This document shows, in pieces, positions 1-41,203 of a stretch of DNA of 41,203 nt. The notes below the pieces were generated by a model. The model searched no databases, was not told the DNA's origin, and was given only the letters and a program-made list of their open reading frames with translations. The stretch lies in assembly GCF_017410345.1 (NCBI RefSeq), contig NZ_JAFQQZ010000033.1, forward strand, positions 1 to 41,203. Reading direction: 5' to 3'. The DNA is from Methanobrevibacter sp. GTDB taxonomy: Archaea; Methanobacteriota; Methanobacteria; Methanobacteriales; Methanobacteriaceae. A program made the translations under genes and the position numbers. The stretch's first letter is position 1. Each line of letters opens with the position of its first letter.

Positions 1-35
1 ATAAAAAAATTTAAAACATAGAGTAATTCTATGTT

Positions 36-1502
36 CTAAAATTTATAATGAATATTGTGCAATTTGTACAAGCATACTGAACTGCTTGATGGGAATGCAT
101 AGATCATATCATCTAACTCATCAAGACTAATTTTCTGATTTATGATGAATGTGAACATATTTGCAACATTCTCAGCATCTGCAGCATAGATTTCAGCACC
201 TACAATCTGAAGGTCCTTATCTACAATGACCTTTGCTTCTGCGGTTCTATCGTTTTTAAGTTCTAATGAGTATGATTTACCATATCTGATTCTGTGAACT
301 TCATATTCATCCATCTCTTCAGCCACAAAGGCTGGAACTCCAACAGTGGCAATTCTTGGTATTGTATATGCAACTGCTGGAACAACAGGGTAGATAATCT
401 TATCCGGATTTTCTTCTGCCAAAGCCTTTCCAAGGTATTTTGATTGATGGATTGCAACTGTTACAAGCTTTGCAATTCCGCTGTCTGCAACATCACCGCA
501 TGCATAGATGTTAGGCACATCAGTCTGGAGGTATTCATTTACCTTGATTCCTCTTTTGGTATATGGCAATCCTACATTCTCAAGACCTATGTTCTCTACA
601 TTGGCTTCCCTTCCCATTGCTGAAATGACATAGTCTCCAGTCAATTCAAGTCCGCTTTCACATTTAACTGTAAATCCATTCTCATAAGCCTTATTGTCAA
701 TCTTTGCATCAGGATCCCTTAATTCATCATCGGTGTTCAATGCCTTTTCAAGATTTAAGACCTTTTCTTCAGGATTATTGATTGTTATACTGTCGTCTTT
801 GATTATTTCATTGACAGTTTCGTTGAAATGGAATCTGATGTTTTTTTCCTTTAGGATTTCAATTACATTCTGAACATATGGCTGGTGGAAGTATTTCAAT
901 GCCATATCCCCTCTGATGATTACATCAGCTTCAAGGCCAGCCTCTGCAAGTATTGAAGCGAATTCCATTCCTACAAAGCCGGCACCTATGATGATTGCAT
1001 GCTTTGGAAGCTCGTCAATGTCCAAAAAGTCAGTGCTGTCATGGAGGTATTCCTTTCCCGAAATGTCTGGAATGACCGGTTTCAATCCTGTACAGATGAC
1101 TATCTTTTCTGTTGTGAATTGCTCATCTCCAACTTGAACGGTATGCTCATCAATGATGATTCCCTTTCCATGAGCTGTGTCAAGGTCATATTCCTTGAAC
1201 TTATTGTCTAAAAATGGTGCCATTCCTGCAATGCGCTCACGTTTCAATTTCATAAGGTCCGGCCAGTTCACTTCAAAGTCACCTGATTTTCCACAGCCTT
1301 CAAAATTCTCTCCCAATGCCTTTATTTCATAAGGGGCGTCAAGCAATGCCTTTGAGTTGCATCCTCTGTTTGCACAGGTTCCACCGTATAGGCTTTCCTC
1401 CACAATCAATATCTTAAGGCCAGCCTTTCTTAGGAAACGGCCTCCCTGCCATGCTGCATTTCCACTTCCAATATATATTACATCATAATCCATTTCAATC
1501 AT
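36..1502 (-). CDS. FAD/NAD(P)-dependent disulfide oxidoreductase (class I)
   Basis: A 488-residue flavoprotein of the dihydrolipoamide dehydrogenase/mercuric reductase/glutathione reductase family. The N-terminal dinucleotide-binding motif GSGNAA is at residues 12-17, the redox-active disulfide C43-x4-C48 lies in GGTCANRGC, and a second nucleotide-binding GAGFVGMEFA motif and the late FAD motif NIYACGDVAD are present. The C-terminal dimerisation domain ends in YAFPSSSS where lipoamide dehydrogenases carry the catalytic His-Pro-x4-Glu stretch, so the usual His-Glu base pair is missing and the electron acceptor cannot be named. The first ATG has no clear ribosome site. A second ATG at 1491-1493 (MDYDVI) is preceded by AGATGAT and matches where family members usually start, so the product may be 485 residues. 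It appears to be a single-gene unit. Family assignment is secure; substrate is unknown. Confidence 0.9.
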   Translation of the reverse strand: MIEMDYDVIYIGSGNAAWQGGRFLRKAGLKILIVEESLYGGTCANRGCNSKALLDAPYEIKALGENFEGCGKSGDFEVNWPDLMKLKRERIAGMAPFLDNKFKEYDLDTAHGKGIIIDEHTVQVGDEQFTTEKIVICTGLKPVIPDISGKEYLHDSTDFLDIDELPKHAIIIGAGFVGMEFASILAEAGLEADVIIRGDMALKYFHQPYVQNVIEILKEKNIRFHFNETVNEIIKDDSITINNPEEKVLNLEKALNTDDELRDPDAKIDNKAYENGFTVKCESGLELTGDYVISAMGREANVENIGLENVGLPYTKRGIKVNEYLQTDVPNIYACGDVADSGIAKLVTVAIHQSKYLGKALAEENPDKIIYPVVPAVAYTIPRIATVGVPAFVAEEMDEYEVHRIRYGKSYSLELKNDRTAEAKVIVDKDLQIVGAEIYAADAENVANMFTFIINQKISLDELDDMIYAFPSSSSVCLYKLHNIHYKF

Positions 1503-1605
1503 CTGATATTGTTTTAAAATTACTATATTATTTGTATTAAATAGTATAAATTATTATCTTTATGCCTCTTTAATTGATTATACTTATATGATGGAGAACT
1601 CCTAT

Positions 1606-2151
1606 TCATTTTTTTATTATCTTTCTGAATCTAAACATCTCCTCATCCATTCCTTCATCATCTGAATGTTCACAGTCCTCTTCGTTTGGATCTGGATTGT
1701 ATTTGTTGTAAAACTCTACAATATCGAATCCGCATCTGTTTACATAGAAGTGTATGTTTCGCTTTTCAAAGTAAGGTGTTACAGTTTCCCAAACCCTAAC
1801 TTCCGGATGAATCTTTTCTATTTCACACCATGCAGCAAATCCGATTCCTTTGCTGTGGGCTTTAGGAGAAACGAATAGAATCAATAATTCCCCTTCTTCT
1901 CCATTCACTTTAATTATTGCGCCGCCCACTATTTCATTGTCAAGCATTATGCGATATGCTTCCCCTTCCTCTATGGATTTTTCTATGGTATCTCTTGCTA
2001 TGATCTGTCCATCTTCTTCAAAGTTATCGTATAATCGTCCAAATTCTTCCAAAGCACCATAATTGAATGCTTCCTGATTATCAATTATAAATTGCTCTTT
2101 ATCATCATCCTCCAATGGTTCAAGTGAAATATTGGCCTTTTCCTTATTCAT
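1606..2151 (-). CDS. GNAT family N-acetyltransferase
   Basis: A 181-residue protein with the GNAT fold signature. The central strand LLILFVSPKAHSKGIG carries the acetyl-CoA pyrophosphate-binding (R/K)-G-x-G turn as SKGIG, followed by an amphipathic helix and the C-terminal YFEKRNIHFYVNRCGF segment typical of GNAT beta5-alpha4. The N terminus and C terminus are acidic (PEEDCEHSDDEG region), an additional tail compared with minimal GNATs. The start is supported by GGTGAT about six bases upstream of the ATG. It stands alone on the minus strand, separated by about 100 bases from the oxidoreductase downstream. The acceptor substrate cannot be told from sequence. Confidence 0.85.
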   Translation of the reverse strand: MNKEKANISLEPLEDDDKEQFIIDNQEAFNYGALEEFGRLYDNFEEDGQIIARDTIEKSIEEGEAYRIMLDNEIVGGAIIKVNGEEGELLILFVSPKAHSKGIGFAAWCEIEKIHPEVRVWETVTPYFEKRNIHFYVNRCGFDIVEFYNKYNPDPNEEDCEHSDDEGMDEEMFRFRKIIKK

Positions 2152-2370
2152 ATCCCATCACCATCATAAAATTGTTAAAAATGATTATTAATTAATTTAG
2201 TTTAATATTAAAAAAAGTTTTTCATTTGCTTTGAAAGATTAAATAAAAATTTTAAATTAAAATAGTTGGAATTGTTTTTAAAGTCGAAAAATAGCATAAG
2301 ATTATTAAAAATATAGGTCTGTTAATAATTAAAAAAGTTAAAAAAAGAAAAAAAAGCAAATTGAGAAGAA

Positions 2371-4035
2371 TTATAATTCTCCTCTTGCCCTTCTCTCATC
2401 GAGAAGCTTCAATCCGATTTCTCCCAATTTGTATTTCTGGATCTTACCGCTTGTGGTAAGTGGGAACTCGTCTACAAAGAATACATATTTAGGAACTTTG
2501 TATCTTGCAATCTTACCGATGCAGAAGTCTCTGATGTCAGCTTCGGTAACATCTTCGAATCCAGGCTCTCTGATGATGAATGCTCCTACCAATTCACCGT
2601 ACTTTTCATCAGGAATACCTGCCACCTGAACATCCTGCACGCATTCGTGGGTGAAAAGATATTCTTCGATTTCCCTTGGATAGATGTTCTCTCCACCACG
2701 GATGATCATGTCCTTGATACGTCCTACAATGGAGTAGTATCCCTCTTCATCAACGGTTGCCAAGTCACCGGAGTGTAGCCATCCGTCAGGTTCGATGGTT
2801 TCAGCGGTCTTTTCAGGCATGTTGTAGTATCCTTTCATCACGTTGAATCCTCTGCACATGATCTCTCCGGTTTCTCCAGGTCCAAGCTCTTCGCCGGTTT
2901 CAGGATCTACAATCTTCACTTCAATGTTAGGGAACTTTCTTCCCACGGTATTGATCTTTTTCTCAAATGAATCAGCGGCATTGGTTTGTGTAAATCCAGG
3001 TCCCGCTTCTGTAAGTCCGTATACGCTGGTAATCTCGGTCATGTTCATCTTATTGATTGCATCCTTCATTGTCTCAACGGGACAGGTGGAACCTGCCATG
3101 ATACCTGTTCTAAGTGATGACATGTCAAACATCTCAAACATAGGATGGTTCATCATGCCTATGAACATTGTAGGCACTCCATAAACGGAGGTACATTTTT
3201 CCTTTTGAATTGATGAAATTGCAAGAAGAGGGTCATATTCCTCAAGCACAACCATGGTGGATCCATGGGTGATTACTGCCATTACGCCGAGTACAGTTCC
3301 GAAACAGTGGAATAATGGCACTTGTAATAGAAGTCTGTCATTAGGAGTATAGTTCATGTTCTCTCCAATGTAATATCCGTCATTTAGAATGTTACGGCTG
3401 GTAAGCATTACTCCCTTAGGGAATCCTTCGGTACCGCTTGTATATTGCATATTGATTACGTCATTTTGTGTGACTGCATCCTTAATCTTTTGATATTCCT
3501 CTTCATCATAGTTCATTCCAAGGAGCAATAATTCGTTTGTGTTGAACATTCCCCTGTGCTTTTCCTGTCCCACATGGATTATGTACTTCAAGTAAGGGAA
3601 CTTTTCGCTGTTCAAATTGCCTCTTGCGCTTGTAAGCATTTCCGGCACAAGTTCGTGGATGATGTCAAAGTAGCTTGTGTCCCTGAATCCGTCGGTCATT
3701 CCGATTGCCTTCATTTCGGATTGGCCTAATACATATTCCAGTTCATGGGATTGGTAAGCTGTGTTGACGGTTACAATAGCTGCACCGATTTTGGCGCATG
3801 CAAACATAAATGTAAGCCATTCCGGCACGTTTTTAGCCCAGATTCCCACACGGTCTCCAGGTTCGATTCCAATTGATAGCATTCCTTTAGCTAAATTGTC
3901 TACCCTTTCATCGAACTCCTTATATGTAAATCTTAGGTTTCTGTCGGGATAAACGATAAATTCATGATCAGGTTGCTTTTCAACCATATTTTCGAAGAAT
4001 TTACCAATAGGAAGTTCAGTAAATAGTTCACTCAT
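2371..4035 (-). CDS. AMP-forming acyl-CoA synthetase
   Basis: A 554-residue member of the adenylate-forming ANL superfamily (fatty-acyl/acyl-CoA synthetases), which activates a carboxylic acid to acyl-AMP and then to acyl-CoA. The ATP-binding P-loop [13 protein letters not shown] starts near residue 198, VYGLTEAGP is motif A5, and [16 protein letters not shown] plus [20 protein letters not shown] near residues 420-460 is the A7/A8 hinge. The catalytic C-terminal lysine is in [13 protein letters not shown] near residue 530. Length is normal for medium/long-chain acyl-CoA ligases. The ATG follows AAAGGGTGA. The cupin-HTH regulator lies 122 bases upstream on the same strand, an arrangement that suggests control by it. 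In rumen-type methanogens such enzymes could activate acetate or branched short-chain acids; that substrate idea is inference. Confidence 0.9.
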
Positions 4036-4157
4036 ATTTTCACCCTTTCAATAATTATCAGGTTTTATATTTTCTTCTTTAATTTTTATTTTTTTAATTT
4101 GCTTCCGTATAAAGGTTAAATTAAGTTAAATTCTCAATCTTTTAGTCAATAGTTAAT

Positions 4158-4727
4158 TTAATAAGGGGTGTATAAAACAGCCAATATTTTTGCTTTGTCT
4201 CCACTGGAGTGTAAATGATGAGGTACAACGGAATCATAGAATATGCTGTCTCCTGCAGCTACAGTGAATTTGTCCTTGCCGTATTCCACTTCAATCTCAC
4301 CTTCCAATACATAAATGAATTCCTCTCCTTCGTGGGAAGATAACTTATGTTCCTTTTCATAGGTGATGTCAATTATATATGGGTCGATGTTTCTGTCTAT
4401 TTTACCTGCACCTAATGAGTGGAATTCCAAATTGCTTGCATTGGTAACGTCTTCTCTTCCTGAGAAGTATAATACGTTGTTTGGTTTTCCGCCTCTTACA
4501 ACAACAGGACCAAGCTGTGGAGTGTCATCAAGGAAAGTTCCGACTCTAACACCAAGGGCCTTTGCCATTTTGGTAAGTGGTGTGAGGGAAGGGATAATCT
4601 CTCCATTTTCCATAGCTTGAAGAACTTCTAATTTAACGTCACTTTTTTCTGCTAGCTCTTCAATGCTCATGTTCTGTCTTTCTCTAATGCTCTTTACCTT
4701 TAAAGCAAATTCTTTGTTTTCTTTCAT
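4158..4727 (-). CDS. XRE-type HTH regulator with C-terminal cupin domain
   Basis: A 189-residue two-domain transcription regulator. Residues about 8-60 form a helix-turn-helix of the lambda-Cro/XRE type (SIRERQNMSIEELAEKS). Residues about 110-185 form a cupin_2 barrel with HKLSSHEGEEFIYVLEGE and PHHLHSSG, which carry the usual His/Glu ligand set for metal or small-ligand binding. I start the gene at the ATG at 4725-4727 because AAAGGTGA precedes it by five bases; an in-frame ATG six codons upstream would place this ribosome site inside the gene. It is directly upstream of the acyl-CoA synthetase and probably senses a related metabolite. The regulatory target is inferred from adjacency. Confidence 0.9.
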   Translation of the reverse strand: MKENKEFALKVKSIRERQNMSIEELAEKSDVKLEVLQAMENGEIIPSLTPLTKMAKALGVRVGTFLDDTPQLGPVVVRGGKPNNVLYFSGREDVTNASNLEFHSLGAGKIDRNIDPYIIDITYEKEHKLSSHEGEEFIYVLEGEIEVEYGKDKFTVAAGDSIFYDSVVPHHLHSSGDKAKILAVLYTPY

Positions 4728-4924
4728 CGTTTCACCTTTATACATGATTATCTTAAATTCTGTAATATTTTGATTTATTATTTTATTTGTTTTTATTAAT
4801 TATTTTAAATGATATAAATATAATTTTATTATGTATTCCCTTTTAACGAGTAATTTTACATTAAATGATTTAAAAAAGAGAATTTAGAAGTTAAGTAAAT
4901 TTAATAAAAAAAGATTTGGGGAAA

Positions 4925-5332
4925 TTATTCATCATCAACATCATCTGAATGACTTGGTTTTGGTTTGGAATTTGAATTATCTCCTCCGCCATTTTCATTA
5001 TTATTTGAATCTGAATTGCCGTTCTGATTGTTGCCATTTGGTTTTGTATCATCAGAATCGTCGTCATCATCTTCTTCTATAGTGGAATTTGAATCAGTTG
5101 CATTGTCAGTTTCGTTAACTTCTACTACCTTTTTTTGTTCATAAACTGCATTTATGCTTGCTGGAGCGAAATTGTCATCGTCCAACGCAATCATCTTGTC
5201 GGTGTCATTGATTCCCGGAAAGGATGATGTGACAAAATCTCCGGTAAATGCAGCTGCAAAATTACTCAATCCCAAGGCAAGGATTGCAATGACAAAAAAT
5301 ATGCAGAATTTGGCTTTCCGATCAACTTTCAA
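4925..5332 (-). CDS. small secreted acidic protein, Asp/Asn-rich tail
   Basis: A 135-residue protein of unknown function. It begins with a basic stretch and a hydrophobic segment (FCIFFVIAILALGLSNFAAA, residues 9-28) that reads as a signal peptide or membrane anchor. After about 50 ordinary residues, the second half is low complexity: long runs of Asp, Glu, Asn, Ser and Gly (for example EEDDDDDSDD and NGNNQNGNSDSNNN), as in surface proteins of gut methanogens. The start codon is TTG at 5330-5332, supported by AGAGGTGAG five bases upstream. A TATA-like box (minus strand, about 5360-5369) lies close by. No domain is recognised. It is likely exported or wall-associated; this is inference from the signal and composition. 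Confidence 0.75.
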   Translation of the reverse strand: MKVDRKAKFCIFFVIAILALGLSNFAAAFTGDFVTSSFPGINDTDKMIALDDDNFAPASINAVYEQKKVVEVNETDNATDSNSTIEEDDDDDSDDTKPNGNNQNGNSDSNNNENGGGDNSNSKPKPSHSDDVDDE

Positions 5333-5565
5333 ATTCTCACCTCTTTGAACTCATTATATTATATATAAATTAAAATACATTATTAATTTTTTATTTAAAT
5401 AGTATTTATATATTATGGTAATATTTATTTTTATTGTCTTTTTTCCTGTTCTGTTTCGTGATTGTTTAGCTTAAGGACATTAAAAACAGTTATCTATGTT
5501 AATTCTTTCATTTATTTAGTTATTTCCATTTTTTTAGGCTTTTAGCAGTTTTTTCATACGGAATA

Positions 5566-5573
5566 TTTATATA
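5566..5573 (+). promoter_or_regulatory. TATA box of amt-glnK
   Basis: TTTATATA, followed about 25 bases later by the operator at 5604-5621, so the predicted transcription start (about 5595) lies directly in front of the operator. Confidence 0.6.
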
Positions 5574-5603
5574 CTATGAAAACAAATACTAATATGTCGG
5601 AAG

Positions 5604-5621
5604 TCGGAAGCCGCCTTCCGA
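5604..5621 (+). promoter_or_regulatory. NrpR-type operator (GGAA-N6-TTCC)
   Basis: The palindrome TCGGAAG-CCGC-CTTCCGA contains GGAA(5606-5609)-N6-TTCC(5616-5619), the consensus reported for the nitrogen repressor NrpR in Methanococcus maripaludis. An extra direct half-copy TCGGAAG sits just before it at 5597-5603. It is placed at or just after the predicted transcription start of amt-glnK, a classic nitrogen-regulated operon, so NrpR repression under nitrogen sufficiency is the natural reading. The repressor gene itself is not in the window. Confidence 0.8.
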
Positions 5622-5712
5622 TAGGAAATAAAAAAATGATTTTATGTAGAAAAACTTAGTGATTATTTCCTTAATTTTTATTTATTAATTGATTATATGA
5701 GAAAATGATAAT

Positions 5713-6924
5713 ATGGTTATGTTAAGTACAGGAGATACTGCATGGATCCTCATAGCAACCATTTTGGTTCTATTGATGAGCATCCCTGGAGTAGCTTTCT
5801 TTTATAGTGGTCTTACAAAAAGGAAAAACGTATTGAATACAATGTTTTTAACATTTATAGCATTCTCCATAGCAAGTATCATATGGGTGGCTTATGGATA
5901 TCCATTTGCTTTTGGAGATGTGAGCATAAGCGGTTTGATTGCTGAGCCTGCACATTTCTTCATGTCTGGAATCGGCGTCAATGACTTGACTGGATCAATT
6001 CCTACAATACTCTTTATTGTATTCCAATTGACATTTGCAGGTCTTACCGCAGCTCTTATTTCTGGAGCTATCGTAGGAAGGATGAAGACATCCGCTTGGA
6101 TAATTTTCATAATTGCATGGGTGACTATAGTCTACATCCCTATAGCCCATTGGGTATGGGGAGGAGGATGGCTGATGCAAATGGGTGCTTTGGACTTTGC
6201 AGGAGGTACTGTAGTCCACATCAACTCAGGTGTAACAGCACTTGCATTGGCACTTGTTCTTGGAAAAAGGAAAAATCCTTCATTGCTACCTCATAACTTA
6301 GGTTACTCTGTCTTAGGTGCAGGATTCCTATGGTTCGGATGGATGGGATTCAATGGCGGTTCCGCTCTTGCAGCTAATGGGCTTGCAGCTTCCGCTATCT
6401 TGGTTTCAAACATCTCAGCTGCAACTGCACTCATCACTTGGGTAATACTCGATAGCGTTAAAGTCGGAAAGCCTACCATGTTAGGTGCGATTACCGGTGG
6501 TGTTGCTGGACTTGTTGCAATCACTCCTGCAGCAGGATTTGTGGATGTTCCAGCATCAATAATCATTGGTTTTGTAACAGCATTCGTATCCTACTTCGCA
6601 ATTTACTATTTGAAATCAAAATTAGGCTACGACGATGCTTTGGATGTATTTGGAGTCCACGGGCTCTCTGGTGTATGGGGGGCAGTGGCTACAGGTATTT
6701 TCGCTTCACCTGCAATCAATGGGGCTGCAGGTTTGATATTCGGAAATCCTAGCCAAGTTACAATACAGATCATCAGTATTATAGTAACTGCAGTCTATGC
6801 ATTCGTTATCAGCATAATTCTTGCAAAGATTCTTGATAAGACAATTGGAATCAGAGTTGATGAAAAGGCTGAAATCGAAGGGCTTGATGCAAACTTGCAC
6901 AAAGAATCAGGATATAGGTTATAG
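5713..6924 (+). CDS. amt: ammonium transporter Amt
   Basis: A 403-residue polytopic membrane protein of the Amt/MEP/Rh family, with about eleven hydrophobic helices and the N terminus outside by family topology. Signature segments are visible: the early GVAFFYSGL segment, [12 protein letters not shown] around residues 160-172 containing a pore-region His, [12 protein letters not shown] around residue 210, and [22 protein letters not shown] near residue 310 with the second conserved pore His. Length is typical for archaeal Amt. It is followed after only 20 bases by glnK, whose product gates Amt by inserting its T-loop in the cytoplasmic pore; this is the standard amtB-glnK pair. An NrpR-type operator precedes it. 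The ribosome site before the ATG at 5713 is weak and other Met codons lie just around it, so the exact start is uncertain by a few codons. Confidence 0.97.
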
Positions 6925-6944
6925 GTTTTTAGGTTGTGATATTT

Positions 6945-7283
6945 ATGAAAAGGATAATTGCTGTCATTCGTGAGGAAAAGTTTGAAAGCGTTAAGAAGGC
7001 ATTGCTCGATGCAGGCTGTGAAGGAATGAATGTCTTTGAGGTCAAAGGTAGAGGAAGGCAAATGGGAATCAGGGAATCCTATAGAGGCTCCAGCTATTGC
7101 ATTGACCTCATTCCAAAGACACGTCTTGAACTGATTGTGAATGATGAGGATCTGGAACGCATCCTTGATGTGATTGTGGAAAGCGCACGTACAGGGGAAG
7201 TCGGAGACGGAAAGATATTCGTTTCAGATGTTCAGGAAGTTATCAGGATCAGAACTGGGGAAAGAGGTATGGATGCTGTCTAA
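6945..7283 (+). CDS. glnK: P-II nitrogen regulatory protein GlnK
   Basis: A 112-residue P-II signal protein that binds ATP/ADP and 2-oxoglutarate and controls Amt and nitrogen metabolism. The start MKRIIAVIREEKFESVKKAL is canonical and is preceded by AGGTTGTGAT four bases upstream; a GTG three codons earlier (6936) is less likely. The T-loop spans roughly residues 35-55, with Q39 (used in Mg-ATP/2-oxoglutarate binding), Tyr46 and Tyr51; Tyr51 is the uridylylation position in bacteria. The B-loop TGEVGDGKIFV is at about 83-93. It ends 10 residues past the C-loop, the normal size. It is cotranscribed with amt. The two hairpin repeats directly after the stop may end the transcript. Confidence 0.97.
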   Translation: MKRIIAVIREEKFESVKKALLDAGCEGMNVFEVKGRGRQMGIRESYRGSSYCIDLIPKTRLELIVNDEDLERILDVIVESARTGEVGDGKIFVSDVQEVIRIRTGERGMDAV

Positions 7284-7332
7284 CAAGCTTTTCCAGGCCT
7301 TCGGCCTGCAAAACCTTGACCAAAACTTTTTC
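7284..7332 (+). repeat. hairpin repeat family, copy A
   Basis: Directly after the glnK stop. Outer arms CAAG-C-TTTT and AAAA-C-CTTG, inner stem CAGGCC-TTC-GGCCTG, then the conserved tail ACCAAAACTTTTT. In this copy the outer pair is CAAG/CTTG where the other three copies have CCAG/CTGG, a compensatory change that keeps pairing. Confidence 0.75.
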
Positions 7333-7384
7333 CCAGCTTTTACTCGCCTTCGGCTCGTAAAACCTGGACCAAAACTCTTTTCAC
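7333..7384 (+). repeat. hairpin repeat family, copy B
   Basis: Tandem to copy A. CCAGCTTTT, an inner GCC-TTC-GGC hairpin with flanking mismatches, AAAACCTGG, then ACCAAAACTCTTTTCAC. It shares the 3' tail and the TTC loop with the other copies. Confidence 0.75.
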
Positions 7385-7385
7385 T

Positions 7386-7420
7386 AGTTGGGAATAATTC
7401 CAACTGGTTTTTCTTTTCCT
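7386..7420 (+). terminator. hairpin plus T-rich tract after glnK
   Basis: Stem AGTTGG (7386-7391) and CCAACT (7400-7405) with an eight-base loop, followed by a T-rich run (GGTTTTTCTTTTCC). It probably marks the end of the amt-glnK transcript. The spacer from here to 7571 is A+T-rich with no other gene. Confidence 0.5.
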
Positions 7421-7571
7421 TTCCTTCTTTTAATTATTTTTTTACTTTTTTTATTCTATTTCTATTCAATTATTTCATTTTTTTATTAAATTTAAATACT
7501 ATTTTTTATAAATTATAATTAGAAAAGATAAAATTAATTTTTTTAATAAAACTATTTTTTTGAGGAATCCT

Positions 7572-8693
7572 ATGTCAATTGATGAAAACCAAGAATTTGA
7601 ATTATTGCTTAAGACAAGTGATGGTGATGAAATACTTAAGAATTCAGACACAGTGCTTGTCAAGTTCGGTCCTAAAAGGAATGGAATAGTCACTTCTTGG
7701 TTAAATGGAGGATACAATGAGGATTTATCTGCCGTTTTCAATCATCAGCTATCCCAAGAGAACATTGACAAATATGGGGATGGAGGCATATTGGATTTCC
7801 TAAATGACCTGTCTTCCAGTTTTTCCAATGATTTGGATTTGAGAAGCGACAAATTAAGCGGTCTCATCACATCTGCAGACATGGGCCATTATTCAATTGC
7901 CTGTGAAAAGTACAGGGATATTGAAGTGATTGCAATCACAACAGCAGGTGCCAGAGTGAATGCGGTTTCAGCAGGAGACATTGCTTCCTATTATGAAATC
8001 AATGCAGATTACAGATACGATTTGGATAAGGATTCAGATAACAATCAAGATCCGAATAAGCCTGGAACAATCAATACAATCCTTCTGATCAATACAAAAC
8101 TGGATGAAAGTTCACTTCTTTTGGCAGAGATGATTGCTGTTGAGGCAAAAGCGGTGGCCCTTAGGGAATTGATGATATCAAGCAACTATTCAAATGAGAT
8201 AGCCACAGGCACAGGCACAGATGGAATAGCAATTTTCTCTAATCTTGAAAGCGAAAACTTTACAGACAATGTGAGCAAGCATGCAAAGATAGGGGAGCTT
8301 ATAGGAAAAGCGGTAATTAGCTCTATTAAAGAGTCTTTGGCTAAACTGCAATGGTTGACTCCAACTTATCAGTTGAATGCATTGGTCAGACTGGACAGAT
8401 ACCAATATGATTTGGATGATTTTTACAAGAATTACTTGCAGAACTATGTAAAAATGGATGATGAAGATGATAAAAGGGAATTTGTCATCTCATTGATTGA
8501 AGTCTCTAAAAATCCGGAGCTTGTTGCAAATGTCTCATTGATCATTCATCTCTTGGACCAATACAGATGTGGATTGCTAAGCAAGAAAACAGTTTTAAAG
8601 GTCTCCGATTCAATTTTGGAAAATCAATTCAAGAGAGATGATTGGCATTCAATGAAATTGCTTTTGAAATATGTAATTGAAACCCAATTGTAA
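7572..8693 (+). CDS. cbiZ: adenosylcobinamide amidohydrolase CbiZ with C-terminal extension
   Basis: A 373-residue protein whose first two thirds match the CbiZ family, which cleaves the aminopropanol side chain from adenosylcobinamide to adenosylcobyric acid so that methanogens can salvage incomplete corrinoids. Family blocks are LITSADMGHYSIACEKY, ITTAGARVNAVSAGDIASYYE, GTINTILLIN, AVEAKAVALREL and ATGTGTDGIAIFS. After about residue 260 there is an acidic helical extension of roughly 110 residues not needed by minimal CbiZ proteins, with no recognised domain. I start at the ATG at 7572, which has GAGGA five bases upstream; a TTG four codons earlier is possible. A cobalt-type ABC ATPase gene follows, so the neighbourhood is about corrinoid or cobalt supply. 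Confidence 0.88.
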   Translation: MSIDENQEFELLLKTSDGDEILKNSDTVLVKFGPKRNGIVTSWLNGGYNEDLSAVFNHQLSQENIDKYGDGGILDFLNDLSSSFSNDLDLRSDKLSGLITSADMGHYSIACEKYRDIEVIAITTAGARVNAVSAGDIASYYEINADYRYDLDKDSDNNQDPNKPGTINTILLINTKLDESSLLLAEMIAVEAKAVALRELMISSNYSNEIATGTGTDGIAIFSNLESENFTDNVSKHAKIGELIGKAVISSIKESLAKLQWLTPTYQLNALVRLDRYQYDLDDFYKNYLQNYVKMDDEDDKREFVISLIEVSKNPELVANVSLIIHLLDQYRCGLLSKKTVLKVSDSILENQFKRDDWHSMKLLLKYVIETQL

Positions 8694-8805
8694 CATTTAT
8701 TCGATAGTATTACTTTTTTTAAGATTTTAGAGGGTTTTTTATTACTTTTAAAACATTTAAATACTTTTATTTATATAAAAGTAAATATTAGTTGGAGGTT
8801 TTAGT

Positions 8806-9636
8806 ATTTTAGAGGCAAGAAATATAGTTTACGAATATCCTGATGGGACAAGGGCACTAAATAACATTAACTTTAAAGTGGAAAAAGGAGAAATGATAGC
8901 TCTTTTAGGAAGGAACGGAGCTGGAAAATCCACACTCTTTTTGCATTTCAATGGAATCCATATACCAAAGTCCGGTGAGATTTATATTGATGGTGAGAAG
9001 TTGGAATATGATAAGGAAAGTCTTATGAATGCTCGTCAGAAAATAGGGATAGTATTCCAGAACCCAGATAATCAATTGTTCGCTCCAACTGTAGAAGAGG
9101 ATGTTGCCTTCGGACCAATGAACCTTGGATTGCCTATTGAAGAGGTCGAACAAAGGGTAAAGGATTCCCTTGAAAAGGTTGGAATGGCTGGATTTGAAAA
9201 GAAATCTCCTCATCACTTAAGCGGTGGTCAAAAGAAAAGAGTGGCCATTGCAGGTATTCTGGCCATGAAACCTGAGCTCATGATTCTTGATGAGCCAACA
9301 TCAGGTCTTGACCCAAAAGGTGCCTCCCATATTCTTCAATTGTTGTATCAGTTGAATAAGGAAGGAATGACCATTGTCATTTCAACTCACGATGTGGATT
9401 TGGTTCCTGTATATTCTAGTCAGATTTATCTCATCAGTGATGGTGAAATAATAGCTGAAGGATTGCCTAATGAGGTCTTCTCTGATGTTGAAACAATCAG
9501 GGATGCCGATTTACGTCTTCCAAGAATGGCACATCTTGCTGAAATCCTTGAAAAAGAGGATAAGATTGATTTCGATGGAGATTATCCATTGACCATCGGG
9601 CAGGCACGTAGAAAGTTCCTTGATTTAATGGACTAA
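8806..9636 (+). CDS. cbiO: cobalt/ECF-type ABC transporter ATP-binding protein CbiO (apparent ATT start)
   Basis: A 276-residue ATPase of the CbiO/EcfA family, which drives cobalt or nickel uptake by an energy-coupling factor transporter. Walker A GRNGAGKST is at about residues 35-43, the Q-loop is in VFQNPDNQLF, the signature is LSGGQKKRVAIAG, Walker B and D-loop are LMILDEPTSGLDP, and the H-loop is in STHD. The extended C terminus ending MD is typical. Homology demands residues upstream of the first canonical codon (GTG at 8878): ILEARNIVYEYPDG reads in frame back to ATT at 8806, and GGAGG lies seven bases before it. No in-frame ATG, GTG or TTG exists between the upstream stop at 8782 and 8878, so initiation at ATT is the simplest reading. 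The membrane partners CbiM, CbiN and CbiQ are not in the window. Confidence 0.85.
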   Translation: MLEARNIVYEYPDGTRALNNINFKVEKGEMIALLGRNGAGKSTLFLHFNGIHIPKSGEIYIDGEKLEYDKESLMNARQKIGIVFQNPDNQLFAPTVEEDVAFGPMNLGLPIEEVEQRVKDSLEKVGMAGFEKKSPHHLSGGQKKRVAIAGILAMKPELMILDEPTSGLDPKGASHILQLLYQLNKEGMTIVISTHDVDLVPVYSSQIYLISDGEIIAEGLPNEVFSDVETIRDADLRLPRMAHLAEILEKEDKIDFDGDYPLTIGQARRKFLDLMD

Positions 9637-9825
9637 TTTTTTTATTTATTATTTTCACATTCTTTTTCTAACTTTTTTTAACTCTTTTATATTATTTTTA
9701 TTCATTTTGTGCATTTTTTTAATCATTTTTTCTCATTTTTAAGTTATAATATTATTTAAATAGGATTATCAATAAAAAAATTAATAGAAAAAACTTTAAA
9801 ATTACCTATTTTTGTGTTGATTTAA

Positions 9826-11022
9826 ATGACTGAAGAGATTATAAGCCAAATCAAGAGGAATTTAAGCGGAAATCCTGATTTAGATAGGGATTATCTGATA
9901 TCCCAATTGGATTATTATAAGAATCATGAATCCGCTTATGAGATAATCAAGGAGATTTCAAGGTTGATTTGGCAATCTTTAGACTTTTTTCATGAGGAAG
10001 AAAGCATCACCTCAAAGAAGACAAATGTGTCCAGAATGCTTGATGAAGTCATTCCACTTATTGAAAATAAGGAAAGGGATTTGGCTTTGGAAAAGCTGGA
10101 CAGCTTCATGAGTCATTTTGAAGACAAGTATGAAAGCAAATCCGACCATAAGGAAAGTGACTTAAAATCTAACAGGTCCATTGCAGAAATACAGTATATG
10201 AGATATGAGGAAAACAAGCTCTCCAGAGCTCCAAGGTCATATCAGACATATCCGAAAAAGGAAGATAAAAGGGTCAATTGGCGTAAAGAGGTAAAGATCA
10301 ATAGAATCAAAAATGTCAAAAAGGATGAAGCCATTGAAAAGGAATATCACAGTTTCCTAAATCCTCTCGAAGAGATCTTATTCTATCAATACATTGGCCT
10401 AAATCATGAATTGGCTTACATCCCATTCAATGAACCATTGTTTGACTTGTATTACATTTATGGAACATTGCTCTTGGAAAATGACGATTATGCAAAGGCA
10501 GAGGAATATCTGCTTAAAGCATTGAGAATCAATCCTGTATCTTCAAAGACCATATTGTCCCTTGCAGACATTTACAAATCTAAGACAAGAACCTACAATA
10601 GGTTTTTCCTATATAATGTGGATGCATTGAAGTTCGCTTATAGGAAGGAGGATATAGCAAGAGCCTATCGGAATTTCGGATTCTTCTATATTGAGGAGAA
10701 TCAAATGGACATTGCTGCTGTATTCTATGATTACAGCCTGAACTATGACTTCAATAGGCAGGCTTTCAGAGAGCTTGAATATATTAAGTCCCGTGGAATC
10801 GATACTGAAATTGAGGCAAGGGATGCGGAAAGGATAATAGAATCCAAAAGCATTCAAGTGGGAGTGAATCCTTTCATCCTAGACACATTAAGGATTATAT
10901 GTGCGGATTTGGAAAATAAGAAGAACGATGTCGGAGCATTGTATTTCTATAGGATATTGTATGATCTGACTAAGGACAATCTGATTTTAGGCAGAATCAA
11001 TTCAATTCAAAACAGGATTTGA
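9826..11022 (+). CDS. TPR-repeat protein, function unknown
   Basis: A 398-residue protein, probably soluble. Residues about 1-200 are charged and helical with a Lys/Arg-rich middle (RRYQTYPKKEDKRVNWRKEVK-like composition). From about residue 204 the sequence shows tetratricopeptide features: LYYIYGTLLLENDDYAKAEEYLLKAL matches the W-LG-Y-A-F-A-P TPR pattern, followed by NPVSSKTILSLADIY and ARAYRNFGFFYIEENQMDIAAVFYDYSL as further repeats. TPRs mediate protein-protein contacts; nothing shows the partner. It is flanked by A+T-rich spacers and seems to be monocistronic. The ATG at 9826 has only a weak GTTGAT upstream. Confidence 0.7.
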   Translation: MTEEIISQIKRNLSGNPDLDRDYLISQLDYYKNHESAYEIIKEISRLIWQSLDFFHEEESITSKKTNVSRMLDEVIPLIENKERDLALEKLDSFMSHFEDKYESKSDHKESDLKSNRSIAEIQYMRYEENKLSRAPRSYQTYPKKEDKRVNWRKEVKINRIKNVKKDEAIEKEYHSFLNPLEEILFYQYIGLNHELAYIPFNEPLFDLYYIYGTLLLENDDYAKAEEYLLKALRINPVSSKTILSLADIYKSKTRTYNRFFLYNVDALKFAYRKEDIARAYRNFGFFYIEENQMDIAAVFYDYSLNYDFNRQAFRELEYIKSRGIDTEIEARDAERIIESKSIQVGVNPFILDTLRIICADLENKKNDVGALYFYRILYDLTKDNLILGRINSIQNRI

Positions 11023-11246
11023 TTTTCATATTCTTTTTTAATATTTTTCAATTTTTAATTTTTTTTCATTTTTTCTAAAGAACATTCATTCAATTAATTT
11101 ACTTTATATATAATTAGAAACATATTTAATTATGTATTAAAATATTAAATCGAATTATTATTAAAAATTATTAAAATCAATTTATATTAAAAAATTTATT
11201 TAAAAAATTTATTTTAATCAATCAATTATTATTTATGGTGAGTTAA

Positions 11247-11705
<459 letters not shown>

Positions 11706-11748
11706 TGATTAATTGTTTTAATTTTAATCATGATTATTAGGTTTAAAA

Positions 11749-11836
11749 AATTAGAAAAATAGTTTTATTAAAGATTTATTTAAAATTAAAGAATTAGAAA
11801 AATAAGTTTTATTTAAAAATTTTATTTAAAATTAAG
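11749..11836. repeat. tandem direct repeat before the GT2 gene (2 copies)
   Basis: Two adjacent A+T-rich copies of about 43-45 bases (11749-11791 and 11792-11836), each running from AATTAGAAAAATA through TTTTATT to TTATTTAAAATTAA. The second ends six bases before the ATG of the glycosyltransferase, so the duplication lies in its promoter/leader. Confidence 0.6.
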
Positions 11837-11841
11837 ATAAT

Positions 11842-12549
11842 ATGTCAGAAATAAATTCAGATATCACTAAAGACGTTTACTTGGTTGTTCCGGCATTCAA
11901 TGAGGAAAAGACCGTTTCCCAAATCATTGAAGGAATAGCTGAAAGGGGATATAATGTGATACTGGTCAATGACGGTTCAAGAGACAAGACACTAGATTTG
12001 GCCATTGAATCAAAAAGGAAGTATCCCGATCAGATATTCGTAGTCTCCCATGTAATCAATAGGGGATTGGGTGCTGCATTGAAGACAGGAATGATTCTTG
12101 CACTTAAAAAAAGGGCAAAATACATTGTAACCTTCGATGCTGATGGACAGCATGAGATAGGAGACATTCCAAAGGTCTGCAAGCCATTGCAGGATGGAGA
12201 AGCTGATGTTGTAATCGGTGCAAGGCCATTTGAGGACATGCCAATAAGCAAAAGCTTTGCAAACTACATAATGAATGCATTGACCTTAATCTTCTACGGA
12301 AGAAAGGTTAAGGATTCACAATCTGGGCTAAGGGCCTTCACTGCCCAAGCGGCAGATGCAATCAATATAGTCTCCAGAGGGTATGGTGTTTCATCCGAAT
12401 TCATTAAGGAGATAAGCGATAAGAATCTTAGATTGGTTGAAGTTACAATCACAACAATCTACACTCCAGAAACCCAAAATAAGGGAACAGATGCAATTGT
12501 CGGATTAAAGATCTTAAGTAAAATGATCATTGACTTATTTAGGATATAA
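11842..12549 (+). CDS. GT2 family glycosyltransferase (dolichol-phosphate mannosyltransferase-like)
   Basis: A 235-residue GT-A fold enzyme. VYLVVPAFNEEKTVSQII is the nucleotide-sugar binding N terminus, VNDGSRDKT the first acidic motif, and TFDADGQHEIGDIP the DxD-type metal site (DADGQH). SQSGLRAF near residue 155 is the acceptor-side motif of polyprenyl-phosphate sugar transferases. There are no membrane helices at the C terminus, so it is a soluble or peripheral enzyme likely anchored by the DUF2304 membrane protein encoded next (48 bases downstream). Likely role: charging a polyprenyl phosphate with a sugar for surface glycan or N-glycan assembly. The sugar is unknown. Confidence 0.88.
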   Translation: MSEINSDITKDVYLVVPAFNEEKTVSQIIEGIAERGYNVILVNDGSRDKTLDLAIESKRKYPDQIFVVSHVINRGLGAALKTGMILALKKRAKYIVTFDADGQHEIGDIPKVCKPLQDGEADVVIGARPFEDMPISKSFANYIMNALTLIFYGRKVKDSQSGLRAFTAQAADAINIVSRGYGVSSEFIKEISDKNLRLVEVTITTIYTPETQNKGTDAIVGLKILSKMIIDLFRI

Positions 12550-12597
12550 TTAGGTTTTTACAATTATTAGAATATTTAGAATATAAGAGGAAGTGTT

Positions 12598-12972
12598 ATT
12601 ATTATAGGTCCGTTTCGTACATATCAGGTTTTATTAGTTATTGCAACTATAATAGTCATAATATACTTCTATAGGAGATTGAGAGTTAAGAAGATCACCC
12701 CAGCCACATTCGTATTGTGGGTTTTAGTTTGTTTAATCGTCAATTTCTTTGCTTTCGCACCTAAATTCAGTGACCCCCTTGCAGGATTCTTCGGTTTTGG
12801 CAGAGGATTGGACCTCCTCCTTGTTCTTGGATATGCACTTCTTGTTTATGCGATTTTCAGACTATATGTGAAAATCGATGAATTGAATAGGAACACAACC
12901 GAATTGGTTAGGGCTTTAGCCATTAAGGATGAAATCAAATTGGAAGATATCGATAAGGATGAAGATGAATAA
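12598..12972 (+). CDS. DUF2304 family membrane protein (apparent ATT start)
   Basis: A 124-residue membrane protein with three hydrophobic segments (around VLLVIATIIVIIYFY, FVLWVLVCLIVNFFAFA and LLLVLGYALLVYAIFRLYV) and a charged acidic C terminus. It matches the DUF2304 family, commonly encoded beside GT2 polyprenyl-phosphate glycosyltransferases, as here. The only canonical in-frame start is TTG at 12679, which would delete the first helix. Reading upstream, the family-like start I-I-G-P-F-R-T-Y-Q begins at ATT 12598 or the adjacent ATT/ATA codons, with AGAGG seven bases before 12598 and no in-frame ATG/GTG/TTG after the stop at 12577. An ATT start is therefore the best reading. Confidence 0.75.
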   Translation: MIIGPFRTYQVLLVIATIIVIIYFYRRLRVKKITPATFVLWVLVCLIVNFFAFAPKFSDPLAGFFGFGRGLDLLLVLGYALLVYAIFRLYVKIDELNRNTTELVRALAIKDEIKLEDIDKDEDE

Positions 12973-13047
12973 ATGTCTCATCTTTAATTTTTTTTTATTT
13001 TTATTATCATTAAATAATTAAATATTTAGTTTAATTAAGGTTTTATT

Positions 13048-13767
13048 ATGTTATTGTATTTTAGAGGATGTACAGCTCGTGAAAAACTGAATTCAATCAG
13101 CAAAGCCACCGAAAGGATCTTAAGGCACGCAAAGATCAGTTATGAAACTTTGGAAGATGAAAAGTGCTGTGGCTCAGTGCTACTTAGAACCGGTTTTTTA
13201 GAGGATGCTATCGAGCATATGAATGGCAATTTGGAGGATTTTGAAGGAAGAACCATTCTCACCTCATGTGCTGGCTGCTATAAGACATTAAAGGAAGACT
13301 ATAAGAAATACCTTGGTGTTGACTTGAAGGTCATTCACATTTCCCAATTGCTGGAGCAACTGATCAGGGAAAATAAGATCTCTCTTAAGGGAAACAATGA
13401 TTTGAATGTAACATATCATGATTCCTGCCATTTGGGAAGGCATGCAGGGGAATATGATGCTCCAAGAAATGTCATCAACTCAATATCCAATCTTGTGGAA
13501 ATGGAAAATACGAAGGAAAAGGCAAGATGCTGCGGTTCCGGAGGAGGAGTCAAATCCGCTTATGGGGAATTGTCCAATTCAATTGCAGATTTGAGAATTC
13601 AAGAGGCTAGGCAAACCGATGCAGACTTATTGGTGACTGCATGTCCATTCTGCAAATTGAATCTTAGTCAGAATTCCCAAGATTTGGATGTCTTGGACTT
13701 GTCTGAATTTGTTCTTAAGCATCTGGATTTAACTGAAGATTGTGACAAAGAGGGTGAAATCCAATGA
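13048..13767 (+). CDS. (Fe-S) oxidoreductase subunit with two CCG domains (HdrB/LutA-like)
   Basis: A 239-residue protein with two cysteine-rich CCG domains, the module of heterodisulfide reductase HdrB/HdrD, GlpC and LutA. First set: C8, C40-C41-G, C74-x2-C77 (SCAGC). Second set: DSCHLGRH, ARCCGSGGG and ACPFC. These normally bind a noncubane 4Fe-4S cluster or participate in two-electron transfer. It overlaps the next gene by four bases (ATGA), so the two are translated together. It is probably a redox partner for the LUD/ferredoxin protein that follows, not the HdrABC enzyme itself. The start ATG has a weak AGG upstream. Confidence 0.85.
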   Translation: MLLYFRGCTAREKLNSISKATERILRHAKISYETLEDEKCCGSVLLRTGFLEDAIEHMNGNLEDFEGRTILTSCAGCYKTLKEDYKKYLGVDLKVIHISQLLEQLIRENKISLKGNNDLNVTYHDSCHLGRHAGEYDAPRNVINSISNLVEMENTKEKARCCGSGGGVKSAYGELSNSIADLRIQEARQTDADLLVTACPFCKLNLSQNSQDLDVLDLSEFVLKHLDLTEDCDKEGEIQ

Positions 13768-14990
13768 AGGAAGAGGAAATAGAATCTATGAGACATGTAT
13801 TCAGTGGCCTCAAGGATAGGATAGAGCCCCTTGTAAAGACTCCAAAGATAAAAGCTCTCCAGCAAAGGGTCATAGACATTAGAAAGGATGCGATAGACAA
13901 CAACGAAGAGCTTATAGCCATTGCAAAGGAGAGCTTGAAGGAGAACGACATTGACTTCTTTTATGCAGATGATGATGAGGCAGCACGAAAAATATTATGG
14001 GATTTAATAGATGAAGAGATTAAATCAAGTAATTTAAATCCAAATGAAGTTTACATAGCGAAATCCAAATCCAATACATTACGTGAGATCGATGCAAGTC
14101 AGTTTTTAGAAGAGAAGGGCATGATTATTGTTGAGACAGACTTGGGAGACAGAATTCTGCAATTGAAAAAGGAAGATAACAGTCCTGTTCACCCTACTGG
14201 TCCCGCTTCCCATTTGACAGTTGATGACATCGCAGGGATTGTCAATGAATCCATGGGGTTGGATTTGCCTGCAGTACCAAGGCCTATTATGGAGGCTGTG
14301 AGAGCTGATGTTTTAGGATTGATTGAAAAGGCTTCCATAGGCATCAGCGGTTCCAATTCAATCGCTGCAGAGGATGGTGCCATCCTAATGGTTCATAATG
14401 AGGGAAACATCAGCCTGGTTCAAAACAAGAAGCTCCATATTGTCCTTGCAGGAATAGACAAACTGGTGCCTCTTATAGAGGATTCCGTTTCTATCGCCAA
14501 GCTGGAGACTGCATTTGCAACCGGAAAGCCGGTGACTTCTTATATCAATATCGTCGCAGGACCTTCAAAGACAGCGGACATTGAGAAAAAGCTTCTAAAG
14601 AATATGTACGGTGCGGAAAGGGTAGCTGTCATATTGCTGGACAATGGCAGAAAACAGGCATTCAAGGAATGCCTTTGGTGCATTGGCTGCGGCAATTGCA
14701 TTGTGAATTGTCCTGTCTATAATGTTGTTGGGAATGAGTTCGGTTATCACAGCTATTTAGGTGGCAGAGGTGTTGCAATGAGCAAATACCTTAAGGATAA
14801 CCAAGGTTCCGTTGATTCCGGCTTGTATATGTGCACCTTATGCGGAATGTGCACTGAAAACTGTCCTGTTCTCACTCCTACAAATGAAATCATTGAGAAA
14901 TTAAGGAATTCCACTCAAAAAGATGGGCTTTCAATGAAACAGCATGAGAAAATCAGAGACAACATTAAGGATAAGGGATCTCCTTATTAA
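13764..14990 (+). CDS. LUD-domain 4Fe-4S protein (LutB-like)
   Basis: A 408-residue iron-sulfur protein. Residues about 60-290 form the LUD (DUF162) domain: GPASHLTVDDIAGIVNESMG, GISGSNSIAAEDGAILMVHNEGN and HIVLAGIDKLVP are hallmark stretches. Residues 303-317 (CLWCIGCGNCIVNCP) and 357-368 (CTLCGMCTENCP) are two ferredoxin-type 4Fe-4S motifs. This is the layout of LutB, part of the bacterial lactate oxidation complex LutABC. In methanogens the pair with an HdrB-like partner is common, but its electron donor is not established. It is cotranscribed with the CCG-domain gene through an ATGA overlap. Confidence 0.85.
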   Translation: MKEEEIESMRHVFSGLKDRIEPLVKTPKIKALQQRVIDIRKDAIDNNEELIAIAKESLKENDIDFFYADDDEAARKILWDLIDEEIKSSNLNPNEVYIAKSKSNTLREIDASQFLEEKGMIIVETDLGDRILQLKKEDNSPVHPTGPASHLTVDDIAGIVNESMGLDLPAVPRPIMEAVRADVLGLIEKASIGISGSNSIAAEDGAILMVHNEGNISLVQNKKLHIVLAGIDKLVPLIEDSVSIAKLETAFATGKPVTSYINIVAGPSKTADIEKKLLKNMYGAERVAVILLDNGRKQAFKECLWCIGCGNCIVNCPVYNVVGNEFGYHSYLGGRGVAMSKYLKDNQGSVDSGLYMCTLCGMCTENCPVLTPTNEIIEKLRNSTQKDGLSMKQHEKIRDNIKDKGSPY

Positions 14991-15362
14991 TTATCTTATT
15001 TTCTAATCTTTCATTCTTTTTATTATTTTTAACTATTTTTGTAATTTTTATTCTTATTAAAATATTGATTTAATTTAGTAAATTCTAATTTTAGTCAAAT
15101 ATAATAATTATTTCATAATTTACTCTTTCATTATAATTTTATTTCAATTTTAAAACAATATTTCACTTTTAAATCAATTTTAAAGCTTTAAAAACTGTTT
15201 AATTTATAAATGATGACTAACTAACTATTTTTGAAGACAGATATTTTCTAAAAATTCTTTTTGAAAATAAATTTTTATTTTTGAATTTCAGTTCTATTAA
15301 AATTTCTACTCGGAATCTTTAGAATTTATTTCTCTTCTAAATTTTTATGAGGTGTTAATACA
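14991..15362. other. A+T-rich spacer with adhesin promoter
   Basis: A 372-base spacer without a gene. A TATA-like AATTTATAAA at 15201-15210 would start transcription near 15235, giving the adhesin gene a leader of about 130 bases. GAGGTG at 15349-15354 is its ribosome site. Nothing else is recognised. Confidence 0.5.
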
Positions 15363-18300
15363 TTGAAATTTAAAATTATATATTTAATTTGTATGATTCT
15401 CTGTGTATTTTTAACATTTTCAACTGTTAATGCAACGGATTTGGATGATTTTGGTCCAAATTCCCTTGCAATAGATTCACAGTCTGAATCTTCCTTTGCA
15501 AATTTAAATGAAGACTTAAGTGCGAATATTGTAAAAAGTGATGAGGATGAGGATTGTGTAGAATCTGTGAATGAATTATCTAACTTAGATGAGGATTCAA
15601 ATCCTTCTTTAAGTTCTATTAATTCAGATGAGAATTCTCTTAAATCTGCTATTAGTCCCAGTGGAAATACATTCAGTGACATTCAAAGTTCAATAAAAAG
15701 CGCTAAATCTGGGGATGTCATTGAATTGAATGGAAAAACCTTCACAGGCAATGGCTCCAGAATTGTAATTGCAAATAAGTCCATTACAATAAGGGGCGGT
15801 GAGGGTTCAACTATGGCAACACTCGATGCAAGGAACATATCAGCAATTTTTAAGATTAGCAATTCAACCATAAACATATTTAATTGCAATCTTATCAATT
15901 CAAAGGGCATATGTGTTTACATCCTAGGTGGCAATGGCTCAATCGTCAATTGCAATTTTAGGAATAACCATGCAAATACCCTTGACGCACATCTTCTTGT
16001 AGATGAGAACTGCACTAATTTCCTAGTGGAAAATTCAAGCTTTATAAATGGTTCATCATTTGAATATTCAAATGTTGCAGTCATTGCAAGGAATTCCACA
16101 GTTAGGAATTGCACATTTATAAATAATGTTGTTGAGAATGATTATGGAGTTCCGGTTACTGGAGGAGGCCTTCAAATTGGCCAATATCCTGATATGATAA
16201 ATGAGGGCAGTGTAATAAACTGTGTATTCATTAATAATTCTGCGATTTCCAATTCAGGCGCTCATGCTGGAGCATTGTGCTTCCGTCCAGGCATAAAGGT
16301 TTTCAATTCCACCTTTATCAGCAATTACTGCAATAATATTGGCGGTGCAACCACATTGCATGCTGATGGGGAAATGTTCAACTGCATTTTCATCAATAAT
16401 AGTGCAGGCGTGTATGGAGGTGCGATCAGCACTGGATTGAATGAGAATAATATCAGTGTAAATATAAGTTCATGTATTTTTGAGGACAACTCTGCCCCTA
16501 TGGGCGGTGCGATTCAAGTGAAAGGAAATAATGTAAAGGTTGTTAATTCCACATTCATTGGAAATAATGCCAGCGACAGCGATGGCGGGGCATTGTTCAT
16601 TATGGGAAATGAGGCAATAATTATCAATTCCACATTCAATGAGAATTTTGCCAAATGCATTGGTGCAGGTGTTCTAATCAATGGAACAGATGTTACCATT
16701 TTGAATTCAAGCTTTGATGCAAACGTTGCAGACTATGGTGGTGCAATCTATGTTGTCGGATCAAATTCCAACATATTCAGTTCGAATTTCACCAATCATA
16801 AGGTAATCAACGGTTCTGTTTTCATCAAAGGTCCCAATACCTATGTCTATGACAGCAATTTCAAATTCAACTGCGGTGAAAACGGAGCTGCAATCTACAT
16901 CAAAGGATCAGAGAATAATCTGATATTCAATAATTTCAGCTTCAACAATGTCACTAAAAGAGGCGGAGCCATCTATATTGAAGGGTCCAATGCAAATATC
17001 CTTGCTTCTGATTTCCTAAACAACTCCGCAATTCCAAATAAGTCTGACATTCTAAGCGGCTTAGGCGGTGCGATATACATAAAAGGAAACGACAATACCA
17101 TCGATTCTTCCAATTTGACCTTCAACAGGGCAAGAAACGGCTCAGCAATATATACCGATGGAGTGAACATGGTCCTGTCAAATGTCAATTTCGACAAGAA
17201 TCAGGCATGGTCATATATTCTGGATTCAACAGTATATCCGCTCATCAGCTATTTCAACGAAAGCGATATTCTAATTAATTTGACTTTGATTGGCGGCAAT
17301 AATATTGCAAATGCAATCTATAATACTGCATCTATCGACGAAATATATTTCCATAATGTCAGCTATATATCCTCTAAGGGTCCGAAAGTGACTGGAGATG
17401 ATGAGATACATCCTGTAGATGGTGCGGAAAACAGTTTGAACGGCAGCTTATTGTATCAGGATGACCGTGAAGACAACCAATTGGTCAATGTCATCATCTA
17501 TAGGGAGCATTCAGGCAATGAGCCAATAAGAGCCCTTGATGAAGATTTCCTTTCACATTATGAGATTATCCTTAATGAGACATTCACAACAGGCATTCTT
17601 GGAAACATAAGCTTCAATCTCAGCGATTATCTTGGCAGTCCATTGAAGGCGGGAAAGTATTATCTCTACGCTGAGCATCTTGAAGATGACTATTACAAGG
17701 AAATAGATGAGACAAATGACTTTGACATCATTCCTCTTGTTGATGTGGCCATTGACATTGGCTCCAGCAGAGTGAATGTTGACTTCAACAAAACTGTCAA
17801 ATTCACTGTAAAGGTCAGGAACAACGGTCCAAACGATGCAAGTGAAGTAAATGTCAATGCAATTGTCCCCGAAGGATTGGTCTATCTTTCATCATCACCT
17901 TCAGCAGGTGCATATGATCCGGAAAGCGGCATTTGGCATATAGGATACTTGGATGTGGGGGAAAATCAGACCCTGACAATCAATGTTTTGACAAACAGGA
18001 CAGGACTTATCGATTATCCTGTTGATGTATCCTCTCTTGAAGAGGACTGCAACATGACAAACAACCAGGACAACAAGACCATAAGGGTTCTTATGGCTGA
18101 CTTGGCCATAACTGTCAATGCATCTGAGGAGATTGCAAACTTTGGAGGCATTGTCAATTGGACAATAAGCGTTGTAAACAATGGGCCTAACAATGCAAGC
18201 AAGATAGTGGTTATATTGGACTATCTGGATGGCGAATTGGTCTATTTGGACAGTTCCAATGACAGCTTTGATCCTTCAAACAACAGGTTGGAGATTCCAA

Positions 18301-19883
18301 GCCTATTGGTTGGAGATGAAATCAGCTTTGACATTTCAACCAAGCTTAATGTTTCCAATATGACAATAAAACTCAATGGAACTGTAAGTGCAGACACTTA
18401 TGACCCTATAGAATCTAACAATTTTGATTCGGATAGCGTAAATGCCTTGCCTTTATGTGATTTGATAACTAAAGTGAGTGTGTCTGAAAGTCCGGTGAAT
18501 AAGGATGATGTTGTTGATTGGGTTGTTGTTGTTTCCAATGATGGTCCTGATGGTGCCAGTGATGTTGTCCTATCATTGTCTGATTTGGAGTCCTTGGGAT
18601 TGATTGTTATAAATTCCTCTGATGAATCATTTGATGATGATGAGGGCATATGGACAATTGGCGATTTGGCTAGCGGAGATGAGCTAACTTTGGTCATTAC
18701 AACTCAAGTAGACAAGTCAAATGGCAATATCACTGTTGTCGGTGAGGTTGAGACAATTACTAAGGAGTCTGATTACGAGAATAATGTTGACAATGATTCC
18801 TTGGCTGTAAATCCTTTATGCGATTTGATTATCAGCATAGATGTATCCAATGATACTGTAAATTATGGCGACATTGTTGATTGGATTGTTGTTGTTTCCA
18901 ATGATGGTCCTGATGGTGCTAGTGATGTTGTGGTTTCCCTATCTGATTTTGAGTCTTTAGGTTTGCTTGTCTTGAATGCTTCTGATGATTCCTTTGATTT
19001 GGAGGATTATGAATGGATCATTGGAGATTTGGATGCTGGAGACAGCGTTTCCTTTAACATCACAGTAAAGGCAAATAAGTCAAATGATAACATCACTGTA
19101 AATACTGATGTGGAAACAAGCACTTATGAACCGAACAAGGAAAACAATCATGACAATGAAAGCTTGGAAATACTTCCAATCTGTGATATAGCGGTAAATA
19201 TCGTTCCTGACAATGACACTGTCCATGTTGATGAGATTGTAAACTGGGTAATCAATGTAACAAATTATGGTCCTGATAAGGCAGATGAAGTGAATGTATC
19301 CAACAGTTTTCCAGAAAACTTGGAATTCATTGATTTTGAGTCAAACAATGGAGAATTGGAGCAAATCACCGATGAAGAGGGAAATGTCATAGACATTATC
19401 TGGAAAGTAGGTGATTTGGAGAGCAATGAGTCTGCAATATTGGTAATTTCCACTAAAGCGCTGGGAGAGGGAACTGTCTTGAACAATGTAAGTGCAGATT
19501 CCTCCACTCCGGATATCAACGAATCCAATAATATTGACTCTGCAAGCATCGATGTGATTCCAGCAGATGAAAGCTCTGATGAAAATCCAGATGATGGAAA
19601 TGAGTCTGATAATAATCCCGGAAATCCGGAAAACAATTCAGATGAAAGTTCTGATGATTACGAGGATTATGATGATGATTTTTCATGGCTTGACTATTTC
19701 CTGGACAATCCTAATGGAAATGATGCTGGGAATAATGATGGTGATTTAGGTCCAAAACCTAAAAATCCTATGAAAAATCCTAAGAAATCAATAGACCTTT
19801 CAAAAAAGAAAACTGCAAATCCATTTGCTTTGGCTGTTTTATCCTTGTTTGCTTTGTTTGCATTAAGCTATAGGAAAGACTAA
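15363..19883 (+). CDS. giant adhesin-like surface protein: beta-helix plus five DUF11 repeats
   Basis: A 1506-residue secreted surface protein. Residues 1-24 are a signal peptide (hydrophobic core then STVNA). After an acidic Ser/Asp linker, residues about 100-680 are a parallel beta-helix of the pectate-lyase/adhesin type, seen as short rungs such as NCNFRNN, NSTFIGNNAS, GGAIYI and SNFTNH. From about residue 790 five DUF11-type Ig-like repeats follow (starts near 790, 911, 1029, 1150 and 1272), each with an (N/D)xGPxxA(S/D) core. Then an Asp/Asn/Gly/Pro linker and a C-terminal hydrophobic segment NPFALAVLSLFALFALSYRKD as the membrane anchor. The start is TTG at 15363 with GAGGTG eight bases upstream. 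This plan is typical of the adhesin-like proteins of gut Methanobrevibacter, thought to bind other cells or surfaces. The ligand is unknown. Confidence 0.9.
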   Translation: MKFKIIYLICMILCVFLTFSTVNATDLDDFGPNSLAIDSQSESSFANLNEDLSANIVKSDEDEDCVESVNELSNLDEDSNPSLSSINSDENSLKSAISPSGNTFSDIQSSIKSAKSGDVIELNGKTFTGNGSRIVIANKSITIRGGEGSTMATLDARNISAIFKISNSTINIFNCNLINSKGICVYILGGNGSIVNCNFRNNHANTLDAHLLVDENCTNFLVENSSFINGSSFEYSNVAVIARNSTVRNCTFINNVVENDYGVPVTGGGLQIGQYPDMINEGSVINCVFINNSAISNSGAHAGALCFRPGIKVFNSTFISNYCNNIGGATTLHADGEMFNCIFINNSAGVYGGAISTGLNENNISVNISSCIFEDNSAPMGGAIQVKGNNVKVVNSTFIGNNASDSDGGALFIMGNEAIIINSTFNENFAKCIGAGVLINGTDVTILNSSFDANVADYGGAIYVVGSNSNIFSSNFTNHKVINGSVFIKGPNTYVYDSNFKFNCGENGAAIYIKGSENNLIFNNFSFNNVTKRGGAIYIEGSNANILASDFLNNSAIPNKSDILSGLGGAIYIKGNDNTIDSSNLTFNRARNGSAIYTDGVNMVLSNVNFDKNQAWSYILDSTVYPLISYFNESDILINLTLIGGNNIANAIYNTASIDEIYFHNVSYISSKGPKVTGDDEIHPVDGAENSLNGSLLYQDDREDNQLVNVIIYREHSGNEPIRALDEDFLSHYEIILNETFTTGILGNISFNLSDYLGSPLKAGKYYLYAEHLEDDYYKEIDETNDFDIIPLVDVAIDIGSSRVNVDFNKTVKFTVKVRNNGPNDASEVNVNAIVPEGLVYLSSSPSAGAYDPESGIWHIGYLDVGENQTLTINVLTNRTGLIDYPVDVSSLEEDCNMTNNQDNKTIRVLMADLAITVNASEEIANFGGIVNWTISVVNNGPNNASKIVVILDYLDGELVYLDSSNDSFDPSNNRLEIPSLLVGDEISFDISTKLNVSNMTIKLNGTVSADTYDPIESNNFDSDSVNALPLCDLITKVSVSESPVNKDDVVDWVVVVSNDGPDGASDVVLSLSDLESLGLIVINSSDESFDDDEGIWTIGDLASGDELTLVITTQVDKSNGNITVVGEVETITKESDYENNVDNDSLAVNPLCDLIISIDVSNDTVNYGDIVDWIVVVSNDGPDGASDVVVSLSDFESLGLLVLNASDDSFDLEDYEWIIGDLDAGDSVSFNITVKANKSNDNITVNTDVETSTYEPNKENNHDNESLEILPICDIAVNIVPDNDTVHVDEIVNWVINVTNYGPDKADEVNVSNSFPENLEFIDFESNNGELEQITDEEGNVIDIIWKVGDLESNESAILVISTKALGEGTVLNNVSADSSTPDINESNNIDSASIDVIPADESSDENPDDGNESDNNPGNPENNSDESSDDYEDYDDDFSWLDYFLDNPNGNDAGNNDGDLGPKPKNPMKNPKKSIDLSKKKTANPFALAVLSLFALFALSYRKD
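18511..18931 (+). repeat. near-identical internal duplication in DUF11 repeats 3 and 4
   Basis: A 58-base block at 18511-18568 recurs at 18874-18931 with two mismatches, at a spacing of 363 bases (121 codons). It encodes the VVDWVVVVSNDGPDGASDVV core of adjacent DUF11 repeats, so one repeat was copied recently. Confidence 0.85.
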
Positions 19884-19896
19884 AATCTTATTTTTT

Positions 19897-19919
19897 GGAG
19901 TTCATCAACTCCTTTTTTT
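19897..19919 (+). terminator. adhesin gene terminator
   Basis: Perfect stem GGAGTT-CATC-AACTCC (19897-19912) followed by seven T residues, 14 bases after the stop codon. Archaeal termination mainly needs the T-tract, but hairpin plus T-tract is convincing. Confidence 0.7.
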
Positions 19920-20006
19920 ATTTTTTAATCATTTTATAGATTATCATCCATGATATGATTCTTATTTTTTTATTCATTTTACAGTTTATCCTCCAATTTA
20001 AAAAAA

Positions 20007-20018
20007 TTTTTTATATAA
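20007..20018 (+). promoter_or_regulatory. TATA box for a probably leaderless MFS gene
   Basis: TTTTTATATAAA centred about 25 bases before the ATG at 20039, and no ribosome binding site between. The predicted transcript starts at or next to the start codon, so this mRNA is probably leaderless. Confidence 0.5.
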
Positions 20019-20038
20019 AAAAATACAAATTTTAATTA

Positions 20039-21277
20039 ATGAATGCTGCAGAAACTTCCAATCGAAATGATGATAAGATATTTACAAAGGACTTCTTTTT
20101 AATATTCGGTGCATTGCTCTTTTCCGCCCTTGTAATGTATGCGTTGATGTCTACCGTAACTGAGTATGCAACATCCATGGGAACAAGCGCAACCATTGCA
20201 GGACTTGTATCCGGAATATACATTTTCGGAGGCCTCTGTTCAAGAATCTACTCTGCAAATGCACTTGAGAGAAGGGATTGGAAGAAATTAGCCATTGTTT
20301 TTCTAAGCATTCACTTTTTGGCATGCATCTTCTACTTTTTTGCAAATAACGTGACTTTCCTTTTGATTGTAAGGTTCATTCATGGGCTTGGATTTGGGGC
20401 TTCCGCAAATGCAATCGTAACCATCGCAAGTGCGATTCTTCCTAAAAAACGCTTTGGAGAGGCTTTCGGATACTTCATGCTGGGAACTACCATTGCAGTC
20501 GGATTAGGCCCTTACATTTCAGGATTCTTCTATGACAATTGGGGATCCTTCGGTTCATTCTCTCTTGCCACAAGTTTCGCAGCCCTTGGACTCTTGTGCA
20601 TTTTGCTTCTGGACATCACCAAATATGAGATCATCCATAACAATGAGATTGAAAACCATATGGAAAATGAATCCATTGAAGCAGAGGATTCATTGGAGGA
20701 AAAAGGAAAAATCAGAAGAGTCATAGATAAGATATTTGAGATTCCTGCAATTCCAGTTTCCCTTTTTACTGGACTTACAAGCTTAGGATACGTTTCCATC
20801 CTATCATTCTACAGATTATATGCTGTTGAAGTGGATTTGGTAAGCGCATTCTCCCTATTCTTTATAATCTATTCAATCGTTCTGGTGGCTTCAAGGCCTA
20901 TTGCAGGGAGAATTCAGGACAAGCATGGTGACAGGATCATCTGTTTCACAGGAATCATTGCACAGGCAATCGGTCTCTTCTTGATCGCTTGGATGCCTTC
21001 AACCATAACAGTCTTTATCTGTGCGGTATGTGCCGCACTTGGTTTCGGTACATTGAATTCAGCATGCACAGCCATTGTTACAAGGGACACCACCGCAAAT
21101 CGCCGTCCTTATGCAATATCAACATTCTTCATATTCTGTGATGGAACAATGGGATTCGGACCTGCATTGCTAGGGTCTTTCGTTAGTGCAAGCAGCGGAT
21201 ATGCTCCCGTTTACTTCATATCCTCTTTCATAACATTGCTTGCATTGCCAATAGCCTTCTTTGCCCTTAAAAGATAG
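20039..21277 (+). CDS. MFS transporter (12-helix, drug-efflux-like)
   Basis: A 412-residue major facilitator with about twelve membrane helices in two halves, separated by a charged cytoplasmic loop (residues about 200-235, Glu/Asn/Lys-rich). SGIYIFGGLCSRIYSANALERRDWKK after helix 2 is the MFS motif A region, and FIHGLGFGASANAIVTIAS and FGYFMLGTTIAVGLGPYISG are the helix 4-5 segments of proton-linked antiporters. The second half carries SRPIAGRIQDKHGDR, the repeat of motif A. The substrate is unknown; drug or metabolite export by proton antiport is the family default. It is flanked by A+T-rich spacers and is probably monocistronic. Confidence 0.88.
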   Translation: MNAAETSNRNDDKIFTKDFFLIFGALLFSALVMYALMSTVTEYATSMGTSATIAGLVSGIYIFGGLCSRIYSANALERRDWKKLAIVFLSIHFLACIFYFFANNVTFLLIVRFIHGLGFGASANAIVTIASAILPKKRFGEAFGYFMLGTTIAVGLGPYISGFFYDNWGSFGSFSLATSFAALGLLCILLLDITKYEIIHNNEIENHMENESIEAEDSLEEKGKIRRVIDKIFEIPAIPVSLFTGLTSLGYVSILSFYRLYAVEVDLVSAFSLFFIIYSIVLVASRPIAGRIQDKHGDRIICFTGIIAQAIGLFLIAWMPSTITVFICAVCAALGFGTLNSACTAIVTRDTTANRRPYAISTFFIFCDGTMGFGPALLGSFVSASSGYAPVYFISSFITLLALPIAFFALKR

Positions 21278-21503
21278 CTAAATAAAATATTCTATTTTTA
21301 TATCAATTTTAAATCAATCATAGTTTACTTTTTATTAAAATATTAATTCTCATCAAATTTAAATGTAAAAGAATAAATATTTAAATGATAATAAATAAGT
21401 TCATAATAGTTATAATCTTGACTTATTATTCTTTAATCAAAGCATAAAAGACATAAGTCAAATGATTGTAATGATTATAAGCTAATGTATGATAGGTGAA
21501 ACT

Positions 21504-22058
21504 ATGAGTATTCTATTAATAATTTTAATCGTTATAATAATCATCATTCTTGTAGGCGTTGTAGCCATTTACAACGGCCTTGTAACTTCAAGAAATAAGG
21601 TAAAGAATGCATGGGCTCAAATTGATGTCCAATTGAACAGAAGAGCGGATTTGATTCCTAATTTGGTTGAAACCGTAAAGGGATATGCCGGTCATGAAAG
21701 CTCTGTATTTGAGGAAGTGACTGCAGCAAGGGCAGGATTGATGAATGCAAACGGCGTAAAGGAAATCGGCGAGGCCAACAATCAATTGTCAAACACATTG
21801 AAGACCTTGTTTGCCGTTGCTGAAAACTACCCTGAATTGAAAGCAAATGAAAACTTCAAGGAATTGCAAGCCCAATTGTCTGAAACCGAGGATAAGATTG
21901 CCTACTCCAGACAATTCTACAATGACACAGTCTTGATGTACAACAACAAATGCCAAACTTTCCCAAACAATATATTTGCAGGAATCTTTGGATTTAAGGA
22001 AGCTGACTTCTTTGAAGCTGCTGGAGAAGCAAGATCCGTTCCTAAAGTTGAATTCTAA
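21504..22058 (+). CDS. lemA: LemA family protein
   Basis: A 184-residue LemA protein: an N-terminal membrane helix ([21 protein letters not shown]) with the short N terminus outside, then a long coiled three-helix bundle. The family signature is clear in [31 protein letters not shown] and the C-terminal [18 protein letters not shown]. The start is the ATG at 21504, since AGGTGAA lies four bases upstream; an in-frame ATG at 21489 would put that site inside the gene. LemA is often encoded with a DUF2207/YciQ-like membrane protein, as here 64 bases downstream, and the two are thought to act together at the cell surface. The molecular role is unknown. Confidence 0.95.
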
Positions 22059-22122
22059 TCTTCTATTTGGATTAAATTTAATATATGGGTTCATTTTCCA
22101 TATATTAATTCAGGTGAAAACC

Positions 22123-23910
22123 ATGAATTTGAAAAACAAGGCATTGGCAATTCTCTTAATCTCCATATTCTGTTTGTCCGCATTGCCTGCAGTATCTGCT
22201 GTAGACTATTCGATTCCATATGCGAATGTGGACATTCAGGTATATGATGACGGGTTGATCAATGTCTATGAGGAAATTGACTATCATTTTGATTCATCAG
22301 CCAATGGTGTCTATAGGGACATTCCACTAAAGAAGAACCAGTCTGTCGAGAACCTTCAGGTCTATGTGGATGGAGCTTATGCCGATTATCAGATCATTGA
22401 CCAAGGAGGTCAGGAGAGAATAAAGATTTACCTTTACCGTGATGCGGCAAAGACCCAAAAGATTCTCCCTGGGACTGATGTGAAGGTCTATCTCCAATAT
22501 GACTTCACACATGTCGTAAAGGTCTACAATGATGTAGGTGAGCTGCAATATAAGGTCTGGGGAGATGAATGGGAAGATGATTTAGGTTCCTTGGATGCCG
22601 TTATCCGTTTCCCAGATGACAAGAAGCTTGAATATTGGATCAATCCGGCATATAGCGATGCAAAGGCAAAATGGTCAAACGGCACTTTAATCATTTCAAG
22701 TGATGGCGTTTCAGAAGGGGATTATGTAGAGGCAAGGGCTCTCATTCCATTGGAGGAATTTTCATCAAGCACTCCTTATGCACAGCATATCGACCAGAAT
22801 GCTGCAGATGAGATAAGGAACATGCAGAAGAATGAGGAAAACACCCAATATATGCTAAGCACAATCGGTTCAATCGTCAATTATCTGCTCGTTGCCCTAT
22901 GTGCCATTCCACTTGCAATATACTATAAATTTGGAAGGGAGCCAAAGACTGACTATCAGGGAATCTATGAGCATGAGCCTCCAACAGATGACCCTCCTGC
23001 ATTTGTAAATGCATTGATGGGTGGATTTGGAAAGAATGTAGGTAATCTCGACCAAAAGGCCTTCCAGGCTACAATCATGGACTTGATCAACAGGGGAAAG
23101 CTTGGCGTGGACTCTGAGGAGGATACTGAATTTACCAAGACCACTTTCCTTACAGTCAAGTCAACAGATGGATTGGAAAGGTATGAAAGGGAGCTTATCG
23201 ACATTCTAAGGACATATGAATTGAACGGCAGGATAAGCTTCTCATATATGCAGGATTGCCTTAGGGAGGAATATCAGGCTCGCTCTTACCAAGACAGATA
23301 CAACAATTGGTGTGAAAACTTCAAGGCCGACTATCTTCCTGATGAAGTGTTAAGCCAATACTTTGATCAGACAGGCTCAGACTATATGATGTACTTTGGA
23401 ATAGGCGCAATTGTCTTGGCCATTATCGTAGGAGGATTATCTCTCTTCCTTCATTTCAGAGGAAACTTCATAACCACTTTGGTTGCAGTCTTCTTTGCAA
23501 TAGTCGGTGGGGCATGTCTCATATTGCCATCTGGAATTGGAGGCAAGTACACCTTGAAGGGAATGCTTTATGTTGAAAGATGGGAGAAGTTCAAGAAGTT
23601 CCTGAAGGATTATTCATTGATCAAGGAGCATCCTCCTGAATCAATTGCAATCTGGAACAAGTATCTGGTCTATGCAACTGCTCTTGGAGTGGCGGATCAG
23701 GTCTATAAGGCAATGAAGATGCATGTCTATGGCGGATTGGACAATCCTAATTACACAACAAATGATTTGTTCATGTTCTATTATCTTGGTGGATACAATC
23801 ATATAAACAGTTCATTTGCAACTGCATCATCTACCATTTCAGCTGCCAACAATGACTCCATAGGAGGAATCGGAGGCGGTTCCGGTGGTGGAGGTGGTGG
23901 TGCTTTCTAA
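22123..23910 (+). CDS. DUF2207 (YciQ-like) membrane protein with Gly-rich tail
   Basis: A 595-residue membrane protein. Residues 1-26 are a signal peptide ending PAVSA. An extracellular domain to about 240 matches DUF2207 (YSIPYANVDIQVYDDGLINVYEEIDYHF, then VYRDIPL and VKVYLQYDF). Three membrane helices follow near 244-270, 421-443 and 449-470, with a cytoplasmic region between and after them. The last 15 residues are the Gly-rich GGIGGGSGGGGGGAF tail, which is diagnostic of this family. I start at the ATG at 22123 because AGGTGAA is five bases upstream; longer in-frame readings would overlap lemA. It is paired with lemA. Function unknown. Confidence 0.92.
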   Translation: MNLKNKALAILLISIFCLSALPAVSAVDYSIPYANVDIQVYDDGLINVYEEIDYHFDSSANGVYRDIPLKKNQSVENLQVYVDGAYADYQIIDQGGQERIKIYLYRDAAKTQKILPGTDVKVYLQYDFTHVVKVYNDVGELQYKVWGDEWEDDLGSLDAVIRFPDDKKLEYWINPAYSDAKAKWSNGTLIISSDGVSEGDYVEARALIPLEEFSSSTPYAQHIDQNAADEIRNMQKNEENTQYMLSTIGSIVNYLLVALCAIPLAIYYKFGREPKTDYQGIYEHEPPTDDPPAFVNALMGGFGKNVGNLDQKAFQATIMDLINRGKLGVDSEEDTEFTKTTFLTVKSTDGLERYERELIDILRTYELNGRISFSYMQDCLREEYQARSYQDRYNNWCENFKADYLPDEVLSQYFDQTGSDYMMYFGIGAIVLAIIVGGLSLFLHFRGNFITTLVAVFFAIVGGACLILPSGIGGKYTLKGMLYVERWEKFKKFLKDYSLIKEHPPESIAIWNKYLVYATALGVADQVYKAMKMHVYGGLDNPNYTTNDLFMFYYLGGYNHINSSFATASSTISAANNDSIGGIGGGSGGGGGGAF

Positions 23911-23914
23911 CGCC

Positions 23915-23967
23915 CCAGCTTTTACGTTGGCTTCGCCAACGCAAAACCTGGACCAAAACTCTTTCAC
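23915..23967 (+). repeat. hairpin repeat family, copy C
   Basis: Starts five bases after the DUF2207 stop codon. CCAGCTTTTA, perfect seven-base stem CGTTGGC-TTC-GCCAACG, then CAAAACCTGGACCAAAACT and CTTTCAC. The stem sequence is quite different from the other copies but pairs perfectly. Confidence 0.8.
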
Positions 23968-24108
23968 GGCTTATGAATAAAATAATCTTTTTATTTTTTA
24001 CTTTTTTTTACTTTTTTTTTAATTCATTTTCATTCCTATTTTTTATTTAAAGTATTACTCTTTTTGATTTTTTATTATTACTTTCACATTGTTATTTTTT
24101 TAAAAAAT

Positions 24109-24130
24109 AATACTCTTTATAAAGAGTATT
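24109..24130. repeat. perfect 22-base palindrome
   Basis: AATACTCTTTA followed by its exact reverse complement. It could be a regulator-binding site or a symmetric terminator. Related ATTACT words recur nearby at about 24053, 24128 and 24181. Confidence 0.6.
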
Positions 24131-24320
24131 ACTGATTTAAGCTATTTTAAGGCCTCAGTAATAAGAAAAACTTTATATGATTATTACTCCAATATATTAA
24201 TTGAGCATGATATTACTTTTTGGCAAATTTTTATTATTTTAAAAAAATATTATCGCTGTGTTACCTTAAAGTTAGAAACAAAATGAGAATTTGCTGAAAG
24301 GATATTATGTTTTTTAAGTT

Positions 24321-24342
24321 AATAAGTATGTCATTACTTATT
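24321..24342. repeat. inverted repeat AATAAGTA-N6-TACTTATT
   Basis: Eight-base perfect arms with a six-base centre, about 340 bases before the MFS start. It could be an operator or a small hairpin; no gene is next to it. Confidence 0.45.
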
Positions 24343-24500
24343 TTCTCTCCTTAATGCATTTTAGAAAAGGTTATAATGATTTGCAGACATAAAAGTTTAT
24401 TTAAATCTTAAAAATCACTACAATCCAAATATTATTTAATAAATATTCTAAATCACAAAACATTATAATAGCAATCTCTTCTGCAAATTATTATAATCTC

Positions 24501-24552
24501 CCAGCTTTTCCGGGCCTTCGGCCCGCAAAACCTGGACCAAAACTTTTTCCAC
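24501..24552 (+). repeat. hairpin repeat family, copy D
   Basis: CCAGCTTTTC, perfect stem CGGGCC-TTC-GGCCCG, CAAAACCTGGACC and AAAACTTTTTCCAC. It lies about 130 bases before the MFS gene at 24680, not directly behind a gene like copies A-C. Confidence 0.8.
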
Positions 24553-24679
24553 TATTTTTGAGTAACTAATTTTTTACAAATTTTACTATTTTCCAATCAA
24601 TAATCTTTCTAAAAATTATATAAAAACTTATATTAAATCTAGATTATAATTAATAATATCCAATGAATAAGGTGTTTTT

Positions 24680-26062
24680 GTGGGTATTGTAAATAGATTA
24701 GGATTGGAAAAATCAGCCATTCTGCTTGCTGCAGTCGTTTCATTCGTCACTGCATTCCTGGCAAACATTTCAGTGGCATTGCCTCTGATTGCCCGTGAAC
24801 TTGCAATGAGCAATATAGTCCAGAATTGGGTGGCCACCATATTTCTACTTGCAATTGCCGCATTGTCAATACCTTTAGGAAAGCTTACAAGCAAATATGG
24901 ACTAAAAAGATCATTGCTAATTGGAATAATCGTTACCATAATAGGTGTGATCATTTCCTGTTTCTCATTTTCAAGCGAATTGTTACTGTTTTCAAGGGTT
25001 GTTCAGGGCATAGGGACAGCATTCATCAATGTTGCCTCAATGGCATTAATCGTTTCTGCAGTGCCTCCAGAGACCCGTGGACAGGCTTTGGGACTAAATA
25101 TTGCAGGAGTCTATATAGGACTATCCTCTGCACCTGTCATAGGGGGAATCGTCATCTATTACCTTGGATGGCAGAGCATATTCTATGTGATGTTGCCTTT
25201 CCTTATCTTTTCAGCTTATCTATGCTACAGCCTTGAAGATGAATGGACAATGTATGATGGGTCAATCGATAAGATAGGATCAATCATATATATGCTTGGA
25301 ATTCTATTATTTGTCTATGGATTTACAGTAATTATTACAGATTTGGGTAAGATATTATTATTGATTGGTTTGGCCTTGCTGATTTGCTTCGCGTATATTG
25401 AATTGAGGATCAATAATCCTGTATTTGAAGTGAGATTGTTTAAGAATGCAAGGTTCTTCTCTTCAAATTTAGCATCCTTGATTAGTTATCTTGCAACTTT
25501 TGTCATTACCTATATAGTAACCTATCATTTTCAATACATTATGGGCCTAAACTCCCAGATATCAGGACTCTTACTTATAGTGACCCCAGTGATGATGGCG
25601 ATATTGGCACCGATATCAGGCAGAATATCAGACAGAATAGATCCTCAAAAGCTGGCAGCAATCGGTATGGGATTCGTAACCGTGGCAATCCTGATTCTAT
25701 GCTTCCTGAATGAGTCAACCCCATTGTATGTCATCATAATTGCAATGTTCCTGCAGGGAATAGGATATGGAATGTTTTCAACCCCAAATACCAATGCGAT
25801 CATGAGTTCAGTTCCAAAAGAGGAGACAGGAACCGCTTCAGCATCTCTAGCAGCCATGAGAGTCATCGGCCAGACATTAAGCATAGGTCTTTTGACAGTT
25901 ATCTTTGCTTACATTATGGGAAGTGTGCCTATAATTCCTGAATATTATCCATTGCTTATGGAAAGCTCAAGGATTTCCTGTATCATTTCAGCTATTTTAT
26001 GTGTGATTGCCGTTTGCGCCTCTTTAGTTGGCTTAAGGTCTGATGTTGAATACGAGACCTAA
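24680..26062 (+). CDS. MFS transporter, DHA2-like (14-helix)
   Basis: A 460-residue major facilitator with about fourteen hydrophobic helices, as in the EmrB/QacA (DHA2) drug:proton antiporters. ISVALPLIARELAMS and VATIFLLAIAALSIPLGKLTSKYGLKRSL at the start contain motif A; RVVQGIGTAFINVASMALIV is motif B, and LGLNIAGVYIGLSSAPVIGG is motif C, the antiporter motif. The second half has APISGRISDRIDPQKL. The start is GTG at 24680 with AAGGTG seven bases upstream. The substrate is unknown. The long spacer upstream with palindromes may carry its regulation. Confidence 0.9.
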   Translation: MGIVNRLGLEKSAILLAAVVSFVTAFLANISVALPLIARELAMSNIVQNWVATIFLLAIAALSIPLGKLTSKYGLKRSLLIGIIVTIIGVIISCFSFSSELLLFSRVVQGIGTAFINVASMALIVSAVPPETRGQALGLNIAGVYIGLSSAPVIGGIVIYYLGWQSIFYVMLPFLIFSAYLCYSLEDEWTMYDGSIDKIGSIIYMLGILLFVYGFTVIITDLGKILLLIGLALLICFAYIELRINNPVFEVRLFKNARFFSSNLASLISYLATFVITYIVTYHFQYIMGLNSQISGLLLIVTPVMMAILAPISGRISDRIDPQKLAAIGMGFVTVAILILCFLNESTPLYVIIIAMFLQGIGYGMFSTPNTNAIMSSVPKEETGTASASLAAMRVIGQTLSIGLLTVIFAYIMGSVPIIPEYYPLLMESSRISCIISAILCVIAVCASLVGLRSDVEYET

Positions 26063-26201
26063 GCATATTTTACTTTTTTTTTAATTTTTCATTAGTGGAT
26101 TTAATTCTTTTTTTAATTTTCAATCATAATTTTTCCATAAATGGTTTAATATAGCAAACCTTTATAAGCAACGGAATTTATAGTATTGTTCCGGTGATAT
26201 A

Positions 26202-26516
26202 ATGATTGAAAAAAGCGTAAACATAAAAAAACTAGAAGCACCAAGAGCTGCACCAAAGAAAGCACCAAAAAGAGCACCAAGAAGGAGACCTAAACCAAAT
26301 GTAAGCCCAATCATGGCGGCTTATTTCCTAGGCTATCTCCAGTCACAGAACGGTGAAAAGATAGCAGAGGATCTTGAGGAAGTTGAAAAGCTCTACATAG
26401 GAACCTGCCTCTCTATGGGAATAGGTCCTGTGGAAGACATCTCCGAGCTATTTCAAGCTTTATTTGGCTTAGGGCAGGAGGAAGATGATGACAAGCCTCT
26501 TCAGTACTATGCTTAA
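26202..26516 (+). CDS. small protein with basic Pro/Ala/Lys/Arg N-terminal tail
   Basis: A 104-residue protein of unknown function. Residues about 10-36 are rich in Lys, Arg, Pro and Ala (APKKAPKRAPRRRPKP), resembling histone H1-like or ribosome-associated basic tails. The rest is a compact helical domain (PIMAAYFLGYLQSQNGEKIAEDLEEVEKLYIGTCLSMGIG) and an acidic end (EEDDDK). GGTGAT lies four bases before the ATG, and a TATA-like TTTAATATAG (26145-26154) is upstream, so expression is likely. Nucleic acid binding by the tail is inference only. Confidence 0.7.
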   Translation: MIEKSVNIKKLEAPRAAPKKAPKRAPRRRPKPNVSPIMAAYFLGYLQSQNGEKIAEDLEEVEKLYIGTCLSMGIGPVEDISELFQALFGLGQEEDDDKPLQYYA

Positions 26517-26553
26517 ATAATCCCTTTTTTTCTTTTTTTTAATTTTAAAAGAT

Positions 26554-26892
26554 TCAATCCCTTAATAAAATATAACTGTCAAGGTAAAAGTCATATAGAT
26601 TGTTCTTTTTTGAAAAAATCATCATATGTTTATCAATTTTTTCTATCTCTTTTTCATAATGCTCTTTTGAAAAACCGTTTGAATGTTTTATGATGAATTC
26701 CTTTTCACGATATGAACCATCATAGGATATAATGACTGATACTCTTCCCAATCCTTTTGCTACAGTCATTTTTTCAATTTCTTCTTTAAATCTAAAAATG
26801 TTCTTTCTTTCTTCATCGCTCATTGTTTTATAGATTTCTGGTGAGGGGTAATCTTTTACAAGGGTATTGTCTTCATTAATTAGTTTGTACAT
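26554..26892 (-). CDS. small protein, paralogue of the next gene (HEPN-linked operon, third gene)
   Basis: A 112-residue protein of unknown function, starting MYKLINEDNTLV. It aligns along its length with the 111-residue protein just upstream (shared MYK-INEDN-LV start, central GLG-(R/K)-(V/I)-x-V-x-(I/V)-x-YD, and a Lys-rich C-terminal helix ending near F-x-x-x-N-N-L), so the two are tandem duplicates. I use the ATG at 26890-26892, preceded by AGTGAT, rather than the ATG five codons upstream. It is the last gene of a three-gene minus-strand operon that begins with a HEPN protein, with 21 bases to the gene before. No domain or catalytic motif was recognised. Confidence 0.65.
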   Translation of the reverse strand: MYKLINEDNTLVKDYPSPEIYKTMSDEERKNIFRFKEEIEKMTVAKGLGRVSVIISYDGSYREKEFIIKHSNGFSKEHYEKEIEKIDKHMMIFSKKNNLYDFYLDSYILLRD

Positions 26893-26913
26893 TTTATCAC
26901 TGAGCATTTTAAG

Positions 26914-27249
26914 TTAATCATATATTATGTATACAAAATTATAAAATTTCACTAAATTGTTTATTCTACAAAATTCTCGCATATGCTTCCTGATTTTGTC
27001 TATTATCTTTTCACGTTCCTCAAAATTCATCTTCCTTGTATTTTTTATTCTAAAGACTTTCTCAATTATGTCACTATCATAAGTTACGCTTACAGTTATT
27101 TTTCCCAAACCTTCCTTTTCTGTTAGTTTATCAATCTCATTTTTGAATAGAAATATGAATTCCTTCTCATCATCATCCAGTAGGCCATATAAAAAACTTG
27201 AGGCATGTTCTGTTACTAGGCTATTGTCTTCATTAATAATTTTATACAT
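26914..27249 (-). CDS. small protein, paralogue of the next gene (HEPN-linked operon, second gene)
   Basis: A 111-residue protein starting MYKIINEDNSLV, paralogous to the 112-residue protein downstream. It is charged and mixed alpha/beta in character with a central beta-like GKITVSVTYDSD and a helical EEREKIIDKIRKHM. It lies 14 bases after the HEPN gene, so it is cotranscribed with it. It has no signal peptide or membrane segment. It could be an antitoxin-like or accessory partner of the HEPN protein; nothing in the sequence proves this. Confidence 0.65.
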   Translation of the reverse strand: MYKIINEDNSLVTEHASSFLYGLLDDDEKEFIFLFKNEIDKLTEKEGLGKITVSVTYDSDIIEKVFRIKNTRKMNFEEREKIIDKIRKHMREFCRINNLVKFYNFVYIIYD

Positions 27250-27263
27250 ATCTCATTCTCTCT

Positions 27264-27683
27264 TTAATTGAATTTTAATTCATCAAAAATTACATTCATA
27301 TATTCTATTGATTCATCTAAATCATTTTTAGTTAAGGGATCAGATAGTTTATAATCCGCTTTTTTACGTAAGTCATGCAAATCTTTTAATTTTCTGCTGG
27401 CTTTGATTTTGTTATGATCTTTTAAAGCATTTCTAACCTGTTGATGTTCGCTTACATATTTTTCTCCCTTTTCTTCAAATTCCCATTTTTGCTTTGGCTT
27501 AAACTTTTCTGTTTCTTCCAACCATAATAAGGCATATGAATAGGCACTATAATAAGCTCTATTAATCACTGTTCCATTTACGGCACGGGATTCTATTTCT
27601 GGTCTTATAAAATATTCTTTGTTATAATTTAACAATATTGTAAATTTAAATAATTGACATTGGGGATATAATTCGATATTCAT
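27264..27683 (-). CDS. HEPN-domain protein (UPF0332-like)
   Basis: A 139-residue helical protein with HEPN features. After a variable N terminus comes VINRAYYSAYSYALLWLEE, the conserved A-YY-x2-x2-A-LL helix of UPF0332/HEPN proteins, then VSEHQQVRNALKDH and, near the end, LHDLRKKADYKL, the R-x2-ADY motif of this family. Many HEPN proteins are RNases or the toxin half of toxin-antitoxin pairs; the strict R-x4-6-H RNase motif is not clear here, so activity is uncertain. The start follows AAGTGATAAG. It is the first gene of a three-gene operon with two paralogous small proteins, at the start of the defence-type region. Confidence 0.7.
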   Translation of the reverse strand: MNIELYPQCQLFKFTILLNYNKEYFIRPEIESRAVNGTVINRAYYSAYSYALLWLEETEKFKPKQKWEFEEKGEKYVSEHQQVRNALKDHNKIKASRKLKDLHDLRKKADYKLSDPLTKNDLDESIEYMNVIFDELKFN

Positions 27684-28095
27684 CTTATCACTTCAGTATA
27701 TCAGATCTCTTTCACCAATAAACCAAATTCAATAATTAAATTCACCCTAATAATTACTTATTTCTTTAAAAAAGAAAGTATATAAATATATCGATTTTTT
27801 AATTGAATATTTTTACTTTAAATCAATTTTACAGAATGATTAGAATTTTTTATTAGATATAGTAAACTATATTTAACTTGTTAAATTATAACGAAACAAT
27901 TAAATCATATTTAATCAAATAAATTGATTTGAATCGAGAAAATCATAATGAAATTGTAACAATATTCTCATTAATATATGGGCACTTGTTACAAATTCAT
28001 TAGATAATTATAAATAATCTTAAGAATAGACTTATGTGTATTAATATAAATAAAAAAATTATTATTACTATTATTTCATTTATTGCAGTGGTATC
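27684..28095. other. divergent spacer between HEPN operon and CARF gene
   Basis: A 412-base A+T-rich spacer. A minus-strand TATA-like box (about 27779-27789) serves the HEPN operon. A 27-base inverted-repeat element at 27850-27876 recurs after the CARF gene. No gene was seen. Confidence 0.5.
27850..27876. repeat. inverted-repeat element, left copy
   Basis: Contains ATATAGT-AA-ACTATAT. It matches the element at 29411-29437 at 24 of 27 positions, so the CARF-HEPN gene is bracketed by related copies in the same orientation. Confidence 0.55.
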
Positions 28096-29385
28096 ATGAG
28101 AAGAAAGATAAAGACTCTGTTTATGACAGTTGGAACCGGAGTGAATCCGGATTCAGACATAGAAGGATATAGGAGATTGGCAAAAGGACTTTACAATTCA
28201 ATAGACAAGATCTCTCCGGATTACATTGTCTTCTTCGCATCAGAAAAGTCAAAGACTACAATAGAGTACCTTAGGGAACTCTTTGAAGATGATGACGATG
28301 TGTTCATAGAGGGAGAGGACTATGAGATTGCCATATTGGAGGATATCGATGACTTCAACAGCTGCTTTGAAAGCTTTGAGGCCAAGGTATGGAAATTTGA
28401 CATATTGTCTGAAGACAGGCATGAGATAATCATGGACTATACCTCCGGAACAAAGACAATGTCCTCAGCGATGGCATGCTGCGGAATGTTCTATTCCAAG
28501 AATCTCATCACAACAAGCGGAGACAGGGAGAAAGGATTTGTCTCCCTTGGAACAGAGACAATCAAGTACCAGAATCTATATAAGGTCTATGACAAGTTCT
28601 CATTGATGAGAGTCAGGAACTACTTCAATGCAAACAGATTCTACACTGCAAGTGAGATATTGGAGAACATCGTTGATGAGAAGGTCCATAAGGATGACCT
28701 ATTGAACCTTGTGAATGCATATTATGCCTGGGACAACATGGACTTTGAAGTTGCATATGGCTATCTCACCAAGGTCAATCTCAATTGCCTGGAAGTATCA
28801 GAAATCAAGGATGACATCAAGGTCAACCTTAAGGCATTGGGGGCAATAGTGAAATCCCCACACGAGAATTTGAAGAACTGCTATATCCTTGCAAGCCTCA
28901 TCAACAATTCAATAAGAAGGGCTGACGAGTATAAGTATGATGATGCCATCGCCAGATTATATAGGGCCTTTGAACTGATTGCACAGATTCGATTGAACAA
29001 ATATAGGCTGAACAGTTCAGACATTGATGTTGATCTGCTACTTGAGAAAAATGTAAGTCCAGAATTTGTCGATTCATTGGAGAAGACAAGGGAAGACGGC
29101 AAGATAAAGATTGGACTGATCAAGGATTATGAAGTTCTCTCTGAACTTGACGATGACTTGGGCAAATACTTTGCAGAGAACAGAAAGAAGATCAACAACA
29201 TTACCATAAAGAGAAACAATTCCATCTTGGCCCATGGTCTGGAATCTTTGGACAAGGACGATTTCGATGAGTTTGAGGAGCTTGTGGAAAATCTTGCACG
29301 AAAGTTGGACAAGGACATGGGCAAGTTCCTGGAGCAGACCAAGTTCGCCAAGTTTGACCTGAAGATAAAGATGAATAAGATTTAG
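28096..29385 (+). CDS. CARF-HEPN protein, Cas02710/Csm6-like (orphan)
   Basis: A 429-residue protein. The N-terminal half is a CARF (Rossmann-like) sensor: LFMTVGTGVN at the start and IIMDYTSGTKTMSSAMA near residues 111-126, the ligand-loop signature of Cas02710/Csx1-type proteins. The middle is helical. The C-terminal region ends in a HEPN-type RNase motif, R373-N-N-S-I-L-A-H380 (R-x6-H). Family knowledge: CARF proteins bind cyclic oligoadenylates made by type III CRISPR systems and activate their HEPN RNase. No cas gene or CRISPR array is in the window, so the activator is elsewhere or different. Base composition resembles core genes. Related inverted-repeat elements lie on both sides. Confidence 0.85.
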   Translation: MRRKIKTLFMTVGTGVNPDSDIEGYRRLAKGLYNSIDKISPDYIVFFASEKSKTTIEYLRELFEDDDDVFIEGEDYEIAILEDIDDFNSCFESFEAKVWKFDILSEDRHEIIMDYTSGTKTMSSAMACCGMFYSKNLITTSGDREKGFVSLGTETIKYQNLYKVYDKFSLMRVRNYFNANRFYTASEILENIVDEKVHKDDLLNLVNAYYAWDNMDFEVAYGYLTKVNLNCLEVSEIKDDIKVNLKALGAIVKSPHENLKNCYILASLINNSIRRADEYKYDDAIARLYRAFELIAQIRLNKYRLNSSDIDVDLLLEKNVSPEFVDSLEKTREDGKIKIGLIKDYEVLSELDDDLGKYFAENRKKINNITIKRNNSILAHGLESLDKDDFDEFEELVENLARKLDKDMGKFLEQTKFAKFDLKIKMNKI

Positions 29386-29410
29386 TTTTTTTTTAAAAAA
29401 AGAAAAAGAA

Positions 29411-29437
29411 TTATTAGATATAATTAACTATATCTAA
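29411..29437. repeat. inverted-repeat element, right copy (possible CARF terminator)
   Basis: Arms TTAGATATA and TATATCTAA with a six-base centre, 25 bases after the CARF-HEPN stop and followed by a T-rich tract. It may be a terminator; the second related copy at 27850-27876 argues for another role as well. Confidence 0.55.
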
Positions 29438-29480
29438 TTCTAATGGCTCCTTTTTCTTTTTTATTAGTTTTTTTAGTTAA

Positions 29481-29490
29481 TTTTATATAT
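29481..29490 (+). promoter_or_regulatory. plus-strand TATA box facing the small toxin-like gene
   Basis: TTTTATATAT; transcription would start near 29512, exactly opposite the 3' end of the minus-strand peptide gene, and run through it as an antisense RNA. Prediction only. Confidence 0.35.
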
Positions 29491-29516
29491 TGGGATTCAC
29501 AAATTAGTATTAAAGG

Positions 29517-29536
29517 GTAGGGGATTTACCCCCTAC
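29517..29536. terminator. G+C-rich hairpin overlapping the stop of the small peptide gene
   Basis: Arms GTAGGGG (29517-29523) and CCCCTAC (29530-29536) with a six-base loop, unusually G+C-rich for this region. On the minus strand it contains the TAG stop; on the plus strand it is followed by TTTTCTT. It may act as a terminator in either direction or as an mRNA 3' structure. Confidence 0.55.
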
Positions 29537-29619
29537 TTTTCTTGCATAAATCGTAAAACAGCAAATAATGCTGTAATTACAAGGCTTATGCAGGATATAA
29601 TACTAACTGCTTCACCCAT
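29533..29619 (-). CDS. 28-residue hydrophobic peptide, type I toxin-like
   Basis: A small gene. The product MGEAVSIISCISLVITALF-AVLRFMQEK is one hydrophobic helix with an acidic start and a basic end, the pattern of holin-like and type I toxin peptides of Firmicutes. The ribosome site GGGGGTGAT lies three bases before the ATG and is the strongest in this spacer. The hairpin at the stop repeats the same TAGGGGGT word as the ribosome site, so the 3' arm ATCCCCTA could pair with the ribosome site instead. A plus-strand TATA box could produce an antisense RNA. The possible minus-strand TATA lies near 29682. Existence as a gene is likely; toxicity is inference. Confidence 0.55.
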   Translation of the reverse strand: MGEAVSIISCISLVITALFAVLRFMQEK

Positions 29620-29913
29620 AGTATCACCCCCTATATAATGCATATTACTCTAATTTTTTAAGCTATTCTCTAACTTAAATTTAAATTAAAGCCACATACA
29701 TAATTCATAATATTGTCTTATTTTTTATTTAAAGTTTTCTATATGCTTTATTTTCTTTATAAATAGTTTTATATAGTTAATTTTTTATTTTAATTATAAT
29801 ATTGCTTTTATTTTGTTATTAGATTGATTTTAAATTGAAAAATTATAATCGTTTCGTAAAAAGATTTCAATAGATTTAAATTTTTAAAAAACATAGTAGT
29901 AATGAGGGATATC

Positions 29914-30873
29914 ATGTCTAATTTCAAGTTCAAGATCAGGAATGTAGGTTCAATCAGCCAGGCTGATATGGATATAGGAAGAATCAATGTCATAGGCGGG
30001 AAGAACTGCACAGGAAAGTCAACCACAAGCAATCTGCTCTACTGTTTCCTAAGAGCGATCTCATCAAAGAACGATTCCACAATGAAGGAACTCCTTGATT
30101 CGGAATTTGATATAAAAGGACCTCAGGATAATAAGGATTATGCCTGTCTCTACTCAGATGATTTCAGCTACTCCATTGACTTCAGGAATTTTGAATTTGA
30201 AAGGAAAGGAAATCTTGACATAAACAAGGTGTTCTACTTTGACTCATTCTCCCTTTTTGACAATAAGACAGGTGGAACCTATTTCCTTGAGCATGTGAAA
30301 AGCCTGGAAGAGGCCTTGGAAATCGATGGATCATTTAATGACAGGGATGACCTTGAAGTTGAAAAGCTCATCAAGGAAATACTTGGAGGAGAGATTAAAA
30401 AAGAGGACGGGGAGCTTTACTTCATTAGGGATGGCTACAGAAGCCATATGAAGAACACATCCTCAGGAGTGAAGCAGGTTGCTATCATCCAGACACTTCT
30501 CATGAACAATGAACTGGAAGAGAACTCGTTCCTCATCATGGATGAGCCTGAAGTCAACCTTCACCCTGAATGGCAGATCAAGTTCGCTAAGATATTGGTT
30601 CTTTTGGTCAAGGAATTGGACTTGAGCATTTATATCGCTTCACATAGCCCATTCTTCATAGAAGCCATTGAACTCTATTCGCAATTGTATGACTTGATTG
30701 ATGAGAGCTATTTCTATCTGACCCAAAAGGCGGATTCCAAGTTTGATGTGGTTAAAATAGATTCCAATAACTTGGAGGAGATCTACAGAAACCTTGGCCA
30801 GCCTTATGATATCCTGGATGAGGTCAAGATGGAGCTGTTGTTTAAAAAGTTGGACAGTGATGGCGATGAATGA
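29914..30873 (+). CDS. AAA/ABC-type ATPase (AAA_21/OLD-like)
   Basis: A 319-residue P-loop ATPase of the SMC/RecF/AAA_21 kind. Walker A GGKNCTGKST is at about residues 28-37, an ABC-like signature TSSGVKQ near 183-188, Walker B FLIMDEPEVNLHPEWQ at about 206-220 with D210-E211, and an H-loop ASHSPFF near 244. It lacks the long coiled coil of SMC proteins and has no TOPRIM nuclease domain of its own. GAGGGAT precedes the ATG at 29914; an ATG four codons upstream is less likely. The gene overlaps the next by eight bases, so the two are coupled. ATPase plus nuclease pairs of this kind are frequent in phage-defence systems. Confidence 0.85.
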   Translation: MSNFKFKIRNVGSISQADMDIGRINVIGGKNCTGKSTTSNLLYCFLRAISSKNDSTMKELLDSEFDIKGPQDNKDYACLYSDDFSYSIDFRNFEFERKGNLDINKVFYFDSFSLFDNKTGGTYFLEHVKSLEEALEIDGSFNDRDDLEVEKLIKEILGGEIKKEDGELYFIRDGYRSHMKNTSSGVKQVAIIQTLLMNNELEENSFLIMDEPEVNLHPEWQIKFAKILVLLVKELDLSIYIASHSPFFIEAIELYSQLYDLIDESYFYLTQKADSKFDVVKIDSNNLEEIYRNLGQPYDILDEVKMELLFKKLDSDGDE

Positions 30874-31597
30874 CATTGAAAAGTTTGATGAGTTCCTGTC
30901 TTCATTCACTGATTATTATTTGCCTGTATCAGAGATATCAATGCCATGCGCATATCACGATAAGGATTGTCCTTCAATTAAACAGAAGGAATGCACAAGC
31001 AAAAGCAAGGTTCCGTTGGTAGATAGTGATTTCATGATGTATTCCTTTGACGATATTATAAGGCATGTTAAAACCATAGATATTTGTAATCTACCATCTA
31101 CAGTAGATGGGTTATATTTGGATAAAAAGAGAAAAATTCTATATTTCATAGAGTTCAAGGGAGTTCAGATAGACAAGTCAAGCAAGCGTGCTGAGCTTCA
31201 GCAGTTATTGTATAATCTCAATAAGGACAATAAGTGTTATGAGAAGTATTATGAAAGGCTGAAAAGAGTATATAATATGTATGCCGATGAGGTCTCATAT
31301 AAGTTGAGATTGAAGCCATTTGAGACTCTGGATCTGGCCTTGCCTAATGTCTATGAGGATTATTGCAATGAGAATGGGGTTACTGATAGGTTGGATATAC
31401 GTGATTTCCTGTCTTCGGTGAGGAAGGTCTATATTGTGGTGGCAATCTGCGATAAGAGGAATCCTACTGCAGATAGGGCAGGGTCCTATAGGTTCTTGTT
31501 AAGGAAGCCATTTGATAGGTTACGTGACCTTGGACTCTTTGAGATGGTTGAGATAATGGATCATAATGAGTTCAAGTTCTTTTTGGAGAGGATTTGA
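30866..31597 (+). CDS. putative PD-(D/E)XK nuclease partner of the ATPase
   Basis: A 243-residue protein I could not match to a named family. STVDGLYLDKKRKILYFIEFKG holds D81 and E96-x-K98 with correct spacing for a PD-(D/E)XK nuclease core, so DNA or RNA cleavage is a reasonable hypothesis. An N-terminal stretch has several Cys/His (C28, H31, C35, C43), possibly metal binding. The C-terminal part has VYIVVAICDKRNPTADRAGSYRFLLRKPF. It begins eight bases before the ATPase stop (ATG at 30866; ATG at 30860 is also possible), a strong sign of joint function. A decayed copy of its 3' end lies at 32082-32240 beyond the histone gene. Confidence 0.6.
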   Translation: MNDIEKFDEFLSSFTDYYLPVSEISMPCAYHDKDCPSIKQKECTSKSKVPLVDSDFMMYSFDDIIRHVKTIDICNLPSTVDGLYLDKKRKILYFIEFKGVQIDKSSKRAELQQLLYNLNKDNKCYEKYYERLKRVYNMYADEVSYKLRLKPFETLDLALPNVYEDYCNENGVTDRLDIRDFLSSVRKVYIVVAICDKRNPTADRAGSYRFLLRKPFDRLRDLGLFEMVEIMDHNEFKFFLERI

Positions 31598-31700
31598 ATA
31601 ATTTTACTTTTTTTTAAATAATTTCAACTTAATTTTTAATAAAAATCTTGAAATATACCTCTCCTTTCTCAATACCTAATATAAGTACTTTTACCAATAC

Positions 31701-31710
31701 TTTTATATAT
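31701..31710 (+). promoter_or_regulatory. TATA box of the histone gene
   Basis: TTTTATATAT, which would start transcription near 31730, shortly before the perfect ribosome site GGAGGTGA at 31745-31752. Confidence 0.6.
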
Positions 31711-31756
31711 AACTAATGAAAAAGATAATATTAATTAGGAGTATGGAGGTGAAAAT

Positions 31757-31957
31757 ATGAGTGAAATTCCAGTAGCACCAGTCGTACGTATCTTAAAAGA
31801 CGCAGGTGCAGAAAGAATCAGTGATGATGCTAAGAAAGCATTTGCTGACGCAGTTGAAGCTGCAGCTGAAGAATTAGCTAAAAAAGTTATCAAGGCAGCT
31901 GAACACGCAGGCAGAAAAACCGTCACTGTAGATGACATCAAGTTCATCTGTGAATAA
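31757..31957 (+). CDS. archaeal histone
   Basis: A 66-residue HMf/HTz-type archaeal histone, a complete single histone fold without tails. It starts MSEIPVAPVVRILKDAG and ends VDDIKFICE. Conserved features are the IPVAPV-R-I-(L/M)-K start, AAEELAKKVIKAAEHAGRKTVT and the DNA-contacting RKT triplet. It dimerises and wraps DNA in the nucleoid. The ribosome site GGAGGTGA is strong and a TATA box is close, so it is well expressed. It is an ordinary core gene that happens to lie between the nuclease-like gene and its decayed copy. Confidence 0.97.
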   Translation: MSEIPVAPVVRILKDAGAERISDDAKKAFADAVEAAAEELAKKVIKAAEHAGRKTVTVDDIKFICE

Positions 31958-32081
31958 GCCTATTGTAAAGGTTTAGTCTAAAATTATTTTAAAATTTTTA
32001 ATTTTTTTCTATTTTTTCTTTTGTTTATTTATTTGTTTTAGTTCTGTGTTTTCTTTTTTTAACAATTTTTATTAGGTTTTA

Positions 32082-32240
32082 TTAGTGGGGCTATTTGGAT
32101 AAAGGAATCCCACTGCAGATAGGGTAGAATCCTATAGGTTCTTGTTACGTAAGCCATTTGATATGTTACGTGATTTGGATTGTTTGAAAATGGTTGGGAT
32201 AATGGATCATAAGGAGTTCAAGTTCCTCTAGGCAGGATTT
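32082..32240 (+). pseudogene. decayed duplicate of the 3' end of the nuclease-like gene
   Basis: About 160 bases that align with 31433-31597. Shared words include ATCCTATAGGTTCTTGTTA-like and ATAATGGATCATAA. Relative to the intact gene there is a one-base deletion near the left end (AAAGG against AAGAGG) and an early TAG (CTCTAG against TTTTTG). The copy is broken and has no promoter. It marks an old tandem duplication or gene conversion around the histone gene. Confidence 0.85.
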
Positions 32241-32318
32241 AATTTTTTTAATCTTTTCTTAAGTTTTTAATTGGAATTTATTAATAATTTTTTTAGTTTT
32301 ATTTTTATTTCTTTGTAT

Positions 32319-32440
32319 ATGTAATGTGTTTTAGATACTTTTTATATTGTATTTTTTTTACATTATGTAATGTATTTTAGATATTTTTGTAATTTATCTT
32401 TTTTGCATTATGTAATGTGTTTTAGATACTTTTAAATATT
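32319..32440. repeat. three tandem repeats of 45-46 bases
   Basis: Copies begin at 32319, 32365 and 32410; each starts ATGTAATGTRTTTTAGATAY, and the first two end in GCATT/ACATT. The third leads directly into the TATA-like box of the ATPase gene at 32484, so they may be operator iterons. Confidence 0.75.
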
Positions 32441-32483
32441 TATAAAAATAAAATATAATTAATCAATAAAAAGAGGTTTTATA

Positions 32484-33674
32484 ATGGATGTAATACCCTG
32501 GGGATTAAATGCTGATTTAACTGATGATCAATTTTTTAATAGAGAAAGGGATATAATTTTTTTAACTAAACTACTAGATTCTACAAAGGATGAAATTCCT
32601 CCTGCATTATTATTGACTGGAATCAGAGGTGTTGGAAAGACAGCTCTTTTAAATAAACTTAAGAATGACTTAAAAAAAGATTATTTAATCATTTATCTGG
32701 ATTTATCCTCTTCAAACAATTATCAAGAAGATAAATTAAGTCGCATGGCATTCATGCAATTATTCTATAAGAGAATTATAGAGTCCTGTAAGGAATATGG
32801 ATTAAAAACCATAGATAAACAAATAGAAAGCTGGTTTAAGACTCATAATATCTCTTTAAAAAACATATTTAATGTAGATGGGGTTCCGGTACCTATTGTT
32901 GGCTTTGAGGAGGATTATACTAAATTGGCTGATTTTGTAATGAATTTGCCTAGAAAAATCTATGAAAAATATTCTGATGAAATGGATGGAATCCTGATTT
33001 TCATAGATGAATTTCAGTTAATAAAAGATTTGGATGATGAAACAAATGGTTTCTTATGGTATTTAAGAAGCTTTATCCAAACAGAGAAAAACGTTTCCTA
33101 TACTTTTACTGGAAGCATGAGCATGGAAGATAGTCTTCTGGGAGAGATAAATGGTGCAAAAGGAGCATTTGGTGGCAGAATGCTTACATATCAAATAGAA
33201 CCGTTTTCATATGAAACCACAAAAAGATACTTGATTGAAAGAGCAGGCCATTTGGAATTTAGTGAAGAGGGATTTGAAAGATTCTATAAATGCACTAGAG
33301 GCATTCCATTTTATATAAACACATTCGTAAGATTTTTAATGCCTGGTGAAATATTGGATAAGGAAAGGGTTTCTGAAGAATTTGCTAATGTTTTGCCATT
33401 TTTAGCAATTAATCTTATTAATGATTGGAAGAACTTAAGCAAGCAAGAGCAGAAGATTATCACCACATTATTGGATGAGCCATTAAGAAGGGTGGATATT
33501 GCTAAGAAGTTAGATGTAACCAGTGGAGGAATAGGTGGATCTTTGAATAATCTATTGAATAATGGATTAATAAAGTATGAAAAGTCACGTTATCTTGTTT
33601 CTGACAATATTTTAATAGCATGGTTAAAAGGGGAATATGATAAGAAAGGAGTTTATCCTTATAGGGATTTTTAA
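32484..33674 (+). CDS. archaeal ATPase, STAND/AAA-like with C-terminal winged helix
   Basis: A 396-residue ATPase of the archaeal ATPase domain family (PF01637/COG1672 type). FFNRERDIIFLTKLL is the typical entry, Walker A GIRGVGKT at 46-53, Walker B ILIFIDEF with D175-E176, sensor-like TFTGSMSMEDSLL, GGRMLTYQIEPFSYETTKRYL and GIPFYINTFVRFL downstream, then a winged helix (RRVDIAKKLDVTSGGIGGSLNNLLNNGLI, about residues 335-365). These proteins act as ATP-dependent switches, and some are linked to mobile elements or defence; the role here is unknown. The ribosome site is AGAGG eight bases before the ATG. Three tandem repeats sit upstream. Confidence 0.85.
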   Translation: MDVIPWGLNADLTDDQFFNRERDIIFLTKLLDSTKDEIPPALLLTGIRGVGKTALLNKLKNDLKKDYLIIYLDLSSSNNYQEDKLSRMAFMQLFYKRIIESCKEYGLKTIDKQIESWFKTHNISLKNIFNVDGVPVPIVGFEEDYTKLADFVMNLPRKIYEKYSDEMDGILIFIDEFQLIKDLDDETNGFLWYLRSFIQTEKNVSYTFTGSMSMEDSLLGEINGAKGAFGGRMLTYQIEPFSYETTKRYLIERAGHLEFSEEGFERFYKCTRGIPFYINTFVRFLMPGEILDKERVSEEFANVLPFLAINLINDWKNLSKQEQKIITTLLDEPLRRVDIAKKLDVTSGGIGGSLNNLLNNGLIKYEKSRYLVSDNILIAWLKGEYDKKGVYPYRDF

Positions 33675-34159
33675 AAATTAAATTTATCATTCAAATAAGA
33701 TTATATCTAGTTTTATGGACAATTTAATATGATTATCTTATTAGAGCTATTTATTCCAGTACAAATATCATGCCTAATTTATAACAGGTTTTACCCTACA
33801 ATTAAACACAAGATTGTATCTCAAAAGTTAGAATCCTCTTGTAGTAGCATTTTCATTATGCATTCCTTTAAAGATATTTATTACTTGTTGATAGTGTTTG
33901 CATTCTAGCATTTGGGATATAGTGAAATAACTTGAATTAGGAAAGATATTTTGAAGGTTTTTAAATCATTTTTTTAGAAAAAGATATCCTAATCTATGGA
34001 AATAGTAAAATAGACTAGAGAAGAGTTTCTATAAAGAAGGTTATTCAAAAAGAAATAAAATAATTCGGTAATGGAAATAAACATCTCTTTCGAAATAAAG
34101 ATATATATTTTTATATTATATTAAAAATAAATTATTTATATAAATGTATAGAGGTCATT
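33675..34159. other. spacer before the PIN/RT unit
   Basis: A 485-base A+T-rich spacer without a supportable gene. It holds an inverted repeat ATTAGGA/TCCTAAT (33936-33942 and 33987-33993) with a 44-base loop, and several TATA-like stretches close to 34100-34145 that could drive the PIN gene. It could hide a small RNA; the sequence alone does not decide. Confidence 0.45.
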
Positions 34160-35032
34160 ATGAATATAACATTTTTTAAAAACAGAAGTAATTTTGATGA
34201 AGAAACTTTTATAAATTTTTTAATAGAGAATTATGGATTTATTAAGCAAGAAAATAATCATCCAACTGTAATAAATTTTTTAAAGATGGATAAAGTAACA
34301 ATAACAACTTATAACTCAAAAATTTTATTCCAATCTGATGATAGCAAATCTTCCTTTGATCTTGTTAATTCATTATACAATCTTAATTGTTTAGATATGG
34401 ATGATACTAATTTATCTAAGTTTAAAGATTTTCAAAGAAAATTTAAAAACACACTTAATCATAATTCTTTATATTGCAAGGATTGTTCTGAAAAATCAAA
34501 CTATTTAATTAATTTAGATGTGTCTGAAAATTCCTTAAGCTTTATTTTTAATAATTGTCATCATGAAATTGAAATGAATTCTCAGTTATTGATGGTTAAT
34601 AATCGCATATTGCCTGATTTAAGTGTATTACAAGCTAGAACTTTATCAAAATGCATATATTTAGGATATTTTAAAAATTTTGAAATTGTTATTCCATCAT
34701 TTCTATTAGATGTTGTTGATAAACTTTCTTCAAAAAATGGTAAAAAAGGCATTTCTAAAGAAATTGATACCTTAAGAAGTTATGAAAATAAGTATGGTTT
34801 CTCAATATATAATTGCCATTATGAAAATCATATTTTTAATAAAGAGATTCTAGAAGATCAGGAAGATAATATTATTTTAAAATTGGCTCATATGACTAAT
34901 TCTATTTTATTTACTCAAGATAACATTTTAAAATCTAAAGCCATTGTTCAAAAAAGACCCACATTATATTTAGATTCTGAGCAGTCTAAGAATCTTAAAA
35001 AAGTAATAGAAAATGAATCTAGTCAAATTTAA
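34160..35032 (+). CDS. PIN-domain protein with TBP-like N-terminal region and Zn motif
   Basis: A 290-residue protein not matched to a named family. Residues about 1-75 resemble the TBP-like substrate-binding domain of RNase HIII (TITTYNSKILFQS). C106-x2-C109 and C133-H134-H135 look like a zinc site. Residues about 150-275 have PIN nuclease features: NNRILPDLSVLQ with D153, IVIPSFLLDVVDKL, then QEDNIILKLAHMTNSILFTQDNIL with D236 and D254 as further acidic metal ligands. PIN domains are usually RNases. GAGGT lies upstream of the ATG, and the reverse transcriptase gene begins 47 bases after the stop, so the two form one unit. It is strongly A+T-rich, unlike core genes. Confidence 0.65.
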   Translation: MNITFFKNRSNFDEETFINFLIENYGFIKQENNHPTVINFLKMDKVTITTYNSKILFQSDDSKSSFDLVNSLYNLNCLDMDDTNLSKFKDFQRKFKNTLNHNSLYCKDCSEKSNYLINLDVSENSLSFIFNNCHHEIEMNSQLLMVNNRILPDLSVLQARTLSKCIYLGYFKNFEIVIPSFLLDVVDKLSSKNGKKGISKEIDTLRSYENKYGFSIYNCHYENHIFNKEILEDQEDNIILKLAHMTNSILFTQDNILKSKAIVQKRPTLYLDSEQSKNLKKVIENESSQI

Positions 35033-35079
35033 GAAATTTTTAACATGAATAATTAGAGATTTATATAATTGGTGATAAT

Positions 35080-38000
35080 ATGGAAGATTTAAATAATTCT
35101 CAAGAGATTGATGATGCTAATTTGGAAAATATTAATGAAAATTCAGATAATCTTTCATCAATAAATATAGAGGAAACTTTTAAAACTTTAAAAATTAGAG
35201 ATTTAAAAGATCTATTAAAAAACGCATATAAAAAATTTAAATCTTACACTTATTATAACCAATATAGTGCTATTGATAGATTAAAACTTTCTGATTTTGA
35301 ATTTAAAAATTTTTGTAAAAGTGATAAATTCGAAATTGATGAAGAAAGATTAGATCAATTTTTTGAAGAATTAGCTGAAAAAGTTATAAGTAATAATCTA
35401 AAGGAGTTTATTGATGAAGTTGATGTAATTTCTTTGCCTAAAAAAATGCAAGAGAATAAAGAATCTGATTTTAATATTTTTACTAATTTTTTACCAGACA
35501 ATTTTTCTGTGGATAAAATTCATTATTTTTTAGATTTGCCTATTGAAGGTCATATTTTAGGTGTTCTATGGATATTGAGATGTGGCTATATTTTAGATGA
35601 TAAATTATATAAAAATTGTTATAGTAATAGGATTAACAATAAGATTTTAAATAAATTTAAAAATGATCAAAAGGATTGCAGTACATTTTTATTTTACCCT
35701 TATTTTAGAAATTATGAATCTTGGAGAGATAATGGGCTCGATGAAGTTACAAACATATTAAATAAAGAACAAAATGCCATAATGATTTCATTAGATATTA
35801 AAGATTATTATTATGCCTCCAGAATTAATTTTAACGATTTAAAAAAGGATATGGAAAAGGCTAAGGACAAATTAGAAAATAATAAATTTAATGAACCTAT
35901 GCCTCAAGATAATTGGGACGATATTGATGATATTTTGAATTGTTTTGTTGAACATGTTTTTGAAGCATATCATGAAAAATTTTCATTTAATTTTTCTAAT
36001 AATTCTATAGCTGAGGATTCTGGGTATATGATTCCTTTAGGATTTTTACCATCTTTGATTATTGCAAATTGGAATCTTCAAGGTTTTGATCAAGCTATTC
36101 TTGAAAATGTACATCCTAATTATTATGGCCGTTATGTTGATGATATTTTAATCGTGCTTCCTTCTCATGAAAAAAGTGATACTCATGGAAATCAATTTAT
36201 TGAAGATTTATCATTAGAGGACATTATAATAAAATTTTTAACACCTTATAATGATCCAAAAAATTCCATACTTAAAAAAAGAGATGAAAATAAGAAGGAT
36301 GTGTCTTATGGTATAGAAAATTTACCTATTTGTTCATTAGGCTCTGAAGATAAATATTATTGTTATGATTATTTGGAGATTCAAGAAGATAAATTTAAAG
36401 TTTTTTTATTTAATTATAAAGAATCTCAAGCAATGATTAAAAAGTTTAAAAAAGAAATTGCTATTAATACAAGTGAGTTTAAATTATTACATGGTGTTAA
36501 ATCCACATTTGAAAATTTAGAATATGATTTATATAGGATGGATTATGAAGAATCTATAAATAAATTAAAAGATGTGAATAATTTTAGATTGAATAAATTT
36601 GAAGCTTCCAAAATACTATCTAGCTTAATAGATTCTTCTAAATATTCTGAGGATATTGATAAAAAAGAAATTACTAAAGAAATTTTGAGTGCTTTTTATA
36701 ATGATGCATTGAGTTACATTAATCTATGGGAAAAGATATTTGGTTATTTATATATTAATAATGAAATTTCATCTTTAGAAAAATTAATAAAACATATAGA
36801 ATTTCTTATAGATAAGATTCAGATTAATTCAGATCTTGACTTTAATAAATCATTTTTTGAATTAAATGATTCTTCGGATAAAAATATTGAAATTAATAAT
36901 TTAAAAAAGTCTTTAAATTTATTTTTATATTCTTCAATTGTTAGAGTTTTATCCTTAAAATTTGAAAAAAACTCTACTAATATATTATATAAACCTATAA
37001 ATAATTTAGCGTACAATACAGGTAATGCATATCCATCAAATTCAAAAAATTATGATATGCTCTCTGAAGAATTTAATAATAAGATTTCTAAATTGGAACC
37101 AAAATATTTATTTACTTCAATGGAATTTTTATTTTCATCATTACAAAACAATAATCTGATGAGATTCCCAATTTTAGATATTCATAACCTTCTTAATGAA
37201 AAAATTTTAAAAAATTATATGAATGGGGAGTCAAATGTTTTAGAGAGTTATAATTTAGTTAAACCAGATCGTGATGAAGATTATGGTTTATTTAATGGAT
37301 ACTTTTATCCTCGCTATGTAAAATTCTATGAATGTATTTTAAATCAAATTAATTCTGAAATATTTAAAAAAGAAAATAATTCTGATGTAAACTCTCCTTA
37401 TTTAGATGAATCTCATTTCAATTCTAATGAAGAAAATAATTATGATATTAAATATATTTTAGATGAATCTTATAGTAATTACAAAAAGATAAATTCCAAA
37501 TCAAATAATTCAAATAATAAAGATTATATTGTTGAGCCTTTTTCACCTGAAAATATTGAATATGGTAAAAATTATGAAATTTCAATATCGTCTGAAGAAA
37601 AGAAAGACAAAGTTAAAGTTGGTCTAATTAATACTAAATTAAATTATCAAGATAATATTAATAGGATTAAAAATAAACCTAACTTAAGCTATAAAAGGTT
37701 TGATAAAATAAAGAATATTATTAATGAAGCCATTAATAAAAAAGTTGAATTTTTAGTGATGCCAGAATTATATGTGCCTTATGAATGGATTGATAAAATA
37801 GTTGAGGTTTCACGCAATCATCAGATGGTTATAATTTTCGGTTTAGAATATATTGTTCAGGAAGATTTAGTTAAAAATTATTTAATGGTTAGTTTACCTT
37901 ATACATCTCACAATGGTTTTAAAAGCAGTATTTTAACTTATAGATTAAAAAATCATTATGCTCCTAGTGAAATAAATACAATTGAAGATTTGAATAAGAA

Positions 38001-38442
38001 ATGCAAGATGAATGACTTAAAAAATCAAAATTATATTTTATATAATTGGAAGGGTATTTCATTTGTACCTTATTGCTGTTATGAGATAGCAGATATCACA
38101 GCTAGAAGTTTATTTAAGAATCATTGTCATATTGTAACAATTTCTGAATTTAATAAAGATACAAAATATTTTGAAAATATTTGTGAATCTCTTTCTCGTG
38201 ATTTATACTGTTATTGCATTAGTTCCAATACTTCAAAATATGGTGGAACTTCAATTATCCAACCTTCTTCTTCTGAAGATAAATACATTATTCGGCTTAA
38301 AGGTGGAGAAAATGATTATATTGTAACTCATGACCTAAATATTTCTGATTTGCAAGATAAAAGTTTAAGATCTTATTCTGCAGATTATTCTGATACTCAT
38401 TTTAAACCACAACCTCCTGGTTTGAAAAAGGAGTTTAAATGA
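35080..38442 (+). CDS. reverse transcriptase-nitrilase fusion (DRT type 1/UG1-like)
   Basis: A 1120-residue protein. The RT domain lies within about residues 130-420: motif A SLDIKDYYYAS with D239, motif B MIPLGFLPSLIIANWNL (317-333), and the catalytic YVDD at Y352-V353-D354-D355. A helical region of about 400 residues follows. Residues about 845-1110 are a nitrilase-like domain with an intact Glu-Lys-Cys triad: E896 in MPELYVPYEW, K957 in RLKNHYAPSE and C1000 in PYCCYEIAD. This RT-plus-nitrilase plan is that of the unknown-group RTs of defence system DRT type 1. GGTGAT precedes the ATG. It is encoded 47 bases behind the PIN gene and ended by a hairpin-T-tract terminator. Very A+T-rich. A retron or group II intron origin is not supported. 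Confidence 0.88.
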   Translation: MEDLNNSQEIDDANLENINENSDNLSSINIEETFKTLKIRDLKDLLKNAYKKFKSYTYYNQYSAIDRLKLSDFEFKNFCKSDKFEIDEERLDQFFEELAEKVISNNLKEFIDEVDVISLPKKMQENKESDFNIFTNFLPDNFSVDKIHYFLDLPIEGHILGVLWILRCGYILDDKLYKNCYSNRINNKILNKFKNDQKDCSTFLFYPYFRNYESWRDNGLDEVTNILNKEQNAIMISLDIKDYYYASRINFNDLKKDMEKAKDKLENNKFNEPMPQDNWDDIDDILNCFVEHVFEAYHEKFSFNFSNNSIAEDSGYMIPLGFLPSLIIANWNLQGFDQAILENVHPNYYGRYVDDILIVLPSHEKSDTHGNQFIEDLSLEDIIIKFLTPYNDPKNSILKKRDENKKDVSYGIENLPICSLGSEDKYYCYDYLEIQEDKFKVFLFNYKESQAMIKKFKKEIAINTSEFKLLHGVKSTFENLEYDLYRMDYEESINKLKDVNNFRLNKFEASKILSSLIDSSKYSEDIDKKEITKEILSAFYNDALSYINLWEKIFGYLYINNEISSLEKLIKHIEFLIDKIQINSDLDFNKSFFELNDSSDKNIEINNLKKSLNLFLYSSIVRVLSLKFEKNSTNILYKPINNLAYNTGNAYPSNSKNYDMLSEEFNNKISKLEPKYLFTSMEFLFSSLQNNNLMRFPILDIHNLLNEKILKNYMNGESNVLESYNLVKPDRDEDYGLFNGYFYPRYVKFYECILNQINSEIFKKENNSDVNSPYLDESHFNSNEENNYDIKYILDESYSNYKKINSKSNNSNNKDYIVEPFSPENIEYGKNYEISISSEEKKDKVKVGLINTKLNYQDNINRIKNKPNLSYKRFDKIKNIINEAINKKVEFLVMPELYVPYEWIDKIVEVSRNHQMVIIFGLEYIVQEDLVKNYLMVSLPYTSHNGFKSSILTYRLKNHYAPSEINTIEDLNKKCKMNDLKNQNYILYNWKGISFVPYCCYEIADITARSLFKNHCHIVTISEFNKDTKYFENICESLSRDLYCYCISSNTSKYGGTSIIQPSSSEDKYIIRLKGGENDYIVTHDLNISDLQDKSLRSYSADYSDTHFKPQPPGLKKEFK

Positions 38443-38793
38443 TTTAAAGGTGTTTTATTATATTAATAAAAGAAGTTTAAAAGACTACTCGGTGCAAATA
38501 GGAAAAATTTCATAGTTTTAAGCATATTTTATCAACAACTAAATATTTCTTAGTATTTAAAAAATCTAAAAATAAGAATAAGGAATTAACAGTATATTAA
38601 ATTGTAGTTTTATACTATTAAAGAAAATTTGAATAGATATATAGATAAAATTTATTATCTATTTTTATTTTTTAATAGATGTGGGTGTTCTTTAATTCTT
38701 TTAGATAATTAATTAAGCACTAATTTATAAAAGAGAAAAACAATAAATATGATTTGAATAATGAAAATAATAGATTAATTAAGGTGATTTCGG
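38443..38793. other. spacer between the RT gene and the restriction-modification operon
   Basis: A 351-base A+T-rich spacer. It holds a terminator-like hairpin (38641-38673), a TATA-like TTTATAAAAG (38724-38733) and AAGGTGAT (38781-38788) in front of the methyltransferase GTG start. No gene was seen. Confidence 0.5.
38641..38673 (+). terminator. terminator-like hairpin after the RT gene
   Basis: Stem ATAGATAA / TTATCTAT (38641-38648 and 38655-38662) with a six-base loop followed by TTTTATTTTTT, about 200 bases after the RT stop. Confidence 0.5.
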
Positions 38794-40266
38794 GTGTTAA
38801 ATTTTGTATCAGATGAAACTAATTCATTTCTTAATTCTATTTCTAAAGAAGATAGGAAAAAAATAGGCCAATTCTTTACAGATGTTGATGTGGCAAAGTT
38901 TATGGCCCAATTATATGTTCCTACTAAAAAACATTTAGATATTTTAGATCCGGGAGCAGGTTCAGGCATACTCTCTGCTGCCATTATCTCAGAATTGGAA
39001 AATACTGATGTTGAATCAATAAATTTAACTTTATATGAAAATGATTCTCGCATCTTACCTTTACTTCAGAATAATTTAAAATTCATCTCAGAAAACACAT
39101 CTAAAGATTTAAAATATGAAATCATTGAAGAAAATTATATACTTAACAATTCATTCAGCATTGAATCTCAAGAGTTTTGCAAGAAAGAGTATGATCTTGT
39201 CATTGCCAATCCACCTTATTTTAAGATATCAAGAAAAGCACCAGAAGCTCAATTGATGGAATCGATATGTTATGGAGCGCCAAATATCTATTTCTTATTC
39301 ATGGCTATGTCCTTACATCACTTATCAAAAGATTCAGAAATGGTATTCATTGTTCCTAGAAGTTGGACTTCAGGAGCTTACTTTAAAAAATTTAGGGAAT
39401 ATCTCTTAAGTGCTGGAAAAATTAAACAAATTCATCTGTTTGTCAGTAGAGATAATGTTTTCAATAAGCAGAATGTATTGCAGGAAACAATAATTATTCA
39501 TGTAATCAAATCTAAAAAGCCTTTGGAATCTATAAAGATTTCTTCATCATCCAATAATGATTTTAGTGATATTGATGAATTTGAAGTCCCTTATAATTTA
39601 GCTATTTCCAATGATGAAAATCATTTTGTTTATTTGCCTACTAACAAAGAGGAAGTAAAAGTTTTAAATGACGTTCATAAATTTGATAGTTCTTTTTTAA
39701 CAGAAGAAATAAAATTACGGACTGGTTTAACAGTAGATTTTCGAAATAATGACTATCTGGAAGAGAAATCAAATAAAAATAATGTTCCTTTATTTTATCC
39801 TTTCCATTTCAACAATAATTTTATCAATTTTCCTGTAGAGCATGATAAAAAACAATATGTTAATATGGCTAAAAAAGGATTAATTCAAGAAAATAAAGAC
39901 TATTTGTTTCTTAAAAGGTTTACTTCAAAGGAAGAAAAAAGAAGATTGCAACCAGCCATATATCTTAAAGAAGATTTTTCAAATTATGATTATATTTCTA
40001 CTGAAAATAAAATAAATTTTATAGAGTCCACAAATGATGATGACTTATCAAAAGAGCAGATTTATGGGTTATTTGTAATTTTCAATTCAACATTATATGA
40101 TAAATATTATAGGATATTAAATGGAAGTACACAAGTCAATGCTAATGAAATCAATTCATTGAATATTCCTTCTAGAAGTAGTTTAGAAAAATTAGGGAGT
40201 ATTTTAATTAATAAAAATGATTATTCTGTTAAATCTTGTGATGAAATTTTGGAGAGTATATTATGA
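38794..40266 (+). CDS. N6-adenine DNA methyltransferase (PstI/BsuBI-type R-M)
   Basis: A 490-residue adenine-specific methyltransferase of the Eco57I/PstI type. KKIGQFFTDVDVAKFMA is the typical N terminus, DPGAGSG at residues 52-58 is the S-adenosylmethionine motif I, and ANPPY (N139-P-P-Y142) is the catalytic motif IV. The C-terminal half is a target-recognition region. The start is GTG at 38794 with AGGTGAT five bases upstream. It overlaps the restriction gene by four bases (ATGA), so both are made together. The partner endonuclease suggests the target CTGCAG, with methylation of A in it. Several CTGCAG sites occur in the window, so no site avoidance is visible. Confidence 0.9.
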   Translation: MLNFVSDETNSFLNSISKEDRKKIGQFFTDVDVAKFMAQLYVPTKKHLDILDPGAGSGILSAAIISELENTDVESINLTLYENDSRILPLLQNNLKFISENTSKDLKYEIIEENYILNNSFSIESQEFCKKEYDLVIANPPYFKISRKAPEAQLMESICYGAPNIYFLFMAMSLHHLSKDSEMVFIVPRSWTSGAYFKKFREYLLSAGKIKQIHLFVSRDNVFNKQNVLQETIIIHVIKSKKPLESIKISSSSNNDFSDIDEFEVPYNLAISNDENHFVYLPTNKEEVKVLNDVHKFDSSFLTEEIKLRTGLTVDFRNNDYLEEKSNKNNVPLFYPFHFNNNFINFPVEHDKKQYVNMAKKGLIQENKDYLFLKRFTSKEEKRRLQPAIYLKEDFSNYDYISTENKINFIESTNDDDLSKEQIYGLFVIFNSTLYDKYYRILNGSTQVNANEINSLNIPSRSSLEKLGSILINKNDYSVKSCDEILESIL

Positions 40267-41180
40267 GTAAAATAGATGAAGCTAAATCAATTTTAAAAGA
40301 TTTGGAAGTACCTGATAGTCAACAATCAGATATATGTGTATATACATTTTTGTCTTTACTGTCTGTTTCAGAAGATACTGAGTGGGAAGAGTCAACCAAT
40401 GAATGGATAAGAATTCATGATGTAATTCAATTCATAAAGAATAATTATGGAGTGGAATATGCTGAAAACAGTAGAGAAACTATTAGAAAGAGAGCAATGC
40501 ACCCTTTTAGAGATGCAGCTTTCATTGAAGATAATGGTAAACCTACTAACTCTCCAAATTATAGGTATAGAATCACTGATGAATTATTAGAAGTTGTTGT
40601 TAGTTATAATACTGCAAATTGGGATTCTGCTTTAAGTTCATTTAAGTCAAATCATGAAACCTTAATCGATATTTATTCATCTAAGAAACGGATGAGGAAA
40701 ATGCCTGTAAAGATTAATGGACAAGATTTAACCTTTTCACCAGGGGCACATAATCTACTTCAAAAATTAATCATTGAAGAGTTTGCTCCAAGATTTGCTC
40801 CACATTCAGAATGTTTGTATGTAGGGGATACCACTAAAAAAGATTTGATAAAGAACACTGAAAAATTACAGGAACTGGGATTTGAAATCAGTTTGCATGA
40901 TAAAATGCCTGATGTCGTATTGTATTCAGAAGAGAATGATTGGATTTACTTTGTTGAAGCTGTAACAAGTGTAGGACCTATGAGTCAAAAGAGAGTGAAT
41001 GAAATTAATAAGATGACTGAAGAAGTTGAATCAGGGAAAATTTTTGTGACTGCTTTTTTAAATATGGATGATTTTAAAAAGTTCTCTGAAGAGATTGCAT
41101 GGGAAACTGAGATATGGGTGGCTAGTTTTCCTGATCATATGATTCATATGAATGGAGATAAATTCCTAGGGCCAAGGTAA
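40263..41180 (+). CDS. BsuBI/PstI family type II restriction endonuclease
   Basis: A 305-residue endonuclease matching the BsuBI/PstI family, whose known members cut CTGCAG. The N-terminal region (about 1-120) resembles a winged helix with SRETIRKRAMHPFRDAAFIE, followed by the catalytic domain: LTFSPGAHNLLQKLIIEEFAPRFAP, ECLYVGDTTKKDL, then HDKMPDVVLYSEEN with P216-D217 and WIYFVEAVTSVGPMS with E232. Spacing fits a PD-(D/E)XK fold. It overlaps the methyltransferase gene by four bases. The stop lies 23 bases before the window end, and the gene seems complete. CTGCAG specificity is by family and should be tested. Confidence 0.9.
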   Translation: MSKIDEAKSILKDLEVPDSQQSDICVYTFLSLLSVSEDTEWEESTNEWIRIHDVIQFIKNNYGVEYAENSRETIRKRAMHPFRDAAFIEDNGKPTNSPNYRYRITDELLEVVVSYNTANWDSALSSFKSNHETLIDIYSSKKRMRKMPVKINGQDLTFSPGAHNLLQKLIIEEFAPRFAPHSECLYVGDTTKKDLIKNTEKLQELGFEISLHDKMPDVVLYSEENDWIYFVEAVTSVGPMSQKRVNEINKMTEEVESGKIFVTAFLNMDDFKKFSEEIAWETEIWVASFPDHMIHMNGDKFLGPR

Positions 41181-41203
41181 TGATTTTTTATATTTTTATT
41201 TTC

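Follow-up and report, generated by a model that had tools for sequence, protein, structure and literature searches.

A UG5-nitrilase reverse transcriptase, very probably a single-gene system, beside a rare PIN-domain gene in a Methanobrevibacter defence island

In the defence system DRT type 1 (DRT1), a tetrameric nitrilase is switched on by DNA synthesis that is protein-primed and needs no template, and filaments stabilised by DNA keep this nitrilase dormant (PMC13275509). Defence depends on both active sites; the protein also has a C-terminal lid and a priming serine, S402, which is not conserved among the other DRTs of class 3 (PMC13275509). Purified DRT1, DRT5S and DRT5L all make covalently attached DNA without a template (PMC13275509). 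UG5-nitrilase, which is found in Bacillota, Bacteroidota and Pseudomonadota, is the sister family of UG1, to which DRT1 belongs; judging from the names, it is probably the DRT5L of the same study.

A gene for a reverse transcriptase (RT) fused to a nitrilase is present in a contig of Methanobrevibacter sp. (NZ_JAFQQZ010000033.1, positions 1 to 41,203, hereafter the window). The first 26 kb look, by eye, like housekeeping genes; a defence island begins near 27 kb, with CARF-HEPN, AAA and restriction-modification (R-M) genes, in agreement with the preliminary description of this DNA. The RT-nitrilase gene lies within this island, 47 bp behind a gene for a PIN-domain protein on the same strand, again as previously described, and is followed by a type II R-M pair (Table 1). 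The CARF-HEPN gene (28096-29385) is Csx1/Csm6-like, and no type III CRISPR genes were seen among the listed open reading frames of the window.

Table 1. Coordinates of the features discussed (positions in the window)
Feature	Position	Strand	Remarks
PIN-domain protein, 290 aa	34160..35032	+	weak RNase HIII-type TBP-like domain, then zinc ribbon (CxxC...CxH) and PIN domain
DUF3378-like region of PIN protein	34211..34345	+	Pfam 20.1 bits, E 7e-4, below the 27-bit cut-off
Zinc ribbon C106-C109-C133-H135 of PIN protein	34475..34564	+	kept in both homologues; matches the RNase H-PIN fusion ribbon in hhalign
PIN core with acidic D153, E201, D236, D254	34616..34921	+	kept in both homologues; lines up with the PIN domain of MJ1533
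UG5-nitrilase reverse transcriptase, 1120 aa	35080..38442	+	RT domain ~110-420, helical middle, nitrilase ~843-1087; PADLOC, AlphaFold2, Foldseek
RT motif A Asp239	35794..35796	+	invariant, 67 sequences
RT active-site motif YVDD (Y352-V-D354-D355)	36133..36144	+	invariant, 67 sequences
Ser465, candidate protein-priming residue	36472..36474	+	99% conserved
Nitrilase Glu896	37765..37767	+	invariant, 67 sequences
Nitrilase Lys957	37948..37950	+	invariant, 67 sequences
Nitrilase nucleophile Cys1000	38077..38079	+	Cys in 66/67; aligns with DRT1 C1116 (9yfd)
C-terminal F-K-P-x-P-P-G motif	38401..38421	+	P1112 67/67, K1109 66/67, P1113 63/67
Type II R-M pair: Eco57I/N6 methylase and BsuBI/PstI-type endonuclease	38794..41180	+	downstream of RT-nitrilase

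By its sequence, the RT-nitrilase is an ordinary archaeal member of a known family of anti-virus enzymes, UG5-nitrilase (class 3 UG/Abi RTs), an assignment that rests on profiles, the RT-domain tree being a within-family tree built without UG1 or UG6 outgroups. The top PADLOC profile is RT_UG5-nitrilase, which covers residues 30-1116, nearly the full length, at 648.9 bits, against 256 for UG5_small, 69.6 for Drt1a and 12 for UG32, and the same models are matched by all four Methanobacteriaceae RT-nitrilases. The protein had been compared previously with DRT type 1; the likeness stands as far as an RT-nitrilase of the defence-associated RT group is concerned, but the scores of the two profiles reject UG1 as its family. 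Nor do the profile libraries place it with the RTs of retrons or group II introns: in PADLOC, NCBIfam and Pfam there is no match to such profiles beyond the generic RVT_1/RT. The AlphaFold2 model (pLDDT 82, pTM 0.88) is matched by Foldseek to nitrilase/amidase structures and to the RTs of DRT9 and DRT4, and a search of the PDB with a profile of four relatives returned the DRT1 structure 9yfd as its sole match.

Both active sites, which had been described as intact, are present and conserved in an alignment of 67 full-length relatives, from which the conservation counts of Table 1 were taken; E964 and E1002 of the nitrilase are also invariant. The single replacement of Cys1000 is a serine in the RT-nitrilase of a Methanobrevibacter millerae MAG, SIG13 (L015:9968-13225, the same gene as L012:6583-9843), whose nitrilase may thus be inactive or altered. 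Ser465 is put forward as a candidate for the priming residue on its conservation, and the C-terminal motif is possibly the counterpart of the DRT1 lid.

The window protein shares with UG5-nitrilase the domain order, a full-length profile match, the RT and nitrilase active sites, the conserved C-terminal tail and the defence-island setting; it differs in its archaeal host and in nothing else that defines the family. With DRT type 1 (UG1; cryo-EM structure 9yfd) it has in common the fusion of RT to nitrilase and the aligned nitrilase cysteine, and the working principle is likely the same, whereas the sequence match is weak and confined to the nitrilase part; correspondence was seen for the fusion and this cysteine, not for the middle region or the priming serine.

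The closest relatives of the RT are three Methanobacteriaceae proteins of 43-47% identity, which form one clade with it (SH-aLRT 99). This small clade lies on the Bacillota side of the UG5-nitrilase RT-domain tree, and a copy from Methanolinea is placed elsewhere. An RT-nitrilase in a methanogen had been considered part of a variant not widely described; the host is indeed a methanogen, but the case is not unique, since RT-nitrilases are present in four other methanogen genomes. Homologues were absent from phages, and five distant ones were found in plasmids. In viral contigs, long matches to the RT-nitrilase were obtained for L095-L098, the others covering mostly the short RT core. At seven loci (L066, L068, L071, L072, L074, L085 and L096) the RT and the nitrilase are encoded by two adjacent genes with no fusion.

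From its family, the RT-nitrilase is expected to act alone. By analogy with DRT1, the RT would prime on its own protein and add untemplated DNA, and the DNA adduct would drive oligomerisation and hold the C-terminal nitrilase dormant. Virus activity would then release the nitrilase, which would destroy or convert an essential small molecule and lead to abortive infection.

The protein encoded upstream has a rare architecture, in which a possible TBP-like domain precedes a zinc ribbon and a PIN domain. Its best match of solved structure is the PIN domain of MJ1533 (E 0.007), which is also the top Foldseek match obtained from a low-confidence model (pLDDT only 49, built from two sequences). The PIN region of NCBIfam PRK13764 is matched (E 2e-9), and Pfam PIN_4 scores 17.6 bits, under its cut-off. 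DUF3378 is the N-terminal domain of RNase HIII. It is unmatched in the PIN homologue at locus L011, and the hhalign comparison of the window N-terminus with that of the RNase H-PIN fusion described below is not significant; the fold match to RNase H3 of Aquifex (Foldseek probability 0.92, E 0.22, same model) is only a hint. TBP-like domains of the RNase HIII N-terminal kind bind DNA-RNA hybrids and also occur in RNase LS toxins (PMC3710099). The RNase HIII-like N-terminal domain, together with the zinc ribbon, suggests that the PIN protein may target RNA:DNA hybrids or other duplexes.

Two other architectures resemble this protein. In Halobacteriota a fusion of RNase HII/HIII, zinc ribbon and PIN domain (L125, L126, L136, L137) matches the window ribbon and PIN domain over its C-terminal part, residues 338-501 (hhalign E 1e-5); unlike this fusion, which sits in a DUF499/helicase array, the window protein is without the RNase H catalytic domain. 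The RNase LS family with a TBP-like N-terminal domain (PMC3710099) has the same proposed plan, a hybrid-binding TBP-like domain followed by a nuclease, but its nuclease is HEPN instead of PIN, so that the likeness is one of plan only.

The PIN family is rare, being found only in the window genome and in a second one (G032) among 139 genomes of the family and 152 of the phylum. The G032 protein is the sole other full-length homologue found (47% identity), and its gene follows the res gene of a type III R-M system at a distance of 23 bp; a third match, in G122, proved to be a longer PIN ATPase of general type and was rejected as a member. Full-length homologues are absent from viral contigs, plasmids and phages, from about 340 genomes of the phylum to which the Methanolinea genome belongs and from about 340 of a Bacillota class; what these searches matched were PIN proteins of general type and the fusion of RNase H with PIN.

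The preliminary description had proposed the PIN protein as a possible dedicated RNase partner of the RT-nitrilase, which is not borne out by the neighbourhoods of other RT-nitrilase genes, archaeal ones included. The PIN gene is absent beside all three closest RT relatives, whose surroundings hold UvrD/AddA-like helicases, type I R-M genes or RhuM. When the fetched loci were all scanned with a PIN profile, both known copies were recovered, but no PIN gene beside the RT-nitrilase in any of the 83 other loci, 74 of which have at least 1.2 kb of upstream sequence. The adjoining genes are instead HsdR (16 loci), HsdS (14), HsdM/MTase (9), UvrD-type (6) and RecQ (5), with Piwi, KwaB, TIR and RhuM as single cases. 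R-M genes lie at 5 kb or less in 21 of 66 loci, versus 4 of 42 at 5-10 kb, a comparison that is descriptive because the seeds include genes from the same loci. The neighbours of UG5-nitrilase are thus defence genes of many kinds, with type I R-M the most frequent, as fits a self-sufficient module. It is very probable that the PIN and RT-nitrilase genes are two defence genes adjacent by chance, the RT-nitrilase being a single-gene system and the PIN protein probably a separate, independent nuclease of the island.

A true two-gene unit, in which the PIN protein would assist or regulate the RT-nitrilase (it might, for instance, trim hybrid DNA or adduct DNA) or serve as a second effector, is unlikely. 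It draws on the common strand and on the 47 bp gap, where by eye a ribosome-binding-like GGTGAT immediately precedes the start of the RT gene and a promoter would hardly fit, and on an A+T-rich stretch ahead of the PIN gene that, also by eye, resembles a promoter; co-transcription is therefore plausible, which does not require that the two proteins work together. The resemblance of the PIN N-terminal domain to the hybrid-binding domain of RNase HIII would also suit a unit, but the untemplated DNA synthesis of class 3 DRTs yields no RNA:DNA hybrid. Moreover, PIN is missing from every other RT-nitrilase locus examined, and the G032 homologue adjoins its R-M gene in a genome where no RT was detected (no UG5 and no RVT_1 match). 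Had the two genes been paired recently and in this lineage alone, such a survey would miss it, because even the closest relatives of the RT share no more than 43-47% identity with it; we nevertheless consider it quite improbable that a hybrid-binding PIN nuclease was recruited in this methanogen lineage as a UG5-nitrilase partner, in a two-gene DRT whose RNase would act on the RT, its product or the trigger.

The shared composition of the two genes had also been read as the sign of a unit. They are indeed unusually A+T-rich (22.1% G+C for PIN and 22.9% for RT, compared with 31.0% for the preceding AAA gene, 27.0% for the following methyltransferase and 32.2% for the endonuclease), but this is no evidence of a unit because homologues are equally A+T-rich without the other gene: the PIN homologue of G032 has 22.8% beside a res gene of 32.7%, and an RT homologue in G101, without a PIN gene, has 20.7%. 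Base composition follows the gene families and not the pairing of PIN with RT. Very improbable, finally, is that the PIN protein serves as the toxin in a toxin-antitoxin or RNase LS-like module of its own that precedes the RT by chance. TBP-like domains also replace RNase H in toxins of the RNase LS family (PMC3710099), and a gene of 190 aa lies 50 bp downstream of the PIN gene in G032; this gene is, however, absent from the window, the 485 bp ahead of the PIN gene hold no antitoxin-size open reading frame, and no known antitoxin family was matched. With chance adjacency as the preferred reading, a tempting two-gene system is removed as unsupported.

Some recurrent arrangements were seen around these genes. 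UG5-nitrilase is inserted in operons of type I R-M systems, with HsdS on one side and HsdR on the other (L024, L027, L049, L059, L077 and others), often with gaps of 1-45 bp, and a RecQ-like helicase gene directly adjoins the RT-nitrilase, overlapping it or at 50 bp or less, at L020, L081, L084, L091 and L058. The Halobacteriota fusion of RNase HII/HIII, zinc ribbon and PIN, located at L126:493-2001 and present in L137, was seen at L133:353-1864 too; downstream of the fusion gene in L133 come another PIN-like gene, a DUF499 ATPase and an SNF2-type helicase.
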